From assembly GCA_021819035.1 (NCBI GenBank), contig JAKASL010000001.1, forward strand, positions 310,001 through 374,000: a stretch of 64,000 nucleotides of DNA, given 5' to 3'. Of the stretch, positions 1-64,000 are shown piece after piece. Every line of letters starts with the position of its first letter. The first letter of the stretch is position 1. The notes below the pieces were generated by a model. It was not told the DNA's origin. It did not search any database and worked only from the letters and a program-made list of their open reading frames with translations. This DNA comes from an archaeon. GTDB taxonomy: Archaea > Thermoproteota > Nitrososphaeria > Nitrososphaerales > Gagatemarchaeaceae. A program made the translations under genes and the position numbers.

Positions 1-1749
1 GGCGCCTCGGCTACGGCATTCACCGTCGCAGGTAACAGCGGGACGGCAACCACATCCACCTTCGCCACCTCCTCGCCCTCACCCGCAGTCAGCAGCACTG
101 CGCCTCAGGCAGGGAGCTCAATCAGCGTCTACGCGACCCTTCCGACCGTTCAGTCGGGCGTCCCAATCAACATCGCCTTCTACCTTCCTGGTACCGGGCA
201 GGTCAGCCTCGGCGACGGCCTGTACTCTGGTCACTTCAGCAACGGCATGCATGTCATCACACTGACCACCAACAGCAGCGGAATGGTCCAGACATCATTC
301 AGCATAGACAACGTCAAGGGAGCCACAGTCGAGTTCGTCGCCAACGTGACGGCACCTATCTATGGCACCCCGACAAACGAACTGGCGAACTCAACCACAC
401 CCAACACGAGCGGAACTGCGGTGACAGCAGCAGGCCCAGCGGCCTCTTTCGCTGTCAACACATACTTCTACGCCGCGCCTGGTAACCCGCCTGTCTTTTC
501 AGACTCCACGACCAGCGTTGTCCCCTCCGGCACACTCTACCTGGATGCAACCCTGGTAGATGCTTATGGGAACATGGTGACTCTAGCATCGAACGCCAAC
601 ACCATCCAGGTCAACCTCGGCGCGACCGCAGGAACTCTCTCAGCCACAAGCGTCTATATCACAGCTCAGCACTCTACCACCGGGAGCTCGTTCGGAGCGG
701 TGATCTACACCGCGCCATCGGCAACCGGCTCTCTCACGATCACAGCATCCGGCGTGGTCGCGGGGAAGGCGGTGACTGGTACGAGCACCCTAACGGTCGT
801 CAGCCCCAAGCCAAGTCTCTTCGTGACCTCCCCGATGCCGGTATCGGGCGCCATCTACTCCATGACAACCCCAATCGTCTTCCACGGCAACGCCAGCGTC
901 TCAACCGGCTATCCGACCACGGGGGCATCTGCTGACGCGATCTCACAGGTCTGCTACACAGCAGGGACCCAGTCGGCATGCCAGGCGGAGTCGACCTCCC
1001 CAGTGACATGGGCGATGGCCGTCAACGTCGGCGCTGGACTGCACACAATCAGCTTCAACGCCACCGATGCGAACGGTAACACGGTTTCGAGTGCCCAATA
1101 CCAGGTGCTCGTTGACACCGCAGCGCCAAGCATCAACTTCGTGACCGTGAACAATGCCAACATCTCGTCCCCCGCAACAGTGTCGGCGAACGTAGTCGAC
1201 GCTGAGGGAGACCTGAACTCGAGCAGCGTCACGGCAATCGCGACAAATCTCCAGACCTCCGCAACCATGACACTAACCGCCAAGGTGACCGGGACCAACA
1301 GCCTAGGGAGCAGCGTGACGTACGGCGTCACAATCTCCGGTCTCACGACCGGGAATTGGACCGTCAAACTCAGCGCGAGCGACCTGGCGGGGAACAGCAA
1401 CTCGAGCACCATCACGGTGCACGTGACCGTGCCGTTCGCCCAGTCCTTCGTCGTCTCAGGCACTCCTCAAACAACGACCATCGGGACGTTCACAGGCATC
1501 AACGCGTCATACACCAACCTTAACCCAACCTCCCAGAGCGTCGTGGTCTTCGCTGTCTTCAAGAACAGCGCCGGCCAGACCATGGGAATCGGGACAGGCA
1601 GCCTCACGGTGGGCGCAGGTGCGACGCAGTCGGTGTTCATCGCGGAGCCGGTAGGCCTCGCGAGCGGCACCTATTCTGTGAGCATCTTCGTCTTCACCAC
1701 GGGTAACCTGCCCGTATCAGTATCCACCACAATCTCCGTCACCGTCTAA
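1..1749 (+). CDS. Secreted Ig-like surface protein, 5' end missing
   Basis: The frame is open from base 1, so the start lies outside the window; 582 residues are visible. The protein is rich in Ser, Thr, Ala, Gly and Val with many N-x-S/T sequons, typical of glycosylated archaeal surface proteins. Several beta-rich Ig-like modules can be seen, for example around 760-1130 and 1130-1430. The last ~100 residues (about 1432-1746) form a module that resembles the whole mature part of the protein at 2678-3082. No C-terminal membrane helix or sorting signal is visible, so it would need another protein to hold it at the cell surface. The gene just downstream encodes a membrane-anchored stalk-like protein, which suggests an S-layer pair. 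No enzymatic motif was recognised. Confident as a surface protein, unsure of exact role. Confidence 0.75.
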   Translation, partial: GASATAFTVAGNSGTATTSTFATSSPSPAVSSTAPQAGSSISVYATLPTVQSGVPINIAFYLPGTGQVSLGDGLYSGHFSNGMHVITLTTNSSGMVQTSFSIDNVKGATVEFVANVTAPIYGTPTNELANSTTPNTSGTAVTAAGPAASFAVNTYFYAAPGNPPVFSDSTTSVVPSGTLYLDATLVDAYGNMVTLASNANTIQVNLGATAGTLSATSVYITAQHSTTGSSFGAVIYTAPSATGSLTITASGVVAGKAVTGTSTLTVVSPKPSLFVTSPMPVSGAIYSMTTPIVFHGNASVSTGYPTTGASADAISQVCYTAGTQSACQAESTSPVTWAMAVNVGAGLHTISFNATDANGNTVSSAQYQVLVDTAAPSINFVTVNNANISSPATVSANVVDAEGDLNSSSVTAIATNLQTSATMTLTAKVTGTNSLGSSVTYGVTISGLTTGNWTVKLSASDLAGNSNSSTITVHVTVPFAQSFVVSGTPQTTTIGTFTGINASYTNLNPTSQSVVVFAVFKNSAGQTMGIGTGSLTVGAGATQSVFIAEPVGLASGTYSVSIFVFTTGNLPVSVSTTISVTV

Positions 1750-1762
1750 TCGGGTGGCCACC

Positions 1763-2488
1763 ATGAAGACACTCCCTGCAATCGCCGCAGTCTCGATCGC
1801 ACTGGTCCTAGCGCTGTCGCCTATGATCGCCACCGCAGCTGGTAGCATCACGTTCACCAGCCCAGCGGCCGGCGCCTCATACAGCGGCTCGCAGACCTAT
1901 ACGATCTCCGGCACCATAAGCCCCGCACCGACCCAGCCAGACCAGGTGGGCATCACAGTAAAGAACCCATCAGGCCAGACTGTCGACATAGCGAGCGTGA
2001 CCGTCTCAAGCGGCTCGTTCAGCTACTCGACGGCCGTCGGCGGAACGTCTGCGTGGGTCACCGGGACCTATACAATCACGGCCCTCGATTCCTACGGTGC
2101 GACGGGTACAACCACGTTCTCCTACACCGCGCCAACCACTACGAGCTTCAACGAGACCGCTGCACTTCTGCAGATCAACGCCACCCTGAACAAAGTGCTG
2201 GCGAATCAGCAGACCATAATGAGCGACCTCGGCACCATCTCCTCCACGCTGGGCACTGTCTCCTCTGCGGTAGGGACCATCAGCACCAACGTGGGCACCA
2301 TCCTCAGCGGCATCAACAGCCTCACCTCCACGGTGGGGAGCATCCAGACAACGGTCAACAGCATCCAGTCATCGCTGCCTTCGGGCAGCGCCATCTCGGC
2401 TACCCAGACCTACGTCTTGGTAGTCGCCGTACTCGCAGCGATAACCCTAGTCCTAGAGCTAGCTATTTTAGTCAGGAAGATCTCGTAA
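1763..2488 (+). CDS. Membrane-anchored coiled-coil stalk protein (possible S-layer anchor)
   Basis: About 241 residues. Order of parts: signal peptide (first ~28 residues, ending near A-T-A-A-G), one Ig-like beta domain (~30-125), a run of seven-residue repeats of the type L-G-T-I-S-S-x (roughly 150-210), then a C-terminal transmembrane helix ending in Arg-Lys. The heptads predict a coiled coil that would hold the beta domain away from the membrane. This is the architecture known for the Sulfolobus S-layer stalk SlaB, which follows the large SlaA gene; here too a large anchorless surface protein lies directly upstream, 13 nt away. Homology to SlaB is not claimed. An in-frame GTG at 1754 is an alternative start. 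Confidence 0.7.
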   Translation: MKTLPAIAAVSIALVLALSPMIATAAGSITFTSPAAGASYSGSQTYTISGTISPAPTQPDQVGITVKNPSGQTVDIASVTVSSGSFSYSTAVGGTSAWVTGTYTITALDSYGATGTTTFSYTAPTTTSFNETAALLQINATLNKVLANQQTIMSDLGTISSTLGTVSSAVGTISTNVGTILSGINSLTSTVGSIQTTVNSIQSSLPSGSAISATQTYVLVVAVLAAITLVLELAILVRKIS

Positions 2489-2644
2489 GAGACTCTCCTG
2501 ACCCTTTCTTTATTTTAGCAGACCTAGCGTAAGCTGGGTATGAGTTCAGTCGGCGCCTATCTTAATCCACGTCATGAAACCGGGCCTACGGGTGCCAGGC
2601 TGGCGCCCTCTGCAATGCCCCGGGCTCCGATTCAATTTGGTATG

Positions 2645-2653
2645 ATTATATAC
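2645..2653 (+). promoter_or_regulatory. TATA-like box for the gene at 2678
   Basis: ATTATATAC is centred 29 nt before the in-frame TTG at 2678. The spacing fits leaderless transcription and argues against the longer reading frame that begins at 2540. Confidence 0.55.
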
Positions 2654-2677
2654 TCAAGCGGCAACTGTCGACGCAGC

Positions 2678-3082
2678 TTGAGGTCGTACTTGCGGGAGGT
2701 TCTCTTCGCCCTCGTAGTCCTGATGCTGCTCCCCGTAGCCCCCCCCGGCAGCGCAGCGTCGCCGGCCTACTTTACGAACGGCGTCTCGCAGTCAGGCATG
2801 AAACTGGTGACCATCGACGGCTACCAGGGGGTGCTGGCGAACTACACCAGCACCTACTCAGGCTCTTTCTACGGGTTCGTGTACTTGGCGCTCACTAACA
2901 CTGCCGGCCAGACCGCCTATTGGAACGTAGCCTCCTGCTCCTTCACGGGGAGCCAGACGGTCCAGTGCTTCGTCACCATATCCCCGACGGTCCCCCCTGG
3001 GACCTACACCGCGAGTGTCTTCGTGACGACAGCCGCCAGGGTCCCTGTCTCCTTGGCCTCGTCCCTCAACGTGACCCTCTAG
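2678..3082 (+). CDS. Small secreted beta-domain protein
   Basis: With a TTG start at 2678 the product has 134 residues: an N-terminal signal peptide (basic start, then a Leu/Val-rich core, cleavage near G-S-A-A) and one beta-rich domain. The reading frame is open back to 2540, but the box at 2645-2653 fits the internal TTG and puts the signal peptide at the very N-terminus. The mature domain resembles the final ~100 residues of the truncated protein ending at 1749, notably the ending G-T-Y-x-x-S-V/I-F-V-x-T followed by V-P-V-S. It may be a free copy of a surface-protein module. Function unknown. Confidence 0.6.
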   Translation: MRSYLREVLFALVVLMLLPVAPPGSAASPAYFTNGVSQSGMKLVTIDGYQGVLANYTSTYSGSFYGFVYLALTNTAGQTAYWNVASCSFTGSQTVQCFVTISPTVPPGTYTASVFVTTAARVPVSLASSLNVTL

Positions 3083-3148
3083 CCCCGACCGCCTCCCGCC
3101 CCTCCGAGGAAAGCATTTATCGAGTGGGGTCGGACACGGCTGCGTCCC

Positions 3149-3844
3149 TTGAGGGCGATAATCCTCAGCGGCGGCCTGGGGATGCGGCTCAGGCCTCTGA
3201 CCGACGACAAGCCGAAGGCCCTGATCCCTGTCAACGGCAGGCCCATCTCCGAATACCAGATCGACTGGCTCGCCAAGGAAGCGAAGGTCGACGCGGTCAC
3301 CTTCGCCTGCGGCTACAAGTGGGAGAGGCTGCAGGAGCACTTCGGGGCGCGCTTCAACGGCGTCGCCGTCGACTACTCTGTGGAGGAGGAGCCCCTCGGG
3401 ACCGGCGGCGGGATCAAGAAAGCGCTCGCGAAGCACCCGGACGAGGGGACGTTCGTGGTGACCAACGGGGACATCGTCACCGACCTCCCCCTCGCCAGGA
3501 TGCTCGAGGACTTCGGAAGGTCCGGGGGTGTATCTGCCTCCATGCTCGTCGTCCCCTACCGCTCCAGGTTCGGCGTTGTGAAGATAGACAAGCTCAAGAT
3601 GATCCGGGGCTTCGACGAGAAGCCCGCCTTCCCAGACGTCTGGATCAACGGAGGTGTGTACGTCCTCAACGGGCCGAAGATAGCGAAGAACCTCCCGGAC
3701 AAGGGGGACATCGAGAGGGAGACGTTCCCCAGGCTCGTCACCCGTGGGGAGCTCCTCTCCTATCCCTACTACGGGGAATGGAGCTTCGTAGACTCGATCA
3801 AGGACCTGGTCGAGCTGGAGGCCGCCCTGAAGGCTGGCCCCTGA
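3149..3844 (+). CDS. Sugar-phosphate nucleotidyltransferase
   Basis: 231 residues of the NTP-transferase (GT-A fold) family, which makes NDP-sugars from sugar 1-phosphates and NTP. The N-terminus has the signature G-G-x-G-x-R-L-x-P-L-T with D-D-K-P-K-A-L-I-P-V (residues ~8-30), and metal-binding N-G-D-I lies near residue 109. It is about the size of the single-domain mannose-1-P or heptose-1-P guanylyltransferases and lacks a C-terminal left-handed beta-helix. The TTG start sits 32 nt after a box at 3112-3121. A heptose-kinase-like gene and sedoheptulose-forming pentose phosphate genes follow, so a heptose or other surface-sugar substrate is possible, but the sugar cannot be read from sequence. 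Confidence 0.85.
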   Translation: MRAIILSGGLGMRLRPLTDDKPKALIPVNGRPISEYQIDWLAKEAKVDAVTFACGYKWERLQEHFGARFNGVAVDYSVEEEPLGTGGGIKKALAKHPDEGTFVVTNGDIVTDLPLARMLEDFGRSGGVSASMLVVPYRSRFGVVKIDKLKMIRGFDEKPAFPDVWINGGVYVLNGPKIAKNLPDKGDIERETFPRLVTRGELLSYPYYGEWSFVDSIKDLVELEAALKAGP

Positions 3845-3880
3845 GGAAAGGATTTAGCGCCCGGGGGAGTTGGCTGCGCC

Positions 3881-4192
3881 ATGGCTGAGTTCGTGAGGGC
3901 GGTCGAGGCTTCGAAAGTCCTCCCCGACTCGATGCTGACCGTCGAAGTCGGAGGCGAGTACGTCCTGCTGGCCAACGTAGACGGGAAGTACTATGGCATG
4001 GGGGCGTACTGCACCCACGAAGAGTGGGACCTTTCAGAGGGGACGCTGTTCGAAACCGAGGTGACCTGCGCCGGCCACGGGACTGTGTGGGACCTGAAGA
4101 CTGGGAAGGGGATATTCGACGCGCCCCTCCCGGACGAGCCCCTCTATGATGTGAAGGAGGAGGGCGGGTTCCTCTACGTGAAGAGGCGCTGA
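3881..4192 (+). CDS. Rieske-type [2Fe-2S] ferredoxin
   Basis: 103 residues forming a single Rieske domain. Cluster ligands are C44-x-H46 and C63-x-x-H66. There is no membrane helix, and the second Cys pair that makes the disulphide in high-potential bc-type Rieske proteins is absent, so this is the soluble ferredoxin type that feeds oxygenases or other redox enzymes. The ATG lies 27 nt after the centre of a box at 3848-3858, giving a leaderless monocistronic gene. Its electron acceptor is unknown. Confidence 0.9.
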   Translation: MAEFVRAVEASKVLPDSMLTVEVGGEYVLLANVDGKYYGMGAYCTHEEWDLSEGTLFETEVTCAGHGTVWDLKTGKGIFDAPLPDEPLYDVKEEGGFLYVKRR

Positions 4193-4355
4193 AGCGCTGC
4201 TTCTCTGGTCCGGCGCTCCCCTCTCGTCGACTTCGCCCAACCCCCGGACAGACGGAGTCCGCCGGCCCGTCTCGTCGTTCAGCCGCGCGAGGGCGCCCTT
4301 CGAGTAGCGAACCGCCGCGCACATCTTAAAGCGGAGCAGGGGCGCAGCCGGCCCG

Positions 4356-4865
4356 TTGCCATCGTCGGACGCCGAGATCAGCGAGGAGGTTCTGGAAGAA
4401 GGCGCCTACCACCTCAAGGGACTCGGTCTGACGGAGGAGAAGATCGCGGCCCACTTCGAAGTGACCCCTGACAGGGTCTCCCGTCTCATCGGCTCATACG
4501 CCGCCAAGCTGAAGTCAGGGGAGGCCTCCCCCAGCGAGTTCGACAGGGTCTTCTGGGAGGACGTGAAGAAAGAGGCGGAAGGGGACGTGAAGCTGACCTT
4601 CCTCTCTGACAAGGGGTTCCACCACTCATGGAAGTCCGAGCTGAGGAGGCTGGACGGACCCACCCTGATGGCCATCTACGAGGCGAGCAAGGACTTCCTC
4701 GGGGCCGACCCCAACCAGAGGTTCCTGGACTTTCCCCCGCCCAAGGGGTACGATCCCCTGGCCATGGACAGGGAGGTGAGGAAGGCGGTCGAGGTCCTGG
4801 GCGAGCTGCTGGAGGAGAAGTGGAAGGAGGAGGGGAAGGGCGAGAAGAAACCGACCAATCTTTAA
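4356..4865 (+). CDS. Uncharacterised protein with N-terminal helix-turn-helix
   Basis: 169 residues from a TTG placed 29 nt after a box at 4322-4331. Residues ~18-45 (G-L-T-E-E-K-I-A-A-H-F then V-T-P-D-R-V-S-R-L-I) read as a helix-turn-helix. The rest is charged and helical, with a Pro-rich F-P-P-P-K-G-Y segment near 125 and a Lys/Glu-rich tail. It may be a DNA-binding protein; I do not recognise a named family. Confidence 0.7.
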   Translation: MPSSDAEISEEVLEEGAYHLKGLGLTEEKIAAHFEVTPDRVSRLIGSYAAKLKSGEASPSEFDRVFWEDVKKEAEGDVKLTFLSDKGFHHSWKSELRRLDGPTLMAIYEASKDFLGADPNQRFLDFPPPKGYDPLAMDREVRKAVEVLGELLEEKWKEEGKGEKKPTNL

Positions 4866-4899
4866 CTAGGGGCCAAGCAGAGTATTTTTCGAAAAAAGG

Positions 4900-5940
4900 T
4901 TGCCGTTGGACTCGGTCGACGGAGAGAAGCTGACCTCTGTCCTCCGCCAGTTCCAGGGCCGCCGGGTCCTCGTGGTGGGCGACCTCCTGGTGAGCCGCTT
5001 CGTCGAGATAGCTGCCCGCAAGCTCGCGCGTGAAGCGCCTGTCCCCGCGGGGGACTTCGTTGGCCAGACGCTCCTCCCGGGGGGTGCGGCGAACCTCTCC
5101 AGAGAGCTCGTGTCGCTGGGGGCGTCCGTCAGCCTGGTGGGCCTGGTCGGGTCGGACGAGTACGGGAACTGGCTCAAAGCTGAGTTCACGAAGTACGGGC
5201 TCGCCTTCGGCGGGGTCGTCGCGGACGCCACGAGGCCTACCTCGCTCAGGACCTGGTATCTGGTCAACAACTTCCACGCCCTGAGGGTCGACAAGGAGGA
5301 CAGGAGGGACGCCCCGGTGGCCCTTTCCAAGAAGCTCCTCGCGGAGGCAGAGCCTCAGATAAAGGAGGTCGACTGCGTGATAATCTCCGACTACGACAGG
5401 GGCGCCGTGACCAGCTTCCTGATCGGGGGGATAGTCGCGGCCGCCCACGCCATGGGGAAGATAATCGTAGGCCAGCCCAAGATGCGGCACTATCTCGACT
5501 TCTCAGGCGTCACTTACGTGAAGTCCAACCTCGAGGAGGCGGAGCACGCCACGGGGATGGCCATGGTCAACGAGACGAGCCTCAGGAACATGGGGGTCAA
5601 CCTCCTCAGCCGCCTGGAGTCGAAAGCGATACTCGTCACCCGCGGGGAGCAGGGGGTCACCCTCTTCGACAAGGAGAACGTCACCCTCTTCCCCCCCATC
5701 GGCGGCAAGAAGAACCTCTTCAGCAAGGTGGGGGTCAGGGACGCCATGACCGGGGTCTTCAGCCTGGCTGTCGCTTCCGGGGGGAACCCGTACCAGGCTG
5801 CCGTCCTCAGCAACATAGCCGGGCAGGCGAAGAGCGAGCTCCCCAGGATAGCGTCCCTTTCCCTCCACAACCTCGAGGACAAGGCCCTTGGCGCAGGAGA
5901 CTTCGTCCGCAGGATAGTGCAGGTCCCGGTGAGGAGATAG
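4900..5940 (+). CDS. PfkB-family kinase resembling heptose-7-phosphate kinase, altered active-site motif
   Basis: 346 residues from a TTG; a second TTG six bases downstream is also possible. It follows the pattern of the kinase half of HldE/RfaE: V-L-V-V-G-D near residue 25, E-A-P-V-P near 46, L-P-G-G-A-A-N near 62, and D-x-x-I-I-S-D-Y-D-R-G-A in the middle. The usual G-A-G-D anion-hole motif reads G-V-R-D here (codons near 5731), keeping only the catalytic Asp. The stop overlaps the start of the transketolase N subunit, so it is the first gene of the pentose phosphate operon. Substrate could be a C7 or other sugar phosphate. The changed motif leaves room for altered activity. Confidence 0.7.
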   Translation: MPLDSVDGEKLTSVLRQFQGRRVLVVGDLLVSRFVEIAARKLAREAPVPAGDFVGQTLLPGGAANLSRELVSLGASVSLVGLVGSDEYGNWLKAEFTKYGLAFGGVVADATRPTSLRTWYLVNNFHALRVDKEDRRDAPVALSKKLLAEAEPQIKEVDCVIISDYDRGAVTSFLIGGIVAAAHAMGKIIVGQPKMRHYLDFSGVTYVKSNLEEAEHATGMAMVNETSLRNMGVNLLSRLESKAILVTRGEQGVTLFDKENVTLFPPIGGKKNLFSKVGVRDAMTGVFSLAVASGGNPYQAAVLSNIAGQAKSELPRIASLSLHNLEDKALGAGDFVRRIVQVPVRR

Positions 5941-6758
5941 TGGAGACCGCCCAGGAAGTCGTCAGGCTGAAGGAGACTGCCAGGAACACCAGGAAGCTGA
6001 TACTCGAGGCGCTTGCCGAGGCGGGGTCGGGTCACCCCGGGGGCTCGCTCTCCGCCGTCGAGCTCCTGGTCACACTGTACTTCCGCGTGATGCGCCACGA
6101 CCCGAAGAACCCTAAGTGGCCCGACAGGGACAGGTTCTTCCTCAGCAAGGGGCACGCGGCGCCTCTACTCTATTCGGTCCTGGCCCAGGCAGGTTACTTC
6201 CCCGTCGAGGAGCTGATGACCCTGAGGAAGATAGGCTCCAGGCTGCAGGGCCACCCTTCGATGGGGGTCCCAGGGGTCGAGGCCCCGGCCGGGTCTGAGG
6301 GGATAGGCCTCTCGCTCGCAGTGGGGACGTCCCTGGCTGCCAAGCTCGACGGGAAGGCATACCGGACCTACGTCCTCATGGGGGACGGGGAGCAGCAGGA
6401 GGGGCAGGTGTGGGAGGCGGCGATGTCTGCCTCGAAGTTCCGCCTCGACAACCTGACCGCGATCATAGACAGGAACGGAATCCAGCAGGACGGGCTGACA
6501 GAGCAGGTGATGCCCCTGGAGCCCCTGGCCGCGAAGTGGAGGGCGTTCAACTGGAACGTCATAGAGGTGGACGGCTACGACCTGGCGCAGCTGATCGATG
6601 GCTTCGACCTGGCCATCGGCACCAGGAACAGGCCCACAGTGATCATCGCCCACACGGTGAAGGGGAAGGGGATCTCGTTCATGGAGTGGTCCCCCCACTA
6701 CCACGGGACCCCCCCGGCCAAGGACAAGCTCCGGGACGTCCTGAGCGAGCTAGGGTGA
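5940..6758 (+). CDS. Transketolase, N-terminal (TPP-binding) subunit
   Basis: 272 residues covering the first half of transketolase. Visible marks are G-S-G-H-P-G-G-S at ~30-37, S-K-G-H-A-A-P near 70, and the TPP/metal motif G-D-G-E-Q-Q-E-G-Q near 147 with I-x-D-x-N downstream. With the C subunit at 7449 it moves two-carbon ketol units between pentose, tetrose and hexose or heptose phosphates. Split transketolase is common in archaea. The GTG start overlaps the upstream kinase stop by one base, showing an operon; the epimerase follows after 4 nt. Confidence 0.93.
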   Translation: METAQEVVRLKETARNTRKLILEALAEAGSGHPGGSLSAVELLVTLYFRVMRHDPKNPKWPDRDRFFLSKGHAAPLLYSVLAQAGYFPVEELMTLRKIGSRLQGHPSMGVPGVEAPAGSEGIGLSLAVGTSLAAKLDGKAYRTYVLMGDGEQQEGQVWEAAMSASKFRLDNLTAIIDRNGIQQDGLTEQVMPLEPLAAKWRAFNWNVIEVDGYDLAQLIDGFDLAIGTRNRPTVIIAHTVKGKGISFMEWSPHYHGTPPAKDKLRDVLSELG

Positions 6759-6762
6759 CGCC

Positions 6763-7449
6763 ATGAACGGGATCAGGATAGCCCCGTCGATCCTCGCCTG
6801 GGACCTCGGGGACCTCGAGAAGGCGGTTGAGATATCGGTGCGGGGGGGCGCCGACCAGATTCACCTGGACGTCATCGACGGCCACTTCGCCCCCAACATC
6901 ACCTTCGGGGCCGGGACGGTGAAGGCGCTGAGGCCCAGGACGGAGCTGAAGTTCGACACCCACCTCATGATAGAGAATCCGCAGGCGTACGTGGAGAAGT
7001 TCCTGGACGCGGGGTCGGACATCGTCACCTTCCACGCCGAGGTCCTGAACGGAGGGAGCTTCGACGAGCTCCAGCGCGTCGTCAGGGGGAGGGGGCGGGA
7101 GGTGGGGCTGGCGGTCAAGCCTAAGACGGAGGTCCCGCGGTGGGCCCTCGACCGCCTTGACAAGATATCCACCCTGGTGGTCATGACCGTGAACCCAGGT
7201 TTCAGCGGGCAGACCCTGGACCCGACCGTCCTCCCTAAGGTGCAGAAGGCGAGGGAGTACATCGAGGAGAAAGGGCTCGGGACGGACATCGAGGTGGACG
7301 GGGGGGTGGAACCAGACAACGTCCACGAAGTAGTGAGGCGGGGAGGGAACGTCTTGGTCGCCGGGGCCGGGGTCTACGGGAAGAAGGACCCCGTGGGGGC
7401 AATAGCGGCCCTGAGGGAGAGGGCAGAGAGCGCGAGGAGGAAACTCTGA
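6763..7449 (+). CDS. rpe: Ribulose-phosphate 3-epimerase
   Basis: 228-residue TIM-barrel enzyme that interconverts ribulose 5-phosphate and xylulose 5-phosphate. Signatures are A-P-S-I-L-A-W-D at the N-terminus, H-L-D-V-I-D-G-H-F-A-P-N near 35, F-D-T-H-L-M-I near 67, M-T-V-N-P-G-F-S-G-Q near 145, and I-E-V-D-G-G-V near 180. Catalytic and metal residues of the family (the His and Asp in these motifs) are present. It sits between the two transketolase subunits, ATG start, stop overlapping the next start. Confidence 0.95.
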   Translation: MNGIRIAPSILAWDLGDLEKAVEISVRGGADQIHLDVIDGHFAPNITFGAGTVKALRPRTELKFDTHLMIENPQAYVEKFLDAGSDIVTFHAEVLNGGSFDELQRVVRGRGREVGLAVKPKTEVPRWALDRLDKISTLVVMTVNPGFSGQTLDPTVLPKVQKAREYIEEKGLGTDIEVDGGVEPDNVHEVVRRGGNVLVAGAGVYGKKDPVGAIAALRERAESARRKL

Positions 7450-8387
7450 TGCTCTCCAAGGTGGCCGCGATGAGGGACGCCTACGGGGACGCCCTGCTGG
7501 AGCTGGGAGCCGAGAACAAGGACGTCGTGGTGATAGGGGCAGACACCACGGGCTCGCTGAAGTCAGGGGTCTTCGCCTCGAAGTTCCCGGAGCGGTTCTT
7601 CAACGTAGGGATCGCGGAGCAGAACCTGGTCTCCATCGCGGCAGGGATGGCGCTGGCCGGGAAGATACCCTACGCGGGGACATACGCGATCTTCGTCCCG
7701 GGGAAGTCGGTGGACCAGATACGCAACAACATCGCCTATCCGAACCTGAACGTGAAGATAGTCTGCTCGCACGGCGGGATCTCCGTAGGCCCCGACGGGG
7801 CTTCGCACCAGCAGGTGGAGGACATAGCTATCATGAGGGCCATCCCGAAGATGAACGTAATCGTACCGGCGGACGCGGTCTCCACCAAGGCTATCGCCAA
7901 GGCGATAGCGGCCATCCCTGGCCCCTTCTACGTCAGGCTCACACGGTCGTCCACCCCGGTCATCTATGACGCAGGCTTCCGGTACGAGCATGGAAAGGCG
8001 AACGCGCTGAAGGAAGGGGGGGACGTGGGCATCGTCGCCTGCGGCATCATGGTCTCGGAGGCCCTCAAGGCGGCGGAGGCGCTCAGGACGAAGGGGGTGG
8101 CCGCGTCTGTGCTTGACCTCCACACCATCAAGCCGATAGACTCGGACGCCATAGTCAAGCTGGCCCGGAGCTGCGGGCGGGTGGTGACCGTCGAGGAGCA
8201 CAACGTCATGGGCGGGATGGGTTCGGCTGTGGCCGAGGTGCTCGGAGAGCGCTACCCCGTGCCTATCCGCCGGGTCGGGGTGATGGACACCTTCGGGGAG
8301 AGCGGGGAGGCAGCCGACCTGCTCCGCAAGTACGGGCTGACGGCGGCCAACGTCGAGCAGGCCGCGCTCGGGCTCCGAGGACAGTAG
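7449..8387 (+). CDS. Transketolase, C-terminal subunit
   Basis: 312 residues with the pyrimidine-binding domain (F-N-V-G-I-A-E-Q-N near 55, catalytic Glu included; G-K-I-P-Y-A-G-T-Y-A-I-F) and the C-terminal transketolase domain (V-L-D-L-H-T-I-K-P-I-D near 220, V-E-E-H-N near 250). The ATG overlaps the epimerase stop, so the kinase, both transketolase halves and the epimerase form one transcript. It pairs with the N subunit encoded at 5940. Confidence 0.93.
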   Translation: MLSKVAAMRDAYGDALLELGAENKDVVVIGADTTGSLKSGVFASKFPERFFNVGIAEQNLVSIAAGMALAGKIPYAGTYAIFVPGKSVDQIRNNIAYPNLNVKIVCSHGGISVGPDGASHQQVEDIAIMRAIPKMNVIVPADAVSTKAIAKAIAAIPGPFYVRLTRSSTPVIYDAGFRYEHGKANALKEGGDVGIVACGIMVSEALKAAEALRTKGVAASVLDLHTIKPIDSDAIVKLARSCGRVVTVEEHNVMGGMGSAVAEVLGERYPVPIRRVGVMDTFGESGEAADLLRKYGLTAANVEQAALGLRGQ

Positions 8388-8420
8388 GCTTAATTATCAA
8401 AACCTGAAGTCACCGCCACG

Positions 8421-9083
8421 ATGAAGCTCTTCCTCGACACAGCGAACCTAGGGCAAATCAGGAGGCTCAACCAGATGGGGATAGTCGACGGGGTGACCAC
8501 GAATCCCACCCTGGTGGCCAAGGAACCGGGGGTGTTCGAGGAGATCGTAGCGGCGATCTGCAAGGAGGTGAAAGGGGACGTGAGCGCCGAAGTGGTTGCC
8601 ACAGAATTCGACGGGATGGTCGCCGAAGCGAAGCGCCTGTCGGCGATCGCCCCCAACGTGGTGGTGAAGATACCCATGATACCTGAAGGGCTGAGGGCCA
8701 CGAAGGCGATCAGCAGGATGGGGACGAGGGTCAACGTGACGCTCGTCTTCTCTGCGAACCAGGGGCTCCTGGCGGCCAAGGCGGGGGCGTCCTTCATCAG
8801 CCCGTTCATAGGCAGGCTGGACGACATCGGCCAGCGGGGGATGGAGCTGGTGGAGGACCTTGTCAAGATCAGGGACAACTACCGCATGAAGGCCGAGGTC
8901 CTGGTGGGGAGCATCAGGCACCCTCAGCACGTCCTCGAGGCGGCGAAGGTGGGCGCCGACATTGCGACGATGCCCCCGGAGGTGATGGAGAAGATGATGC
9001 AGCACCCCCTCACAGACGCCGGGCTGAAGCGCTTCCTAGACGACTGGGAGAGGGCCAAGTCTAAGCGCGCCGTCGCCGTCTAG
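8421..9083 (+). CDS. tal: Transaldolase (short, FSA/TalC-like)
   Basis: 220 residues, the size of the short decameric transaldolases. The N-terminus L-F-L-D-T-A-N, then D-G-V-T-T-N-P-T-L, and K-I-P-M-I-P near 85 (Schiff-base Lys) are diagnostic. It transfers dihydroxyacetone units between sedoheptulose 7-phosphate and glyceraldehyde 3-phosphate; sequence alone does not exclude fructose-6-phosphate aldolase activity, though the operon context favours transaldolase. It has its own box (8389-8398) centred 27 nt before the ATG, so it can be expressed apart from the upstream operon. Confidence 0.92.
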   Translation: MKLFLDTANLGQIRRLNQMGIVDGVTTNPTLVAKEPGVFEEIVAAICKEVKGDVSAEVVATEFDGMVAEAKRLSAIAPNVVVKIPMIPEGLRATKAISRMGTRVNVTLVFSANQGLLAAKAGASFISPFIGRLDDIGQRGMELVEDLVKIRDNYRMKAEVLVGSIRHPQHVLEAAKVGADIATMPPEVMEKMMQHPLTDAGLKRFLDDWERAKSKRAVAV

Positions 9084-9182
9084 CCCCACGTCGGTGCCGA
9101 CCGGCAGCAGGTCCGCGGGGTCGTCCTCCCTGCTGGGGGTCCGAAGGCAACATTTTTACGGGATGGTCTTCGGCTTCCCTCG

Positions 9183-9788
9183 ATGAAGACATACACACTT
9201 CCACCACTGCCTTACGCATACGACGCCCTCGAACCGCACATCTCGAAGCAGATCATGACGCTCCACCACGACAAGCATCACCTCGGCTACGTCAACGGCG
9301 CCAACGCCGCGATGGAGAAGCTGGAGAAGTCCAGGAAGGGAGAGCTCCAGATCGACATCAAGGGCGTCCTCCGCGACTTCGGCTTCAACGCAGACGGCCA
9401 CATACTCCACTCGCTTTTCTGGCCTAACATGGCCCCTGCGGGCAAAGGCGGCGGCGCCCCCGGAGGGAAGCTCGCAGACCAGATCAACAAGGACTTCGGC
9501 GGGTTCGACAAGTTCAAGGCGCAGTTTTCAGACGCCTCCAAGACGGTAGAGGGGAGCGGCTGGGCGATGCTGATCTATGAACCGGTCAGCGAACAGCTCA
9601 TCATATCCCAGATAGAAAAGCACAATCTGAACCACATCGCACAGTCAAAAGTCATACTGTGCTCAGACCTCTGGGAGCATGCGTTCTACCCCCAATATCT
9701 CAACGACAAGGCGAAGTATGTCGACGCATGGTGGAACGTTGTCAACTGGTCGGAAGCCGACGCAAGAATGGGGAAGGTTGTAAGGTAG
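9183..9788 (+). CDS. sod: Superoxide dismutase, Fe/Mn family
   Basis: 201 residues, a complete cytoplasmic Fe/Mn SOD without signal peptide. Predicted metal ligands are H28, H76, D162 and H166 (in L-H-H-D-K-H-H, H-S-L-F-W and D-L-W-E-H-A). It converts superoxide to oxygen and peroxide, supporting life with oxygen. The ATG lies 27 nt after a box at 9151-9160. Iron or manganese preference cannot be decided from these motifs. The gene is followed by a pyrimidine-rich stretch with short T runs that may end transcription. Confidence 0.96.
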   Translation: MKTYTLPPLPYAYDALEPHISKQIMTLHHDKHHLGYVNGANAAMEKLEKSRKGELQIDIKGVLRDFGFNADGHILHSLFWPNMAPAGKGGGAPGGKLADQINKDFGGFDKFKAQFSDASKTVEGSGWAMLIYEPVSEQLIISQIEKHNLNHIAQSKVILCSDLWEHAFYPQYLNDKAKYVDAWWNVVNWSEADARMGKVVR

Positions 9789-9882
9789 CCTTCCTCACCC
9801 CCTTTTCATCTCTCTCCTGTCCACCGTGCCTACACGGGCGAGGAAGACCTCACACACAGCGGCTGCGGCTGAACCCGTCCCG

Positions 9883-11238
9883 TCAACCCTTCCGACGGCT
9901 TGCCTTGGACCTACCTGACCCGGCCCTCAGCCCCTCGGCCCCGCGTTTCGACGAGGCGGCGAACCTCCCGCTTTCCGATGCCAGGCGCCGCAGGTCCTCC
10001 TCCGTGTGGCGCGTCGAGATCCCCCCTGGGTGGCCGGGGAGGATGAAGACCCCCCTGCTCATGAGGGCGAGGCAGTAGTCGAGCCTCGTCTGCCTGTCCC
10101 CTCCAGCTGCCTCCTCGGCGTCCCTCGGGGCGGCTCCAAAGTGGGTGAGGAAGAGGGACCCCAGCCCCGTGGTGTGCGTCTCGACCCCCTCAGCCGCGAA
10201 GGCCCTGTCCACCGACCTCCTGACCCTGTCTCCTGCTTCGCCGAGCTTCGGATAGACGTCCCCCGCGTGCCTCCTGAGGTACCTCACCGTCGCCAGCCCG
10301 GCTGCCATGGTCAGGGGGTTCTCCGAGAACGTCCCCCCGCCGATGGAGACGAAGTTCTCCCTCCTCGTCGGGTCTGCGAGCGCGAGTATCTCCTCCCTCC
10401 CTGCCACCAAGCCCAGAGGGAGCCCCCCTCCGGCGACCTTCCCGAAGGACGCGAGGTCGGGGGTCACTTTGTAGTGCTCCTGCGCCCCGCCCAGGGACAA
10501 GCGGAACCCTGTTATGACCTCGTCGAAGGCGAGCAGGGCGCCGTCCCTGTCGGCCAGCTCCCTCAGCCCCTCCAGATAGTCCTTGTCCGCCGGGACGCAC
10601 CCGCCGGCTCCCAGCACAGGCTCGAGGAAGATGAGGGCGGTGTCCCCGGCGGCCTCCTTGACCGCCCGCTCGGCCGCGCCGAGGTCGTTGAACCTCACGT
10701 TCTTCACGAACGCCTGCTCCCCTTCCAGTATCCCTGCGCTCTCCGCCCTGTCGAAGGGCCTGTGGACCCCCTTGTTCAGCTCTGTGTTGTAGCCGTGCCA
10801 CCCGCCGGCCATCTTGATCACCGTCCTCCTCCCGGTGTACCCCCTGGCCAGCCTGACGAGGTACATCGTCGCCTCGGCGCCGGTGTTGCAGAAGCGCATC
10901 CTCTCTGCGCACGGCACGGACTTCTGTATCTCCTCAGCGAGCTCGACTGAGGCTCTGCTCCCCATCCCGTAGTGGGTGCCCCGACCGACCTGTGCCCGCA
11001 GGGCGTCCACCACCGGCTTGGGGGAGTGGCCCAGAATCAGAGCCATGTGCCCCATCCAGTAGTCTGTGTACCTGTTCCCGTCGGCGTCCCAGATGTGCTG
11101 GGCCTTGGCCTTGCTCACGAAGATAGGGTATGGCTGGTAGAACCTGGCGTTGTGATTGACCCCCCCTGCGAAGACGCCCTTCGCCCGCTCGAAGAGCTCC
11201 CCAGAGAGGCGCGTCGCGCGGAGATAGGGGTCTGACAC
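9883..11238 (-). CDS. hemL: Class III aminotransferase, glutamate-1-semialdehyde aminomutase-like
   Basis: 451 residues from a GTG at 11238; the frame is open further but a minus-strand box at 11261-11270 supports this start. Landmarks: G-G-V-N-H-N near the N-terminus, A-F-D-E-V-I-T-G-F-R before the PLP region and F-G-K-V-A-G-G-G-L-P with the PLP lysine. The length and pattern fit GSAM, which makes 5-aminolevulinate for heme. Heme use fits CtaA and CtaB nearby. Other class III enzymes share these marks, so the exact reaction is likely but not certain. No other tetrapyrrole gene is adjacent. Confidence 0.75.
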   Translation of the reverse strand: MSDPYLRATRLSGELFERAKGVFAGGVNHNARFYQPYPIFVSKAKAQHIWDADGNRYTDYWMGHMALILGHSPKPVVDALRAQVGRGTHYGMGSRASVELAEEIQKSVPCAERMRFCNTGAEATMYLVRLARGYTGRRTVIKMAGGWHGYNTELNKGVHRPFDRAESAGILEGEQAFVKNVRFNDLGAAERAVKEAAGDTALIFLEPVLGAGGCVPADKDYLEGLRELADRDGALLAFDEVITGFRLSLGGAQEHYKVTPDLASFGKVAGGGLPLGLVAGREEILALADPTRRENFVSIGGGTFSENPLTMAAGLATVRYLRRHAGDVYPKLGEAGDRVRRSVDRAFAAEGVETHTTGLGSLFLTHFGAAPRDAEEAAGGDRQTRLDYCLALMSRGVFILPGHPGGISTRHTEEDLRRLASESGRFAASSKRGAEGLRAGSGRSKASRRKG

Positions 11239-11260
11239 GGGGCGCCTCCGGCGTAGGGGG

Positions 11261-11298
11261 CGTATTTCAACACGATTCCATCCGCAAGGATATATCAT
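11261..11298. promoter_or_regulatory. Divergent TATA-like boxes for 11238 (-) and 11327 (+)
   Basis: A minus-strand box (plus-strand 11261-11270) lies 28 nt from the GTG at 11238. A plus-strand box GGATATATCA (11288-11298) lies about 33 nt from the ATG at 11327. Both fit leaderless starts. Confidence 0.5.
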
Positions 11299-11326
11299 CA
11301 CGGCGCGGCAGAACCACCCGCACGGA

Positions 11327-12244
11327 ATGGAGTTCACCGTCCCGCTCGGGTCGCCGTTCAGCCTGGAGCACACCCTCGTCAGCGGGCAGACGTTCAGGTG
11401 GGCGAAGAGGGGGGACTGGTGGTACGGGGTCGTGGGCGGCGGTGTCCTCAAGGCCAAGCAGGAGGGGGACTTGCTGAAGTGCGAGTCAAGCTCGGACGCT
11501 TTCAGGGCTCCAGGGGTGTCGGACTACTTCAGGCTGGGGGACGACCTGGAGCACGTGCTGGCGTCGATCTCCAAGGACGCGACGATCACCCGGGCCGTCG
11601 AGCGCTTCTACGGGCTCAGGCTCATCAGGCAGGACAGGTGGGAGTGCTTGGCGTCGTTCGTCCTTGCGACCAACGCGAACATACCGCGCATAGCGAAGAT
11701 GGTGGAGGCTGTCTGCAGGAGGTACGGCGAGCCCTTTGAGTTCGAGGGTGAGACCTACCACTCGTTCCCTGGCCCCGATGCCCTGGCGAGGACGGGGGCC
11801 GCGGACCTCCGCGGGTGCGGCCTCGGGTACAGGGCCCCCTTCCTCAAGAAGGTCGCCTCTTCGGTCGCGAGAGGGGATGTCGACTTCGATGCGGTAACCT
11901 CGCTCCCCTACGAGGAGGCTCGGGGCCTCCTCCTCAAGGAGCTCTTCGGGGAGAAGGTCCTCCTCGGCGTGGGGCCGAAGGTGGCCGACTGCGTCCTCCT
12001 CTATTCTTGCGGCAAAGACGAGGCCTTCCCCATAGACGTGTGGATAGCCAGGGCAGTGGCCCGGTCGTACCCTCGGTTGATGGCGAAGGGGCTTAGGGAG
12101 AGGCTGAAGCGCGACGGCAAGGCGAGGCTTGGAGCCGGGGAGTACGCGAGGCTTTCAGCCTCCCTCAGGAGGCACTTCGGCAGGTATGCAGGCTACGCCC
12201 AGCAGTATCTGTACATGGCGGCTCGGTCAGAGGAATTGAGCTAA
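11327..12244 (+). CDS. ogg: 8-oxoguanine DNA glycosylase/AP lyase, OGG1 type
   Basis: 305 residues. It has the OGG N-terminal domain with Q-T-F-R-W (21-25) and a helix-hairpin-helix GPD domain: G-V-G-P-K-V-A-D-C around K218 (catalytic Lys) and F-P-I-D-V-W with D237 (catalytic Asp). It removes oxidised guanine from DNA and can cut the strand. The complete two-domain form resembles bacterial and eukaryotic OGG1 more than the shorter archaeal Ogg2. Last bases overlap the convergent eL13 gene. Confidence 0.92.
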   Translation: MEFTVPLGSPFSLEHTLVSGQTFRWAKRGDWWYGVVGGGVLKAKQEGDLLKCESSSDAFRAPGVSDYFRLGDDLEHVLASISKDATITRAVERFYGLRLIRQDRWECLASFVLATNANIPRIAKMVEAVCRRYGEPFEFEGETYHSFPGPDALARTGAADLRGCGLGYRAPFLKKVASSVARGDVDFDAVTSLPYEEARGLLLKELFGEKVLLGVGPKVADCVLLYSCGKDEAFPIDVWIARAVARSYPRLMAKGLRERLKRDGKARLGAGEYARLSASLRRHFGRYAGYAQQYLYMAARSEELS

Positions 12245-12780
12245 GGCCCGGGCTTTCGTCGGGTCTTTCTCGCAGGCTTGGCCACCTTGCCCGCGCTCTT
12301 CGCTCCTTTCTTCGCAGAGCCCTCAGGCTCCTTGGCCGCAGGGCCAGCGTGCTCAAGCTGACCGTCAGACTTGCGCTCGGCCTTCGCGGCGGCCGCCTGG
12401 CTGGACGCCCACCCCTTCAGGGCGCCCACGTTGGCTTCCACGACGCTCCCTCTCCTGTAGTCGACCCTGGCCCCCCACCTCGCCGCTGTCGCCGCGGAGA
12501 GCCCGGCGCTCGATAGCTCCCCGAACGAAAAGCCTCTCCCATGCCTGGAGATGGTCCCTCCTCGGTGCCTGGCCAGGACAGTGGCGACGGGGGCTCTCCC
12601 CACTGGTCCTGCGGCCTTCGCCCTCGGTCTCTCCGCCGATCTGTGGACCGCCCCCTCCACCCTCTTGACTTCCTTCTTGACCTCTTTCTCGACGGCCTTC
12701 TCTACCTTCTCCGCATCCTCGACCACCTCCGCCTTGGTCCCCTTCTTCTTGGCCTTGCTCTTCCGGGGGGTTGAACTCAA
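12241..12780 (-). CDS. rpl13e: Ribosomal protein eL13 with long basic extensions
   Basis: 179 residues from a TTG at 12780. The core, about 45 residues starting G-R-G-F-S-F-G-E-L and continuing through A-G-L, V-D-Y-R-R-G-S-V and N-V-G-A-L-K, matches archaeal/eukaryotic L13e of the large subunit. It is flanked by a Lys/Glu/Val-rich N-terminal stretch and a Lys/Ala-rich C-terminal tail, so it is longer than typical archaeal eL13. The box at 12807-12816 (minus strand) is 31 nt from the chosen TTG; the longer frame to 12855 is not supported. Confidence 0.8.
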   Translation of the reverse strand: MSSTPRKSKAKKKGTKAEVVEDAEKVEKAVEKEVKKEVKRVEGAVHRSAERPRAKAAGPVGRAPVATVLARHRGGTISRHGRGFSFGELSSAGLSAATAARWGARVDYRRGSVVEANVGALKGWASSQAAAAKAERKSDGQLEHAGPAAKEPEGSAKKGAKSAGKVAKPARKTRRKPGP

Positions 12781-12806
12781 CGCTTTTTCAGCCCGTCCGG
12801 GCGGGG

Positions 12807-12816
12807 GATAAAACGG
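12807..12816 (-). promoter_or_regulatory. TATA-like box for eL13
   Basis: On the minus strand it reads CCGTTTTATC, centred about 31 nt before the TTG at 12780, and it decides that start. Confidence 0.5.
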
Positions 12817-12861
12817 TTCCCTGAGCACGACTTCCACGCTAGGCCTCCCCGACACGTCTAG

Positions 12862-12990
12862 GAAGGTGGTGAGGGGGCCGGCACCGGTGAACCTCCATGC
12901 GACCTACCCCAGGGTCGACCCGGCTGGGGGCGTGTTCCCCGCGGGGATGAGCGACCCGAGGCCGTGCCGCGTGCAGGCCTGCGCCAAGGG
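12862..12990. other. GC-rich segment with nested complementary arms; possible structured RNA
   Basis: No credible protein gene. Complementary arms nest around a centre: CGGCAC (12879) with GTGCCG (12964), CCTC (12892) with GAGG (12958), CCCCAG (12907) with CTGGGG (12924), and a small TCCC/GGGA hairpin at 12936-12947. No known RNA family was recognised, and GC-rich DNA gives such pairs by chance. The strand is undecided. Confidence 0.25.
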
Positions 12991-13016
12991 CGTCTGACGC
13001 AACCGCAAGTGATGTG

Positions 13017-13173
13017 TCCCGCGGGCAGGATTGTCAGGTGCCAAGGCACCTTTTGAGCCTGCGACACTCCGGTCACTGTGGCCTGAGTAGGCTGGACGGG
13101 TCAGCCGATGGCCGACCTCTACAGCCGGAAGCTGTTGGCCCCTTTAGGGACTACCAGGCTGAGCTACCGCGGG
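13017..13173 (-). tRNA. tRNA-Tyr (GTA) with three inferred introns
   Basis: Read on the minus strand, the ends form a perfect 7-bp acceptor stem (CCCGCGG at 13173-13167 with CCGCGGG at 13024-13018) followed by discriminator A. The C1-G72 pair and A73 are the archaeal tRNA-Tyr identity pattern. The anticodon stem TCCGG/CCGGA encloses the loop CTGTAGA, anticodon GTA. Three inserts must be removed for a cloverleaf: 13134-13150 (17 nt, D arm), 13074-13118 (45 nt, after position 37, the usual site) and about 13032-13052 (21 nt, T loop, containing a 7-bp hairpin AGGTGCC/GGCACCT). The exons then join to a 74-nt tRNA with D stem GCTC/GAGC and T stem GCAGG/CCTGC. CCA is not encoded. Exact splice points could shift by a base or two. 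Confidence 0.88.
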
Positions 13174-13194
13174 ACGGTCGCCCGGGGCGCGGAG

Positions 13195-13205
13195 ATTTCT
13201 TAAGG
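13195..13205 (-). promoter_or_regulatory. TATA-like box for tRNA-Tyr
   Basis: CCTTAAGAAAT on the minus strand, centred 27 nt before the tRNA 5' end at 13173, the usual archaeal spacing. Confidence 0.6.
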
Positions 13206-13265
13206 GTTTCAATGGCCTAGCGCGCTTGGCTGTCTAGGCGCGCGCGAGCAAGACCAAAATACAGA

Positions 13266-13275
13266 GCGAATACGC
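13266..13275 (+). promoter_or_regulatory. TATA-like box for ctaB
   Basis: GCGAATACGC centred 28 nt before the TTG at 13299. Confidence 0.45.
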
Positions 13276-13298
13276 CCGAACCTATTCGGGTTGATTGG

Positions 13299-14165
13299 TT
13301 GAGCTTCTCTGACTATCTCGCCCTCACCAAGCCGAAAATCACGCCGCTGCTGCTCATGGCGGCGCTGGGCTCGGCCGTCGTCGCCGCGAGGGGCCTACCT
13401 CCGCTCATTACCCTGGCCGGGGTGCTCGTGGGAGGGGCGCTGGCGTCGAGCGGCGCCCTGGCATTGAACAGCTATCTCGAGATGGGGATGGATGCGAAGA
13501 TGAAGAGGACCATGGGGAGGCCGCTCCCGTCGGGGAAGATAGTTCAGCCGTCGCACGCCCTGATGCTGGGCCTCGGGCTGCTCGCCGCCGGGGTCGTGGT
13601 CGCCGCGTTCACCCTGGACCCAATCGCGACGTTCTTCATCGCCCTCGGCGCCTTCGTCTACGTCCCCGTCTACACGCTCTTCCTCAAGCCGCGGACGAGC
13701 TGGAACATCGTGCTGGGAGGGTTCGCAGGGAGCTGCGCGGCCCTGGCGGGATGGTACGCGGTCACCTTCGGCAGCGCGGCCGTGGGGTGGCTCCTCGGCG
13801 CCCTCGTCTTCGTGTGGACCCCGAGCCACTTCTGGTCTCTCGCTGTCATAACAGAGGAGGACTACTCGGCCGTCAACGTCCCGATGCTCCCGTCGGTGGT
13901 CGGGCCGGTGGCCGCTTCGAAGTACATCGTCTTCAACACCCTCCTTCTCATACCTGTCAGCCTCGCATACGTGTTCTACTTCCTCGGCCCCGGGTTCTTC
14001 GTCTATCTCGGCGTGGCGCTTGTCTTCGACCTGCTGCTCCTGGGGACCAACATCAAGCTCTTCAGGAACCCGACCAAGGACAACGCGTGGCTGGCGTTCA
14101 AGTTCTCGAGCCCGTACCTAGCGATCATATTCTTGGTCGCGATGGTGGCAGCGGTCCTGCGCTGA
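13299..14165 (+). CDS. ctaB: Protoheme IX farnesyltransferase (heme O synthase)
   Basis: 288 residues of the UbiA superfamily, with multiple membrane helices. It attaches a farnesyl group to heme B to give heme O for terminal oxidases. The first conserved motif reads N-S-Y-L-E-M-G-M-D followed by A-K-M-K-R-T and R-P-L-P-S-G, the CtaB-specific form; the first acidic position is Glu rather than Asp. The second polar loop, with W-T-P-S-H-F-W, is also CtaB-like. TTG start. A half-size CtaA at 15986 would carry out the next step to heme A, which points to a heme-copper oxidase elsewhere in the genome. Confidence 0.93.
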   Translation: MSFSDYLALTKPKITPLLLMAALGSAVVAARGLPPLITLAGVLVGGALASSGALALNSYLEMGMDAKMKRTMGRPLPSGKIVQPSHALMLGLGLLAAGVVVAAFTLDPIATFFIALGAFVYVPVYTLFLKPRTSWNIVLGGFAGSCAALAGWYAVTFGSAAVGWLLGALVFVWTPSHFWSLAVITEEDYSAVNVPMLPSVVGPVAASKYIVFNTLLLIPVSLAYVFYFLGPGFFVYLGVALVFDLLLLGTNIKLFRNPTKDNAWLAFKFSSPYLAIIFLVAMVAAVLR

Positions 14166-14218
14166 CTGCCAAGGGCCGAACGGCTTAATCGTCGCCCAGC
14201 AGGAGGCAGAACCTGCCC

Positions 14219-15442
14219 ATGGCCCCAGAGTATGTCGTCCACTACTCCGAGGTCGCCCTGAAGGGGAAGAACAGGCCGGAGTTCGTCCGCGCGCTCCGCA
14301 GGAACATAGCGAGGTCGCTGAGCGGGCTGGCCCCGGCGGTCGAGCTCAGGGATGGGAGGTTCGTGGTGAGCGCCTCCGGTACGGCCCAGGATGCGTCGGC
14401 GCGGCTGGGGAAGACCTTCGGCGTAGCCTGGTTCTCGGAGGTCGCCCCGGTCGGGCTGGACTACGATGGCATCCGGCGGGCGGTCCTCGACGCGGCCAGG
14501 GCGTCGAAGGGGAGGACCTTCAAGGTCGAGCCGAGGCGCTCCGACAAGGGTTACCCTCTGACCTCGAGGGAGCTGGCGGTGAGGCTCGGGGCGGCCGTCC
14601 AGGAGGAGACAGGGATGAAGGTAGATCTGACCAGCCCGGAGGTGGTGGTTCGGGTCGACGTGACGAGGTCCAACGCGTTCGTCTACTCCAACAAGACCCC
14701 GGGACCCGGGGGCCTCCCGGTGGGGACCGCAGGCCGGGTCATGCATCTCTTTTCCGGGGGGATCGACTCTCCGGTGGCGGCTTGGCTCCTGATGAAGAGG
14801 GGGTGCGTCCCCGTCTACCTCCACTTCTATCTCGCACCGACCGCCCGGAACGCCCTGGAAAGCAAGGTCACCAAGCAGGTCAAGGCCCTCTCCGCCTATG
14901 GCGGCAAGAGCACCCTGGTCCTGGTACCATTCGCGGAGTACCAGCTGGCGACTGCAGACGCGCCGGGGGACCTGGAGCCTTCGCTCTTCCGTAGGTTCAT
15001 GCGGATGACCGCCGAGGCGCTTGCCCCTCCCTTCGGCGCAGCCGCCATCTCTACAGGCGACTCCCTCTCCCAGGCGGCCTCTCAGACCCTGTGGAACCTC
15101 GCGTCCTTCGATCACGGCTCCACCTTGCCGATACTCAGGCCTCTCCTCGCCTATGACAAGGACGAGATCATCGGTCTGGCCCGGCGTATCTCGACGTACG
15201 ACCTCTCCCTCGAGGAGTACAAGGACTGCTGCGCCATAATAACCAGGCACCCTCGGACGCGCGTCAAGTTTGCCCTCGTGGACGAGTACGTCCGGCGGCT
15301 GAAGCTCCAGGACCTGGTGCAGAAGGTCCTCGGGGGGGCGACCCTGGTCTCCTACAACCCGGTCGGGGACGTGCTCAGAAGCGCCGACCTGGCCGATTCG
15401 ATGCCCATGACACGCGCGACCGGACCTGAGGCAGATTTATGA
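14219..15442 (+). CDS. thiI: tRNA 4-thiouridine synthetase ThiI (no rhodanese domain)
   Basis: 407 residues: N-terminal ferredoxin-like region and THUMP RNA-binding domain (to ~165), then a PP-loop ATPase with S-G-G-I-D-S-P-V-A near residue 180. It adenylates tRNA uridine 8 for sulphur insertion. A Cys pair in K-D-C-C near residue 340 is present; the rhodanese domain of bacterial ThiI is missing, as usual in archaea. The partner sulphur carrier is not apparent here. ATG with a box at 14181-14190. Thioredoxin follows directly, and a degenerate paralogue lies at 19923-20891. Confidence 0.92.
   Translation: MAPEYVVHYSEVALKGKNRPEFVRALRRNIARSLSGLAPAVELRDGRFVVSASGTAQDASARLGKTFGVAWFSEVAPVGLDYDGIRRAVLDAARASKGRTFKVEPRRSDKGYPLTSRELAVRLGAAVQEETGMKVDLTSPEVVVRVDVTRSNAFVYSNKTPGPGGLPVGTAGRVMHLFSGGIDSPVAAWLLMKRGCVPVYLHFYLAPTARNALESKVTKQVKALSAYGGKSTLVLVPFAEYQLATADAPGDLEPSLFRRFMRMTAEALAPPFGAAAISTGDSLSQAASQTLWNLASFDHGSTLPILRPLLAYDKDEIIGLARRISTYDLSLEEYKDCCAIITRHPRTRVKFALVDEYVRRLKLQDLVQKVLGGATLVSYNPVGDVLRSADLADSMPMTRATGPEADL
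15433..15441 (+). promoter_or_regulatory. TATA-like box for thioredoxin
   Basis: AGATTTATG is centred 32 nt before the ATG at 15469. It overlaps the thiI stop and favours 15469 over an in-frame ATG at 15439. Confidence 0.45.
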
Positions 15443-15468
15443 ACAGGGAAACGGGGTCGGTCAAACGC

Positions 15469-15804
15469 ATGACAGATACAGTCATCCCAGTGAAGTCGAG
15501 CGGGTTCCAGGAGGAGGTAGTGAAGTCGACCCGGCCGGTGGTCGTCGACTTCTACGCCGACTGGTGCGGCCCCTGCAAAATGATGGAACCTGTGATTCAC
15601 GAGCTCTCTAAGGAGTATGACGGTAGGGTCAAGTTCGTGAAAGTGGACACAGACGCCAACCAGGAACTCGCATCGCAGTTCGGCATAATGAGCATCCCCA
15701 CCGTCATGTTCTTCTCGAAGGGCAAAGTGGAAGACATAGTGATAGGGGCGGTCCCGTCGACGGTGCTGAAGTCGAAGATCGAGACCCTGGTCAAGAAAGC
15801 GTAG
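15469..15804 (+). CDS. trxA: Thioredoxin
   Basis: 111 residues, the normal thioredoxin length. The active site is W32-C-G-P-C36 in F-Y-A-D-W-C-G-P-C-K, with the cis-proline in S-I-P-T at about P77. It reduces disulphides in the cytoplasm. An upstream in-frame ATG at 15439 would overlap the thiI stop and add ten residues without homology; the box at 15433-15441 supports the shorter form. Confidence 0.95.
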   Translation: MTDTVIPVKSSGFQEEVVKSTRPVVVDFYADWCGPCKMMEPVIHELSKEYDGRVKFVKVDTDANQELASQFGIMSIPTVMFFSKGKVEDIVIGAVPSTVLKSKIETLVKKA

Positions 15805-15985
15805 GCGAGAACTCAGCTCTCTGATGGCGGGGCTGGGCCTGGATCTGGCGCATCTCCCGCGGTCGCTTACAACATACGATGCCGCTTTCTCGCTTGCCAA
15901 AAGGCTGGTCCTCGCGGCCGGAGCTTCGACGTCCTGAGGTTCTGCTCCAGCAGGTCACGCGTCCCGGGGACTGGCGACGGCGGCG

Positions 15986-16459
15986 CTAACTCTTCGCTGG
16001 CAGGCCCCTTTGCCTGGCTTCCGCGAACATCAGGGCACCCGCGAAGACGATGGTCGCCAAGATCACCAGGGCGAAGGCGAAGTGCGTCGTCGCGACGATC
16101 GGCGCCAGCCCGGACGCTATGACGCCTCCGCCGATCCCGACCTGGATCGGTATCAGCACAATGGCTAGGAGCATGAGCTTGGACGGGAGGGACGGCCTCG
16201 GCTTCACCATCCAGACCTTGACGGTGGCGTAGAGAATGACCAGCCCCGCGACCACGCTCAGCATCCTGTGGATGTACTCGATCAGGGTGGCGTAGTGGGC
16301 GAAGCTCGGGAAGAGGGCGCCGTTGCAGAGAGGCCAGCTGGCTCCCAACCCCGTCCCGCACCCGGCACCGAAGTCACCGACGGTGACGTAGGCCCCCCAG
16401 ACGCTGAGGACATAGGTCGCTATCACGGCTCCGTATACCCAGTGCCTCGCGTTGGGCAA
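15986..16459 (-). CDS. ctaA: Heme A synthase, half-size CtaA/Cox15 type
   Basis: 157 residues with four predicted membrane helices, about half of bacterial CtaA. A Cys pair lies in the first outer loop (G-C-G-T-G and L-C-N-G), and a heme-ligand-like E-Y-I-H-R precedes helix 2; another His sits in T-T-H-F-A-F. Half-size CtaA is known in crenarchaea, where it works as an oligomer. It would oxidise heme O to heme A. The TTG at 16459 keeps the first helix intact; an A/T-rich run lies unusually close to it, so the start is uncertain. Confidence 0.85.
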   Translation of the reverse strand: MPNARHWVYGAVIATYVLSVWGAYVTVGDFGAGCGTGLGASWPLCNGALFPSFAHYATLIEYIHRMLSVVAGLVILYATVKVWMVKPRPSLPSKLMLLAIVLIPIQVGIGGGVIASGLAPIVATTHFAFALVILATIVFAGALMFAEARQRGLPAKS

Positions 16460-16543
16460 TAAAATCTGGAAAGCCAGCCGCTCCCGAACGTAGTTAAGAC
16501 TTTCTAGGTGCGGGGTCGCGTCCTACACCGGCTCGCCGTCAAC

Positions 16544-16552
16544 TGTTTTAAC
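16544..16552 (+). promoter_or_regulatory. TATA-like box for tyrS
   Basis: TGTTTTAAC is centred 29 nt before the ATG at 16577 and rules against the longer frame from 16508. Confidence 0.5.
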
Positions 16553-16576
16553 CGGAGCCGCAGAGACCGGGCGCAG

Positions 16577-17665
16577 ATGGACCTGGAATCGAGGATAGAG
16601 CTTGTCAAGGGGGTGGGGGAGGAGGTGATCACGGAGGAGGAGCTGAGGGCTCTGCTGCAGACAAACGAGCACCCGACGGCCTACGACGGTTTCGAGCCGA
16701 GCGGACTTGCCCACCTCCCGTTCGGCGTCCTCCGGCCGATACTCGTCGAGGACATGCTGAAGGCAGGGGTCCGCATGAAGCTCTGGATCGCCGACTGGTT
16801 CGCCTGGGTCAACAACAAGATGGGGGGCGACCTGGACCGCATCCAGGACGTCGGCCGCTACTTCGTCGAGGTGTGGAAGGCAGCCGGCGTCGACATGAGC
16901 AAGGTCGACGTCCTCTGGACCAGCGACGCCGTCAAGAACGAGGAGTACTGGAAGAAGGTGATAACGGTCGCCCAGAATTTCACGCTCGCCAGGGCCCAGC
17001 GGGCCCTGACCATCGCAGGGAGGACGTCCAAGGAGGCCGTGCAGGCCGCCCAGCTCCTCTATCCGATGATGCAGGTGGCGGACATCTTCTGGCTGGACGT
17101 CGACATCTGCCAGCTGGGGCTGGACCAGAGGCGCGCCGACATCTTGGCGAGGGAGGTCGCGGAGAAGCTGAGGTGGAAGAAGCCGGTGGCGGTGCACCAC
17201 CACATGCTCATCGGGCTCCAGGGGAAGAAAGAGCCCGAGGGGTTCGACGAGAACGGGGCCCTTGACTCGGAGATAGCGAGCAAGATGAGCAAGAGCAAGC
17301 CCGAGAGCTCCATCTACGTCCACGACGGGTCTGAAGCGATAACCCGCAAGCTGAACTCGGCATACTGCCCCCCCAGGGTGGCTGCGGGCAACGCGCTGAT
17401 GGACTACTCGAAGTACATCGTCTTCAAGAAGCTGAAGGCCCTCAGGATAGAGCGTCCCGACAAGTACGGGGGGACGGTGGAGTTCGCCACCTATCAGGAG
17501 CTCGAGAGGGCATACCTTTCCGGCAAGCTGCACCCGGCCGACCTCAAGAAGGGGGTGGCCGTCGCCCTCGACGCCATAATCGCCCCCATCCGAGACCACT
17601 TCGAGACGGACCCCGCGGCCCGCAGGCTCTACGAGTCGGTGAAGGCCGCCGAGACCACAAGGTAG
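16577..17665 (+). CDS. tyrS: Tyrosyl-tRNA synthetase, archaeal type
   Basis: 362 residues, class I synthetase. Marks include Y-D-G-F-E-P-S-G near residue 40, L-G-L-D-Q-R-R near 185 and an intact K-M-S-K-S near 240. The HIGH-equivalent reads H-L-P-F-G, which departs from the usual H-x-G-H spelling. The helices and length match the archaeal/eukaryotic TyrRS core without added domains. Its cognate tRNA-Tyr gene lies about 3.4 kb upstream on the other strand. The frame extends upstream to 16508, but box spacing and homology begin at the ATG. Confidence 0.9.
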   Translation: MDLESRIELVKGVGEEVITEEELRALLQTNEHPTAYDGFEPSGLAHLPFGVLRPILVEDMLKAGVRMKLWIADWFAWVNNKMGGDLDRIQDVGRYFVEVWKAAGVDMSKVDVLWTSDAVKNEEYWKKVITVAQNFTLARAQRALTIAGRTSKEAVQAAQLLYPMMQVADIFWLDVDICQLGLDQRRADILAREVAEKLRWKKPVAVHHHMLIGLQGKKEPEGFDENGALDSEIASKMSKSKPESSIYVHDGSEAITRKLNSAYCPPRVAAGNALMDYSKYIVFKKLKALRIERPDKYGGTVEFATYQELERAYLSGKLHPADLKKGVAVALDAIIAPIRDHFETDPAARRLYESVKAAETTR

Positions 17666-17677
17666 CCCCTGACCCCC

Positions 17678-18268
17678 ATGGCGACGGCTAGAGCGAGGCC
17701 TGCTTTCGCGGCGGACGCCATGCTGGGGTCGCTCGCGAGGAAGCTCCGCGCGCTTGGGTTCGACACCACCTACTACAGGAGCGGTGGGGACGCCCAGCTG
17801 GTGAAGCTCGCGGCCATGGAAGGGAGGGTGGTCCTGACCTCAGACCGCGCCCTCGCGGGCTCCGCCATGGCGAAGGGGGTCGCCGCCGTCCTGTTGAGAG
17901 GGGGGAGCGACAGCAGGAGGCTCTCCGAGATAGCGGCCGCGGCGGGTCCTCTGGGATTTGAGCTGGCCAGGGGTGACCCGTTCTGTTCGCTTTGCGGGGG
18001 AGCCCTCGAAATGGTGGGGAAAGGAGGGGTGTCAGGGAAGGTCCCCGCTGGTGTACAGCGAAGCCACAGAGAGTTCTTCGTGTGCGTCGCGTGCGGCCAG
18101 GCCTACTGGAAGGGGAGCCACTGGAAAAAGTTAAGGTCGCTCGCGGGCCGCCTCGGTCAGAAGCAGCTTGCCACTAACAATGGCCGAAGGGAGGGCGGCG
18201 GTCGCGCTGGCGAGGGAGACGCTGGAAGCCCAAGTCAGGGGGTCCCGCCCACCTCCACCGCCCCCTGA
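17678..18268 (+). CDS. Mut7-C RNase-domain protein with zinc ribbon
   Basis: 196 residues. The N-terminal part (P-A-F-A-A-D-A-M-L-G-S-L-A-R-K-L-R then D-T-x-Y-Y and L-T-S-D-R near 55) is the PIN-like Mut7-C domain, with acidic residues expected to bind metal for RNA cleavage. Cys pairs C-x-x-C near residues 107 and 133 form a zinc ribbon. The last ~30 residues run over the start of the next gene in another frame and are low complexity, so the C-terminus may be recently extended. Its RNA target is unknown. It lies 12 nt after tyrS. Confidence 0.8.
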   Translation: MATARARPAFAADAMLGSLARKLRALGFDTTYYRSGGDAQLVKLAAMEGRVVLTSDRALAGSAMAKGVAAVLLRGGSDSRRLSEIAAAAGPLGFELARGDPFCSLCGGALEMVGKGGVSGKVPAGVQRSHREFFVCVACGQAYWKGSHWKKLRSLAGRLGQKQLATNNGRREGGGRAGEGDAGSPSQGVPPTSTAP

Positions 18269-18788
18269 CTCCGGGGTCTTCTCCGAGAAACGCGGCGTCT
18301 TCGTCACCCTCAGCACCGAACGGGGCGGGACGAGGGCCCTCAGGGGTTGCATAGGCTACCCTGAGGCGATCAAGCCGCTGGGCCGGGCGATAAGGGAGGT
18401 GACCGCCTTCGCCTCAGAAGACCCGCGTTTTCCGGCCCCCGTGTCAGCCGAGGAGCTCGGTCGCATAGTGGTGGAGGTGAGCGTCCTGACCGCCCCCAGG
18501 GACGTCTCTGCCCCGTCCCGCCGGGACCTCCCCTCCAAGATCAGGTTGGGGGCGGACGGCCTCATCGTCTCCAACCAGTATGCCAGCGGGCTCCTCCTCC
18601 CGCAGGTCGCCACCGAGCAGGGATGGGACCAGGAGACGTTCATCTCCGAGGCGTGCGCGAAGGCAGGGCTCTCCATGGACGCCTGGCTCAGGGAAGGGAC
18701 CAGGGTGCAGGTCTTCCAGGCCGAGATTTTTGCAGAGACCTCGCCAGGCGGGAGGGTGGAAAGGGTGGAACAAGCGATCCGGGGATGA
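18180..18788 (+). CDS. AMMECR1-domain protein
   Basis: About 202 residues from the ATG at 18180; a TTG at 18168 is also in frame. The family signature L-R-G-C-I-G-Y appears near residue 54, followed by the usual P-L-x-x-A-I-x-E and E-D-P-R-F-P. AMMECR1 proteins are conserved in archaea and eukaryotes but their biochemical role is not settled. The 5' end overlaps the Mut7-C gene by about 90 nt in another frame, and the stop overlaps the next ATG, so the three genes are probably co-transcribed. Confidence 0.9.
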   Translation: MAEGRAAVALARETLEAQVRGSRPPPPPPDSGVFSEKRGVFVTLSTERGGTRALRGCIGYPEAIKPLGRAIREVTAFASEDPRFPAPVSAEELGRIVVEVSVLTAPRDVSAPSRRDLPSKIRLGADGLIVSNQYASGLLLPQVATEQGWDQETFISEACAKAGLSMDAWLREGTRVQVFQAEIFAETSPGGRVERVEQAIRG

Positions 18789-19951
18789 GGGTGTACATCG
18801 GCTGCTTCGGCTCTGGGCTCGGCCACGCCAGCAGGATGCTGGAGGTGGCGGGGGCTCTCTCCGCGCGGGGTGCGAAGGTAGAGTTCTCCTCGTCGGGGGA
18901 GGCGGCTGAGCTCGTCAGGGGGAGAGGGTACAGGTGCAACAGCCTCCCGCTGGCTGACGTCCGCTATTCAGAGGGCGGAGAGTTCTTGGTGAAGGAGACC
19001 CTCCTTGACACACCCGCCATCCTGGCGAGGTCATACAGGCAGCTTGCAGGCGAGCTCGCAAACATAGGCAGGTTCGTGCCGGACGTCGTCCTGGGCGACT
19101 CCGCGCTCCCGACGGTCCTCGCCGGGAAGATGCTCAGTCTCCCCGCGTTCACAGTTCTGAACCAGCTCAACCTGACCAGCTCGCACTCGAAAGCGAGCCC
19201 CCTGTCCAGGCTCCTCTCGGTCGGCATCTCCACCGGGATGGGGAGGCTGTGGGAGCTCAGTGACGGTGTCTTCCTCCCGGACCTCCCTCCGCCATACACC
19301 GTCAGCGAGAGGAACCTGTGGGGGAGCGCCGTGACCAACACCCGCTACGTAGGATTCATCTCCCCGGGAGGGAAGACGGCCCCAGACGGGCCGGCGCTGG
19401 AGTTCGCCAGGGACCCCCGGACCAAGGTCTTCTGGCAGGTATCCGGCCCGCCCAGGACCAGGGGCCCGTTCCTGCGCAGGGCCATGGAGCTCTCGGAAGA
19501 GCTGAAAGACAGGTATGTCTTCGTGGTGACCGGGGGCGACCCAGCCGGCAGCACGGCGGCGGTCCACATCCCGGGGGGGTGGTTCTACGAATGGTGCGAG
19601 ATCGCCGGCTTCTACTTCCGCAACTGCGACCTCGTCGTGTCCAGGGCGGGACACGGGACCGTCAGCCAGGCGATACTCGCGGCGAAGCCATCGGTCCTCG
19701 TCCCGATCCCGAAGCAGCCAGAGCAGGAGGGGAACGCAGACAAGGCTGCGAGGTTGGGGGTCTCGATAGTGGTGAAACAGGAAGACCTCACCCTCGACGT
19801 GCTCGAGGAGTCCCTAGCCCGGCTGACGGAAGAGGGGCACCGCACCCGCGCGTCCGCCCTGGGCAGGTTGGCAGCCGGGTACGACGCGAGGGGCTCGATA
19901 GTCGACGCGCTCGAGAAGGCCGCTAAGAGAGGCCGTCGAGGACCCCGCTGA
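18785..19951 (+). CDS. GT-B glycosyltransferase, MurG/family 28-like
   Basis: 388 residues. The N-terminus (C-F-G-S-G-L-G-H-A-S-R) is the acceptor-side loop of GT-B enzymes. The C-terminal half has V-V-S-R-A-G-H-G-T-V-S-Q-A-I and P-I-P-K-Q-P-E-Q-E-x-N-A, the nucleotide-sugar binding signature of family 28/UGT-like transferases. It probably glycosylates a lipid or small acceptor at the membrane face; donor and acceptor are unknown. The ATG overlaps the AMMECR1 stop, and the 3' end overlaps the convergent gene by 29 nt. Confidence 0.8.
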   Translation: MRVYIGCFGSGLGHASRMLEVAGALSARGAKVEFSSSGEAAELVRGRGYRCNSLPLADVRYSEGGEFLVKETLLDTPAILARSYRQLAGELANIGRFVPDVVLGDSALPTVLAGKMLSLPAFTVLNQLNLTSSHSKASPLSRLLSVGISTGMGRLWELSDGVFLPDLPPPYTVSERNLWGSAVTNTRYVGFISPGGKTAPDGPALEFARDPRTKVFWQVSGPPRTRGPFLRRAMELSEELKDRYVFVVTGGDPAGSTAAVHIPGGWFYEWCEIAGFYFRNCDLVVSRAGHGTVSQAILAAKPSVLVPIPKQPEQEGNADKAARLGVSIVVKQEDLTLDVLEESLARLTEEGHRTRASALGRLAAGYDARGSIVDALEKAAKRGRRGPR

Positions 19952-20891
19952 CGTCCGCCCTTCTGCCTCCGAATGACCTTACGACAGCCTTTGCGGGCCC
20001 CCTCGCGCTTCGGTCTAGAGCAGACCTCCACTCTCTAACGCCCAGTTTCTTGAACTCCGAATCGAACCACTCCTCGGAGAGGAGGTACAGCGGGCTCTCG
20101 GCCCCCGCCTCAGCGAGCCATGCCCCTCCCTTCGCAGGCGCGGTGAGCCCGCAGAAGACCTGGTCGCGTCGCTTCGAGGGAGCACTGCGGAGCGCCTCCA
20201 CGACCTCCCCGCCCTCGACCACCACAAGGTTCAGCCACCTGGGATCAGACCGGAAGGAGAGCTCCGAGTAGAGCGATGCCGCGGCGAGCAACCCGTCGTC
20301 GCCATCCGAGGCGTGGACGAGGCGCACCCTGTACCCCATTAGCACTGCCTGCCAGGCCATGACCGAGCTGTGCCTCCCTCCTGAGATCAGGCATGTGGCG
20401 CCGTCACTGCCGGTCGGGATCCCTCCCGGGCCATGGGAGAGCTCAACCCCGACGGCGCCGCCTTCGTCGTCCAGCGCTGCCCTGAACATCACCTGGGGGG
20501 AAGAAGACGACACCCGAGCGGGTTTCAGGTCAAGTATGTGGGATGTAAGGGCGCCTTCCAGGTCAGAAGCAGGAGTTCCAGTGGTGACCTCGGCTTCGAC
20601 GGAGAATGTCCCCCCGCGTCGGAGGTATCGCCTGGCCAGCTCCCCGACGGCTGCGGAGCGCTCCGCTGCCCCGTGGACGGCATATCCTGCGGCGAGCCAG
20701 CTGACTCCTGGGAGGTGCCTGAAGATGGAGCATGTACGGGCAGGCTCAGGCCCTGAGACTATCAAAGAGCCCCCCCGCCTCTCCACGTCGCCTCTGAGCC
20801 CTTCCACTCCCAGGATGTGCTCCACCGAGGACTTCAGGTCGGCGATGCTCCCTGCCCCGGTCCATCTCGCTATCGTCGCTCTCCGACGCAT
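19923..20891 (-). CDS. ThiI-like protein with degenerate PP-loop
   Basis: 322 residues from the ATG at 20891, supported by a box at 20920-20929. The layout follows ThiI: an N-terminal ferredoxin/THUMP-like half, the link G-P-G-G-I-P-T-G (ThiI at 14219 has G-P-G-G-L-P-V-G), then S-G-G-R-H-S-S-V-M-A-W where ThiI has S-G-G-I-D-S-P-V-A-A-W. The PP-loop Asp is replaced by His, and the ThiI-type Cys pair is not seen. It may bind tRNA or nucleotide without thiolation, or act on another substrate. Confidence 0.65.
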   Translation of the reverse strand: MRRRATIARWTGAGSIADLKSSVEHILGVEGLRGDVERRGGSLIVSGPEPARTCSIFRHLPGVSWLAAGYAVHGAAERSAAVGELARRYLRRGGTFSVEAEVTTGTPASDLEGALTSHILDLKPARVSSSSPQVMFRAALDDEGGAVGVELSHGPGGIPTGSDGATCLISGGRHSSVMAWQAVLMGYRVRLVHASDGDDGLLAAASLYSELSFRSDPRWLNLVVVEGGEVVEALRSAPSKRRDQVFCGLTAPAKGGAWLAEAGAESPLYLLSEEWFDSEFKKLGVREWRSALDRSARGPAKAVVRSFGGRRADVSGVLDGLS

Positions 20892-20919
20892 GGATCCGCC
20901 GCACGGTCCTCCGAAGGCA

Positions 20920-20956
20920 CCTATAACGTTGCATCCCAGCACATCACGCTTTTAGC
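20920..20956. promoter_or_regulatory. Divergent TATA-like boxes for 20891 (-) and 20979 (+)
   Basis: The minus box overlaps CTATAACGTT (20921-20930), about 34 nt from the ATG at 20891. The plus box CGCTTTTAGC (20947-20956) is 27 nt from the GTG at 20979. Confidence 0.5.
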
Positions 20957-20978
20957 ATGAACAGGCCTGGCCAGAACC

Positions 20979-22274
20979 GTGGGTGTCTTCGCGACCTCTA
21001 GCGCATCCGATATCCTCGACGGGGTGACGCCGAAGGCCGTAGAGGTCAGAGGCTGGGTGGCTAGGAAGCACACGGTGGGAGGGCTCGTCTTCGTCCTAGT
21101 CAGGGACGGCACCGGGTTCGTCCAGGTGTCGGTCCGCAAGGGGTCTGCGGACGCCGCATACGACGCCGCGAAGCGCGCCACCAAGGAGTCGGCGGTGGTG
21201 GCGAGGGGTGAGGTCCGCGACGACAGGCGCGCCCCTGGGGGAAAGGAGGTCTCCGCCAGCGAGTTCACCATAGTGGCGCCCGCCGAGAGCTGGCCGATAA
21301 CCAGGACCGCAGTCAAGTCGTCGTCCTTCCTCTTCGACAAGAGGCACCTCAGCATCCGCGGCCCCAAGGCCATAGCGGCCATGAGGATAAGGGAGGAGGT
21401 GATAGGGGCGGCGTTCGACTACTTCAGGGAGAACGGGTTCCACCTGATCAGCGCGCCTACCTTCGTCCAGGCCGCCGTCGAGGGCGGGTCGACCCTCTTC
21501 TCGGTCGACTACTTCGGGAAGAAGGCCAGCCTCAGCCAGAGCGCGCAGTTCTACGAGGAGGCCGCCCTCCCCGCGCTGCAGAAGGTGTGGATATTCCAGC
21601 CCGCGTTCAGGGCGGAGAAGTCGAAGACAGCGAAACACCTGACCGAGTTCTGGATGATCGAGGCCGAACAGGCCTTCGCCGAGCAGGCGGACAACATGAA
21701 GGTCCAGGAGGGGCTCCTCTCGAAGATGGTGGAGAGGGTCCTTGCGAACAGGCAGGCTGACCTGAAGACCCTCGGCAGGACGCTCAAACAACCAGAGGTC
21801 CCGTTCACCCGGATGTCCTACGACGAGGCCAGGTCCATCGCCGAGAGCAAAGGCTTCGGGTTCGAGTGGGGGGACGACCTCCACACCGAGGCGGAGAGGG
21901 CGGTGAGCCAGACCCAGGATGCCCCTTTCTTCATCACCGACTACCCTCTCTCCGCGAGGTCGTTCTACCACATGACCTACCCTGACAGGCCGAAGGTGAC
22001 GAAGTCTGCGGACCTGATCGCCCCCGAGGGGGTCGGGGAGCTCGCCACCGGGGGCCAGAGGATACACGACTACGCCCAACTCATGGAGAGGATCTCGAGC
22101 CAGGACCTCCCCACCGAGTCCTTCTCATGGTACTTGGAGCTGAGAAAGTTCGGCATGCCGCCACATTCCGGGTTCGGGATCGGGGTCGAAAGGACCACCA
22201 GGTGGATAGCGGGGCTCAAGCACATCAGGTCGGCGAGCCTCTTTCCGAGAACACTTTCACGCATCTCCCCCTGA
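20979..22274 (+). CDS. asnS: Asparaginyl-tRNA synthetase-like class IIb enzyme
   Basis: 431 residues: N-terminal OB-fold anticodon-binding domain (to ~105), then a class II catalytic domain. Motif 2 region F-R-A-E-K-S and motif 3 G-F-G-I-G-V-E-R-T-T-R-W are clear. The substrate loop D-L-I-A-P-E-G-V-G-E-L followed by G-G-Q-R reads like AsnRS rather than AspRS. A role as an archaeal asparagine synthetase A-type paralogue is less likely because the anticodon domain is present. The GTG start is set by a box 27 nt upstream. Confidence 0.85.
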   Translation: MGVFATSSASDILDGVTPKAVEVRGWVARKHTVGGLVFVLVRDGTGFVQVSVRKGSADAAYDAAKRATKESAVVARGEVRDDRRAPGGKEVSASEFTIVAPAESWPITRTAVKSSSFLFDKRHLSIRGPKAIAAMRIREEVIGAAFDYFRENGFHLISAPTFVQAAVEGGSTLFSVDYFGKKASLSQSAQFYEEAALPALQKVWIFQPAFRAEKSKTAKHLTEFWMIEAEQAFAEQADNMKVQEGLLSKMVERVLANRQADLKTLGRTLKQPEVPFTRMSYDEARSIAESKGFGFEWGDDLHTEAERAVSQTQDAPFFITDYPLSARSFYHMTYPDRPKVTKSADLIAPEGVGELATGGQRIHDYAQLMERISSQDLPTESFSWYLELRKFGMPPHSGFGIGVERTTRWIAGLKHIRSASLFPRTLSRISP

Positions 22275-22278
22275 AGCA

Positions 22279-22288
22279 CACTTATCTA
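22279..22288 (+). promoter_or_regulatory. TATA-like box for radA
   Basis: CACTTATCTA centred 28 nt before the TTG at 22312. Confidence 0.55.
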
Positions 22289-22311
22289 CCTGAAAGTGTT
22301 CGCATTTCACG

Positions 22312-24858
22312 TTGGCCGGGAAAGTGGAGAAGAAGGAAGAAAAGGAGGAAGAGGTCAAGACAGAAACGGCTCCGGCGAACGAGGAGCTCGAGCTTGACAC
22401 CCTCCCCGGCGTGGGGCCTGCCACAAAGCAGAAGCTGAAGGACGCAGGCATAGAGACCATCCTAGACCTGGCGACTTCGGGGCCCATGGACATAGCAGAT
22501 GCGGTCGACATCGACGTCTCAAAAGCAGTGGAGCTGAACAACAAGGCGCGAAAGAAGCTGGTAGAGTTGGACCGACTCGAGCCAGATTTCATCAACGCGG
22601 CCGACCTCCTCATCAAAAGGAAGGCCATAGACAGGATATCCACAGGCTCGAAGAACCTCGACGACCTGCTCGGGGGCGGTATCGAGACCTGGGCGATGAC
22701 GGAATTTTACGGCGAATTTGGCAGCGGGAAATGCGTGGCAGGAGACACTAAGGTGTTCTACAGCAACGACTCCAACCTGCACTTTGAACCAATCTCGGCG
22801 ACCTATGATAAATACAGGTCGAAGTACGGAGAACAGCCCTTTGAGGGAGGGTTCGTAGTGCCACTCAGAGAAGTCAATGTGGTGGGCCTGAATTCGCGAC
22901 TCACCCCAGCGTCGTATCTCTATCGCGAGCGGGTGTCGTCTATCCTTTCCGTCAGCACCGAGCGAGGAAGGACCCTCAGGCTTGGCAAGCCTCACATGGC
23001 GATGGTCCTGTCTGGCGCAGGCCTCCTGTGGGTGCCGGCAGGCGCCTTGCGCCCAGGAGACAAGATCGCGACTCCGAAGTCGATTCTGCTTCCAGGGAGC
23101 GCGGGGATTTCAAACGACGACGCATATTTTCTGGGGTTCTATGTTGCGGAAGGGACGCGGAATCCCTTCTCGATAACGCACACCGACGAGCGACTGATCG
23201 AGTGGACGATGAAGTACGTCAGGAAGCGATTCGGGTTCGATCCAACTGTGTCAAGGCCCCGGGGAGATGCCGCGGTCGTCTTGCTCAGGGACCCCGTGAA
23301 GGCCCTGCTTGGGGACCTGTCCGGATGCGATTCATACACCAAGTTCGTCCCTGACTCGGTCCTGAACGGCAATGAAGACGCGGTACGACATTTCCTGGCG
23401 GGCTACTTGGAAGGAGACGGGCGGGTGAAGGACGGCGAAATCGAAGTGTCCTCGAGCAGCAAGTCCCTGATCGAAGGGGTGTCGTACCTCCTCTCAAGGA
23501 TCGGCGTGGCCTCCACCTTCGGCGTCAAGAAGGCGAGCACTGGGCCGCACTATAGGCTCCGAATCGCGGGCTTCGACATGGAGAAGATGTCTCAGATTCC
23601 ATTCAAGAGCAAGAAAGCCCTACACGTGAAGACGAGAAGCAGCAGGCACGGGGTCCCTGCGGGGGACTTGCTTAGGGGAGCTTACAAGTCGGCCGTATCT
23701 TCGAGCCGGTGGCACGTCAGGCGGGAGGGCGCCCTGCGGAAGAACCGCACACTGTACGAAGTGCTCACCAGGTCTGCGTATGGCAAGAAAGGGATGAGCG
23801 AACCCCAGCTGATTGCCGCAATAGGATTCTTCAACGAAGTCTGTGACAGACTCGCCCAGAACCTCGATGACCTTCGAAACGCGACACTCGAGACGGGCCC
23901 CGGGTTCAAACACTACGCCACATCGCTCTCCTTCCCGGCGAACGTCCTCGCGGGAACGCTCGGCCTATCGAAGTCAGGCCTGAACAACTATTTCAACCGC
24001 GGGGTTCCGGAAGGGAGGTTAGAGGCCTTCAGGGCCGCGGCCGCGAAAGAGATCGAACGGCGCCTGGGGGTCCTAAAGGCCGCTGTAGCTGCCGTGGAGC
24101 AGGCGATGAAATTCAACTGGGACACGGTGAAGGAGATTCACGAAGTCAACTACAACGACTTCGTCTATGACTTCGAAGTCCCAGATGGGCATGCTTTCGT
24201 AAGCGGAAACCTCCCGACTATCTTGCACAACAGCCAGGTCTGCCACACCCTAAGCGTCATGGCCCAGCAGCCCAGAGGGGAGGGGGGGCTGGACGCAGGG
24301 TCGATCTACATCGACACCGAAGGCACTTTCAGGCCTGAAAGGATACAGGAGATAGCCGAAGCCAGAGGGATGGACGCCGAGAAGGTCCTCTCCCGCATCA
24401 CCGTCGCCAGGGCCTACAACAGCGCGCACCAAGAGCTCATCGTGAAGGACCTCGGGCGCGTGATCGAGCCCAACAAGGTGAAGCTCGTCATCCTCGACAG
24501 CGCCGTTGCGCACTACAGGGCCGAGTTCCTCGGGAGGGGGACCCTCGCCGAGAGGCAGCAGAGGCTCAACCGGTTCATGCACCAGCTCCTGAGGACCGCC
24601 GAGATATACAACATAGCCGTGGTGGTCACGAACCAGGTGCAGGCCGCCCCCGACTCCTTCTTCGGGGACCCTACCAGGCCCACCGGCGGGCACGTCGTAG
24701 CCCACACGAGCACCTACAGGATCTACCTCAGGAAGGCGGCCAAGAACCGCATAGCCAGGATGGTGGACAGCCCGTACCACCCTGAGAGGGACACCGTCTT
24801 CGTCCTCAACGACAGGGGGGTGGACGACCCCTCGGAAGAGACGATCAGAAAGAAGTGA
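22312..24858 (+). CDS. radA: DNA recombinase RadA interrupted by an intein
   Basis: 848 residues as translated; 348 after removal of the intein (residues 141-640). RadA forms filaments on single-stranded DNA and performs strand exchange. A Lys/Glu-rich tail of ~25 residues precedes a helix-hairpin-helix domain (L-P-G-V-G-P-A-T). Walker A reads G-E-F-G-S-G-K, and the intein enters right after this Lys, before S-Q-V-C-H-T. Downstream come Y-I-D-T-E-G-T-F, Walker B L-V-I-L-D-S, and V-V-T-N-Q-V. The host residue after the insertion is Ser, able to serve as splicing nucleophile. Until splicing, ATP binding should be blocked. Confidence 0.96.
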   Translation: MAGKVEKKEEKEEEVKTETAPANEELELDTLPGVGPATKQKLKDAGIETILDLATSGPMDIADAVDIDVSKAVELNNKARKKLVELDRLEPDFINAADLLIKRKAIDRISTGSKNLDDLLGGGIETWAMTEFYGEFGSGKCVAGDTKVFYSNDSNLHFEPISATYDKYRSKYGEQPFEGGFVVPLREVNVVGLNSRLTPASYLYRERVSSILSVSTERGRTLRLGKPHMAMVLSGAGLLWVPAGALRPGDKIATPKSILLPGSAGISNDDAYFLGFYVAEGTRNPFSITHTDERLIEWTMKYVRKRFGFDPTVSRPRGDAAVVLLRDPVKALLGDLSGCDSYTKFVPDSVLNGNEDAVRHFLAGYLEGDGRVKDGEIEVSSSSKSLIEGVSYLLSRIGVASTFGVKKASTGPHYRLRIAGFDMEKMSQIPFKSKKALHVKTRSSRHGVPAGDLLRGAYKSAVSSSRWHVRREGALRKNRTLYEVLTRSAYGKKGMSEPQLIAAIGFFNEVCDRLAQNLDDLRNATLETGPGFKHYATSLSFPANVLAGTLGLSKSGLNNYFNRGVPEGRLEAFRAAAAKEIERRLGVLKAAVAAVEQAMKFNWDTVKEIHEVNYNDFVYDFEVPDGHAFVSGNLPTILHNSQVCHTLSVMAQQPRGEGGLDAGSIYIDTEGTFRPERIQEIAEARGMDAEKVLSRITVARAYNSAHQELIVKDLGRVIEPNKVKLVILDSAVAHYRAEFLGRGTLAERQQRLNRFMHQLLRTAEIYNIAVVVTNQVQAAPDSFFGDPTRPTGGHVVAHTSTYRIYLRKAAKNRIARMVDSPYHPERDTVFVLNDRGVDDPSEETIRKK
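22732..24231 (+). mobile_element. Intein with LAGLIDADG homing endonuclease in radA
   Basis: Exactly 1500 nt, 500 residues. It begins with Cys (C-V-A-G-D-T-K-V) and ends H-N before extein Ser, with the preceding block V-Y-D-F-E-V, so all splicing residues are present. Two LAGLIDADG helices are visible: F-L-G-F-Y-V-A-E-G-T (about 23128-23157) and F-L-A-G-Y-L-E-G-D-G (about 23392-23421). Acidic residues are kept in both, so the endonuclease may be active. The splicing-domain block B has H in G-K-P-H rather than T-x-x-H. Base composition looks less GC-rich than the flanking exteins, as expected of a transferred element. Confidence 0.95.
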
Positions 24859-24911
24859 ACAACCTCTCAAACGGTTTTATATGGTGAACCGGGCGCCCTC
24901 CAACGTCTCGT

Positions 24912-27641
24912 TTGAAGCATTCCCGGCTATTGGCCTTCGCCGTCGTTGCTCTCATGCTGTTCTCAGCCGTCCCCATGCAGCTGGCGCACGCCCAGACCCC
25001 GTACTCGGAGAAGCTCAACGTCTACGTGGCAGGCTCGAACGCCCTGTGGTACTTCACTTTCGACGGAGTGAACGGCTCCAGCCACCTCTCGGCGCTGGAG
25101 TCGACCCCCGGGCTCAGCTGGTACAACGTCACCGCCATCAGCACCCTGGGGTGGAGCGCAGACTCCCAGGTGTTCGGCCCACAGGGGTACAACCTCCTCC
25201 CGGTCCCTTCAGTCGTCCCGCATGGGTTGTTCCTGACAGTCGGCGCAGACTCCTTTTCGCACGCCTCGGCGGCCGCTGACGCCCTGGACTCTTATCTCCT
25301 CACCGACTTCGTCTCTATGTCGAACGGCACGGGGGTCTTCTCGTTCTTCAGCCCCGTCTCCTTCTCGAGCCTCGTCCCTGTGACGCTTCTCAACGGCTTC
25401 CTTCCGAGGTCTGAGGGGGGTTTCGCCGAAGCCATATCCGCGTCGTCTCTCACCACATCAGAGTCGCCGTTCGTCGTCTTGGAAGGGGTGAAATCCGCCT
25501 CCGGGGAAGGATTCACCCACAACCTGGTGGTGGGTTCCATCACCCCCTCGGCCCTCACTTCCGCAGGGAGCCTGAACGTGGCAGCGCTCTTCGGCAGCTC
25601 GGTGACGTCCCTGACGGCCTCGGCTGGCAGCACCTCTTCAGTCATCCACGTGGAGGCCCTGGGGGGGATGATCAGCTCCACCGACAACGCGACGGTGATC
25701 AACGACGCCGCCTCCTTCACCGGGACCTACTCGCTGAGCCTCGCCCCAGGACACACCATCTCTGGCACCAACGCGACAATCGTCGAGCAGCCGGCCCCGC
25801 TACTAGCCACCAGGGCGGTGGACGTAGGGGTCCTTCACACCAACGGGGACCTGGCAGTGACTCTCACCTTCGTCAACCTGTCGCCCAAGGACACCATCAC
25901 CAGCCTTTCCTTCTCCGACAACTGGTGGAAGAGCGCGGGGGAGTTCACTTTCCTCGGCGGGAACGATTCGGTGAGTTCCGTCTCTCTGGGGCCGTCGGCC
26001 AGCGTCACCCCGGTCTACAGGCTGGAGTACACGGGGACCGCCCCCGGCTCGGTAACCATCCCGGCCTCGGCGGTGAGGTACCAGTACCAGTACGGAGGGG
26101 CGACCTTCAACGCGACCGCCTACATCAACCCGATCAGGCTGTCGCTGGGGGCCGACGACGCCGTGGTGTACGCGACCCTCCAGCCTACCCCCTCCGGGAG
26201 CCTAGGCAAGGCGGTCGGCACGCCCCAGCTGTTCAACATAACGCTCGTCAACGTGGGGACCCTGCCTGCGTCCTCGGTGGTCGTGGCAGGCAAGTCGGTG
26301 CCGGGCTTGGCAGCGGGGGGAGGGACCGCGACCGTAACTGTTTCGCAGTCGGCGCCTAGCATGACGGACATCAACGTCACACAATCTTACAGCGTGGCGT
26401 ACCAGGACCCCAGCGGGGTGGCGCTCAACGCCACCACGAACACCGTCTCTGACGTCTTCTCCCAGAGCGGCATGCAGGTCTCCCTGCCTGTGCTCAGGGT
26501 GTCTCCGACGTTCCACGCCGTCTCCACGAGCGAGACCAACCTCACGCTCAACTTCGCCGTGTCAGACATAGCCCCGGTGGGGGTGTCTGACTTCGCAGCG
26601 ACCGGGACACTCCCGGCCGGGCTGGGTTGCGGCCGCGTCAGCGGTCCGGGGATAAGCTGCTCGTCCGGCACCGTCACCATATCCTACAAGACGCTCAACG
26701 CCTCGACCACGATCAGGACCTCGATGAGCTACAACATCACCGCGGGGTCCAACTACGTCCTCGCGCCGTTCACATTCACCGGCCAGGCGGCCGGGGTCCC
26801 GGTGTCCGGCTCGTCGGGCCTGGTCCCAGTCCCGGCAGGGCTGACGCTGACCAAGGAGTACTCGCCTCAGGCGCTCTTCGGCGGGATGACCTCCACGGTG
26901 TCCGTCGTGGCTGAGAACCACGGGCCCACCCCTGTCTACAACGCGACCGTGGACACTGCGCCGGACTCCTTCGACTCCCTGATTAACTCGAGCTCTAGCC
27001 TGCTGCACCAGACCGTCGGTTCGATCGCCGACGGAGGGAACGTGACCTTCTCCTACCGCGTGTCAGCGTCTCAGAGCTACGGGAACCAGTCCGCAACCCC
27101 TGTCTCCGCCTCGTTCTACTTCGGCGGGACCTCCTTCTCCGTCGGTGGCGGTTCGCCGACTGTCCAGATCTACCAACCCCTGTCTGCGGCCCTGACGACC
27201 TCCCCCTCGACCCCGGAGGAGGGGAAGACCTTCGCCCTCTCCGTGCAGATAACCAACCCGTCTGCCGTCCAGGTGTCGAACGTGACATTCACCCTCCCAC
27301 TCCCCCCCGGGCTGAGCTTCTCCAACCTGAAGGACGTGCAGGCAACTTCCAAGGGGATCACTGTCTACTTCCCCAGCCTGGGGCCCGGGATGACTGCAGC
27401 GGCCAACGCTAGCGTGGTGGCCGGGTCCGGCCAGACGATCCCCCTGAGCGGCGCCAGGCTCACCTTCGTCTACGGAGGGACCACGATCAACGGGACGGTG
27501 CCTTCGACATCTTCGCTGACCATAGCCGAGAACATACTGATCCGCTACACCATCCCATCCGTCTTCGTACTGATATGCGTCCTGGCTGCGGCCTTCTACG
27601 TCAGGAAGGCGGCCGCTACCGCTCCCGCTTCCCCGAAGTGA
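24912..27641 (+). CDS. Large membrane-anchored surface protein with beta-repeat domains
   Basis: 909 residues: signal peptide (1-~30, ending A-H-A-Q-T), a long Ser/Thr/Val-rich ectodomain with many N-x-S/T sequons, and one C-terminal transmembrane helix followed by a short basic tail. Middle and late parts look like repeated DUF11/CARDB-type beta modules (recurring L-T-L-x-F-x-V-S-D, N-V-T-F-S-Y, V-S-N-V-T-F). It is probably displayed outside the cell as part of the envelope. TTG start, box at 24874-24882. No catalytic motif seen. The 3' end overlaps the convergent ino1 gene by 26 nt. Confidence 0.75.
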   Translation: MKHSRLLAFAVVALMLFSAVPMQLAHAQTPYSEKLNVYVAGSNALWYFTFDGVNGSSHLSALESTPGLSWYNVTAISTLGWSADSQVFGPQGYNLLPVPSVVPHGLFLTVGADSFSHASAAADALDSYLLTDFVSMSNGTGVFSFFSPVSFSSLVPVTLLNGFLPRSEGGFAEAISASSLTTSESPFVVLEGVKSASGEGFTHNLVVGSITPSALTSAGSLNVAALFGSSVTSLTASAGSTSSVIHVEALGGMISSTDNATVINDAASFTGTYSLSLAPGHTISGTNATIVEQPAPLLATRAVDVGVLHTNGDLAVTLTFVNLSPKDTITSLSFSDNWWKSAGEFTFLGGNDSVSSVSLGPSASVTPVYRLEYTGTAPGSVTIPASAVRYQYQYGGATFNATAYINPIRLSLGADDAVVYATLQPTPSGSLGKAVGTPQLFNITLVNVGTLPASSVVVAGKSVPGLAAGGGTATVTVSQSAPSMTDINVTQSYSVAYQDPSGVALNATTNTVSDVFSQSGMQVSLPVLRVSPTFHAVSTSETNLTLNFAVSDIAPVGVSDFAATGTLPAGLGCGRVSGPGISCSSGTVTISYKTLNASTTIRTSMSYNITAGSNYVLAPFTFTGQAAGVPVSGSSGLVPVPAGLTLTKEYSPQALFGGMTSTVSVVAENHGPTPVYNATVDTAPDSFDSLINSSSSLLHQTVGSIADGGNVTFSYRVSASQSYGNQSATPVSASFYFGGTSFSVGGGSPTVQIYQPLSAALTTSPSTPEEGKTFALSVQITNPSAVQVSNVTFTLPLPPGLSFSNLKDVQATSKGITVYFPSLGPGMTAAANASVVAGSGQTIPLSGARLTFVYGGTTINGTVPSTSSLTIAENILIRYTIPSVFVLICVLAAAFYVRKAAATAPASPK

Positions 27642-28680
27642 ACTCTTCGAAGGCGGCTTTGGCCGCTGGGTACGGCATCTGCGTGGGGGGGTGCTTGAAG
27701 CAGAAGGCAGAGAGGCTCTCCAGTTGCCCCGAGACCCCACGGTCCAGCGCTACCTTCGTCCCGCGGATGGCGTCGACCATCACGCCGCCGCTGTCGTAAG
27801 CGTCTACCACGTGCAGCTTCACGTCGACCTTCACCACGCTCCCGCCGAAGTATCGCCCCTTCAGCCAGATGTAGCAGACCTTGTCGTTGTCGAGGAAGGG
27901 GACGTAGTCGCTCGGCCCTATCCTCGTCGGCACCTCGTAGGGGGACATGGCCCTCACAGCACTTGTCTTGCTCTCCCGCTTGTCCTTCAGCCTGCTCTCT
28001 TCCAGCATGTTCAGGAAGTCGGTGTCCCCCCCTATGTTCAGCTGGTACGTCTCGTCAACCTTTACCCCCCTGTCGACGGCCATCTTGACCAGCGTCTTGT
28101 GGAGGACGGTCGCCCCGACCTGGCTCATCACGTCGTCCCCGGCCACCGGGAGCCCCGCGGCCGCGAACCTGTCGGACCAACGCTTCTCTGACGCGATGAA
28201 CACCGGTATCGCGTTCACGAACGCCACCTTCGCCTTAAGGGCGGCCTCGGCGTACGCCTCGGTCGCGGCGGTGCTCCCCACCGGGAGGTAATTCACCAGG
28301 ACATCGGCGCCGCTGTCCTTCAGCTCCTGCACGACGTCCTTGGCCGGCTGTGGCGAAAGCTGCACGACGTCTTTGAGATACCTCCCTATGCCGTCATGCA
28401 CCGGGCCTTTCATCACCCTGACACCCATGCTGGGGACGTCCGCGACCTTGACCGTGTTGTTAGGCGGCTGGAATATCGCCTGAGAGAGGTCCTTGTCCAC
28501 CTTCTTGGCGTTGACGTCGAAGGCGGCGACGAACTCTATGTCCCTGGGAGTGTATCCTCCCACGCTCCAGTACGTCAGCCCTTCGCCGGGTCCGTTCTTC
28601 GAGTAGTAGCGGAGCCCCTGAATCAGGGCCGAGGCGCAGTTGCCTACCCCTGCGACGGCTACCTTGATCTTCTTGGCCAT
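27616..28680 (-). CDS. ino1: Myo-inositol-1-phosphate synthase
   Basis: 354 residues. The Rossmann start V-A-V-A-G-V-G-N-C-A-S-A binds NAD, and V-N-Y-L-P-V-G-S, N-A-I-P-V-F and G-D-D-x-x-S-Q-V-G-A-T with T-Y-Q-L-N-I-G-G-D-T-D-F are family signatures. It converts glucose 6-phosphate to inositol 1-phosphate, the head group precursor of archaeal phosphatidylinositol-type lipids. The ATG at 28680 is preceded by a box at 28706-28714 and a 24-bp dyad; the PadR-like regulator gene lies just upstream on the same strand. Confidence 0.93.
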   Translation of the reverse strand: MAKKIKVAVAGVGNCASALIQGLRYYSKNGPGEGLTYWSVGGYTPRDIEFVAAFDVNAKKVDKDLSQAIFQPPNNTVKVADVPSMGVRVMKGPVHDGIGRYLKDVVQLSPQPAKDVVQELKDSGADVLVNYLPVGSTAATEAYAEAALKAKVAFVNAIPVFIASEKRWSDRFAAAGLPVAGDDVMSQVGATVLHKTLVKMAVDRGVKVDETYQLNIGGDTDFLNMLEESRLKDKRESKTSAVRAMSPYEVPTRIGPSDYVPFLDNDKVCYIWLKGRYFGGSVVKVDVKLHVVDAYDSGGVMVDAIRGTKVALDRGVSGQLESLSAFCFKHPPTQMPYPAAKAAFEEFTSGKRER

Positions 28681-28705
28681 CTTCAGCCCCCTCGACGACG
28701 AGGAG

Positions 28706-28714
28706 GGTATATCG
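28706..28714 (-). promoter_or_regulatory. TATA-like box for ino1
   Basis: CGATATACC on the minus strand, centred about 29 nt before the ATG at 28680. Confidence 0.45.
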
Positions 28715-28717
28715 CCC

Positions 28718-28741
28718 CCTATTTTACCGTTGTAAAATAGG
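28718..28741. promoter_or_regulatory. 24-bp perfect dyad between padR-like gene and ino1
   Basis: CCTATTTTAC, spacer CGTT, GTAAAATAGG: ten matching base pairs per arm with no mismatch. It lies just upstream of the ino1 box and downstream of the regulator stop. A binding site for the adjacent PadR-like protein is the simplest reading. It could also form a hairpin in the regulator mRNA, though no T tract follows. Confidence 0.6.
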
Positions 28742-28748
28742 CCAGGGC

Positions 28749-29087
28749 TCACTGTTCGGCCATGAGTGTCTTCAGGAACGCCGTCGCCTCTCTCACCTCC
28801 TGGCGACCGAGTTCGGTGATCTTGTAGTACTTCCTTCTGTCCTTGACCTCTGCCTTCACCATCCCTGACCTTTCGAGGTCGTACAGCACCCGGTACGCCG
28901 TCACGCTCCCGCTCCAGAACCCGAACTTCTCGTTTATCAGCTCCCTGAGCTCGAACCCGTACCTCTCTTCGGTCGAAAGGAGGAGGAGGATGAAGAACCA
29001 CAGGTTCTCCTTCTGGACCTTCACCTTCAGCCTCTCCACGAAGCGCACTCTTGTCACTCCAGTTCCGGGTCCCGGGGACTGCAGCAT
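28749..29087 (-). CDS. PadR-like winged-helix transcription regulator
   Basis: 112 residues. The winged helix reads L-W-F-F-I-L-L-L-L, Y-G-F-E-L-R-E-L-I, S-G-S-V-T-A-Y-R-V-L-Y-D-L-E, then the wing R-R-K-Y-Y-K-I-T-E-L-G, the PadR pattern. The short C-terminal helix would give a dimer. The ATG at 29087 is preceded by GGGGGAG eight bases upstream, so this gene may use a Shine-Dalgarno leader, unlike most neighbours. It probably controls ino1 and/or itself through the dyad at 28718-28741. Confidence 0.82.
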   Translation of the reverse strand: MLQSPGPGTGVTRVRFVERLKVKVQKENLWFFILLLLSTEERYGFELRELINEKFGFWSGSVTAYRVLYDLERSGMVKAEVKDRRKYYKITELGRQEVREATAFLKTLMAEQ

Positions 29088-29135
29088 GCGAATGGCTCCC
29101 CCTGGGGCATCAGGCCCCCGACTTCCGGTGAATCA

Positions 29136-29146
29136 TATTAATCCGT
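29136..29146. promoter_or_regulatory. A/T box shared by Nudix gene (+) and padR-like gene (-)
   Basis: CATATTAATCC, centred 25 nt before the GTG at 29166. Read on the minus strand it could start the padR-like transcript about 25 nt before its ATG. Confidence 0.4.
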
Positions 29147-29165
29147 CGCCGCGGTCTCTGCGGCC

Positions 29166-29606
29166 GTGGAAGAGAAGTCCGCCGGGGCGGTGGTCTTCAG
29201 AGACACTCCTGGGGGTAGGATGTACCTGCTGCTCCTCAACGCCGGCCGGTGGGACTTTCCCAAGGGGGGCGTCGAAAAGGGGGAGAGCGAGCTGCAGACC
29301 GTCCTGAGAGAGGTGGAGGAGGAGACCGGGCTGAAGGGGATCGAGATAATCCCCGGTTTCAGGAAGGTGATAGAGTACTACTACCGCCGCGACCGGAAGA
29401 ACGTGCACAAGCAGGTCGTGTACATGCTCGCGTCCACGGACACGGAGAGCGTGAGAATATCCTTCGAGCACCAGGGCTTCGGATGGTTCAGGTACGAGGA
29501 AGCGCTGAAGAGGGCCTCCTACGACAACTCGAAGTTCACATTGATGGACGCCGAGAAGTTCGTGAGGGGGACGCTCAGAACTCGACCAGAGGGTGGGCCT
29601 TCATGA
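29166..29606 (+). CDS. Nudix hydrolase, Ap4A-hydrolase-like
   Basis: 146 residues. A full Nudix box (G-G-V-E-K-G-E-S at ~35, ending R-E-V-E-E-E-T-G-L) and W-D-F-P-K-G just before it resemble diadenosine tetraphosphate hydrolases, which cleave nucleoside diphosphates linked to another group. The actual substrate is not fixed by the motif. GTG start, leaderless. Its 3' end overlaps the convergent gene by 32 nt. Confidence 0.88.
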   Translation: MEEKSAGAVVFRDTPGGRMYLLLLNAGRWDFPKGGVEKGESELQTVLREVEEETGLKGIEIIPGFRKVIEYYYRRDRKNVHKQVVYMLASTDTESVRISFEHQGFGWFRYEEALKRASYDNSKFTLMDAEKFVRGTLRTRPEGGPS

Positions 29607-30252
29607 GCTTCACCACCTTGATGTAGTGGAAGCCAGGCTCGTCAGTGCGTTTGACGTAGGTGGTCTCGGCGATCCTGTCGTAGGTGTACTTCAGGAACCC
29701 GGAGGGCTCTTCCTTCAGGCGCGTGTAGAAGAATATGGACGCCTCTTCGTAGTCGTCGATTCGGGCGAAGGTCCCGAGGACCCACCCGCTCCCTTCCCTG
29801 AACGCGAACAGAGGCAGGGGGGGCTCTTCGAACAGGGTCTTGTAGGCCCCAACTTTCACCAGGCTCGGCACGTTCTCCACTTCGACTGACATGAACTTGT
29901 CCTGGAACCCGTCCTTCTCCTCCAGGGACTTTGGCATCTTCTGGACCCTTATCACCGGGGCGTAGAGATACGACGCGTTGCTGGCCGAGTTCACGAACTG
30001 CACCTCTTCGCCATCCCCTGTTATCCTGTAGGCGAGGAACTCGTCGACAGCCCCGTTGTCGAAATAGTAGAAGATAGGGGTCCCCATGAACAGGTCCGCC
30101 TGGGCCGCAATCCTCGTGGCTTTCCCATGCCTGAACGCGAAGAGGGGGAAAGGGGCTCTCTCGAGGGCGCAGGAAAGTCTCCCGAGGTCGAGCAGCGAGT
30201 CCAGACCGATGTAGCACGCCCCCCCGATCCTCTGGTCCTCCTTCTTCGGCAA
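29575..30252 (-). CDS. Uncharacterised protein with internal duplication
   Basis: 225 residues from a TTG at 30252, chosen by a box 30 nt upstream. Two similar blocks are visible: P-F-P-L-F-A-F-R-H-G-K with I-F-Y-Y-F about 30 residues later, and P-L-P-L-F-A-F-R-E-G-S with I-F-F-Y-T at matching distance. The protein is soluble, with no signal peptide, Cys clusters or nucleotide motif. The repeats suggest a symmetric or two-domain fold. I do not recognise the family. Confidence 0.65.
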   Translation of the reverse strand: MPKKEDQRIGGACYIGLDSLLDLGRLSCALERAPFPLFAFRHGKATRIAAQADLFMGTPIFYYFDNGAVDEFLAYRITGDGEEVQFVNSASNASYLYAPVIRVQKMPKSLEEKDGFQDKFMSVEVENVPSLVKVGAYKTLFEEPPLPLFAFREGSGWVLGTFARIDDYEEASIFFYTRLKEEPSGFLKYTYDRIAETTYVKRTDEPGFHYIKVVKLMKAHPLVEF

Positions 30253-30277
30253 CCGTAGCCCGCCGCCCTCGTCTTGG

Positions 30278-30287
30278 TTATAAATAA
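30278..30287 (-). promoter_or_regulatory. TATA-like box for the gene ending at 29575
   Basis: TTATTTATAA on the minus strand, centred 30 nt before the TTG at 30252. It may also serve the plus-strand gene near 30326. Confidence 0.5.
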
Positions 30288-30325
30288 TCGGAAGCGGAAA
30301 CCGGCCCGATGCGCTCCTCTGGCGG

Positions 30326-30733
30326 GTGTCAGCTTCTCCCTTGAGCGGGTGGAGGGACGAGACGGCCGCGGACCTCGCGGACGCCGCCTCGAGGCTGGAG
30401 GCAGCCCTGGCTTCCATATCCGGAGAGCCTTCGCGCGAACAGGTCCGGTCGGTCTGGATGGCCTACCTGAAGGTGGAGAAGAGCGTCGCGTTCATCAAAC
30501 TCGACCTTGACGAGGAGAACCCCGGCCGCTTCGTCATCCTGAAGCAGTACGCCGTCCCCGACGAGAGGCAGGCGCTCAAGTTCGCCCTGAGCAACCTCAA
30601 GAAGGGGTCGGACAACTTCGCCCTGGGCGACTTCCGCCAGTCGCTGAAGTGGCTGCGAGAGTCGAGGAACTACCTGCGGGCCTTCCTAAGGGCCAAGCGG
30701 CTGAAGCGGGCGCGTGGGACCGGTTCCGTCTAG
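30326..30733 (+). CDS. Small helical protein of unknown function
   Basis: 135 residues from a GTG at 30326, or 130 from a TTG at 30341. It is predicted to be almost wholly alpha-helical, with alternating Leu/Ala and Arg/Lys/Glu and a strongly basic C-terminus (R-A-K-R-L-K-R-A-R). The segment F-A-L-S-N-L-K-K-G-S-D-N-F-A-L-G-D-F recalls helix-pair repeats but is too short to assign. It could be a nucleic-acid binding protein. Its stop overlaps the eL22-like gene's stop by 4 nt. Confidence 0.6.
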   Translation: MSASPLSGWRDETAADLADAASRLEAALASISGEPSREQVRSVWMAYLKVEKSVAFIKLDLDEENPGRFVILKQYAVPDERQALKFALSNLKKGSDNFALGDFRQSLKWLRESRNYLRAFLRAKRLKRARGTGSV

Positions 30734-31203
30734 GACTCTTCTGCCTTCTTCTTCCTTGCCTTGGGCTTCTTGGGGGCCGCCTTCTTCGGCTTCTCTTCGG
30801 GCTCTTCCGCCTTTTCAGGCTCGCCGGCCTTCGCCCCCTCGTCCTCTGGCTCGGGCCCCTCCGGGGCCTTCGCTGCCTCTTCTTCGGCTTGCTCAGGTTC
30901 TTTCGCTGGCGCCTTCTTCTCTTTCTCCTCCTTCTCCTCTTCAGGCTCTTCTCCCAGCACTATCTCCTGGATGGTCAGCTCCTTACCAGACACGAAGACC
31001 CTGTACTTCTTTCTGACACCGTTCATGAACAGGAAGCGCTTGATGTATGTCTTAACGTGCCTGGGCTTGACCCCCTCCCTGACGCTCTCGTCCTCGATCT
31101 CCATGGAGTCCCCGGAGACAGAAGGCTTGACGCCGACCCGAGGCTCCAGGAACGCCGCCAGCTCATCCCCCTTGCTCTTGAGGGTACCGAGGGTCACCTT
31201 CAA
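30730..31203 (-). CDS. Ribosomal eL22-like protein with long acidic/Lys tail
   Basis: 157 residues. Residues 1-81 follow the eukaryotic L22e pattern: a first strand, F-L-x-x-R-V near 18, then V-K-T-Y-I-K-R-F-L and N-G-V-R-K-K-Y-R-V-F-V (human: Y-L-K-Y-L-T-K-K-Y-L, N-N-L-R-D-W-L-R-V-V). Residues 82-157 are Glu/Lys/Ala/Pro low complexity, an unstructured tail. eL22 was long thought restricted to eukaryotes and is reported patchily in archaea. TTG start with a box 30 nt upstream. Moderate certainty; a distantly related small alpha-beta protein is the alternative. Confidence 0.55.
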   Translation of the reverse strand: MKVTLGTLKSKGDELAAFLEPRVGVKPSVSGDSMEIEDESVREGVKPRHVKTYIKRFLFMNGVRKKYRVFVSGKELTIQEIVLGEEPEEEKEEKEKKAPAKEPEQAEEEAAKAPEGPEPEDEGAKAGEPEKAEEPEEKPKKAAPKKPKARKKKAEES

Positions 31204-31228
31204 CTTGGGCTCCCTCTCATCTGGTCAT

Positions 31229-31238
31229 GCTATATGTT
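31229..31238 (-). promoter_or_regulatory. TATA-like box for the eL22-like gene
   Basis: AACATATAGC on the minus strand, centred about 30 nt before the TTG at 31203. Confidence 0.45.
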
Positions 31239-31241
31239 TTC

Positions 31242-32024
31242 TCATCTGCCATACCTTCGCTTCCTCTTCTGGTAGGTCCTGATCGCCCTGAGCAGGTCGA
31301 TGTATCGGAAGGCCGGCCAGAAGACGTCCACGAACACCAGCTCTGAGTAGGCGCCCTGCCAGAGGAGGAACCCGCTCGTCCTCTCCTCCCCGGACGTCCT
31401 GATTATGAGGTCAGGTTCCTGGTTGGGGAGGTAGGATGTGTAGAGCCTCTTCGAGACGGTCTCCTCTGTTATGGCCTCCGGGCTCAGCTTGCCGCTCTTC
31501 ACGTCCTGGGCGATGGACCGGATCACGTCGGTGATCTCAGTCCGCCCCCCGTAGGCGACGGCGATGTTGAGGTAGTGGTCGCTGTACCCCTCAGTCTTCC
31601 GCTCGATGGCCTGGAGGAGCTCGACTATCGACTTTGGGAGGAGGTCAAGGTGGCCTATCGCCCGGACGTTGACCTTGTACTTCGTTATCCTCGCGTCGCT
31701 GAGCAGCCTGTTGAGTCTCGCCTCTATGAGGCCGAACAGCGCGGCGAGCTCCTTCGGGGTCCTGTCGAGGTTCTCTGTGGAGAGCACATACAGCGTCACT
31801 GTCTTGATCCCGAGGTCGTGGCACCAGTCGAGGAGCTCTTCCGCCCTGTTCGCCCCTTCCTCGTGGCCGAGCCTGTTGGATATCCCCTGGACCTGAGCCC
31901 ACCGCCTGTTCCCGTCCAGGATGATGCCTACGTGCCCCGGTATGTCGTCCCCCTCGACCTGCGATTTCAGCCTCCTTTCGTAGACCCTGTAGGCGCCCAG
32001 GTACCTCAGCGCTGACTCTAACAT
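31242..32024 (-). CDS. uppS: cis-Prenyltransferase (UppS family)
   Basis: 260 residues. The N-terminal signature H-V-G-I-I-L-D-G-N-R-R-W holds the catalytic Asp and diphosphate contacts, and the C-terminal P-D-L-I-I-R-T-S-G-E-x-R-x-S-G-F-L is the other hallmark. It adds isoprene units in cis to make the long polyprenyl phosphate carrier used for glycan assembly and N-glycosylation at the membrane. This fits the glycosylated surface proteins in the window. It starts 3 nt after the DUF373 stop, so the two form an operon. Confidence 0.93.
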   Translation of the reverse strand: MLESALRYLGAYRVYERRLKSQVEGDDIPGHVGIILDGNRRWAQVQGISNRLGHEEGANRAEELLDWCHDLGIKTVTLYVLSTENLDRTPKELAALFGLIEARLNRLLSDARITKYKVNVRAIGHLDLLPKSIVELLQAIERKTEGYSDHYLNIAVAYGGRTEITDVIRSIAQDVKSGKLSPEAITEETVSKRLYTSYLPNQEPDLIIRTSGEERTSGFLLWQGAYSELVFVDVFWPAFRYIDLLRAIRTYQKRKRRYGR

Positions 32025-32027
32025 ATG

Positions 32028-33149
32028 CTATTCGTTTTCTGCAGGGCCCCTGATCCGGACCCGCGGATAAACTGCCGTGGTGAACGCGAAGATCGCCGCC
32101 AGCCCCGCCAAGACGGCCGAGACCAGCAGGAACGTCGACTGCGCGTTCCCGGTCACAAGGTAGGCCGAGAACGTCTCTAGCGGGAGATAGAGTATGGCCA
32201 GCATCACCAGGACGAAGACGTCCCTGTTCCATCGGGCGCTCCCCCTCGCCAGGTGAGAAAGCAGGGCCCCGGCTGCGTTGATGGCGATCCCGCCCCACAC
32301 GAAGTCGATGCTCCCTCCGATGAAGTTCCCCGCGAGGACGCCTCCATAGACCAGGAAGTTCGCAGGGTTCGCAAGCACGGCGTTGACCGCCACCCTGTCG
32401 CCGATCATGGCGCCGTATCCCGTGAGGATCCCCACCAGAGCCATAATGATGCCGGCCACCAGGGAGAAGAACCTGAGGAACCCTGTAGGGCCCCTGTGAA
32501 GCAGGCCCGTAACGTTCCTGTCTATGCTGAACCCCCTCACCAGGAACGCCCCGCCTATGATGAGGAGGGCTGCTATCCCGGCTTCGAAGGTCCTGTTGGC
32601 GACTATCAGGATCCCGGCCAGGACGAAGATGAGCCCCGGGACCCCCAGCGCGTACTTCGAGTAGTGGGGGTCGAACACGAGCATCCTCAGGTACCTGCCG
32701 AGGACCTCATACGTCTCTTCCACAGTCTGGCTGTGCTTTACAGTCACCCTTTGCACCGAGACGATCGGCCTCTGGCTCTGGATCACTGGTATGACCTCCT
32801 CGTCCTCGCCTCCGTCGGACACGAGCACCACGCCGGTGTAGTGCCCTCCCTGGACGACGGCCCTCACCTGCCTCCCTATCCTCCTGTCGGCCTGGAAGCC
32901 CCTGTCGGGGTCCCCGCAGACCACCGCGACCTCGCAGGGGGTGTTCGACCCGACCAGCTCGTCGTACTTCTTCACCGCCGCGAATATTGCGTTAGCGTCC
33001 GCTTCCTCAGGGTCCGCGAGCGCTAGCTTGGTCGCCGCCTCGACCGCGGCCTTCCTCCCCACCACCGGGGACTCGACTCTGGCCTTGGATCCGAGGTCGT
33101 CATCCCTGTCGACGCAGAGGATGAGATATTTCTCCTCGGTCTGAGCCAT
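32028..33149 (-). CDS. DUF373 membrane protein
   Basis: 373 residues from the ATG at 33149. The soluble N-terminal ~165 residues (L-I-L-C-V-D-R-D-D-D-L-G, A-D-A-N-A-I-F-A-A, V-V-C-G-D) match archaeal DUF373. About six transmembrane helices follow. The family is widespread in archaea and of unknown function. Linkage to uppS suggests a role with polyprenyl carriers or the envelope, which is inference. The minus-strand box near 33187 would give a short leader. Confidence 0.85.
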   Translation of the reverse strand: MAQTEEKYLILCVDRDDDLGSKARVESPVVGRKAAVEAATKLALADPEEADANAIFAAVKKYDELVGSNTPCEVAVVCGDPDRGFQADRRIGRQVRAVVQGGHYTGVVLVSDGGEDEEVIPVIQSQRPIVSVQRVTVKHSQTVEETYEVLGRYLRMLVFDPHYSKYALGVPGLIFVLAGILIVANRTFEAGIAALLIIGGAFLVRGFSIDRNVTGLLHRGPTGFLRFFSLVAGIIMALVGILTGYGAMIGDRVAVNAVLANPANFLVYGGVLAGNFIGGSIDFVWGGIAINAAGALLSHLARGSARWNRDVFVLVMLAILYLPLETFSAYLVTGNAQSTFLLVSAVLAGLAAIFAFTTAVYPRVRIRGPAENE

Positions 33150-33253
33150 GTCCTGACTCCGTCCGTCACCGTGGCTGTCCATACTTAAGCCTAGACCGCC
33201 CCGCTGCGGCTTCGGGGATATCCTTAAGGGGCGTATCCCGCCGTTGGCGGTCC

Positions 33254-34936
33254 ATGCCGGAGCCCCTCGAGCGTCCGTGGCTCAAGGCGCAGGTCGTGGG
33301 CAGGTATTCGGTCCCGCGCCCTAGGGTCAGGCCGCTCTATGCCCTGCTGACAGACTCTGCGAAGCTCCATCCGAAGAACCGCTGCCTCCACTACCAGGGG
33401 AGGGACTTCACTTACGCCGAAGTGGACGACCTTTCCTCCAGGTTCGCTTCCGCGCTGGCGGGGCTCGGTGTGAAGAAGGGGGACAGGGTCGCAATCTTCC
33501 TCCCGAACGTCCCCCAGCTGGTCGTCGCCTACTTCGGGATCTTGAAGTGCGGAGGGGTCGTCGTGATGTGCAACCCGGTCTACAAGGAGAGAGAGCTGGA
33601 GCACCAGCTGCGGGATTCGGGGGCCGAGGTCGTCGTGGCCAGCAGGACTGTCGCAAGAGGGATGGACCTATTCAGCAGCCTCGAAGGGTGCCGGGGGAGG
33701 CTCTCCCTCAGGCATGTCGTAACCACCGGGCTCGGCGACTATCTGCCGGGGCTGAAGAGGCGCCTGGCGGGGCTCGCAGGGATCAAGGACGTCCCCAGGA
33801 GCAATACCCTCGACTTCGTGCGTTTAGTCGAGTCCAGCGCACCCATGGCCAACTTCGCCTCCGTCGACCCGGTGAACGACGTCGCCGTCCTCCAGTACAC
33901 CGGGGGGACCACCGGGGTGTCTAAGGGGGCGATGCTCACCCACTACAACCTCGTCTCCAACGCTGAGTACGGCGTCAGCCTCTTCCCCATCACCTCGCGG
34001 GATGTCTCCCTCTGCGTCCTCCCGCTCTATCACATCTACGGGCTGACAGTGACCATGAACGCCCCCATGGCGGCGGGGGCGGCGATGGTCCTCCTCCCCA
34101 GCTTCCACGTGGAAGAGGTGATGAAGACCATCCAGGACCAGAAGGTGACCATCTTCTCCGGTGCCCCTGCCATGTATGTGGCGATCAACAGCAAGCCAGA
34201 AGCGGGGAAGTACAACCTGCGCTCAGTCCGGGCGTGCTTGTCGGGCGGTTCTGCCCTGCCGCCGGCCGTCAGGAAGAAGTTCATCGAGCTGACCGGAGGG
34301 AACCTGGTCGAGGGCTACGGTCTCTCGGAGACCAGCCCAGTGACCCACTGCAACCCGGTCAACGGGGGGGTCGTGAAGGACGGGTCCATCGGACCCCCGT
34401 TCAGCGAGACGGACGCCATGATAGTCGACCTCTCTGACAGGGACAAGGTCCTCGAGGTGGGGGGGGTCGGGGAGCTCGCCGTGAAGGGGCCGCAGGTGAT
34501 GAAGGGGTACTGGAACCAGAAGGAGGAGACCGACGCCGTCCTGAAGGACGGCTGGTTCCTGACCGGGGACGTAGCCAAGATGGACTCCGACGGCTACTTC
34601 TACATCGTTGACAGAAAGAAGGACATGGTGAACGTGGGGGGGCTCAAGGTCTACCCGAGAGAGGTGGAGGACGTCCTCTTCGAGCACCCGGACATAAAAG
34701 AGGCCGGGGTCATCGGGGTCCCGGACGACTTCAGCGGGGAGGCCGTGAAGGCCTTCGTCGTCCTGAAGGACCCTGCCAAGAAGGTCACAGCGCAGGAGGT
34801 CATAGCGTTCTGTCAGGAGAGGCTCGCGAAGTTCAAGGTCCCCAAGGAGGTGGAGTTCGTCCAGGAGCTCCCGAAGACGCTGATAGGGAAGGTCCTCCGC
34901 AGGAAGCTGAGGGAGCTCAAACCTCCACAACCATAG
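33254..34936 (+). CDS. Acyl-CoA synthetase (AMP-forming fatty acid-CoA ligase)
   Basis: 560 residues of the ANL superfamily. The P-loop Y-T-G-G-T-T-G-V-S-K-G near 220, the G-Y-G-L-S-E-T-S-P motif near 355, T-G-D near 437 and the C-terminal lysine in L-I-G-K-V-L-R-R-K are present. It activates a carboxylic acid, probably a medium or long fatty acid, to its CoA ester before beta-oxidation. ATG start with a box near 33219-33232. It converges on a thiolase gene (20-nt overlap), and other acyl-CoA genes lie beyond. Confidence 0.9.
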   Translation: MPEPLERPWLKAQVVGRYSVPRPRVRPLYALLTDSAKLHPKNRCLHYQGRDFTYAEVDDLSSRFASALAGLGVKKGDRVAIFLPNVPQLVVAYFGILKCGGVVVMCNPVYKERELEHQLRDSGAEVVVASRTVARGMDLFSSLEGCRGRLSLRHVVTTGLGDYLPGLKRRLAGLAGIKDVPRSNTLDFVRLVESSAPMANFASVDPVNDVAVLQYTGGTTGVSKGAMLTHYNLVSNAEYGVSLFPITSRDVSLCVLPLYHIYGLTVTMNAPMAAGAAMVLLPSFHVEEVMKTIQDQKVTIFSGAPAMYVAINSKPEAGKYNLRSVRACLSGGSALPPAVRKKFIELTGGNLVEGYGLSETSPVTHCNPVNGGVVKDGSIGPPFSETDAMIVDLSDRDKVLEVGGVGELAVKGPQVMKGYWNQKEETDAVLKDGWFLTGDVAKMDSDGYFYIVDRKKDMVNVGGLKVYPREVEDVLFEHPDIKEAGVIGVPDDFSGEAVKAFVVLKDPAKKVTAQEVIAFCQERLAKFKVPKEVEFVQELPKTLIGKVLRRKLRELKPPQP

Positions 34937-36095
34937 AGACGGCGTTCCCGCCCCCCAGGCAGAGGGTCGCGAGCCCCGTCTTCCCCCCCTTCCTCTTCAG
35001 CCCGTAGATGAGCGTGGTGAGCACCCGCGCACCGCTGCACCCGATGGGGTGCCCCAGAGCCACGCCCCCGCCCCAGATGTTGAACCTGGACTGGTCGACG
35101 CCGAGGGCCCTCCTCACCGCTATGGACGCCGTCGAATACGCCTCGTTGTGTTCGAAGACGTCTATGTCCTCCACGTCCATCTTCAGCCTCTTGAGGAGGG
35201 CCCTCGTCGTCGGGATCGGCGCCTCCATGACCCTCGCGGGCTCGAGCCCGCCTGTCTCGTAGCCGACGATCTTCGCGAGCGGCTTGACCCCCAGCCTGTC
35301 CGCCGCCTCCTGCGACGCGACGGCGAGGGCAGAAGCGCCGTCGCTCAGCTGCGACGAGTTCCCTGCCGTCAGCACGCCGTCGGGTTTGAAGACTGGCTTG
35401 AGCTTCGCAAGCTTCTCCCTCGTGGTGTCAGGCCTCACGCACTCGTCGCTAGAGAACTCGACGATCTCGCCTCCCTCGCGCTTGATCCTCACCTTCGCCT
35501 TCTCCTGCTCGAACGCGCCCTGCTCTGACGCCTTGGCCGCCTTCATGTGGCTGGAGTAGGCGAACTCGTCCGCATCTTCTCTCGAGATATGGAACCTCCT
35601 GGCCACGTTCTCCCCCGTCACCCCCATGTGGTAGTCGTGGTAGGCGTCCCAGAGGCCGTCCACTATCATCCCGTCGAGGAGGCGCGCGTCCCCGAACTTG
35701 GTCCCCCACCTGACGCCCTTGGCTAGGTAGGGGGCGTTGCTCATGTTCTCCATCCCCCCGGCGACGACGACATCGTTGTCCCCGGCTTTGACCGACTGCG
35801 CTGCCAGCATCACCGCCTTCAGGCCGGACCCGCAGACCTTGTTGACTGTGAACGCCCCTGCCCCGAAGGGGACCCCTGCGTGCACCGCCGCCTGCCTCGC
35901 CGGATTCTGGCCTAGGCCCGCTGACACGACATTGCCCATGATCACCTCGTCGACCTCCGCCGGGGCGACCTTGGCCCTGTTCATCGCCTCCTCTATGACG
36001 AGGGCCCCGAGCTTGGTCGCAGCCACCCCCACCAGGCTCTTCCCGAACTTCCCTATGGGGGTCCTGCACGCAGACAGTATGACTGGTTCGGCCAT
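34917..36095 (-). CDS. Acetyl-CoA C-acetyltransferase (thiolase)
   Basis: 392 residues from the ATG at 36095, 27 nt after a box at 36118-36126. The catalytic set is complete: nucleophile Cys in N-K-V-C-G-S-G near 86, H-N-E-A-Y near 310, His in G-G-G-V-A-L-G-H-P-I near 345, and the second Cys in L-C-L-G-G-G near 376. It either cleaves 3-ketoacyl-CoA in beta-oxidation or condenses two acetyl-CoA; location next to the acyl-CoA ligase favours degradation, but the mevalonate route also needs such an enzyme. Confidence 0.93.
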   Translation of the reverse strand: MAEPVILSACRTPIGKFGKSLVGVAATKLGALVIEEAMNRAKVAPAEVDEVIMGNVVSAGLGQNPARQAAVHAGVPFGAGAFTVNKVCGSGLKAVMLAAQSVKAGDNDVVVAGGMENMSNAPYLAKGVRWGTKFGDARLLDGMIVDGLWDAYHDYHMGVTGENVARRFHISREDADEFAYSSHMKAAKASEQGAFEQEKAKVRIKREGGEIVEFSSDECVRPDTTREKLAKLKPVFKPDGVLTAGNSSQLSDGASALAVASQEAADRLGVKPLAKIVGYETGGLEPARVMEAPIPTTRALLKRLKMDVEDIDVFEHNEAYSTASIAVRRALGVDQSRFNIWGGGVALGHPIGCSGARVLTTLIYGLKRKGGKTGLATLCLGGGNAVSMVVEV

Positions 36096-36117
36096 GGCCG
36101 CGCTTCGTCGATACTTC

Positions 36118-36162
36118 GTTTTAAACGGAACCGGTCTGCGTAAATCGCTCTCCCTAAATATG
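36118..36162. promoter_or_regulatory. Divergent TATA-like boxes for thiolase (-) and ilvE (+)
   Basis: Minus box GTTTAAAAC (36118-36126) is 27 nt from the ATG at 36095. Plus box CCTAAATATG (36153-36162) is 28 nt from the ATG at 36186. Confidence 0.6.
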
Positions 36163-36185
36163 GAGCCCCTGGCCCGACCCTCGAC

Positions 36186-37100
36186 ATGCAGCCGCAGAAG
36201 AAGATCTGGATGGACGGGAAACTTGTCCCCTGGGACGACGCGAAGATACACGTCCTCACCCACGGGCTCCACTATGGGATGGCGGTCTTCGAAGGAATCA
36301 GGGCGTTCAAAACCCCCAGAGGGACGGCGATCTTCAGGCTCCCTGAGCACATCGAGCGTCTCATGAACAGCGCGAAGATCTACAGGATGAACCTTGGCTA
36401 CTCGGCAAAGGAGATAGCTCAGGCCTGCGTGGAGGTCGTTAGGAACAACCCGGCGGAGGAGTGCTACATCCGCCCCATAGCGTTCACAGGCTACGGCGAG
36501 ATGGGGCTCAACCCGCTCACAAGCAAGATATCGATGGCAATCGGCTCTTGGGAGTGGGGGTCCTACCTGGGGGACGCCTCCAAGAGGGGTGTGAGAGCGA
36601 CGATCACCAACTGGGTCAGAATCGATTCGAGGGCGATGCCGGTGCAGGCGAAGTGCGCTGCGAACTACGCCAACTCTGCTCTGGCGAAGATGCAGGCCGT
36701 CGCTGCGGGGTACGACGAGGCGATCCTCTTGAACACCAACGGCATGGTGGCCGAGGGGCCGGGGGAGAACATATTCAGGGTCAAGGACGGGATACTCAGC
36801 ACCCCCCCCGCCAGCTCAGGGATACTCAGGGGGATAACACGCGACACCATCATCCAGTTCGCCCGAGACGAGAAGATCACCTTCTACAGGAACGACGCCA
36901 CGAAGGAGGAGCTGTACACCTCCGACGAGGTCTTCTTCAGCGGCACCGCGGCCGGGATCGCGAGGGTGAGCGAAATCGACGGGAGGCCGATCGGGGACAA
37001 CGGGACGCCTATCACCGACATGCTGACGAAGCTCTACGACCAGGCCGTCCATGGGAAGGTCAAGCGCTACTCGAAGTGGCTGACCCCCGTCAAACCCTAG
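36186..37100 (+). CDS. ilvE: Branched-chain amino acid aminotransferase
   Basis: 304 residues, fold-type IV PLP enzyme. Marks are G-L-H-Y-G-M-A-V-F-E-G-I-R near 33, Y-I-R-P-I near 95, K-C-A-A-N-Y-A-N-S with the PLP Lys near 157, and the C-terminal E-V-F-F-S-G-T-A-A-G-I. It interconverts Leu, Ile and Val with their 2-oxo acids. In this catabolic neighbourhood it could feed branched-chain acyl-CoA oxidation as well as biosynthesis. Leaderless ATG. Confidence 0.92.
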   Translation: MQPQKKIWMDGKLVPWDDAKIHVLTHGLHYGMAVFEGIRAFKTPRGTAIFRLPEHIERLMNSAKIYRMNLGYSAKEIAQACVEVVRNNPAEECYIRPIAFTGYGEMGLNPLTSKISMAIGSWEWGSYLGDASKRGVRATITNWVRIDSRAMPVQAKCAANYANSALAKMQAVAAGYDEAILLNTNGMVAEGPGENIFRVKDGILSTPPASSGILRGITRDTIIQFARDEKITFYRNDATKEELYTSDEVFFSGTAAGIARVSEIDGRPIGDNGTPITDMLTKLYDQAVHGKVKRYSKWLTPVKP

Positions 37101-37109
37101 GGCCGAAGC

Positions 37110-37643
37110 TCAGTTCTTCCTCGGCTTCTCCGAGGGGACGAAGTGGACGTCGGAGACGAGGTAGCGCGGGGGCCGGCGGAACACCGCCTTCACCTTCATC
37201 CCGATGAACATGTCCGCCTCCTTCGCGCCCTTCAGCCTCGCCAGGAGGAGTGTGTCCACCCCGTCGAACTCGACCAGCGCCAGGTTGAAGGGGGTCTCCT
37301 TCAGGAACTCCTCGCCCCCGTAGTAGCACGTCGTCCAGGAGTGGACCCGCCCCTCATTCGGGAGGGTGAACCACTCGGTCTCGGCGCCGCAGTTCATGCA
37401 GTGGCTCCGAGGCGTGGCGTACCTGTAGTGGCAGGCCTTGCACTCGCTCCCCATTATCTTCCCCCTCGCCAGCCCTAGGAAGAACGGGGAGTCCTCCGCG
37501 TAGCTGTGGATGTAGTTGATGGCGTAGGGGGAGAGTATGACAAGGTCCTCTGTCCCCACTGGATTCTTGTAGAGGGCCGCGCCCTTGGCGTTGACCTCCT
37601 TCATCACGTCCCTGAACCTAGCGAGCTTCTTCAGCTGGGCCAT
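37110..37643 (-). CDS. DUF35 zinc-ribbon/OB-fold protein, thiolase partner
   Basis: 177 residues. A rubredoxin-like zinc ribbon C-K-A-C ... C-M-N-C (residues ~68-86) is followed by an OB fold (G-R-V-H-S-W-T-T, F-N-L-A-L-V-E-F-D-G). DUF35 proteins bind thiolase-family enzymes and help channel acyl-CoA. It starts one base after the stop of the thiolase-like gene at 37645, so the two are co-transcribed and probably form a complex. Confidence 0.9.
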   Translation of the reverse strand: MAQLKKLARFRDVMKEVNAKGAALYKNPVGTEDLVILSPYAINYIHSYAEDSPFFLGLARGKIMGSECKACHYRYATPRSHCMNCGAETEWFTLPNEGRVHSWTTCYYGGEEFLKETPFNLALVEFDGVDTLLLARLKGAKEADMFIGMKVKAVFRRPPRYLVSDVHFVPSEKPRKN

Positions 37644-37644
37644 C

Positions 37645-38997
37645 CTATGCCCTCTCCATGATCGTGACTGTCACAGAGCTCCCGGTCCCGGCGTGGGAGT
37701 GGATCAGCCCGCGTTCTGCGCCCTTGATCTGGAGCTTGTCGTTCCCGAAGTGCTTCTGTATGCTCCCCTGGAGCTGCCAGAACGCGAAGACCCCCTGCAT
37801 TATGCCTGTCGCGCCCACCGGGTGCCCGCACGCGATCAGCCCCCCCGAAGGGTTGACTGGTATGGTCCCCCTGTGCGGGAGGTCCAGCCCGTACTCTATC
37901 CCCTCGAGGAAGGGGTGCCCCTGGTCCACGAAGTCGTAGCCTTCGCCGTACCTGCACAGGCCGATGTCCTCGTAGGTCTGTATCTCCGAGCTCGCATAGG
38001 CGTCGTGGAGCTCGACGAAGTCCAGCTCCTTCTTGGGGTCGCTTATCCCGGCGTTCTTGTACGCCTCGAGGGCCGCGGCCCTCCCCGCGCGGAATGAATG
38101 CACGCCCGGGTACCTCAGGCCTGAGTAGTCCTCCGCCTTCTCCCATCGGAAGAGCGGCACGCTCCCGTGGGGCCTGTCCGCCAGCCTCATCGTGTCAGTC
38201 CCGCACCCGACCCCCTTGATGAGCACAGGGTGGTCTGTGTACTTGAAGGCGACGTCCTCCGACGCAAGTATGGCCACGGCGGCTCCGTCGCTCATGGTGC
38301 ATATCATGGGCCTGTTCAGCGGGTAGGCGACCATCTCCCTCCCGAGGGCTTCTTTCATCGACAGCTTCTCAGGGTACTGGGAGTATGGGTTGTGGTTAGC
38401 GTTGATGTGGTTCTTAACTGAGACCATGGCCATGATCCTCTTCGCCTCCTGCGTCGCCTCCCTCTGAGCCTTCCTCTCGTCCTTGACGTGGGCGAACTTC
38501 GTCTTCCTGAGGTACTCGTAGATGTGCCGCTGGACCATGAGCGCGTAGTAGCCTGTGTAGAACCCCCCCACAGGGTAGTCGAAGTTGGTGTCCGAGGCCA
38601 GGGCGATGAACTCGTTCCCCTTCCACGTCTCGACGTGCGACATTGTCTCGAAGCCGGCTACCAGACACACCTCGTTCCTCCCGCTGGCTACCGTCTCCCA
38701 GCCCGCCTGGATCGCCTGCCCGCCGGTCGCTCCCCCCCACTCGATCCTCCTCGAATCCTTCGGGTTCAGGCCCAGATAGTCTTGGACCATAGACGCCGCC
38801 TTCAGCTGCCGCGCGAAGTGGTCCGAGAAGTAGGAAATCCTGCTGCTTTCGATGCCCGATGTCTTGAGGTCAGGGACGTCCTTCATTGCGTAGTCAAACG
38901 CCCGCTTGACCATCAGCCGGAAGTCCATGTCCGGGTGGGCCTTCGCGAACTTGGTCACGCCACCGGATATCATGTAGACCTTCCTCTGCCCCGGCAT
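37645..38997 (-). CDS. Thiolase-fold protein lacking the usual nucleophilic cysteine
   Basis: 450 residues, thiolase superfamily, SCP2-thiolase-like subgroup. The C-terminal half keeps F-V-E-L-H-D-A-Y-A and N-P-S-G-G-L-I-A-C-G-H-P-V-G-A-T-G. Where active thiolases have a nucleophilic Cys, this protein reads W-G-G-A-T-G-G. It may use a different mechanism, such as retro-aldol cleavage known for some DUF35-paired thiolase-fold enzymes. Start ATG at 38997 (GTG at 39000 adjacent) with an A/T box near 39019-39028. Confidence 0.85.
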   Translation of the reverse strand: MPGQRKVYMISGGVTKFAKAHPDMDFRLMVKRAFDYAMKDVPDLKTSGIESSRISYFSDHFARQLKAASMVQDYLGLNPKDSRRIEWGGATGGQAIQAGWETVASGRNEVCLVAGFETMSHVETWKGNEFIALASDTNFDYPVGGFYTGYYALMVQRHIYEYLRKTKFAHVKDERKAQREATQEAKRIMAMVSVKNHINANHNPYSQYPEKLSMKEALGREMVAYPLNRPMICTMSDGAAVAILASEDVAFKYTDHPVLIKGVGCGTDTMRLADRPHGSVPLFRWEKAEDYSGLRYPGVHSFRAGRAAALEAYKNAGISDPKKELDFVELHDAYASSEIQTYEDIGLCRYGEGYDFVDQGHPFLEGIEYGLDLPHRGTIPVNPSGGLIACGHPVGATGIMQGVFAFWQLQGSIQKHFGNDKLQIKGAERGLIHSHAGTGSSVTVTIMERA

Positions 38998-39044
38998 CAC
39001 GTTTCCCTGCCTGGTATGGGTATTAATTCCCTTCCGAACCGCGC

Positions 39045-41006
39045 CTATGCTCCTCCCAGGCCCTCCTTGGCCGCCTTGACGAAGCGATCCACAGAAGCCG
39101 GGTCCGCCAGGGACCCCCTGTTCAGGACCTGGCCGGGGTCCGCCCCGGCGAGAATCCTCTTCATAGGGACCTCGAGCTTCTTCCCGTTGAGTGTCCGGGG
39201 GATGGCAGGGACGGCCACCACCCTATCAGGGAAGTACCTCGGCGAGAGGTCGGACCTTATCTGGGCCCTGATCTTGGCGACAAGCCCCTGGTCCAGGAGG
39301 GCGTCCTCCTTCAGAGACACGAACAGGACCATCTCCGCTCCCCCACCTCTGCCGGCGACGTCGAGCACGAGGGAGTCTGAGACTTCGGGGAGCTTCTCGA
39401 CTGCCCTGTATATCTCGCTGGTCCCTATCCTCACCCCCTGCCGCTTTATCGTGGCGTCGGAGCGCCCGTAGATGACGCAAGTCCCGCGGCTGGTCACCTT
39501 GATCCAGTCCCCGTGCCTCCAGACCCCAGGGTACACGTCGAAGTAGCTCTCCCTGTAGCGGCTCCCGTCCTCGTCCCCCCAAAAGAACACCGGCATGCTG
39601 GGCATCGGCTCGGTGATGACGAGCTCCCCCACCTTCCCCACCACCGGGGCTCCGCCCTCGTCGAACGCATGGATGCTGGCGCCGAGCGCCCTGCACTGCA
39701 GCTCCCCGGAGTACACGGGGAGGGTCGGGGACCCGGTCACGAAGGCGGTGCAGACGTCCGTCCCGCCGCTGAGGGACTCGAGCCAGACGTCCTCTTTCGC
39801 CTTGGCATACACCCATTCGAACCCGTCCGTCGAGAGTGGCGACCCCGTCGACCCGATCCCCCTCAGGGAGCCCAGCCTGTGGGTGCTCCGCGGCTCAATC
39901 CCGGCCTTCATGCAGGCTGAGATGTAGGCGGCGCTCGTCCCCATATACGTCGTCTTTGTCTGCTCCATCAAGGTCCAGAGGGAGTCGGGGTGCGGCCAGG
40001 CGGGGTGTCCGTTGTAAAGGACGAGGGTCGCGCCGTGGAGCAGCCCTCCCACGAGGTAGTTCCACATCATCCACCCTGTCGTGGTGTACCAGAAGAAGCG
40101 GTCTCCCTCCCTGACGTCGTTGTGCAGGGCCACGGCCTTCAGGAGCTCCACTAGTATCCCTCCATGCGAGTGCACTATCGGCTTCGGGAGCCCCGTCGTC
40201 CCCGACGAATAGAGGACCCAAAGAGGATGGTCGAAGGGGACGAACTCGTGGTCGAACTCTGCCCTCCCCCCGGTCGCCTCCTCCCAGTCCTCAGCCCCCG
40301 GGATCCCTCTCCCTTTGCTCCCCCCGGAGACCGCGACCGTCTTCTCTATGCTGGGGATAGCCCTGACCACCGAGGCGACCTCTTCCGCCCTGTCGGTCCA
40401 CTTCCCTCCGTAGCCGTAGCCGTCGGCCGCGATCAGCACCTTCGGGCGTATCTGGCCGAACCTGTCTACCACCGACTGTGCGCCGAACTCGGGGGGGCAG
40501 CTCGACCAGATGGCTCCCACGCTCGCAGTCGCGAGAAGGCCCACGACGGCCTCGGCCCCGTTCGGCAGGAACGCCGCCACCCTGTCCCCCCGCTCAACGC
40601 CTGACTCCTTCAGCCTCGCGGCCAGGGCCGAAGATTTCTTCCGCAGCTCCTGCCATGTGACTCCCTTCTCCGAGCCGCGCTCCCCTCGGCATATCAGCGC
40701 CTGCCCCTCCCTCTCCTTGGCGAAGACGCGCTCGGCGAAGTTGAGCTCGGACCCATCGAACCACTTCGCCCCAGGCATCTTCCTCTCAGTCAGCACCGGA
40801 TAGTCGGCCCCCGACACGTCGAAGTACTTCCATATCGACCCCCAGAACCCCTCCAGGTCTTCAACCGACCAGCGCCAGAGGTCGCCGTATCCTTCGAAGG
40901 CGAAGCCCCTCTTCTCCAACCACTTCGTGTAGGCCGTCATGGTCGTCTTCCTGACGAAGCCCGGATCGGGTTCCCAGAGCAGCCTACCCTCAGGCATTGC
41001 CTTCAC
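39045..41006 (-). CDS. Acetoacetyl-CoA synthetase-like acyl-CoA ligase
   Basis: 653 residues, ANL superfamily with the acetyl-CoA synthetase N-terminal domain (W-x-W-S-V-E-D-L-E-G-F-W near 45). P-loop Y-S-S-G-T-T-G-L-P-K near 265, S-G-G-T-D-V-C near 425 and the C-terminal R-T-L-N-G-K-K-L-E-V-P are present. The spacing and S-G-G-T-D match acetoacetyl-CoA synthetase, which activates acetoacetate using ATP. It would recover ketone bodies or branched-chain breakdown products. The start is GTG at 41006 or ATG at 40997; a box lies near 41026-41034. Confidence 0.88.
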   Translation of the reverse strand: MKAMPEGRLLWEPDPGFVRKTTMTAYTKWLEKRGFAFEGYGDLWRWSVEDLEGFWGSIWKYFDVSGADYPVLTERKMPGAKWFDGSELNFAERVFAKEREGQALICRGERGSEKGVTWQELRKKSSALAARLKESGVERGDRVAAFLPNGAEAVVGLLATASVGAIWSSCPPEFGAQSVVDRFGQIRPKVLIAADGYGYGGKWTDRAEEVASVVRAIPSIEKTVAVSGGSKGRGIPGAEDWEEATGGRAEFDHEFVPFDHPLWVLYSSGTTGLPKPIVHSHGGILVELLKAVALHNDVREGDRFFWYTTTGWMMWNYLVGGLLHGATLVLYNGHPAWPHPDSLWTLMEQTKTTYMGTSAAYISACMKAGIEPRSTHRLGSLRGIGSTGSPLSTDGFEWVYAKAKEDVWLESLSGGTDVCTAFVTGSPTLPVYSGELQCRALGASIHAFDEGGAPVVGKVGELVITEPMPSMPVFFWGDEDGSRYRESYFDVYPGVWRHGDWIKVTSRGTCVIYGRSDATIKRQGVRIGTSEIYRAVEKLPEVSDSLVLDVAGRGGGAEMVLFVSLKEDALLDQGLVAKIRAQIRSDLSPRYFPDRVVAVPAIPRTLNGKKLEVPMKRILAGADPGQVLNRGSLADPASVDRFVKAAKEGLGGA

Positions 41007-41066
41007 TCCCCCGCGTCTTTCTGGGCGTTATAAGCGCCGAGGCGGGGAGGGGGCCGCCGCTGACCC

Positions 41067-41684
41067 TCAACCTATGGGGGCGACCATGAATATGGCGACG
41101 TCCCACATGAAGTGGCTCAGCATGCTCGAGCTCAGGTCCCCCGTCCTGTAGTAGGTGAGGCCCCAGACGGAGTCGGCGAAGAAGGTGGAGACGACCCAGA
41201 GCACGTTGAGGCTGGCGGCATGGATCAGAGCGTCCACGGCGGCCACGGCGAAGGGGGCCGCGGGCCCGAGCCTCGGGGCCGCGTAAGTCTGCAGGGTCCC
41301 TCTGAAGTACGACTCGAATCCCACGGAGTCGCAGGCCAGCACGAGCACTTGGAGGGGGAGCGGGTTCCCGGACGACGCTATCAGCGCATAGATCGACGCC
41401 TCAGCCTGCGTCCCGACGCCGAGGGGGTGGAACGCCACTATGGCGAGGTTCCCCGCGTAGAACAGGGCGTAGAGCCCCGCCGCCGCCACGGCCCCAAGAG
41501 CCAGGGTCCACCCCAGGGGGGCAAAGAGCCTGCGGTACCCCCCCGACGCGACAGCCACCGCGGCCATGCACCCGGTGGCTATGAACGTCGACAGCGCGAA
41601 GTCCCTCCCGGGGAGGAGGAAGAGCGGCATCATCCCAGCGGCGACGATAGCCAGCCCCAGCGCGGACCTTCGCGCCTTGTCCAA
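41067..41684 (-). CDS. CPBP-family intramembrane protease-like protein
   Basis: 205 residues with about six membrane helices. The CPBP motifs appear in reduced form: F-E-S-Y-F-R-G (one Glu plus Arg), A-L-I-H near 160, and S-H-F-M-W-D near 190. Members are membrane metalloproteases processing prenylated proteins or of unknown role. The first motif has a single Glu where many members have two, so activity is uncertain. TTG start with a box centred 28 nt upstream (near 41712). Confidence 0.7.
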   Translation of the reverse strand: MDKARRSALGLAIVAAGMMPLFLLPGRDFALSTFIATGCMAAVAVASGGYRRLFAPLGWTLALGAVAAAGLYALFYAGNLAIVAFHPLGVGTQAEASIYALIASSGNPLPLQVLVLACDSVGFESYFRGTLQTYAAPRLGPAAPFAVAAVDALIHAASLNVLWVVSTFFADSVWGLTYYRTGDLSSSMLSHFMWDVAIFMVAPIG

Positions 41685-41782
41685 CTCGCGTTCCCGGGAG
41701 GGTTGGCGTTAAATCCTCATCGCACGCCCACCCGCTCCGGCCCAGGGCTGCGCAGCCGGAGCCGCCCCTGTCAATCTTAATA

Positions 41783-41802
41783 CTACTACTCGCAGGTGGT
41801 AA
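41783..41802. promoter_or_regulatory. Candidate operator, site 1 (TrmB-like)
   Basis: CTACTAC, 6-nt spacer, GTGGTAA. The right half is identical and the left half matches five of seven bases with the perfect dyad at 43802-43821. It overlaps the expected transcription start region of the prenyltransferase gene, just after its box at 41775-41784, so binding would be expected to repress. Confidence 0.5.
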
Positions 41803-41808
41803 TCACGC

Positions 41809-42792
41809 ATGTGGTGCAGAAGCTCGGGGGAAGCGCAGACGGTCCCCCCCTGCCAGCTCGCCGGCCCTGCCCCGGCCGTCTCGCCTCCCCCGCGTAGCCT
41901 CGGCGTCAGGGCCGCGTTCCTTTCGGCGAGGCCATGGTCATTCACGATGACTTTCTCCTCGGTCACAATGGGCGCCCTCCTCGCGGCCCTCGCGGGGGAG
42001 TTCGACCTCCCGCTCTATCTCCTGACCCTCGGAGGGATGGTGGTCTTCCATGCGGCGACCAACATCCTCAACGACTACTATGACGTCAGGCACGGGGTCG
42101 ACAAGCCAGGCGCCCCGACGACGAAGTACAGGCTGCACCCGGGCGCGGCCGGCGAGGCCCGCCTATCGACCATATTGGACTTCTCCCTCGGCCTCTACGC
42201 GGTCACCCTGCTGGCGGCCGCCTACCTCGCGTCGGTCGCCGGGCCTGCGATCCTGTTCATCACTGCGGCTGGCGTGGTGGGGAGCGTCCTGTACACCGCC
42301 GACCCTGTCGTCCTCAAGGCCAGGGGGGCGGGGGAGGCGACCGTGTTCGTGATGTGGGGGCTCCTGATCCCCACGGGTGCGTACATGGTGCAGACCCGCG
42401 CCTTCTCTTTGGTCCCTCTGGTTGGCGGGGCCCCGATAGGGGTCTTCGTCGCCCTAGTCCTCCTCGCCAACAACATCAGGGACATCGACTACGACGGGTC
42501 CGTCAACACGAGGACGTTGGCCGTCCGCCTCGGAGTGAGGGCCGCATCCAGGGCCTACGGATGGCTCCTGGGGATCGCCTACGCCTATGTCCTGGCCGAA
42601 GTCCTCTCTGGTTTCGTCAGCGCTTGGTCCCTCCTCGTCCTGGCCACGCTCCCCGGGGCGCTCCCTCTGTGGCGGATGTTCAGGGGGCCGGTCCCAGACA
42701 ACGCCGACCCCAAGACAGCGGCGCTTGCTCTGCAGTTCTCCGTCCTGTACATGGTGTCCCTGGTCCTCTCCGTCTTTCTCCCGGTCGCCTAG
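41809..42792 (+). CDS. UbiA-family prenyltransferase, MenA-like
   Basis: 327 residues, 8-9 membrane helices. Both Asp-rich motifs are present: N-I-L-N-D-Y-Y-D-V-R-H-G-V-D near 88 and N-N-I-R-D-I-D-Y-D near 222, with the MenA-type N-T-R-T-L-A-V-R-L-G. It probably prenylates dihydroxynaphthoate or a related quinone precursor, supplying the quinone that ETF electrons reach. The first ~35 residues are Pro-rich and look unconserved, but the box at 41775-41784 is 29 nt from this ATG. Confidence 0.85.
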   Translation: MWCRSSGEAQTVPPCQLAGPAPAVSPPPRSLGVRAAFLSARPWSFTMTFSSVTMGALLAALAGEFDLPLYLLTLGGMVVFHAATNILNDYYDVRHGVDKPGAPTTKYRLHPGAAGEARLSTILDFSLGLYAVTLLAAAYLASVAGPAILFITAAGVVGSVLYTADPVVLKARGAGEATVFVMWGLLIPTGAYMVQTRAFSLVPLVGGAPIGVFVALVLLANNIRDIDYDGSVNTRTLAVRLGVRAASRAYGWLLGIAYAYVLAEVLSGFVSAWSLLVLATLPGALPLWRMFRGPVPDNADPKTAALALQFSVLYMVSLVLSVFLPVA

Positions 42793-42807
42793 GGGGCTCC
42801 CGCCGCT

Positions 42808-43797
42808 TCATCCCCTCGGCGCGAGCTCGTTCACCGCGAAGCCCACGTCCCCTATCGGCATCAGTATGGGGAGGGTGACGCCTGCCTTCCTGTACTCATC
42901 GATCCTCTCGGTCGCATGGTCCGGGGTGCCTGTGACAGTGAGCGCTTCGACTGCTTCTTCGGGGATCAGCCGTCTCGCTCCGGCTTCGTCCCCTCTCCTC
43001 CACGCCTCCTTCAACGGGCGGAGGTCCTCCTCAGTCACCCCGTACGGTGAGAGCGTCTCGGGGTCCACCACCTCGGACAGCTGGTAGGCGAAGAAGTAGT
43101 AGTCCTTGACTGCCTGGGCAGCCCTGGCGGGGTCCCTGTCAACCGAAGTCAACAGATAGGAGGCCCTCTCCACACCGCGGCCCTGCTTCGCTTCTCCTCG
43201 CTTGACGTTCTCCACCATCGCCTCTGTCCCGCGCGGGGTCGCCAGGGCTGGGGAGAGGATCACGCCGTCTGCGACGGTGGCAGCGAACGCCTGGATCCTC
43301 GGCGAAAGAGAAGCGACGAAGATAGGGATCTTGCCGGCCACCTCGAAACCCATCGTGAGGCCATGGACCTGGAAGAAGTCGCCGTCGAACTCGACCCTCT
43401 CGCCCCCCCATGTCCTCTTGACGACTTCGACATACTCCCTTATCCTACGAATCGGCTTCGTCTCGCCGACGGGGAATATCCGGTGCCCTATCAGGGGGAT
43501 GGTGGGGAAGCTCCCGAGCCCGAGCCCGAGCGTCACCCTCCCGCCTGACAGCTCGGAGAGGGTGGCGAACGTCGTCGCCGTGGTGACCGGGTGCCTGGTG
43601 AACGTGTTAATCACCCCTGAGCCGAGCATGATCTTCATGGTGCTCGACGCCATCGCCGAGATGTACGTCACCACGTCTCTCTGATACAAGGTCTCGTGCA
43701 CCCAGACCGAGTCGTAGCCCAGGGCGTCTGCGCGAGATGCCTCGGCCATGGCGTCCCTCACGCTGATTATCGGGTTGAAACCGAGGCCGAGCTTCAT
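42808..43797 (-). CDS. LLM-class F420/flavin-dependent oxidoreductase
   Basis: 329 residues, luciferase-like TIM barrel. The N-terminus G-L-G-F-N-P-I-I-S and V-T-L-G-L-G-L-G-S near 95, with G-E-R-V-E-F-D-G-D-F-F near 140, resemble Mer (methylene-tetrahydromethanopterin reductase) and related F420 enzymes. Substrate unknown; true Mer is possible but C1-pathway genes are not nearby. The ATG is four bases from the dyad at 43802-43821, and the A/T-rich end of that dyad forms its TATA region. Confidence 0.85.
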   Translation of the reverse strand: MKLGLGFNPIISVRDAMAEASRADALGYDSVWVHETLYQRDVVTYISAMASSTMKIMLGSGVINTFTRHPVTTATTFATLSELSGGRVTLGLGLGSFPTIPLIGHRIFPVGETKPIRRIREYVEVVKRTWGGERVEFDGDFFQVHGLTMGFEVAGKIPIFVASLSPRIQAFAATVADGVILSPALATPRGTEAMVENVKRGEAKQGRGVERASYLLTSVDRDPARAAQAVKDYYFFAYQLSEVVDPETLSPYGVTEEDLRPLKEAWRRGDEAGARRLIPEEAVEALTVTGTPDHATERIDEYRKAGVTLPILMPIGDVGFAVNELAPRG

Positions 43798-43801
43798 GTC
43801 G

Positions 43802-43821
43802 TTACCACTATGCGGTGGTAA
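43802..43821. promoter_or_regulatory. Candidate operator, site 2: perfect TTACCAC-N6-GTGGTAA dyad
   Basis: Seven matching bases per arm, spacer TATGCG. It lies immediately upstream of the LLM oxidoreductase ATG, over its promoter, and beside the TrmB-like regulator gene. The shape (6-7-base arms, 5-6-nt spacer) is like known TrmB-family sites. Confidence 0.65.
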
Positions 43822-44595
43822 TTAGGGGTTCCGCCGGAGGGGCCTGGCGGCCTTCCACTGCTGTTCGAGGGACTCCATCACCGACAGGGCGAACGAGGGG
43901 CTCCTCACCCATATCGCCACGGCCGCGAACGACTCGTCCCTCCCCCTCGCGGGGACTCCTATGATGACCCCGCCCCTGTCCCCCGCCATCATGTCGAGGA
44001 GGACGCCCTCGGACCTCCGCACCTCCAGCCCGCGCTTCTCCGCCTCCCGCAGCTCGACCCTTGTCAGCCTCTGGCTCGTCGGGACCATCAGCTTGACCCT
44101 CCTCGGCTTCCTGCCGGCCTGTCCAAGGACCCCCAGGAACGCCGTCTTGGCTTCTATCCCCTTCCTCACGAGCAGGAACGCGTCCTCCGATTCGCGGAGG
44201 ACCTCGAGGAAGGCCGCGGCGATGCTCTCCAGCCCCTTCAGCATCACCGGCTCCTGCTCCCCGTCCCGCGGCCTCGCGAGCGGCTCCAGCTCCGCGACTA
44301 TCGTCCTCATGGCTGACTGCCTCCCCGCGAGCCTGGCCTCGAAGTCGACCACGTACTTGGCTATCCTGGAGCCAAGGGCTGCAGAAGGGGTGGCAGACTG
44401 GTAGACCCCGTCGGACTCGACGACGAAACCCTTCTGTTCAAGAGAGCGCAGGGTGTCGTATGTGCGCGACTGGGGGACCCCCGAGGCCTGCGCCGCCTCG
44501 CCTGCCTTCATCCCGCGGCCAAGCAGGGCGATGTAGAGCTTCGACTCGTAGGAGTTCAGCCCGAACGCATCTCTGAGGAGCTCCTCAGACTCCAT
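43822..44595 (-). CDS. TrmB-family transcription regulator
   Basis: 257 residues. N-terminal winged helix with F-G-L-N-S-Y-E-S-K-L-Y-I-A-L-L, A-A-Q-A-S-G-V-P-Q-S-R-T-Y-D-T-L and L-E-Q-K-G-F-V, a textbook TrmB DNA-binding domain; a short coiled coil (~85-105) and a C-terminal phospholipase-D-like ligand domain follow. TrmB proteins sense sugars or other small molecules. Shared operator sites suggest it controls the LLM oxidoreductase and the MenA-like gene. Box near 44622-44631, ATG start. Confidence 0.88.
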   Translation of the reverse strand: MESEELLRDAFGLNSYESKLYIALLGRGMKAGEAAQASGVPQSRTYDTLRSLEQKGFVVESDGVYQSATPSAALGSRIAKYVVDFEARLAGRQSAMRTIVAELEPLARPRDGEQEPVMLKGLESIAAAFLEVLRESEDAFLLVRKGIEAKTAFLGVLGQAGRKPRRVKLMVPTSQRLTRVELREAEKRGLEVRRSEGVLLDMMAGDRGGVIIGVPARGRDESFAAVAIWVRSPSFALSVMESLEQQWKAARPLRRNP

Positions 44596-44641
44596 GGCCG
44601 AGGGGGGAGGGCGGACGATGATATAGGTCAGACAGCCGCGG

Positions 44642-46012
44642 CTAGGCCGAGACCCTCATCAGGGAGACGACCTCTCCGAGGTCTTCGACTCTCTCGAGGT
44701 TCCACAGCAGGCCGAGGAGCTCTTTGGCCCTCCCGGTCGGGAGCTTCCCCGCCGTCAGCGCCAAGAACTTCTGTTCCAGCTCCTCCTTCCCCATCGGGTC
44801 CAGGGGGTGGCCTCGGGGGACGTCCACCTCCTTCGAGAGTGTGGCCCCAGACTTCGTGACGACGGTCACCCTGTTGGCCATCCCTCTGGCAGGGTAGAGC
44901 GCCGTCAGAGCCGGGTCCTCCTCCACTTTCACCTTCTGCAGGAATCGGAGGGCCCTCTCTGACCGTAGCTTCCGTTCAGAGTACGTCCCGTTGTCTATCT
45001 TCCCCTCCAGGAGCGCCATCCCGACCATGTAGGGGAGGCTGTGGTCCGCCGTCTCCTTGGTCGCCGGCCGCCACTTCTCCGGGTCCTTCCCCAGGATCGA
45101 GTATCCAGCCTCGTGGGTCTCGACAAGCACTGACTCCACGTCACCTGGGCCCTTCAGCCCCTCTCTCACCGCCAGCGCGGCCCAGATCGCCGACTGGGCG
45201 TGATACTCGGCGGGCCAGTACTTCACGTACGTCTCCCTCACCTTGTACCTCCCGCCGCGCCCTCCGAACCCGCCGGTGTCCAAGTCGAAGGGGCCTGACA
45301 CCTGCTTGAAGAAGCCCATCTCGCCTTCGAAGACGGGGGACGGCCCGGTCACCCCGTCCCTTGCGAGGAACGCCGCGAAGACCCCGTTCCTGGCCGCGTT
45401 GGCGAACGATGCCCCCTTCCACATGGAGAGCTCTCCTGCCCTGACCTGGCGCATGGCGAGGTGGCTGTTCACCGCAATGTTCACCGCCTGCTCAGCCCGC
45501 CCCGCGTCCAGCCCCATCAGCTTCGACGCAGCCAGCGACGACGAGACGAGCCCGTAGTTGACATGGTCCCACCCCCTGTGCCTCAAGTCGGCGGCGTCGC
45601 ATAGCCTGCACTGGATTTCATACGCGGCCACGGCGGCCGAGATGAGCTCCTTCCCCGTCGACCCCTCCGCCTCCGCCACGGCTAGGCAGGGGGCGATGTT
45701 GTCGCTTGGATGGGCGGGCTCCTTCGACAGATATGTGTCGTTGTAGTCGAAGTAGCGCAGCATGAAACCGTTCACGAACGTGGCAAGGTCAGGGGACGTC
45801 CGCTTCCCGGTCCCGATGACGCTCGACCCTCCGCCGCTCCGCAGGCCAAGGACGGCCCTCCTTGCCATCGCGATGGGCTTCTCACAGTAGGCCCCTATGG
45901 CGCACCCGAGGGCGTCCACCACCCTCGCCTTCATCTCCTTGCCCGTCCCTGCGTCGATGGCCCGGTACTTCACAGAGACAGCGTACTCTGCGAGGCGGCG
46001 GGCCAGATCCAC
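44642..46012 (-). CDS. MmgE/PrpD-family protein
   Basis: 456 residues. Family features include V-D-A-L-G-C-A-I-G-A near 33, a G-T-G-K-R-T-S-P-D loop, N-G-F-M-L-R-Y-F-D-Y-N-D-T near 80 and H-P-S-D-N-I-A-P near 102. Members are 2-methylcitrate dehydratase, aconitate decarboxylase and others, so the exact reaction is open. If PrpD, it would belong to propionyl-CoA breakdown by the methylcitrate cycle, which fits odd-chain or branched acyl-CoA oxidation, but no methylcitrate synthase or lyase is nearby. GTG start, box 26 nt upstream. Confidence 0.88.
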   Translation of the reverse strand: MDLARRLAEYAVSVKYRAIDAGTGKEMKARVVDALGCAIGAYCEKPIAMARRAVLGLRSGGGSSVIGTGKRTSPDLATFVNGFMLRYFDYNDTYLSKEPAHPSDNIAPCLAVAEAEGSTGKELISAAVAAYEIQCRLCDAADLRHRGWDHVNYGLVSSSLAASKLMGLDAGRAEQAVNIAVNSHLAMRQVRAGELSMWKGASFANAARNGVFAAFLARDGVTGPSPVFEGEMGFFKQVSGPFDLDTGGFGGRGGRYKVRETYVKYWPAEYHAQSAIWAALAVREGLKGPGDVESVLVETHEAGYSILGKDPEKWRPATKETADHSLPYMVGMALLEGKIDNGTYSERKLRSERALRFLQKVKVEEDPALTALYPARGMANRVTVVTKSGATLSKEVDVPRGHPLDPMGKEELEQKFLALTAGKLPTGRAKELLGLLWNLERVEDLGEVVSLMRVSA

Positions 46013-46049
46013 GACCCGGGTCCCCCCTCCTTGCTCTAATAGGAATTCC

Positions 46050-46067
46050 CGTTCATTAGTGAGAACG
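46050..46067. promoter_or_regulatory. Short inverted repeat between divergent PrpD-like and acyl-CoA dehydrogenase promoters
   Basis: CGTTC, 8-nt spacer, GAACG. It lies between the minus box (near 46035-46043) and the plus box (GATTAAATCT, 46067-46076). A shared operator is possible; five-base arms are weak evidence. Confidence 0.35.
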
Positions 46068-46107
46068 ATTAAATCTCTCCAGGGCCGGCGCGGCTCAGCT
46101 CCTCGAA

Positions 46108-47277
46108 TTGTCGATATTCACAGCCGAACATAGGCGGCTCGTCCAGATGCTCCATCCTACCAAGCACCAGGAGTATTCGGACGTCCTCTCCTCCCTCGGC
46201 TCCTTCATGGATGAGGAGATCCTCCCTATCTCCCCGAAGCTGGACTCTGGAGAGGAGCCGATAGGAGGACCGAGGAACGCGCTCTTCGCCCAGGGGATGA
46301 GCCTGGTCTCGTTCCCCGCAGAGTACGGAGGGCTCGGCCTCCCCTTCTCCGTCTACGCGATGGCCGTGGAGCTCCTCGGCACCGCCGACGCCTCCGTAGC
46401 GCTCAGCGTCGAGATACACAACGCCGTGGCGGAGGGGGTGCTGAGGTTCGGGTCTGAGTCTCAGAGGGAGCGCTACTTGGGGCCCATGATATCAGGGCGG
46501 AAGCTGGCGTCATTCGCGCTCACCGAGCCCGCCTCCGGCTCCGACGCGGGGAACATGGCGACGACGGCAGAGAAGCACGCAGGGGAATACGTCATCAACG
46601 GTTCGAAGATGTTCATAACCAACGCCGGCGAGGCGGATGTCTATCTCGTCTTCGCCAAGACCTCGAAGGGCCCTTCCTGCTTCCTGCTGGAGTCCCCCAA
46701 CCCGGGGCTGAAGTTCGGGGCCGAGCTGAAGAAGCTTGGGATGAGGGGGTCGAAGACCCGCGAGGTCATATTCTCTGACTGCAGGGTCCCCGAAGAGAAC
46801 CTCGTCGGGGTGGAGGGGGAGGGGGCAGACTACGCGAAGGAGGTCCTCCACGGCGCGAGGATAGTGGTCGCCGCCCTCAACGTCGGCATCGCCCAGCTCG
46901 CCTACGGGAAGGCGCTCGCCTACGCTCGGCAGAGGCGGGCCTTCGGCAGGGCGATCGCCGACTTCCAGCTCATCAGGGAGAAGGTGGCCGACACCAAGAT
47001 AGGGATAAACGCGGGGCGGCTCCTCTATCTCTACGCGTCGAGGATCAAGGAGTCAGGGGGGGACTACTCGTCAGAGGCGTCCCAGGCGAAGGTGTACGCC
47101 ACAGAGATGTCCCTGAAGGCGTGCGACGACGCCATCCAGATACACGGGGGGTACGGCTACACCACAGACGACCTCCACAGGCACTGGAGGGACGCCCGGC
47201 TGCTCACGATCGGCGAAGGGACCTCGGAGGTCCTCAGGATGCTGATATCCAGGCGGGAGCTGGCGAGGGCCGCATGA
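46108..47277 (+). CDS. Acyl-CoA dehydrogenase
   Basis: 389 residues with the FAD signatures A-L-T-E-P-A-S-G-S-D near 136 and F-I-T-N-A-G near 170. The C-terminal I-G-E-G-T-S-E-V carries the expected catalytic Glu. It oxidises an acyl-CoA to the 2-enoyl-CoA and gives electrons to ETF, whose genes follow directly (4-nt overlap). Chain-length preference is unknown. TTG start; the plus box at 46067-46076 would leave a very short leader. Confidence 0.93.
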   Translation: MSIFTAEHRRLVQMLHPTKHQEYSDVLSSLGSFMDEEILPISPKLDSGEEPIGGPRNALFAQGMSLVSFPAEYGGLGLPFSVYAMAVELLGTADASVALSVEIHNAVAEGVLRFGSESQRERYLGPMISGRKLASFALTEPASGSDAGNMATTAEKHAGEYVINGSKMFITNAGEADVYLVFAKTSKGPSCFLLESPNPGLKFGAELKKLGMRGSKTREVIFSDCRVPEENLVGVEGEGADYAKEVLHGARIVVAALNVGIAQLAYGKALAYARQRRAFGRAIADFQLIREKVADTKIGINAGRLLYLYASRIKESGGDYSSEASQAKVYATEMSLKACDDAIQIHGGYGYTTDDLHRHWRDARLLTIGEGTSEVLRMLISRRELARAA

Positions 47278-48038
47278 GGATAGCCGTCTGCGTCAAGCAC
47301 GCCGTCGACGAGGCCGAGCTGAAGATCGACCCTGGGGGGAACCCTCTGCTGGCAGGGGCTGCCGGGAAGATGAGCACCTTCGACAAGAACGCGGTCGAAG
47401 AGGGGCTCAGGCTGAAGGCCGCCCACCAGGGGGAGGTGGTGGTCTTCACTGTGGGAGGGGCCGAGTCGAAGAAGACGCTGAAGGAGGCCCTTGCCATGGG
47501 TGCCGACAGGGGGGTGCTGGTGGCCTCCGACCCGATGGCCCTCGACGCCCTCCGGACCGCCACCATGCTAGTCGCGGCCATGAAGAAGTCGGGGGCCTTC
47601 GACGTCGTCATCTGCTCCGAGGGGGCGTCGGACACCTACACGGGGGAGGTCCCTCCCATGGTCGGGGAGCTGCTGGGGGTCCCCTACGTGGGCTACGCCC
47701 GGAAGATAGTGGTAGAAGGCAAGGCCGCTAGGATTGAGCGGTCGCTCGAGGACAGCGTCGAGTCCGTAGAGGCGCCTGTCCCCTTCGCCACGTCCGTGGT
47801 GAGCGAAATCAACGAGCCGCGCTACCCTACGCTCATCCAGATAATGCAGGCTTCAAAGAAGCCGATCGATGAGCTCAGCGGCGAGGAGACGGCCCCGGCC
47901 GGGAGCCGCAGGTGGGTGGAGGTCCTGTCGATGTCCTCGCAGCCTACGGCGAGGAAGCACGTCATGATCGATGGGAGCCCCGACGAGGCCGCTGCGAAGC
48001 TCCTGGACGCGCTCTCGAAGGAGGGTGTCCTGAAGTGA
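47274..48038 (+). CDS. etfB: Electron transfer flavoprotein, beta subunit
   Basis: 254 residues from the ATG overlapping the dehydrogenase stop. The N-terminus I-A-V-C-V-K-H-A-V-D, the core K-N-A-V-E-E-G-L-R-L-K, A-L-A-M-G-A-D-R-G-V, and E-G-A-S-D-T-Y-T-G-E-V-P-P match EtfB. With the alpha subunit it takes electrons from acyl-CoA dehydrogenases. It starts within the operon and needs no promoter of its own. Confidence 0.95.
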   Translation: MRIAVCVKHAVDEAELKIDPGGNPLLAGAAGKMSTFDKNAVEEGLRLKAAHQGEVVVFTVGGAESKKTLKEALAMGADRGVLVASDPMALDALRTATMLVAAMKKSGAFDVVICSEGASDTYTGEVPPMVGELLGVPYVGYARKIVVEGKAARIERSLEDSVESVEAPVPFATSVVSEINEPRYPTLIQIMQASKKPIDELSGEETAPAGSRRWVEVLSMSSQPTARKHVMIDGSPDEAAAKLLDALSKEGVLK

Positions 48039-48967
48039 GCGGGGAGGTCTGGGTCTACTCAGAGTCGGAGACGGTGGCAAGCGAAGTCGCCACAGCGGCG
48101 GAGGACGTGGCCAAGGGTGCTTCTGCCCAGCTACGGGTTGTGGACATCTCGTCTGTCCGGCCGGCGACGAGGGGCTCTGGGACGAGGCTCCTGCTGAAGG
48201 GCCCCCCGGGCCCTGACGTCTCCCCCGCCGTCGCAGCCGAGGCCCTGGCCCGGGCTGCTAGGGAGCTCGCACCCATGGCGGTCCTGCTGGGGGCGACGAG
48301 AGACGGGAGGGAGGCGGCGTCGAGGCTGGCGGCAAAGCTAGGGGTAGGGTGCATGGCCGAAGTGGCCGGGCTCGCATCGGACGGCCAGGGGATGACGGGG
48401 CAGAGGGACGTCTTCGCCGGGAAGGTGGTGGCGAAGGTCAGGTGCCAGTTCCCTGCTGTCGCGACGGTGAAGGTGGGCGCCTATCCGAGGGCCGTGGCCC
48501 AGCCTGCGGATGCGCAGGAGAAGGACGTCGGTCCCATCCAGGACCAGACTAAGACCCTCGGCAGGGAGAAGAAGCCGGCAGGCTCAGTCGACCTGAGATC
48601 CGCCAAGGTGATCGTGTCTGCAGGGAGAGGGGTCAAGAAGAAGGAGGACCTGGCCATCCTAGCCGAGTTGGCGACCGCCATGCGGGGCGCCCTCGGATGC
48701 TCGCGCCCTCTTTCGTCCGACCTTGGTTGGCTCCCTGAGGAGCACCATATCGGGTTGACAGGCGTGACTGTCAAACCAGACCTCTACCTGGCGGTAGGCA
48801 TCTCCGGCCAGCTGCAGCATGTGGCAGGGATGAAGGACTCTAAGATAGTCGCTTCCATAAACACCGACAAGGACGCCCCCATCTTCCAGGCGTCAGACTA
48901 CGGCATAGTGGGGGACCTCTACCAGGTGGTCCCGGCACTCAGGCGGGCCCTCGCCGCGCGGCGATGA
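48035..48967 (+). CDS. etfA: Electron transfer flavoprotein, alpha subunit
   Basis: 310 residues from a GTG overlapping the etfB stop by four bases. The C-terminal FAD domain is clear: V-S-A-G-R-G-V near 200, S-R-P-L-S-S-D near 230, I-G-L-T-G-V-T-V-K-P-D-L-Y-L-A-V-G-I-S-G near 250 and I-N-T-D-K-D-A-P-I-F near 280. It joins EtfB to pass electrons to the membrane oxidoreductase encoded next. Confidence 0.95.
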   Translation: MSGEVWVYSESETVASEVATAAEDVAKGASAQLRVVDISSVRPATRGSGTRLLLKGPPGPDVSPAVAAEALARAARELAPMAVLLGATRDGREAASRLAAKLGVGCMAEVAGLASDGQGMTGQRDVFAGKVVAKVRCQFPAVATVKVGAYPRAVAQPADAQEKDVGPIQDQTKTLGREKKPAGSVDLRSAKVIVSAGRGVKKKEDLAILAELATAMRGALGCSRPLSSDLGWLPEEHHIGLTGVTVKPDLYLAVGISGQLQHVAGMKDSKIVASINTDKDAPIFQASDYGIVGDLYQVVPALRRALAARR

Positions 48968-49025
48968 GCCCCGGGTCCCCCGCCGGCTCGAACAGCCTAT
49001 AAACCGAGGGACCCCGGCGACAGAC

Positions 49026-50846
49026 ATGGCTGGGCTCGACGTCGGGTACCTGGCCGCATATGCGATCTCCCTCGCCAGCGTGGCCGTCGTCGCCCTGGCG
49101 GCCCTCTCCCTCGCCCGCAGGTGGTCCGTCAGCCTCGGCCCCAGGCGCGTCGCAGGGCTGGGCCGCGACGAGGCGCGCCGCCTGAGGACCGGGGACGCGG
49201 TCTTCCTCATGCACCTGTCCATCGCCCTCGGCGTCGGGCTGACAATCGTCGACGCGGTAATCGCCCCCGCCATGGGCGGGGTCCCTCTCCTGCTCGACCT
49301 CTTCAGGGCCGCGTCTGTCCCACTCATCGCCGGCCTTGTGGTCGCCTTCGCGTGGCGCGTCCAGAGGTATTCCCAAAGCAGGAGGGTCGGGCGCGGGCTA
49401 AGGGTCGCCGACGGTTTCGCCTCGGCGTCGACGGCCCTGCAGCTGGTGCTGATGGCCGCCATCGCCCTCACCACCTCTGAGCTGGTCCTCCTCTGGTTCC
49501 CCACACTCGGCTGGGCGGACCTCATACTGGACGCGGTGAGGAACGCCCTTGTCGCGGCCTACTATGCCAGGCCAAGCGTCAACCTGATAGCGAAGTTCGA
49601 CCGCCCCCTCCACTCTGTCAGCACCCCGTTCAACCTTGCCGACGTCATCGCGGGGAAAACCGACCCCGGGGCCATCCGGGCAGGGGTGGGCAAGGTCTCA
49701 GAGTTCTCCCCGGATCAGTCGCTCTCCTTCGACTCCTGCGTAGAGATCGGGGCCTGCGAAGCGTCGTGCCCCGCGACAGCGGCAGGGCGCCCTCTCTCCC
49801 CCCGGGTCCTCGTCAGGAAGGTCAGCCTCCTTTCCAGAGCGGACGGCGGCGGGGAGTCGGACGTGCTGACTTCGGTGGGCGAGGACGAGCTCTGGTCCTG
49901 CACCTCCTGCGGGGCGTGCGTCGCCAGCTGCCCTGTGAGCGTCAAGCACCTCGACCTGATCTACGACCTCCGAAGGGAGCTGGTCTCGAAGGGGAGGCTG
50001 GACAAAGAGAAGTCAGCTATGCTGGCGAACCTCGCCCAGAGCCAGAACCCTTACGGCTTCAAGAACGCTGCCAGGGCGGCCTGGGCCGAGGGGATGGGCG
50101 TCGACACCCTGCAGTCTAACCCGAAGGCAGAGTACCTCTACTGGGTCGGATGCGTCTCATCCTTCGACCAGCGGGCCCAGAGGGTCGCGAGGGCGCTCTC
50201 GAAGATATTGAAGCATGCCGGCGTCTCCTTCGCGATCCTGGGGGGCGAGGAGATGTGCGTCGGCGACCCGGCCCGCAGGCTGGGCGAGGAGGGGCGCTAT
50301 CAGGAGCTCGTCCTACAGAACATAGAGAAGCTGAACTCCTACGGCGTGAAGAAGATACTCGCCACGTGCCCCCACTGCTTCAACGCGTTGAAGAACGAGT
50401 ATCCCCAGTTCGGGGGCAAGTTCGAAGTGGTCTATCACACCCAGCTGATCTCTGAGCTCATCAGAAAGGGGAAGGTGTCTGTCTCTCCTGATAAGGTGCA
50501 GAAGATCTCCGTGACCCTGCATGACGCCTGCTACGCCTCCAGGTACAACAACGTCTTCGACCAGCCGAGGGAGATGCTCGAAGCTTCGGTCGACGACGTG
50601 CGAGAGATGGGCAGGAGGAAGGAGAAGACCTTCTGCTGCGGCGCAGGGGGCTCCAACTACTGGTTCAAGGTCCCCCAGCAGAAGTCCATAGCTGGGATCA
50701 GGACCGAGGAGGCCGCAGGGACCGGTGCGAAGACGATAGCCACCGAGTGCCCCTTCTGCCTCTCGATGCTAGACGACGCCACCAAGGTGTCTGACTCGGG
50801 GATGGACGTTCGCGATGTGGCCGAGATAGTCGCCGAGTGCATCTAG
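49026..50846 (+). CDS. Membrane Fe-S oxidoreductase (ETF:quinone-type, HdrD-like)
   Basis: 606 residues. Four or more N-terminal membrane helices (to ~185) are followed by two [4Fe-4S] motifs (C-x-x-x-x-x-C-x-x-x-C-P near 240 and C-T-S-C-G-A-C-x-x-x-C-P near 295) and two CCG domains (C-P-H-C-F near 450; C-C-G-A-G-G near 538). The order matches membrane proteins linked to etfAB that reduce menaquinone. It would pass electrons from beta-oxidation to the quinone pool. ATG, leaderless, box near 48998-49008; it follows etfA by 58 nt. Confidence 0.88.
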   Translation: MAGLDVGYLAAYAISLASVAVVALAALSLARRWSVSLGPRRVAGLGRDEARRLRTGDAVFLMHLSIALGVGLTIVDAVIAPAMGGVPLLLDLFRAASVPLIAGLVVAFAWRVQRYSQSRRVGRGLRVADGFASASTALQLVLMAAIALTTSELVLLWFPTLGWADLILDAVRNALVAAYYARPSVNLIAKFDRPLHSVSTPFNLADVIAGKTDPGAIRAGVGKVSEFSPDQSLSFDSCVEIGACEASCPATAAGRPLSPRVLVRKVSLLSRADGGGESDVLTSVGEDELWSCTSCGACVASCPVSVKHLDLIYDLRRELVSKGRLDKEKSAMLANLAQSQNPYGFKNAARAAWAEGMGVDTLQSNPKAEYLYWVGCVSSFDQRAQRVARALSKILKHAGVSFAILGGEEMCVGDPARRLGEEGRYQELVLQNIEKLNSYGVKKILATCPHCFNALKNEYPQFGGKFEVVYHTQLISELIRKGKVSVSPDKVQKISVTLHDACYASRYNNVFDQPREMLEASVDDVREMGRRKEKTFCCGAGGSNYWFKVPQQKSIAGIRTEEAAGTGAKTIATECPFCLSMLDDATKVSDSGMDVRDVAEIVAECI

Positions 50847-50854
50847 TGACGAGG

Positions 50855-52639
50855 TCAGCCCCGCCTGACGACTTTCCCGCCCCCCGCGGGGAGCGCTCTC
50901 TGCACTTCCTCGAGCGTTGGTCCCCCCGGCTCAGAGTCTAGGTCCCTCAGGACCCGCTTGGCTGTCTCCGAGCCCTTCTCGTTGTGGGGCATGAGGACGA
51001 CGTAGCGGGGACACCTCTTCCTGACCGGGTCTTCGGGCCCTGCCATCACCCGGCCTTCCTGGTCCAGGCCGACAGCCACCTCGACGATCAGCCTCGAGAT
51101 GAAGTTCTTCTTCCCCCTGATCACGAAGCTCCCACGCGGCAGGTACTCGCCGCTGGGCGCTGCAGAGCTGACCTGGTCCGGGGTCACCCAGTATGCGTCG
51201 GCGGAGCCTAGGCCTGTCTTCCAGGCGCTGCTGAACGCGACTGTGGCCTGGGCGACCTCCCTTGCCTCTTCCTCACTCTGTCTCTCCCCCCCCTTCAGGA
51301 CGAAGAAGGGGGAGCCGAACAGGTCGGCATGGAACACCGTGTCGTTGGAGTCCATGTGCCTGCCGAGGAGGGCGGAGTTGGTCTGGGCGTCCCTCCCGCC
51401 TACCGCCAGCTTCCCCTCGATGGTGAAGAACCACCTGAACTTCTCGTACCATTCGCCTCTCCTCCTGGTCAGCGTCCGGCCCCGGGGCGCGGCACTGGGG
51501 GGCGCCCTGGCCGCCTTCTTCTCGAGCTTGGCTGCGGCCTCGAGCCCCCGTAGAGACTTCGACTCGAGCTCTTTGGCGCGGTCATACAGCGCCGACGCCA
51601 CAGCGGCAGGGGAACCTGGGTCTTTCTGCGGGCTGACCCCCGCGTCTCTCATCACCTTCAGCGCGGATTCCAAGGTCCCCACCATCGCCTCGGCTGCCGC
51701 GGCCCTGGCCCTCGCCGCCTCTGCGACTAGGGACTCGGCTTCCTCCCTGAGCTTCGCGGCCGTCGTCTCGAGCTCCCTCCTCTTCACCTCCTCGGGCCCT
51801 GGCTGCTCGGGCTCCGACAGCGCGTCTCCGAGGAAGAGGCGGTCGCAGAGCTCGGAGACCGTCCCGGACTCCTCTTTCACGTCGAGCCCGCTCGGGGGGA
51901 ACGCGAAGACCTCGTCCCCAGCTGGTGTCACGCAAATGCAGGGGCGCGGTCTCTCCCTAGCTTCGGCGACCATGTCCTCGATGGCCTTCGCTATCTCGGC
52001 GCCCCTTCCTAGGAAGCTCGAAGCCTGGTCCGCCTCGGTCGCGCCCACCCTCTTCAGGGCCTCCGCGACGTACTTCCTGGGGAGCGCGATGTGCCTGCCG
52101 ATGGCCCTCCCGAGGGTCGTCTCAGCCTTCAACATCGCTTCGACGTCTTCGGGGCTGACTCCGAGCGGGCTGCGCCTGCTCTGGCCGGGGGGCCGGTAGG
52201 GGGCTCCCCTGACCACCCGTCTTGTCTCGGCGCGCACCTCGCTCAGCGCGAGGCGGACCTTCCCCTCGGGGTCGAGGACTACGATGTTCCCCGGAGGCAT
52301 CAGTTCTACCACCAGCCTCAGCCGCTCCCTCCCCTCCACGTCGATCTGGAACACCCTGTCCAGGTCCAACTGCGAAGCCCCGACGAACTTCGCCCTCTCA
52401 AGCTCCCCTCTCAGCCTCGTCGTGAACTCCGTAGTGTCGTCCCTCTCCTGGATCCTGCTAGAGATCCAGGCCCCCTTCTTTGGGGAGGCGACCAACCACA
52501 CATCTTCGCCCCCCGGCCTCCTGAAACGGAAGAGCTGGGCGCCTCCTCTTCTGTAAATGTTATTAACGTAGGTCCCGCGCAACGCCGAATCGATTTCTTT
52601 GGCGAGCACCAAGACTTCGAAGCCGGATAGTTCGGCCAC
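50855..52639 (-). CDS. NFACT-family protein (Rqc2/RqcH/FbpA-like)
   Basis: 594 residues from the GTG at 52639. Parts: NFACT-N (F-E-V-L-V-L-A-K-E-I, N-N-I-Y-R, W-I-S-S-R near 60), a helix-hairpin-helix-like middle, an Ala/Glu-rich coiled coil (~300-400), and NFACT-R (W-Y-E-K-F-R-W-F and G-R-H-M-D-S-N-D near 450). Relatives bind the large ribosomal subunit and recruit Ala-tRNA in ribosome-associated quality control. The start is set by a box about 27 nt upstream, shared with the small plus-strand gene. Confidence 0.9.
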   Translation of the reverse strand: MAELSGFEVLVLAKEIDSALRGTYVNNIYRRGGAQLFRFRRPGGEDVWLVASPKKGAWISSRIQERDDTTEFTTRLRGELERAKFVGASQLDLDRVFQIDVEGRERLRLVVELMPPGNIVVLDPEGKVRLALSEVRAETRRVVRGAPYRPPGQSRRSPLGVSPEDVEAMLKAETTLGRAIGRHIALPRKYVAEALKRVGATEADQASSFLGRGAEIAKAIEDMVAEARERPRPCICVTPAGDEVFAFPPSGLDVKEESGTVSELCDRLFLGDALSEPEQPGPEEVKRRELETTAAKLREEAESLVAEAARARAAAAEAMVGTLESALKVMRDAGVSPQKDPGSPAAVASALYDRAKELESKSLRGLEAAAKLEKKAARAPPSAAPRGRTLTRRRGEWYEKFRWFFTIEGKLAVGGRDAQTNSALLGRHMDSNDTVFHADLFGSPFFVLKGGERQSEEEAREVAQATVAFSSAWKTGLGSADAYWVTPDQVSSAAPSGEYLPRGSFVIRGKKNFISRLIVEVAVGLDQEGRVMAGPEDPVRKRCPRYVVLMPHNEKGSETAKRVLRDLDSEPGGPTLEEVQRALPAGGGKVVRRG

Positions 52640-52660
52640 GAAGCCCCAGCCGACTGCGGC

Positions 52661-52670
52661 GTTTGATAAG
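52661..52670. promoter_or_regulatory. Single A/T box placed for two divergent starts
   Basis: GTTTGATAAG is centred 27 nt from the GTG at 52639 on the minus strand and 27 nt from the ATG at 52692 on the plus strand, so one box could serve both directions. Confidence 0.45.
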
Positions 52671-52691
52671 CTATACTGGGCGAGGATAGGG

Positions 52692-52943
52692 ATGGCGGCC
52701 CTCGCGGGGTTCGGGACACAGGCCCTCAACCAGGCCTACGGCTTCGACTGGTCCTTCGGAGTGAGCATCGGGATAGGGGTCTATCTCATCTCATACTACC
52801 TCGCGCTGTATGGGTGGTACCGCGGGACTCCGAGGGAGCTGCAGGGAAAGATCTACACTACAGGGGTGGGCGGGTATGTGATGGTCTTCCTTTTCACCTG
52901 GATGCTCGGCTTCACTCTGCAGATTGCCGGGTACCCGCTGTAA
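52692..52943 (+). CDS. Small membrane protein of unknown function
   Basis: 83 residues from the ATG at 52692. Two transmembrane helices are clear (F-G-V-S-I-G-I-G-V-Y-L-I-S-Y-Y near 22 and V-M-V-F-L-F-T-W-M-L-G near 62), with a basic loop between. The frame runs upstream to 52599, but that would cover the start of the divergent NFACT gene and break the promoter spacing. The 3' end overlaps the convergent neighbour by 32 nt. Family not recognised. Confidence 0.6.
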   Translation: MAALAGFGTQALNQAYGFDWSFGVSIGIGVYLISYYLALYGWYRGTPRELQGKIYTTGVGGYVMVFLFTWMLGFTLQIAGYPL

Positions 52944-53214
52944 GCTTCGAGTAGCTCAGAAGGGTCTCAGCATAGCCCGCGTCGAAGTCGTCTGCCATCT
53001 GGCTCGAGACGACCGACTTCGCCGCCCTTTCCACTTTGGCGCTGTCCCACGAATGCAGGGTTCCGTCTTTCCCCTTGGAGATGCTCGCGAGTATCCCCAA
53101 GGCCGCCATCAGGCTCCCTCTCTCCCTCTCAGACTTCACCTCAGGCTGGAGCTCCTGTATCTTCTGCCTCGCTTCGTCAAGGTCCGACTTCACGAGTGAG
53201 TCGAGGATAGACAT
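52912..53214 (-). CDS. Small helical protein of unknown function
   Basis: 100 residues from the ATG at 53214, 28 nt after an A/T box at 53238-53246. The protein looks all helical (I-L-D-S-L-V-K-S-D-L-D-E-A-R, then L-M-A-A-L-G-I-L-A-S-I), resembling the helix pairs of small regulatory or scaffold proteins. It is soluble, without Cys. No family recognised. Confidence 0.6.
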   Translation of the reverse strand: MSILDSLVKSDLDEARQKIQELQPEVKSERERGSLMAALGILASISKGKDGTLHSWDSAKVERAAKSVVSSQMADDFDAGYAETLLSYSKLTAGTRQSAE

Positions 53215-53260
53215 GATGTTGGCCTGCACAGCCTAGTCTGTTTTTACCAGCGGCCCCCTG

Positions 53261-53270
53261 GATATTTAAC
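53261..53270 (+). promoter_or_regulatory. Orphan TATA-like box
   Basis: GATATTTAAC has no plus-strand protein gene at the right distance; transcription would start near 53292 into a GC-rich region that ends against the convergent RadB-like gene. A short non-coding RNA is possible. It may instead be an alternative minus-strand box for 53214. Confidence 0.3.
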
Positions 53271-53432
53271 CCTCATCGGCGTCGTACCTCGTCCGGCTCG
53301 CGTGAAGGTCCCGAGTCCCCGGTGCGGCGCCATCCGAGGGCCCGCTCCTACAGTGGGAGGCAACCAGGTATGCCGTCCGCCCGCCGCTGGCACCTTCGCC
53401 TCCCCAGATCCTGGGTCAACGCCCTGCCGACT

Positions 53433-54197
53433 TCAGGCAACCCCGGCCACCCCGAACTCCAGGGTCGCCTTCTCCCTCGTTGGCGAGACAGTCGCCGTCA
53501 CCCTCCCGCCGTCACGCTCAAGGAGGATGGACCTGTGGACCAGCTGCTCCACAGTCCTCCCCCCTATCCCGACGTCCCCCGCGGTGCCGAAGGTGACCCT
53601 GTTCGTCAGAAGGTAAGCCCTGGCGTTGGTATAGGCGTCCCTGGCCATCTCGCTAAGGTGGACGTCCAGGGCCCCCTGCCTGCTCGGGGCGTTGGACCTC
53701 CCAGGGAGGGCGACGGAGAAGTTGCGCGTCAGCGTGTCCACCACCACCAGCCTGCATCTGGCCGTCTCCCTCCTCCTCTGCATCCCCCTGACAGTCTCCA
53801 TCTGCTCCGGGGCAGAGTCGGACCTCATGTACACGACCCTTTCGAGGACCCCTTCAGTCCCCCACCCCCTGGCACCGGCGATCTGCTCGAGCCTCTCCGG
53901 CCTGAACGCCCCCTCTGTGTCTATGTAGAGGACGCTCACCCCATCCTCGGCCGCGCAGAGGGCCGCCTGCATCGCCAGCTGCGACTTGCCGCTGTTGCTC
54001 TTGCCATAGACCTCCGTCAGGGTGCCGGCCCTGTACCCGCCAACGAGCAGGGCGTCGAGGCCTTCTGAGCCTGAGGTGTAACGGGGGAACGAAGCGACCC
54101 GCCTGGCGGCTTCCGCGACTGTCTCTGTCCCCGCCGTTTTCTCCCCCTTCCCTGGCTGTTTGGTCACCGATGTCTTTTTAACTGTGAGTCGGCCCAC
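53433..54197 (-). CDS. radB: RadB-like RecA-family ATPase
   Basis: 254 residues (244 from an alternative GTG at 54167). Walker A is G-K-S-N-S-G-K-S-Q near 65, then L-Y-I-D-T-E-G-A-F near 90 and Walker B R-L-V-V-V-D near 148. It has only the ATPase core without the RadA helix-hairpin-helix domain, which defines RadB-type paralogues that assist recombination. The canonical RadA is at 22312. The start is uncertain because the nearest box at 54177-54184 better serves the plus-strand Sm-like gene. Confidence 0.8.
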   Translation of the reverse strand: MGRLTVKKTSVTKQPGKGEKTAGTETVAEAARRVASFPRYTSGSEGLDALLVGGYRAGTLTEVYGKSNSGKSQLAMQAALCAAEDGVSVLYIDTEGAFRPERLEQIAGARGWGTEGVLERVVYMRSDSAPEQMETVRGMQRRRETARCRLVVVDTLTRNFSVALPGRSNAPSRQGALDVHLSEMARDAYTNARAYLLTNRVTFGTAGDVGIGGRTVEQLVHRSILLERDGGRVTATVSPTREKATLEFGVAGVA

Positions 54198-54210
54198 GAG
54201 AAACCCAGCA

Positions 54211-54471
54211 GTGAATCCACAGCCGTTCCAGCCCCCTCAGCAGTCAAGGCGCCCTCTCAGCATCCTGCAGAAGTCCATGAACAAGCAGGTCTCCGTGCGC
54301 CTGAAGAACGAGATCGAATACAAGGGGAAGATGTCCAACGTCGACCCCTACATGAACGTAATACTGGTCGACGCCGAGGAGTCGGAGAACGGGAACAAGG
54401 TCGCGAACTACGGCAAGGTAGTCATCAGGGGCAACAACGTCCTCTACGTGAAGATAGAAGACCGCCTGTAG
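54211..54471 (+). CDS. Sm-like archaeal protein (LSm)
   Basis: 86 residues from the GTG at 54211. Sm1 (V-S-V-R-L-K-N, Y-K-G-K-M-S-N-V-D-P-Y-M-N-V-I-L-V-D-A) and Sm2 (Y-G-K-V-V-I-R-G-N-N-V-L-Y-V-K-I) are complete. It forms a heptameric ring that binds U-rich RNA. The first ~15 residues are Pro/Gln-rich. The longer frame from 54160 is rejected because the box at 54174-54183 is 33 nt before this GTG. Confidence 0.93.
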   Translation: MNPQPFQPPQQSRRPLSILQKSMNKQVSVRLKNEIEYKGKMSNVDPYMNVILVDAEESENGNKVANYGKVVIRGNNVLYVKIEDRL

Positions 54472-54501
54472 GCAACCCACGCGCGACGACACGACCTCTC
54501 A

Positions 54502-55386
54502 CTACAGGGTCTGCGACCTGCCCGTGACGTAGTCGAAGCTCCTCTGCGGGTCAGCCGCGACCCCATATGCCCTCCTGAAGAAGCTGGTGACGCTCATGAT
54601 GTCGTGCATCAACAGGTCGGTGCCGTTGGGGTGGGAAGCGTCGACCGCCTGGGGCCAGTCTATCAGCCAGAATGACGCGCCGTCGGTGAGTATGTTGTAC
54701 TCGCTCAGGTCGGCGTTCACAAGCCCCGCCTCCAAGTAGGCAGTCCGCATCAGGCCGAGGATGACCCCCAGGGCAGCCTTCTGATCAGCGAGGCCGGGGC
54801 GTTGGGACAGCCTCACCCCTGAGACCTCCTCGAGCAGGACGGTGCTCCTGCTGTATGCCACCGCGCGGGGGAACGACGGCGAGAGGCCTTCAAGCTTCCT
54901 CAGCGCGTGATACTCACGTCTGGCTGCGTCATAGTTGGCTGTCATCCAGCTCCTGAAGGCGGCGTCCTCGCTCCCCCTCCTCTTCCTGACGCTGGTGAAC
55001 GAGGTCCTCCCTATCTTGTAGAGCTTGAGGGCGTAGACAGTCCCCTCCTCGGTGAGCGCCTCGTACACGTCCGACTCCTTCCCTTTCGCTATGATCGCCC
55101 CCAGCGCGAAGATCAGGTCCTTCTTCACGTAGTCCTTGAGCGCCATCGCCTCAACCCCTTCCCTTGTCAGGGAGAACCCCCGGCCCTTTCGCATCAGTAG
55201 CCCCTTCCTCTCGAGGTCAGCAGTGGCGAACCCCACCCTCTCGGGGGGGAGGCGGCTCATGCGCGACACCCTGCCGGCGTCGGGGGTCCCGTATCCGGTG
55301 GACGCGCGCTCGACCCCAGCCAAGGTCCTCCACTCCTCGTCCTTGAGCGACTTCAGGACCCTCGCAGCCTTCTCCGTCGTCGACAT
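54502..55386 (-). CDS. rio2: RIO-type kinase, Rio2 group
   Basis: 294 residues: N-terminal winged helix (~1-85) typical of Rio2, then the RIO kinase domain. The nucleotide loop I-A-K-G-K-E-S-D-V-Y near 100 and A-L-K-L-Y-K near 120 are normal. The catalytic loop reads N-A-D-L-S-E-Y-N, keeping the Asp but with Asn in place of the usual His; the metal Asp in L-I-D-W-P-Q is present. Rio2 acts in small-subunit maturation. It is convergent with the Sm-like gene. Confidence 0.92.
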   Translation of the reverse strand: MSTTEKAARVLKSLKDEEWRTLAGVERASTGYGTPDAGRVSRMSRLPPERVGFATADLERKGLLMRKGRGFSLTREGVEAMALKDYVKKDLIFALGAIIAKGKESDVYEALTEEGTVYALKLYKIGRTSFTSVRKRRGSEDAAFRSWMTANYDAARREYHALRKLEGLSPSFPRAVAYSRSTVLLEEVSGVRLSQRPGLADQKAALGVILGLMRTAYLEAGLVNADLSEYNILTDGASFWLIDWPQAVDASHPNGTDLLMHDIMSVTSFFRRAYGVAADPQRSFDYVTGRSQTL

Positions 55387-55475
55387 CAGTCCACCGCTCG
55401 GAACCCCGCCCTATTGACGTTGCCACCGAGCGCCGGCCGTCGTTCTTATCAGACGCCCATCGGACCCTGTCCCCC

Positions 55476-56420
55476 TTGCAGCGTATCATCCTCGACACAG
55501 ACACCGCAGGGGACGACACGATAGCCATCATGATGGCGATGAGGGCGAAGAGGGCTAGGCTCGAAGGCGTCACCATCAACTGCGGGAACATCGACTTCGA
55601 CCAGGAGGTCGAGAACGCCCTCTACACCATCGAGGTCGCGGCGGGGTCCGGGGACGTCCCCGTCTATCCGGGGGCGAGGCACCCTCTTCTCAAGGAGTGG
55701 AGGACAGTGGAGGACATCCATGGGGTCGACGGGATGGGGAACTCCATGTTCCCCCGGGCCAGGCAGAGGCCCGAGCGGAAGCACGCCGTGGACGCCATCG
55801 TCGACGCGATCAACGAAAGCCCGGGGGAGATCACGCTCGTCGAGATAGCCCCGATGACCAACGTCGCCCTAGCTCTCAGGAAGGACCCGGGGATAGCCAA
55901 GAAGGTGAAGGAGTTCTATTTCATGGGAGGGGCCAACCAGTACCTCGGCAACGTCACACCGGCGGCAGAGTTCAACATATGGGTCGACCCAGAAGCCGCG
56001 AGTATCGTCCTGAACTCGGGGATGCCGATCACCATGGTGGGATGGGAGATAGTGATGAGGCATGGGCTCATCGGGGCCCCGGAGCTGGCGGAGATAGAGG
56101 GGATGAAGACAGCGGAGTCGGAGTTCTATCTCGCGGTGAACAGGCAGGTCCGCAAGTTCATGGGGGTCGAAAGGGGGTTCGACGGGACCAGCTGCCCCGA
56201 CAGCATCACCATGGCGATCGTCCTGAACCCTGACGTGGCGACGGACACCCGGGACCGCTTCGTGGAAGTCGACGCCGGGGACGGCGTCTCTAGGGGGGCG
56301 ACCTGGGTCGACGAGCTGGGCTACCTGAAGAGGAAGCCCAACGTCAGGGTCGTCTATGAGGCCTCGCACCAGGCCTTCCGAGGCATGCTGTACGACATGC
56401 TCAGAGGCCGCCGGGTCTAG
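55476..56420 (+). CDS. Nucleoside hydrolase (IUNH family)
   Basis: 314 residues. The N-terminal calcium-binding Asp cluster reads D-T-D-T-A-G-D-D near 7-14 (the family usually has D-T-D-P-G-x-D-D), and the mid-protein F-M-G-G-A and F-N-I-W-V-D-P-E-A motifs follow the family. It splits nucleosides into base and ribose. TTG start, box near 55441-55452. Convergent ribokinase and deoC genes directly downstream suggest the released sugar is used. Confidence 0.9.
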   Translation: MQRIILDTDTAGDDTIAIMMAMRAKRARLEGVTINCGNIDFDQEVENALYTIEVAAGSGDVPVYPGARHPLLKEWRTVEDIHGVDGMGNSMFPRARQRPERKHAVDAIVDAINESPGEITLVEIAPMTNVALALRKDPGIAKKVKEFYFMGGANQYLGNVTPAAEFNIWVDPEAASIVLNSGMPITMVGWEIVMRHGLIGAPELAEIEGMKTAESEFYLAVNRQVRKFMGVERGFDGTSCPDSITMAIVLNPDVATDTRDRFVEVDAGDGVSRGATWVDELGYLKRKPNVRVVYEASHQAFRGMLYDMLRGRRV

Positions 56421-56422
56421 GG

Positions 56423-57328
56423 CTATTCTAGGAGGTCTGAGCGCAAGAACCCGTCGACCTCCCTACGTCTGGGGATGGCCGCTACCGCCTCGTCTTTGGT
56501 GGCGCAGAGCGCCCCCGCGTAGTTTGCGAACCTCACCGCCTGCCTCAGCGGCTCGCCTTCGCTGAGGGCCACCGCCAGCGCGGCATTGAAAGCGTCCCCG
56601 CACCCCGTGGAGTCGACCGCCTTCACCGAGGGAGCGGGGACAGAGTAGGAGTCTCCCTGGGTCATCACCCTGGCGCCCCGGCTGCCGAGGGTGACGACGA
56701 CCGCGCTGGCCCCCTTGGCGAGGAGCGCCCTCGCCCCTTGCTCGAAATCGGCGCCCCCGGTGAGAGCCCGGAACTCCTCCTCGTTCGGCGTGACTATGTC
56801 CACCCCCGTGAGGTCGGTCACCCCTCCCCCGGGAGGGGCCGGGTTGAGGATGACTGTGAGCCCGTGTTCCTTTGCGCTCCGCCTGGCCGCCGCCACAGTC
56901 TCCGGGGGGACCTCAAGCTGCATGAGCATGGTCCCAGAACGGGCTATTGTCTCGGCCGCCCTGTCGATGTCGGGCGGTCCCAGGTCCCAGCTGGCCCCCG
57001 GGACGATGGCTATGGAGTTGGCCCCCTCGCAGTCGACTATCACGAAGCCTAGGCCCGTATGCCTGGGGCTCCGCTTCACCTGGCCTGTGTCCACCCCCTC
57101 CCGCAGCCACATCGCCAGGGCCTGGTCCCCGTCTTCGTCCGAGCCGACGCAGGAGACTATGCTCGCCTTCCCTCCGAGCCTCCCGACAGCCACCGCTTGG
57201 TTAGAACCCTTCCCCCCGGGGACCCGCCTGTACATCGAGCCGACCACCGTCTCCCCTGTCCTTGGGAGGCGGTCGACCCGCATCATCACAGCGGTGAGAT
57301 AGCTCCCTACGACTACTACCGGCTTCAC
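56423..57328 (-). CDS. rbsK: Ribokinase-like PfkB sugar kinase
   Basis: 301 residues. G-G-K-G-S-N-Q-A near 40 and the active-site D-S-T-G-C-G-D-A-F near 240 are as in ribokinase (Cys replaces the usual Ala in G-A-G-D). It phosphorylates ribose, or perhaps a nucleoside, at C5. The ATG overlaps the deoC stop by four bases, so the two are one operon; the 3' end meets the nucleoside hydrolase with a two-base gap. Confidence 0.88.
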   Translation of the reverse strand: MKPVVVVGSYLTAVMMRVDRLPRTGETVVGSMYRRVPGGKGSNQAVAVGRLGGKASIVSCVGSDEDGDQALAMWLREGVDTGQVKRSPRHTGLGFVIVDCEGANSIAIVPGASWDLGPPDIDRAAETIARSGTMLMQLEVPPETVAAARRSAKEHGLTVILNPAPPGGGVTDLTGVDIVTPNEEEFRALTGGADFEQGARALLAKGASAVVVTLGSRGARVMTQGDSYSVPAPSVKAVDSTGCGDAFNAALAVALSEGEPLRQAVRFANYAGALCATKDEAVAAIPRRREVDGFLRSDLLE

Positions 57329-58011
57329 CGGCCGAGCCGCTCCCTCAGCTCGTCGATTATCGCCACCCCCGCCCGCGTCCCCAGGTAGTCGGCCCCGGCG
57401 TCAACCAGGCTGAGCGCGTTATCGAGGTCTCTGATCCCGCCGGATGCCTTCACGTGCACCTTCGGGCCGACCGATTCTCTGAGGAGCCTGATGTCCTCCA
57501 CGGTCGCAGGTCCCCCCCTCCCCCACCCGCTCGAGTTCTTCACCCCTGCCACACCTGCCTGCTCGCTCAGCTTCGCCGCCCTGACCTTCTCCCCCCTGTC
57601 GAGTACCGCGAACTCTAGCATCACCCTCACCGGCCTCCCCCCGGCCTCGCGCACCATTGCCGCGACCTCTGCCTTGAATTCCTCGTCCATCCCTGACCTG
57701 AGGAAGCCGATGTTGGGCATCACGTCGAACATGTCCGCGCCCAGGGCAGCCGTCTCTCTGATCTCCGCCAGCTTCGCGGTGGATGTCACCCCTCCCATCG
57801 GGAATCCCACCCCCGCGGAGACATTCACCTCGTCCCCGACCAGCTCCTTGGCCTGCTTCACCCAGCATCCCTGGACCACCACCGCGCCGAACCGGTACTC
57901 CCTCGCGGTGGAGCAGAACGTCTTCAGGTCAGATAGCGTGGCCTCGGGGGCCACCAGCGTATCGTGTATCTTCTTCGCGAAAGCTTCCGGGTCCGGGAGT
58001 CCCTGGCCCAT
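57325..58011 (-). CDS. deoC: Deoxyribose-phosphate aldolase
   Basis: 228 residues, class I aldolase barrel. V-S-A-G-V-G-F-P-M-G near 65, D-V-M-P-N-I-G near 95, and the two lysine sites V-K-N-S-S-G near 160 and V-K-A-S-G-G-I-R near 190 fit DeoC, the latter with the Schiff-base neighbour lysine. It cleaves deoxyribose 5-phosphate to acetaldehyde and glyceraldehyde 3-phosphate. ATG start, 27 nt after an A/T box centred at 58038. First gene of the deoC-rbsK operon. Confidence 0.93.
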   Translation of the reverse strand: MGQGLPDPEAFAKKIHDTLVAPEATLSDLKTFCSTAREYRFGAVVVQGCWVKQAKELVGDEVNVSAGVGFPMGGVTSTAKLAEIRETAALGADMFDVMPNIGFLRSGMDEEFKAEVAAMVREAGGRPVRVMLEFAVLDRGEKVRAAKLSEQAGVAGVKNSSGWGRGGPATVEDIRLLRESVGPKVHVKASGGIRDLDNALSLVDAGADYLGTRAGVAIIDELRERLGR

Positions 58012-58053
58012 GGCCGCTCCCTCCGCTTGGCATCGTAATTGAGCTTTCGCGAC

Positions 58054-59097
58054 TCAGCTGAGCCCCTTGGCCGCGGCCCTGTCGTAGGCGGTCCAGTAGG
58101 CGTCCGGGATATCTTTGAACCGCTGCGCCCGCCCGCCCCCCCTGCTGACCCAGAGCCCCTCCCCGGACGAGACCCGGCCGATCGCCGTCACGCGCCCCCC
58201 AGACCTGGACAGGGACTCCTCGAGCCTCTTGACCCCCCCAGGCCTGCAGGTGATCAGGAGCGCCCCCTCCCCCATGGTGCGTAGCGGGTCGACTCCGAAG
58301 GCGGCGCAGACGTCGGCTACCTCCCGCTGGACAGGAATCCTGTCGGCATCCACCGCGAACGCCTTTCCGGACGCCGCTGACATCTCGTCCAACGCCCCCA
58401 GCACCCCGCCCTCGGTTGCGTCGTGCATCGAGGTGACGGCAGTCCTCAGGCCTGCCCTCCGGGCTGCCCTGGCGTCGGCGACCGTGGAACACGACCCGAG
58501 CAGAGAGCGGGCCACCCTGGACGCCTTCCCTCCTGCCGACCTCTCCGTGAACTCTGGGAAAGACACCGCCAACGACGCCGCAGCCTCTATGGCGGCGTGC
58601 TTCGTCATCAGGATGACGTCCCCGGCCCTCGCCATCGAGGGCGTGACGTATCCGTCGCCGGGGGCGACCCCGAACATCACCCCTCCCCCGATCACCGTGT
58701 ACCCGCCCCCCGGGTAACTCCCGCTGTGCCCCCCCGCTATCGTTATCCCGAGCTCCGCGCATTCGTCACCGAGGGCTCCGATGAACGTCTCCCTGTCGCC
58801 TGCCCTCATATCAGGCGGAAAGTTGTAGGTGAAGACGGCGAACTCAGGGTCTATCCCTGCGGTCGTGAAGTCAGACGCTATGAGGTGTACGCTCATCCAA
58901 GCAGAGCGCCGCATCCCCACCGCAGGCATGGCTGAGACCGGGTCTGCGGTGACTATCATCACCTTCCCCTCCCCAAGCCGCAGGACGCCGTTGTCGAGTC
59001 CGCGCCCCGGTCCTTGGACGAGCTCCTTCGACGGGGCCCCCAGGTGCCTGTAGACCGCCTTCATCGAGCCAGGCGAAAGCTTCCCGGCGGCGCTCAA
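58054..59097 (-). CDS. AIR synthase-related protein (PurM/HypE/ThiL superfamily)
   Basis: 347 residues with the two-domain PurM fold: V-T-A-D-P-V-S-A-M-P near 50, D-F-T-T-A-G-I near 75 (ATP/metal acidic site), G-G-H-S near 118, and S-M-H-D-A-T-E-G-G near 223. The superfamily includes ThiL, HypE, SelD and PurM, and the pattern is closest to HypE-like/uncharacterised archaeal members. Its TTG overlaps the stop of the S-component-like transporter gene, which is divergent from a ThiR-like regulator, so a thiamin role is worth testing. Confidence 0.75.
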   Translation of the reverse strand: MSAAGKLSPGSMKAVYRHLGAPSKELVQGPGRGLDNGVLRLGEGKVMIVTADPVSAMPAVGMRRSAWMSVHLIASDFTTAGIDPEFAVFTYNFPPDMRAGDRETFIGALGDECAELGITIAGGHSGSYPGGGYTVIGGGVMFGVAPGDGYVTPSMARAGDVILMTKHAAIEAAASLAVSFPEFTERSAGGKASRVARSLLGSCSTVADARAARRAGLRTAVTSMHDATEGGVLGALDEMSAASGKAFAVDADRIPVQREVADVCAAFGVDPLRTMGEGALLITCRPGGVKRLEESLSRSGGRVTAIGRVSSGEGLWVSRGGGRAQRFKDIPDAYWTAYDRAAAKGLS

Positions 59098-59699
59098 TGC
59101 TCGGCCGCTCCGTGGTACTGCAAGAATCCAAGCCTGCGGAAGGCGGGAGCGGCCGCCCTGATTATCGCCAAGGCGGCAGGTATGTACACCAGGTCCACCA
59201 TCGTCGCGAAGTCGAACGAGGCGAGTCCGAGAGGCGACTGCCCCGCAGGGACGCTGTATGAAAAGAGGCCATAGGCGTAGAAGAACCAGTCGGAGAAGAA
59301 GAATGCCAGCGTCTCAAAGATTGTTGCGCCTACCATCGCCGCGACCAGCGTCTTCGTCCCGCGGTTCCTGGCCCATGCTATGATGAGGACCTCGGGGACA
59401 CGGGCCCAGACCATCCCGAAGGGATAGATCGGCGACCCCCCTCCCTTGAATGCGACGTTGTACGCCTCTCCTATGAACCCGCCTATCCCGGTGGCAGCTG
59501 CCGCAGTCGGCACGTCTATCAGCACAGCCAGAACCATTATGATCGCAGGGGACCAGGTGATCTCGTAGACAGGGGGCGGCAGCGGGATAGAGAACACAAC
59601 GCTCGCGGTTATCAGGGCCGAGAACACTATCACCACAGACAGCTTGACGCTCGCCCTGGCTCCGGTCCCCCCTGTGTGCGACACGCCCGCCTCTCCCAC
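59094..59699 (-). CDS. Putative ECF-type S-component membrane transporter
   Basis: 201 residues with about five or six membrane helices; no ATPase or substrate-binding protein beside it. The length, Gly/Ala-rich helices, and P-A-I-I-M-V-L-A and I-Y-P-F-G-M-V-W segments suit an ECF S-component or small vitamin transporter. It is divergent from a ThiR-like gene, so thiamin or a precursor is the likely cargo by context. GTG start 26 nt from the palindromic box at 59718-59731. Confidence 0.6.
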   Translation of the reverse strand: MGEAGVSHTGGTGARASVKLSVVIVFSALITASVVFSIPLPPPVYEITWSPAIIMVLAVLIDVPTAAAATGIGGFIGEAYNVAFKGGGSPIYPFGMVWARVPEVLIIAWARNRGTKTLVAAMVGATIFETLAFFFSDWFFYAYGLFSYSVPAGQSPLGLASFDFATMVDLVYIPAALAIIRAAAPAFRRLGFLQYHGAAEH

Positions 59700-59717
59700 C
59701 CTGCTCCTCTCTATGGT

Positions 59718-59731
59718 TAGTTTATAAACTA
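59718..59731. promoter_or_regulatory. Palindromic TATA box serving two divergent promoters
   Basis: TAGTTTATAAACTA is a perfect 14-bp palindrome centred 26-27 nt from both the GTG at 59699 (minus) and the GTG at 59752 (plus). It could be a shared TATA box, a ThiR operator, or both. Confidence 0.6.
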
Positions 59732-59751
59732 CTTAATAAATCGGTTATGGC

Positions 59752-60687
59752 GTGCAGCCACCTGACGAGCTGATGTCGCAGACGTTCCTCCCAGCCATGC
59801 GCCAGTTGGTCGCGGTGCGACTGCGGGCCGAGGGGCTCTCCCAGAGCAAGATCGCGCGTCTTCTCGGCACTACCCAGGCCTCGGTCAGTATGTATCTCTC
59901 GTCAGGCCCTGACAGGGCCGTCGCTGCCCTCTCCATGTTCTCAGTCTCGAGGGCAGACGCCGACGTCTATGCCGCCCGGCTTGCTTCGGCTGTCTCCCGC
60001 GGCGCGGCAGAAGGGGTCGGGACCCTCGTCTCGATCTGGACGGGGATCCTAGGGAGCGGCGCCGCCTGCGGTCCACATAGGGCGCAGTACCCTGGCCTCG
60101 CCGACTGCGACGTATGCGTCAGGGCGTACGGGGGCCAGGCCGGAGCCAAAGTCAGGGCCGTGGCAGACGTCTCCGACGCCGTCCGGCTGCTCGAGTCGTC
60201 GGACAGCTTCGTCAGGGTGATGCCGGCGGTGTCTGTCAACCTGGCCCTCGCGGCCGGGGAGGCGGCGAGCCCATCCGACGTGGTGGCCATACCTGGACGG
60301 ATAGTGAAGGTCAAGGGGAGGGCGAAGGCGATGCTCCCCCCCGAGGCTGGGGCGTCCGCCCACATCGCCAGTGTCCTCCTCCTCGCCAGGGCCGTCCGCC
60401 CCGAGTTCAGGGCCTGCATCAACCTAAGGTACGACGACAAGATTGCGTCGGTGCTGAAGCGGCTTGGCCTCCGTACCCTCTCCGTCGGCGGCAATGCCAG
60501 AGCGGCGACAGAGGACGCGACGGTGGAGGCCCTCCGGAGAAGGCTGGAGGGGTCGCCAGGGAGGTTCGACGCCGTGGCGGACGAAGGCGGTGATGGGATA
60601 GAGCCCAACCTCTACCTCTTCGCCTCGGGGGCGCGGGAGGTCGCCGCGCTAGCCGTTAAGCTCGCCGAGTCCTACCCGGAGAGTTAG
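59752..60687 (+). CDS. thiR: ThiR-like regulator: helix-turn-helix fused to ThiN domain
   Basis: 311 residues. The N-terminus has a helix-turn-helix (L-S-Q-S-K-I-A-R-L-L-G-T-T-Q-A-S-V-S-M-Y near 28-47). A Cys-containing linker (C-G-P-H near 104; C-D-V-C near 115) is followed by a C-terminal ThiN domain (I-P-G-R-I-V-K-V-K-G near 182, N-L-R-Y-D near 224, F-D-A-V-A-D-E-G near 280). ThiR proteins repress thiamin synthesis and transport genes when thiamin phosphate binds the ThiN domain. The divergent transporter and the palindrome between them fit autoregulation plus control of uptake. Confidence 0.85.
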   Translation: MQPPDELMSQTFLPAMRQLVAVRLRAEGLSQSKIARLLGTTQASVSMYLSSGPDRAVAALSMFSVSRADADVYAARLASAVSRGAAEGVGTLVSIWTGILGSGAACGPHRAQYPGLADCDVCVRAYGGQAGAKVRAVADVSDAVRLLESSDSFVRVMPAVSVNLALAAGEAASPSDVVAIPGRIVKVKGRAKAMLPPEAGASAHIASVLLLARAVRPEFRACINLRYDDKIASVLKRLGLRTLSVGGNARAATEDATVEALRRRLEGSPGRFDAVADEGGDGIEPNLYLFASGAREVAALAVKLAESYPES

Positions 60688-62316
60688 CTATCGGCGCCTC
60701 TCGGGAGCCTTCGGCCGCCGGGCTCGCCTGGCGCACGCTTCCACGAATGCTACGTAGATGGGCTCGGGCCTCTCAGGCCTGCTGACGTACTCCGGGTGAT
60801 ACTGGGTCCCCATGTAGAAGGGGTGCCCTTCGAGCTCCATTATCTCTGCCCTCCTCCTGCCGTCGCTGAATGCGGTGAACTTCATCCCCGCCTCTTCGAA
60901 TCTCTTGAGGTACGCCTGGTTGAGCTCGTACCTGTGCCTGTGCCTCTCCCTTATCTTCTCCGCACCATAGATTTCGAAAGCCCTGCTGGGCCTCTCGATG
61001 AACACGTCGTGGCCTCCGAGCCTCATCGTCCCTCCCAGGTCGGTCACCTCCCGCTGCTCCGGGAGCAGGTCGATCACAGGGTGCGGGGTCTTCGGGTCTA
61101 CTTCGGTGGTGTTGGCACCCTTCAGGCCGAGGACGTTCCGGGCGAAGGACACGCTCGCCAGCTGGAAGCCGTAGCACAGCCCCAGAAAGGGGACCCTGGC
61201 CACCCTCGCCGTGTTGGCCGCCGCGATCTTCCCCTCCACTCCTCTCCCTCCGAACCCCTGGGGGAGGACCACCCCGTCATAGTCCTCTATCTGGCGGAGC
61301 TTGGACTCGTCCTTCTCGACCCCCTCTGAATCTATCCATGATATGCTGACGTCTGCGCCGTTGACCGCCCCCGCGTGGGCGAGCGCCTGATTCACGCTGA
61401 CGTAGCTGTCAGCCAGGCTGGCGTACTTCCCTATCATAGCCACCCTCACCGCATGCCTGTGGCCGACGAACCTGTCGGCCACAGCGTTCCAGGCGCGCAT
61501 CGAGCCATTGGCCTTCAGCCCGAGCTGTCTCCTGATGGGCGCCAGGACCCCCTCAGCCTCAAGGAGCCTGGGGACGAGGTAGATCGACTTGACGTCAGGG
61601 TCTGAGATTACGCTCTCCATCGGCACGCTGGCGAAGAGCGCTATCTTCTCCTTGGCTTCGGCCGGGAGCGGGCGGGACCCGCGTATCACCATCACGTCGG
61701 GCTGGACACCTATCCTCCTCATCTCCTGCACGCTGTGCTGCGTGGGCTTCGTCTTCATCTCCCCCACCACCGACAGCTCCGGGGCGAGGCTGACGTGGAG
61801 GAAGAGGGTCTTCGAGGGGCCTTCCTCCATCCTCATCTGCCTGAACGCCTCCAGGAAGGGGAGGCTCTCGATGTCCCCTACCGTCCCCCCGCACTCCACC
61901 ACCAGGACGTCGACCTTCTCCTTCTCCGTCAGGTCCCTTATCCTCCTCTTGATCTCGTCAGTGACGTGCGGGATTATCTGCACTGACTTTCCCAGGAACA
62001 GCCCCTTCCGTTCGTCGTCAATCACCTTCTTGTAGATCTGGCCGGTCGTGATGTTGTTGGCCTTCGACACGTCCCTGTTCAGGAAACGCTCGTAGTTGCC
62101 GATGTCCATGTCTGTCTCCCCGCCGTCGTCAGTGACGAAGACTTCGCCGTGGGTGTACGGGTTCATGGTCCCAGCGTCGAAGTTGAGATAGGGATCGATC
62201 TTCAGGCAGTTGACGCGGACCCCAGACAGCTGGAGGAGTTTGGCCACAGAGGACGTGATCACTCCCTTTCCGAGCCCCGACATGACCCCGCCCGTGATGA
62301 AAATATACTTGGGCAA
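60688..62316 (-). CDS. pyrG: CTP synthase
   Basis: 542 residues: N-terminal synthetase domain (F-I-T-G-G-V-M-S-G-L-G-K-G near 6-18, N-F-D-A-G-T-M-N-P near 47) and a C-terminal glutamine amidotransferase with nucleophile Cys in G-L-C-Y-G-F-Q near 378 and Y-H-P-E-Y near 515 (catalytic His/Glu). It makes CTP from UTP, ATP and glutamine. TTG start with a box near 62340-62349, 29 nt upstream. One base separates its 3' end from the ThiR-like gene. Confidence 0.97.
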   Translation of the reverse strand: MPKYIFITGGVMSGLGKGVITSSVAKLLQLSGVRVNCLKIDPYLNFDAGTMNPYTHGEVFVTDDGGETDMDIGNYERFLNRDVSKANNITTGQIYKKVIDDERKGLFLGKSVQIIPHVTDEIKRRIRDLTEKEKVDVLVVECGGTVGDIESLPFLEAFRQMRMEEGPSKTLFLHVSLAPELSVVGEMKTKPTQHSVQEMRRIGVQPDVMVIRGSRPLPAEAKEKIALFASVPMESVISDPDVKSIYLVPRLLEAEGVLAPIRRQLGLKANGSMRAWNAVADRFVGHRHAVRVAMIGKYASLADSYVSVNQALAHAGAVNGADVSISWIDSEGVEKDESKLRQIEDYDGVVLPQGFGGRGVEGKIAAANTARVARVPFLGLCYGFQLASVSFARNVLGLKGANTTEVDPKTPHPVIDLLPEQREVTDLGGTMRLGGHDVFIERPSRAFEIYGAEKIRERHRHRYELNQAYLKRFEEAGMKFTAFSDGRRRAEIMELEGHPFYMGTQYHPEYVSRPERPEPIYVAFVEACARRARRPKAPERRR

Positions 62317-62364
62317 GTCGTCGCTGGACGGTCCACGCTAGTTAAGGGTTGCGAGGTCCTCGGC

Positions 62365-63354
62365 CTAGGCGACCTGCCGGGTGATCACGGCCAGGTCCGA
62401 GACGTCGACCAGCAACTTGCTCACGCGCTCCAGCGAAGCCAGGATCTCGGCGGCGGTGGCGCTGTCTCCGGGGTCCCCCTTCGCTATCGAGGCGAGGCTG
62501 GAAGTGATGTCCTTCGCCATGGCGTCCATCCTGCTGTTGACTGTCCTCGGCTTCCCCGCCCGCCTCGACAGGAACCCCTGGGTGGCCAGGTCGTTCATAA
62601 CCTTCAGTTTGGCAACGCACTTCGCGTACTCCCTGGCGAGGTGCTTCGGGATTCGACTTTCACGGAACTTCGCGGAGAGCTCGCTGACTGCGTCTCCTGC
62701 ACTCTCGAGGAACGTCGCCAGGACCCTGTAGTCGAGGAGGTCGACCGGGGAGAGGCCGTACCTCTCTGCGACCTCTGCCCTGACGACGGCCGCCCTCGTC
62801 GCTCTGACAAGGAGGAAGTAGAGTCTGTCCACCTCGTCGTCCCGCTCGCTCACGAGGGCGAAGAGCTTCGAGTCACCCTTGGCCAGGGCGTCAGCGGTGT
62901 CCTTGAGCATCCCGTCCAGGAGCCCCGACATCCTCCTGACGATGTTCTCAGGGGTGATGGCGGTAGGCTCGAGGAGGAACTGCAGGGTGATCCGCTTCGA
63001 GTCCTCGTCGAGCACCTCCAGGCCGACGAGCCTCTTCATCGTGTCCCTGATGTCCTGCCTCTCCTCCCTGGTGATCATCTTCGCGCCGACGACCTTGATC
63101 AGGTCGTAGCCCAGGAGGTACGCCCCAGTGATGTCGTTGACGACCTGGGCGAAGTCTCCGCCTGCGTGGGCGATGACCAGCTGCCTCTGCTCCTCTTCCG
63201 CTCCGTCGTAGGGCCTCACCATCAGCTTGCGCGGAGAGAGCTCCTCCACGGAGAGGTCCGCCCCCTTCCTGATGCCGTTCTTCCTGACCCAGTCCTTGGG
63301 GAGCGACACCAGGATCGTCCCCCTCCCCATCTCTATCGCCTTCCGCGCCGGCAC
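62365..63354 (-). CDS. AbrB-PhoU fusion, phosphate-uptake type regulator
   Basis: 329 residues. An N-terminal SpoVT-AbrB domain (I-E-M-G-R-G-T-I-L-V-S-L-P-K-D-W, residues ~7-23) binds DNA, and two helical PhoU-like repeats follow (near 100-200 and 210-320). Archaeal proteins of this layout are annotated as phosphate-uptake regulators, but no pst genes are nearby, so the target is unknown. GTG start 28 nt after a box centred at 63382. Confidence 0.85.
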   Translation of the reverse strand: MPARKAIEMGRGTILVSLPKDWVRKNGIRKGADLSVEELSPRKLMVRPYDGAEEEQRQLVIAHAGGDFAQVVNDITGAYLLGYDLIKVVGAKMITREERQDIRDTMKRLVGLEVLDEDSKRITLQFLLEPTAITPENIVRRMSGLLDGMLKDTADALAKGDSKLFALVSERDDEVDRLYFLLVRATRAAVVRAEVAERYGLSPVDLLDYRVLATFLESAGDAVSELSAKFRESRIPKHLAREYAKCVAKLKVMNDLATQGFLSRRAGKPRTVNSRMDAMAKDITSSLASIAKGDPGDSATAAEILASLERVSKLLVDVSDLAVITRQVA

Positions 63355-63406
63355 GTCTCTATGCCGGGCGCCGGCTCTCTATACGTCGTTCGGAAGGTGC
63401 GTGGCG

Positions 63407-63718
63407 CTACTGCGCCGGGGGCGGCGCGGGCTTGTTGACCTGCTTGTTGACCGCCTCTGCCAGGTAGTGGCCGCGCAGTGTGACCTTGGCAGCGGTGACC
63501 CCCGGGACGGACATCAGCCCCGCCTTGATGTCGCTGGCGATCTTCAGCGCGAACATCGGGGGGCAGAAAGGAGCCGTCAGGTGGAACTCGAGGTCCACGG
63601 AGCCGCCGGTGACGGTCAGCTCGTCTATGAGCTTGAGGTCTGTGATTGGCCTCCCGAGCTCTGGGTCAATTATCCTCTCCATGGCCGCGTCGATGGCCGA
63701 CCGTTCCACCTGGGGCAA
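63407..63718 (-). CDS. MIP18/DUF59-family Fe-S assembly protein
   Basis: 103 residues from the TTG at 63718; the frame extends to a TTG at 63742, but the A/T box at 63745-63753 fits the shorter form. I-I-D-P-E-L-G-R-P-I near 15, and L-T-A-P-F-C-P-P-M near 50 with its Cys, are the MIP18/SufT hallmarks. The family helps load iron-sulphur clusters onto targets. It shares an A/T box with the divergent MarC-like gene. Confidence 0.88.
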   Translation of the reverse strand: MPQVERSAIDAAMERIIDPELGRPITDLKLIDELTVTGGSVDLEFHLTAPFCPPMFALKIASDIKAGLMSVPGVTAAKVTLRGHYLAEAVNKQVNKPAPPPAQ

Positions 63719-63744
63719 GCGTTCCAGGAGAATTCTGCACAACT

Positions 63745-63753
63745 GATTATTTA
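63745..63753. promoter_or_regulatory. A/T box between divergent MIP18-like (-) and MarC-like (+) genes
   Basis: GATTATTTA is about 31 nt from the TTG at 63718 on the minus strand and about 33 nt from the ATG at 63782 on the plus strand. Confidence 0.45.
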
Positions 63754-63781
63754 TCCGTTTGGCGGCGCAGGCCGTGAAGCG

Positions 63782-64000
63782 ATGTCAGGCCTCGCTACCT
63801 TCTTCGCCTTCGACGCCGGGCTCTTCGTGGAGGCCTTCGTGCTCCTGTTCGCTGTGATAGACGCGGTGGGGACGGTCCCCATATTCATCGGGCTGACCGA
63901 GGGGGCCAGGGGGTCCAGGCGGAAGATAGTGAAACAGGCCGTCGTCATCTCGACGGTCATACTCGTCCTCTTCGCGCTCTTCGGGTGGCTTATCTTCGAA
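63782..64000 (+). CDS. MarC-family integral membrane protein, 3' end missing
   Basis: The first 73 residues are visible before the window ends. They contain a signal-like first helix, F-A-V-I-D-A-V-G-T-V-P-I-F-I-G-L-T near 24-40 and a second helix after a basic loop (R-G-S-R-R-K), the N-terminal pattern of MarC/YhgN proteins. The transported substrate of this family is not established. ATG start at 63782. Confidence 0.8.
   Translation, partial: MSGLATFFAFDAGLFVEAFVLLFAVIDAVGTVPIFIGLTEGARGSRRKIVKQAVVISTVILVLFALFGWLIFE

Follow-up and report, generated by a model that had tools for sequence, protein, structure and literature searches.

The question raised by this locus is whether a tRNA gene interrupted three times can be the working tRNA-Tyr of its genome, and what its introns may be kept for. 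In the window, by which we mean the whole 64,000-nt stretch of DNA analysed, sequence and homologue comparison place a tRNA-Tyr(GTA) gene at positions 13,017-13,173. The sequence-only reading had located it correctly without naming a strand; the gene lies on the minus strand, with C1 at 13,173 and the discriminator A73 at 13,017. The 157-nt precursor comprises exon 1 (tRNA positions 1-22; 13,151-13,173), a D-arm intron of 17 nt at 22/23 (13,134-13,150), exon 2 (positions 23-37; 13,119-13,133), which holds the anticodon GTA, the canonical intron of 45 nt at 37/38 (13,074-13,118), exon 3 (positions 38-59; 13,052-13,073), a T-loop intron of 21 nt at 59/60 (13,031-13,051) and exon 4 (positions 60-73; 13,017-13,030). 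Removing 17, 45 and 21 nt leaves 74 nt, and the resulting cloverleaf is completely paired (acceptor stem 7/7, D-stem 4/4, anticodon stem 5/5, T-stem 5/5) and has C1-G72, just as had been read from the letters. The T-loop intron is indeed a hairpin, of 6 bp with a 4-nt loop and not of 7 bp as first described. The precursor fold lay 3.35 SD below those of 200 shuffles of its own sequence. A ribosomal protein L13e-like gene (12,241-12,855, minus strand) adjoins the locus, and a TyrRS gene lies 3.3 kb away (16,508-17,665, plus strand).

Checking each junction for a bulge-helix-bulge (BHB) motif revealed one at all three. The central helices are complete (4/4) at 22/23 (UGGU/GCCA, bulges AG/U and AC/A) and at 37/38 (CUGU/ACAG, bulges AG/A and UG/A), both with 3-nt bulges, and relaxed at 59/60 (CUCA/UGAC, 3/4 pairs). 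Among the aligned homologues described below, the 37/38 motif is 4/4 in 23/23 genes and the D-arm motif in 19 of the 21 genes with that intron (three via UGGU/ACCA; G013 and G016 have 3/4), while the T-loop motif is 4/4 in 7 and 3/4 in 13 of the 20 genes with the intron. Shuffled versions of the window introns reach the observed scores at frequencies of 0.084 (22/23), 0.05 (37/38) and 0.141 (59/60), with a product of 5.8e-4. Taken alone this is moderate support, and the case rests on comparison with relatives. From the window sequence alone the exon junctions can slip by at least one base; it is the relatives that set them at 22/23, 37/38 and 59/60. Copies without a given intron show the same exon sequence there and so provide direct evidence for the junctions. 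The homologue alignment, the BHB motifs and the relatives without inserts thus bear out the interpretation of one canonical, one D-arm and one T-loop intron.

Standard searches overlook this gene, as had been predicted. ARAGORN reported no tRNA gene in the window, Rfam gave no match there at gathering score, and a search of the source genome with RF00005 (E<=10) returned 29 places, among which the tRNA-Tyr gene was absent. A covariance model built from 11 homologues of the gene (R1) did detect the window locus, at E=1.7e-38, and gave matches with E<=0.1 in 245 of the 250 genomes of the order, some of the weak ones being other tRNAs. Another intact tRNA-Tyr elsewhere in the genome, which the sequence-only reading had named, together with a silent locus here, as evidence that would speak against the gene, was not found in the source assembly (1.67 Mb, 3 contigs, 88.2% complete); at this completeness, a second tRNA-Tyr might still lie in the missing part. 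The tRNA-Tyr detected in G005, a single-contig genome of the genus listed as 100% complete, carries these three introns too. Judged by eye, seven other source-genome loci (L002, L011, L015, L022, L024, L025 and L026) also seem to have inserts in the D-arm, at 37/38 or in the variable region, which gives the impression of a genome generally rich in introns. L002, called tRNA-Ser(GCT) by ARAGORN, has the sequence of a tRNA-Ile(GAT) carrying an insert in its D-loop, and L165 of G005 reads as tRNA-Phe(GAA) with inserts at 28/29 and 59/60.

The alignment comprised 23 homologues, namely the window gene and those of 22 genomes of its family. Exons are near-invariant across it, and the D-arm and T-loop inserts drift in sequence and length. 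In a covariation analysis of 11 sequences, 98.7% of cells were paired under the proposed structure and 12 pairs had changed on both sides, compared with 6.2 on average over 500 shuffles, a test that favours the proposed structure because this was drawn from the window's own row of the same alignment. In these 11 sequences all five pairs of the T-intron helix are double-changed somewhere, and changes in the T-stem are compensated across the intron.

We examined 31 genomes from the genus, and 27 had a gene readable in full; G030, where the gene lies at a contig end, and G004, G011 and G018, without a clear gene, were excluded. All three introns are present in 21 of the 27. The T-loop intron is missing in four (G001, G002, G015 and G027), the D-arm intron in one (G020) and both in one more (G022). 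The statement that three introns in one tRNA are uncommon stands against the literature but fails within the genus. Placed on a tree of UbiA, which is encoded next to the tRNA gene (29 rows; modest support, with 7/23 inner branches starred), the absences are scattered and require at least five changes, counted by hand. TyrRS was rejected as a species tree, as the TyrRS of family f9 is distant (27-31% identity) and that of f6 (G041), at 63% identity, is nearer than most of the order; neither fits the taxonomy, which makes gene transfer in f9 and f6 likely from these sequences.

Upstream of the gene, at -37 to -20 (13,193-13,210, minus strand), lies a promoter-like box, GAAACCCTTAAGAAATCT. Its core, CTTAAGAAATC, is found about 30 nt upstream and is exact in 19 of the 23 loci, being altered in L044, L049, L051 and L059; TTAAGA occurs at -30 to -32 in 22/23, and the flanking sequence has diverged. 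A profile search located two PF01974 splicing-endonuclease loci in the source genome. By eye, one of the proteins keeps the Tyr, His and Lys that we take to be the catalytic residues and the other lacks the His, suggesting a two-subunit endonuclease of the alpha-beta type. Such two-subunit enzymes are linked to noncanonical introns in the accessible text of PMC4090602 and PMC4033280.

From the anatomy, conservation, covariation, absence of inserts in relatives, motifs, promoter-like box and endonuclease genes we infer, with high confidence, that this is a working and probably the sole tRNA-Tyr gene. It would be transcribed with introns at 22/23, 37/38 and 59/60, each flagged by a BHB motif; the alpha-beta type endonuclease would excise them and the exons would then be ligated. 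A decaying pseudogene that has gathered insertions, with the real tRNA-Tyr in sequence that the assembly lacks, would suit both the 88.2% completeness and the failure of standard finders, yet exons that stay near-invariant and stems that stay intact over 23 homologues, the compensatory changes, the conserved promoter-like box and the same three introns in the tRNA-Tyr of the complete genome G005 make this very improbable. It is hardly more plausible that only the canonical intron is removed and the D-arm and T-loop inserts stay as extra hairpins. The weak T-loop motif in the source genome (3/4) fits retention, against which stand the strict BHB at 22/23, the complete T-loop motif in 7 of the 20 aligned genes with the intron, and the fact that the inserts drift in sequence and are absent from some close relatives; a T-loop insert left in place should moreover disrupt the elbow contact. 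Finally, four exons that follow one another in the normal sequence within 157 nt, all on the same strand and behind a single promoter-like box, leave next to no probability for a split or permuted tRNA in place of cis introns, even though such genes share the BHB motif and occur in Archaea, according to the accessible text of PMC3218864.

The mature sequence departs from the usual in one T-loop base. T54 is the usual, non-defining base of the tRNA T-loop, and the window gene has C54 (13,057). C54 is present in 47 and T54 in 65 of the 112 distinct tRNA-Tyr precursors that we collected from the order, and it also occurs in a T-loop without an intron (L044). Carriers include L143, the 14 precursors of family f8 and the majority of those of f1, also where the T-loop intron is lacking; L165, the tRNA-Phe reading mentioned above, has C54 again. 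The BHB of some relatives allows C54 to pair with a G in the T-loop intron, so this base may be a remnant of that intron.

These 112 precursors were picked from model and pattern hits and are not a census; all were found via a D-loop pattern, GCTCAGCYTGGYAG, which limits the D-loop variety among them. An automatic parse assigned one intron to 28, two to 35, three to 40, four to 6 and five to 3 precursors. Re-splitting L182, L183 and L058 by hand, each from three to four introns, changed the counts to 37 with three, 9 with four and 3 with five. For G091, G065, G040, G055 and G035, the T-arm or variable-region junctions were set by hand, and all nine strings of this hand split matched the DNA; for G039 (L235), whose parse resembles that of G065, the automatic count was kept. 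For G035 (L058), a BHB intron at 43/44 was rejected because the motif is 1/4, so its count of four is doubtful; its T-loop intron scores 2/4 in the hand split and 3/4 in the other parse.

Five introns were found in G105 and G091 of family f14 (9/10, 22/23, 37/38, 53/54 and 59/60) and in G046 of family f11 (9/10, 30/31, 37/38, 53/54 and 59/60), giving precursors of 215, 198 and 200 nt, respectively, for a 74-nt tRNA. BHB central helices are 4/4 at five of five junctions in G105 and G091; in G046, three are 4/4 and two 3/4. The introns at 53/54 and 59/60 enclose a micro-exon of 6 nt in the T-loop, which would need precise or ordered splicing. The accessible text of PMC8450103, PMC4390854, PMC4033280, PMC3293823 and PMC3218864 gives three introns as the archaeal maximum per tRNA. 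No archaeal tRNA with more than three was found in the literature searched, and a query on four-intron tRNA genes and archaea returned, by title, papers on organelles or eukaryotes. Multi-intron genes described in the accessible parts of PMC4390854 and PMC8450103 include tRNA-Glu of Pyrobaculum calidifontis and tRNA-Pro of P. islandicum. As far as these sources go, the Thermoproteales genes resemble ours in having up to three introns, canonical and noncanonical, together with an alpha-beta type endonuclease. The present case differs in being a tRNA-Tyr of Nitrososphaerales whose relatives reach four and five introns, with the 6-nt T-loop micro-exon. The three-intron tRNA-Tyr is therefore of a known kind in a new lineage, and its relatives exceed the published maximum that we found.

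Of the three introns, the canonical one is shared with the simplest genes of the order: 28 of the 112 precursors have the 37/38 intron alone. This intron contains, in 111/112 precursors, 5 nt complementary (G-U allowed) to the D-loop of the same tRNA from G15 to G18; the one exception, G035 (L058), had been given an incorrect intron boundary for this comparison, and CAGGC is present there too. Shuffling the intron ends 200 times gave a D-loop complement in a mean of 17 and a maximum of 29 of the 112. In the window gene the partners are G15-C16-C17-U17a-G18 (13,155-13,159) and the CAGGC element of the intron (13,081-13,085). Over 111 rows, position 17 covaries with the intron (C17-G in 89, U17-A in 21 and U17-G in 1), positions 17a and 18 vary only to G-U pairs, and 15 and 16 are unchanged within the order. 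In genus g27 of family f9, the C/G, U/G and U/A states occur in G099, G058 and G088. Elsewhere in the phylum, we considered 40 loci from as many genomes, taken from the top of the list given by a model trained on the 37/38 intron. The pairing is present in most of them, in G486 with U17-A and in G414 with A15-U and U17-A, and is absent in G255, G429 and G462. By family and genus labels, which is not a phylogenetic test, there were at least three or four independent changes.

A hairpin internal to the intron (GCCU/AGGC) was rejected as the reason for the conserved element, being intact in only 75/111 precursors; among the 22 precursors with U17, 17 disrupt the hairpin but retain the D-loop pairing. 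This comparison sought the element by complementarity, so that its 111/111 for the D-loop pairing is so by construction, and the independent test is the count of complements in 111/112 precursors given above. We consider it very likely from these sequence comparisons that the CAGGC element pairs with the D-loop in the precursor. Formation of the tRNA elbow would then have to wait for removal of the 37/38 intron. No report of an intron pairing with the D-loop was found in the literature searched.

The D-loop complement sits in a wider layout, with a CAG upstream and an ACA downstream of it in 111/112 precursors. In the window gene, the upstream element is CAGCC (13,090-13,094), which is complementary to exon positions 30-34 and is so paired in the minimum-energy fold, where GGCUG (30-34) is bound and U35 lies in an internal loop; the ACA (13,077-13,079) follows 15 nt past the start of CAGCC and doubles as part of the BHB strand ACAG. 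CAGCC, the exact complement of 30-34, is found in 82/111 precursors. Among the 112, the distance from CAG to ACA is 15 nt in 94, 14 nt in 6, 16 nt in 2 and 13 nt in 9, with none in 1; the nine 13-nt cases are the first ACA of ACACA-like ends, and choosing the CAG/ACA pair nearest to 15 gives 15 nt in 103, 14 nt in 6, 16 nt in 2 and none in 1. The total of 15 nt is kept while the inner spacings shift (8+2 in 54 and 9+1 in 40 precursors). Measured from CAG, where we placed the edge of the pocket, the ACA thus lies 14-16 nt away, the pocket-to-ACA distance that the accessible text of PMC7991803, PMC4652768 and PMC6313347 gives for archaeal H/ACA RNAs.

This raises the possibility, in our view a doubtful one, that the 37/38 intron makes the precursor its own H/ACA-type guide for pseudouridine 35, acting in cis before splicing. 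CAGGC and the D-loop would form the lower stem, and CAGCC would pair with exon 30-34 as the 3' guide arm, leaving U35 in a pocket with the ACA at 14-16 nt. Neither the anticodon stem nor the BHB motif could form while 30-34 is paired in this way, so modification would have to precede splicing. An excised intron acting in trans as an H/ACA RNA was rejected, because there is no lower stem without the D-loop. That stem has 5 bp, or 6 with G19 in 105/111, which is below the 7-9 bp of canonical H/ACA motifs as given in the accessible part of PMC4652768. No K-turn or K-loop was obvious by eye above the pocket, and no free 5' guide arm was found in cis. The source genome encodes Cbf5 (one PF08068 match above cut-off).

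It is on balance probable that the elements of the intron act solely as a scaffold on which the precursor folds for the endonuclease, and guide no modification. Consistent with this, the ACA falls within the BHB strand ACAG in 82/111 precursors, and the source genome contains a gene of the TruD family (PF01142), the family of aPus7, which is known to make pseudouridine 35, so that motif and gene are both present there. In the other 29 of the 111, however, the ACA and the BHB strand do not overlap (24) or do so by a single base (5), and the distance to CAG is still kept; these 29 have the BHB strand as well, with 4/4 pairs in 27 and 3/4 in 2. The scaffold also does not predict how aPus7 is distributed. 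PF01142 was present in 50/61 genomes, the source genome included, and in a second survey in 30/58 overall, with 0/17 in further genomes of families f9, f13, f14 and f17. Of the 40 genomes outside the order, 28 have the motif with ACA (17 with and 11 without an aPus7-family gene), and all 12 without the full motif have the gene, in G290 as a partial match (Fisher one-sided p=0.009, on related and partly incomplete genomes). A cis guide would explain both the 12 motif-less genomes with the gene and the 11 gene-less genomes with the motif.

Two further observations concern these genes. In G016, G020, G023, G011 and G034 the TruD/aPus7 match is interrupted by a gap of a few to tens of bases, which reflects an insertion, a frameshift or a split. 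Outside the order, the 37/38 introns of five loci without the ACA motif (L322, L325, L332, L335 and L336) carry an ATGAG block, most of them with CAGC near the 3' end.

Known guides offer two points of comparison. The accessible text of PMC11408192 describes an archaeal pre-tRNA-Trp whose intron encodes a box C/D guide; by analogy, the putative tRNA-Tyr guide would likewise be a canonical intron doubling as modification guide for its own tRNA, with H/ACA-like elements in place of C/D ones and, as its target in cis, U35. In Sulfolobus and relatives, an H/ACA sRNA guides pseudouridine 35 of pre-tRNA-Tyr, as stated in the accessible parts of PMC7991803, PMC4652768 and PMC6313347. The target and the guide-to-ACA distance of 14-16 nt are the same, but there the guide is a separate RNA, whereas here it would be the target's own intron, with the D-loop as partner of the lower stem. 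Within the order, the single-intron tRNA-Tyr genes have the same 37/38 intron, CAG...ACA layout and D-loop complement as the window gene, which differs from them by its two extra introns.

If splicing is confirmed, the ceiling of introns per archaeal tRNA would rise from three, the maximum in the literature searched, to five, outside the Thermoproteales. Sister genomes either have or cleanly lack each intron, so that hypotheses on how BHB introns are gained and lost can be tested directly. The D-loop pairing offers a concrete explanation, accessible to experiment, of why the canonical intron has persisted so long, be it structural control of maturation or guided pseudouridylation. Should the second be true, a cis guide would reside in the canonical tRNA-Tyr intron across much of the phylum, and this would explain why that intron is kept while the others come and go.
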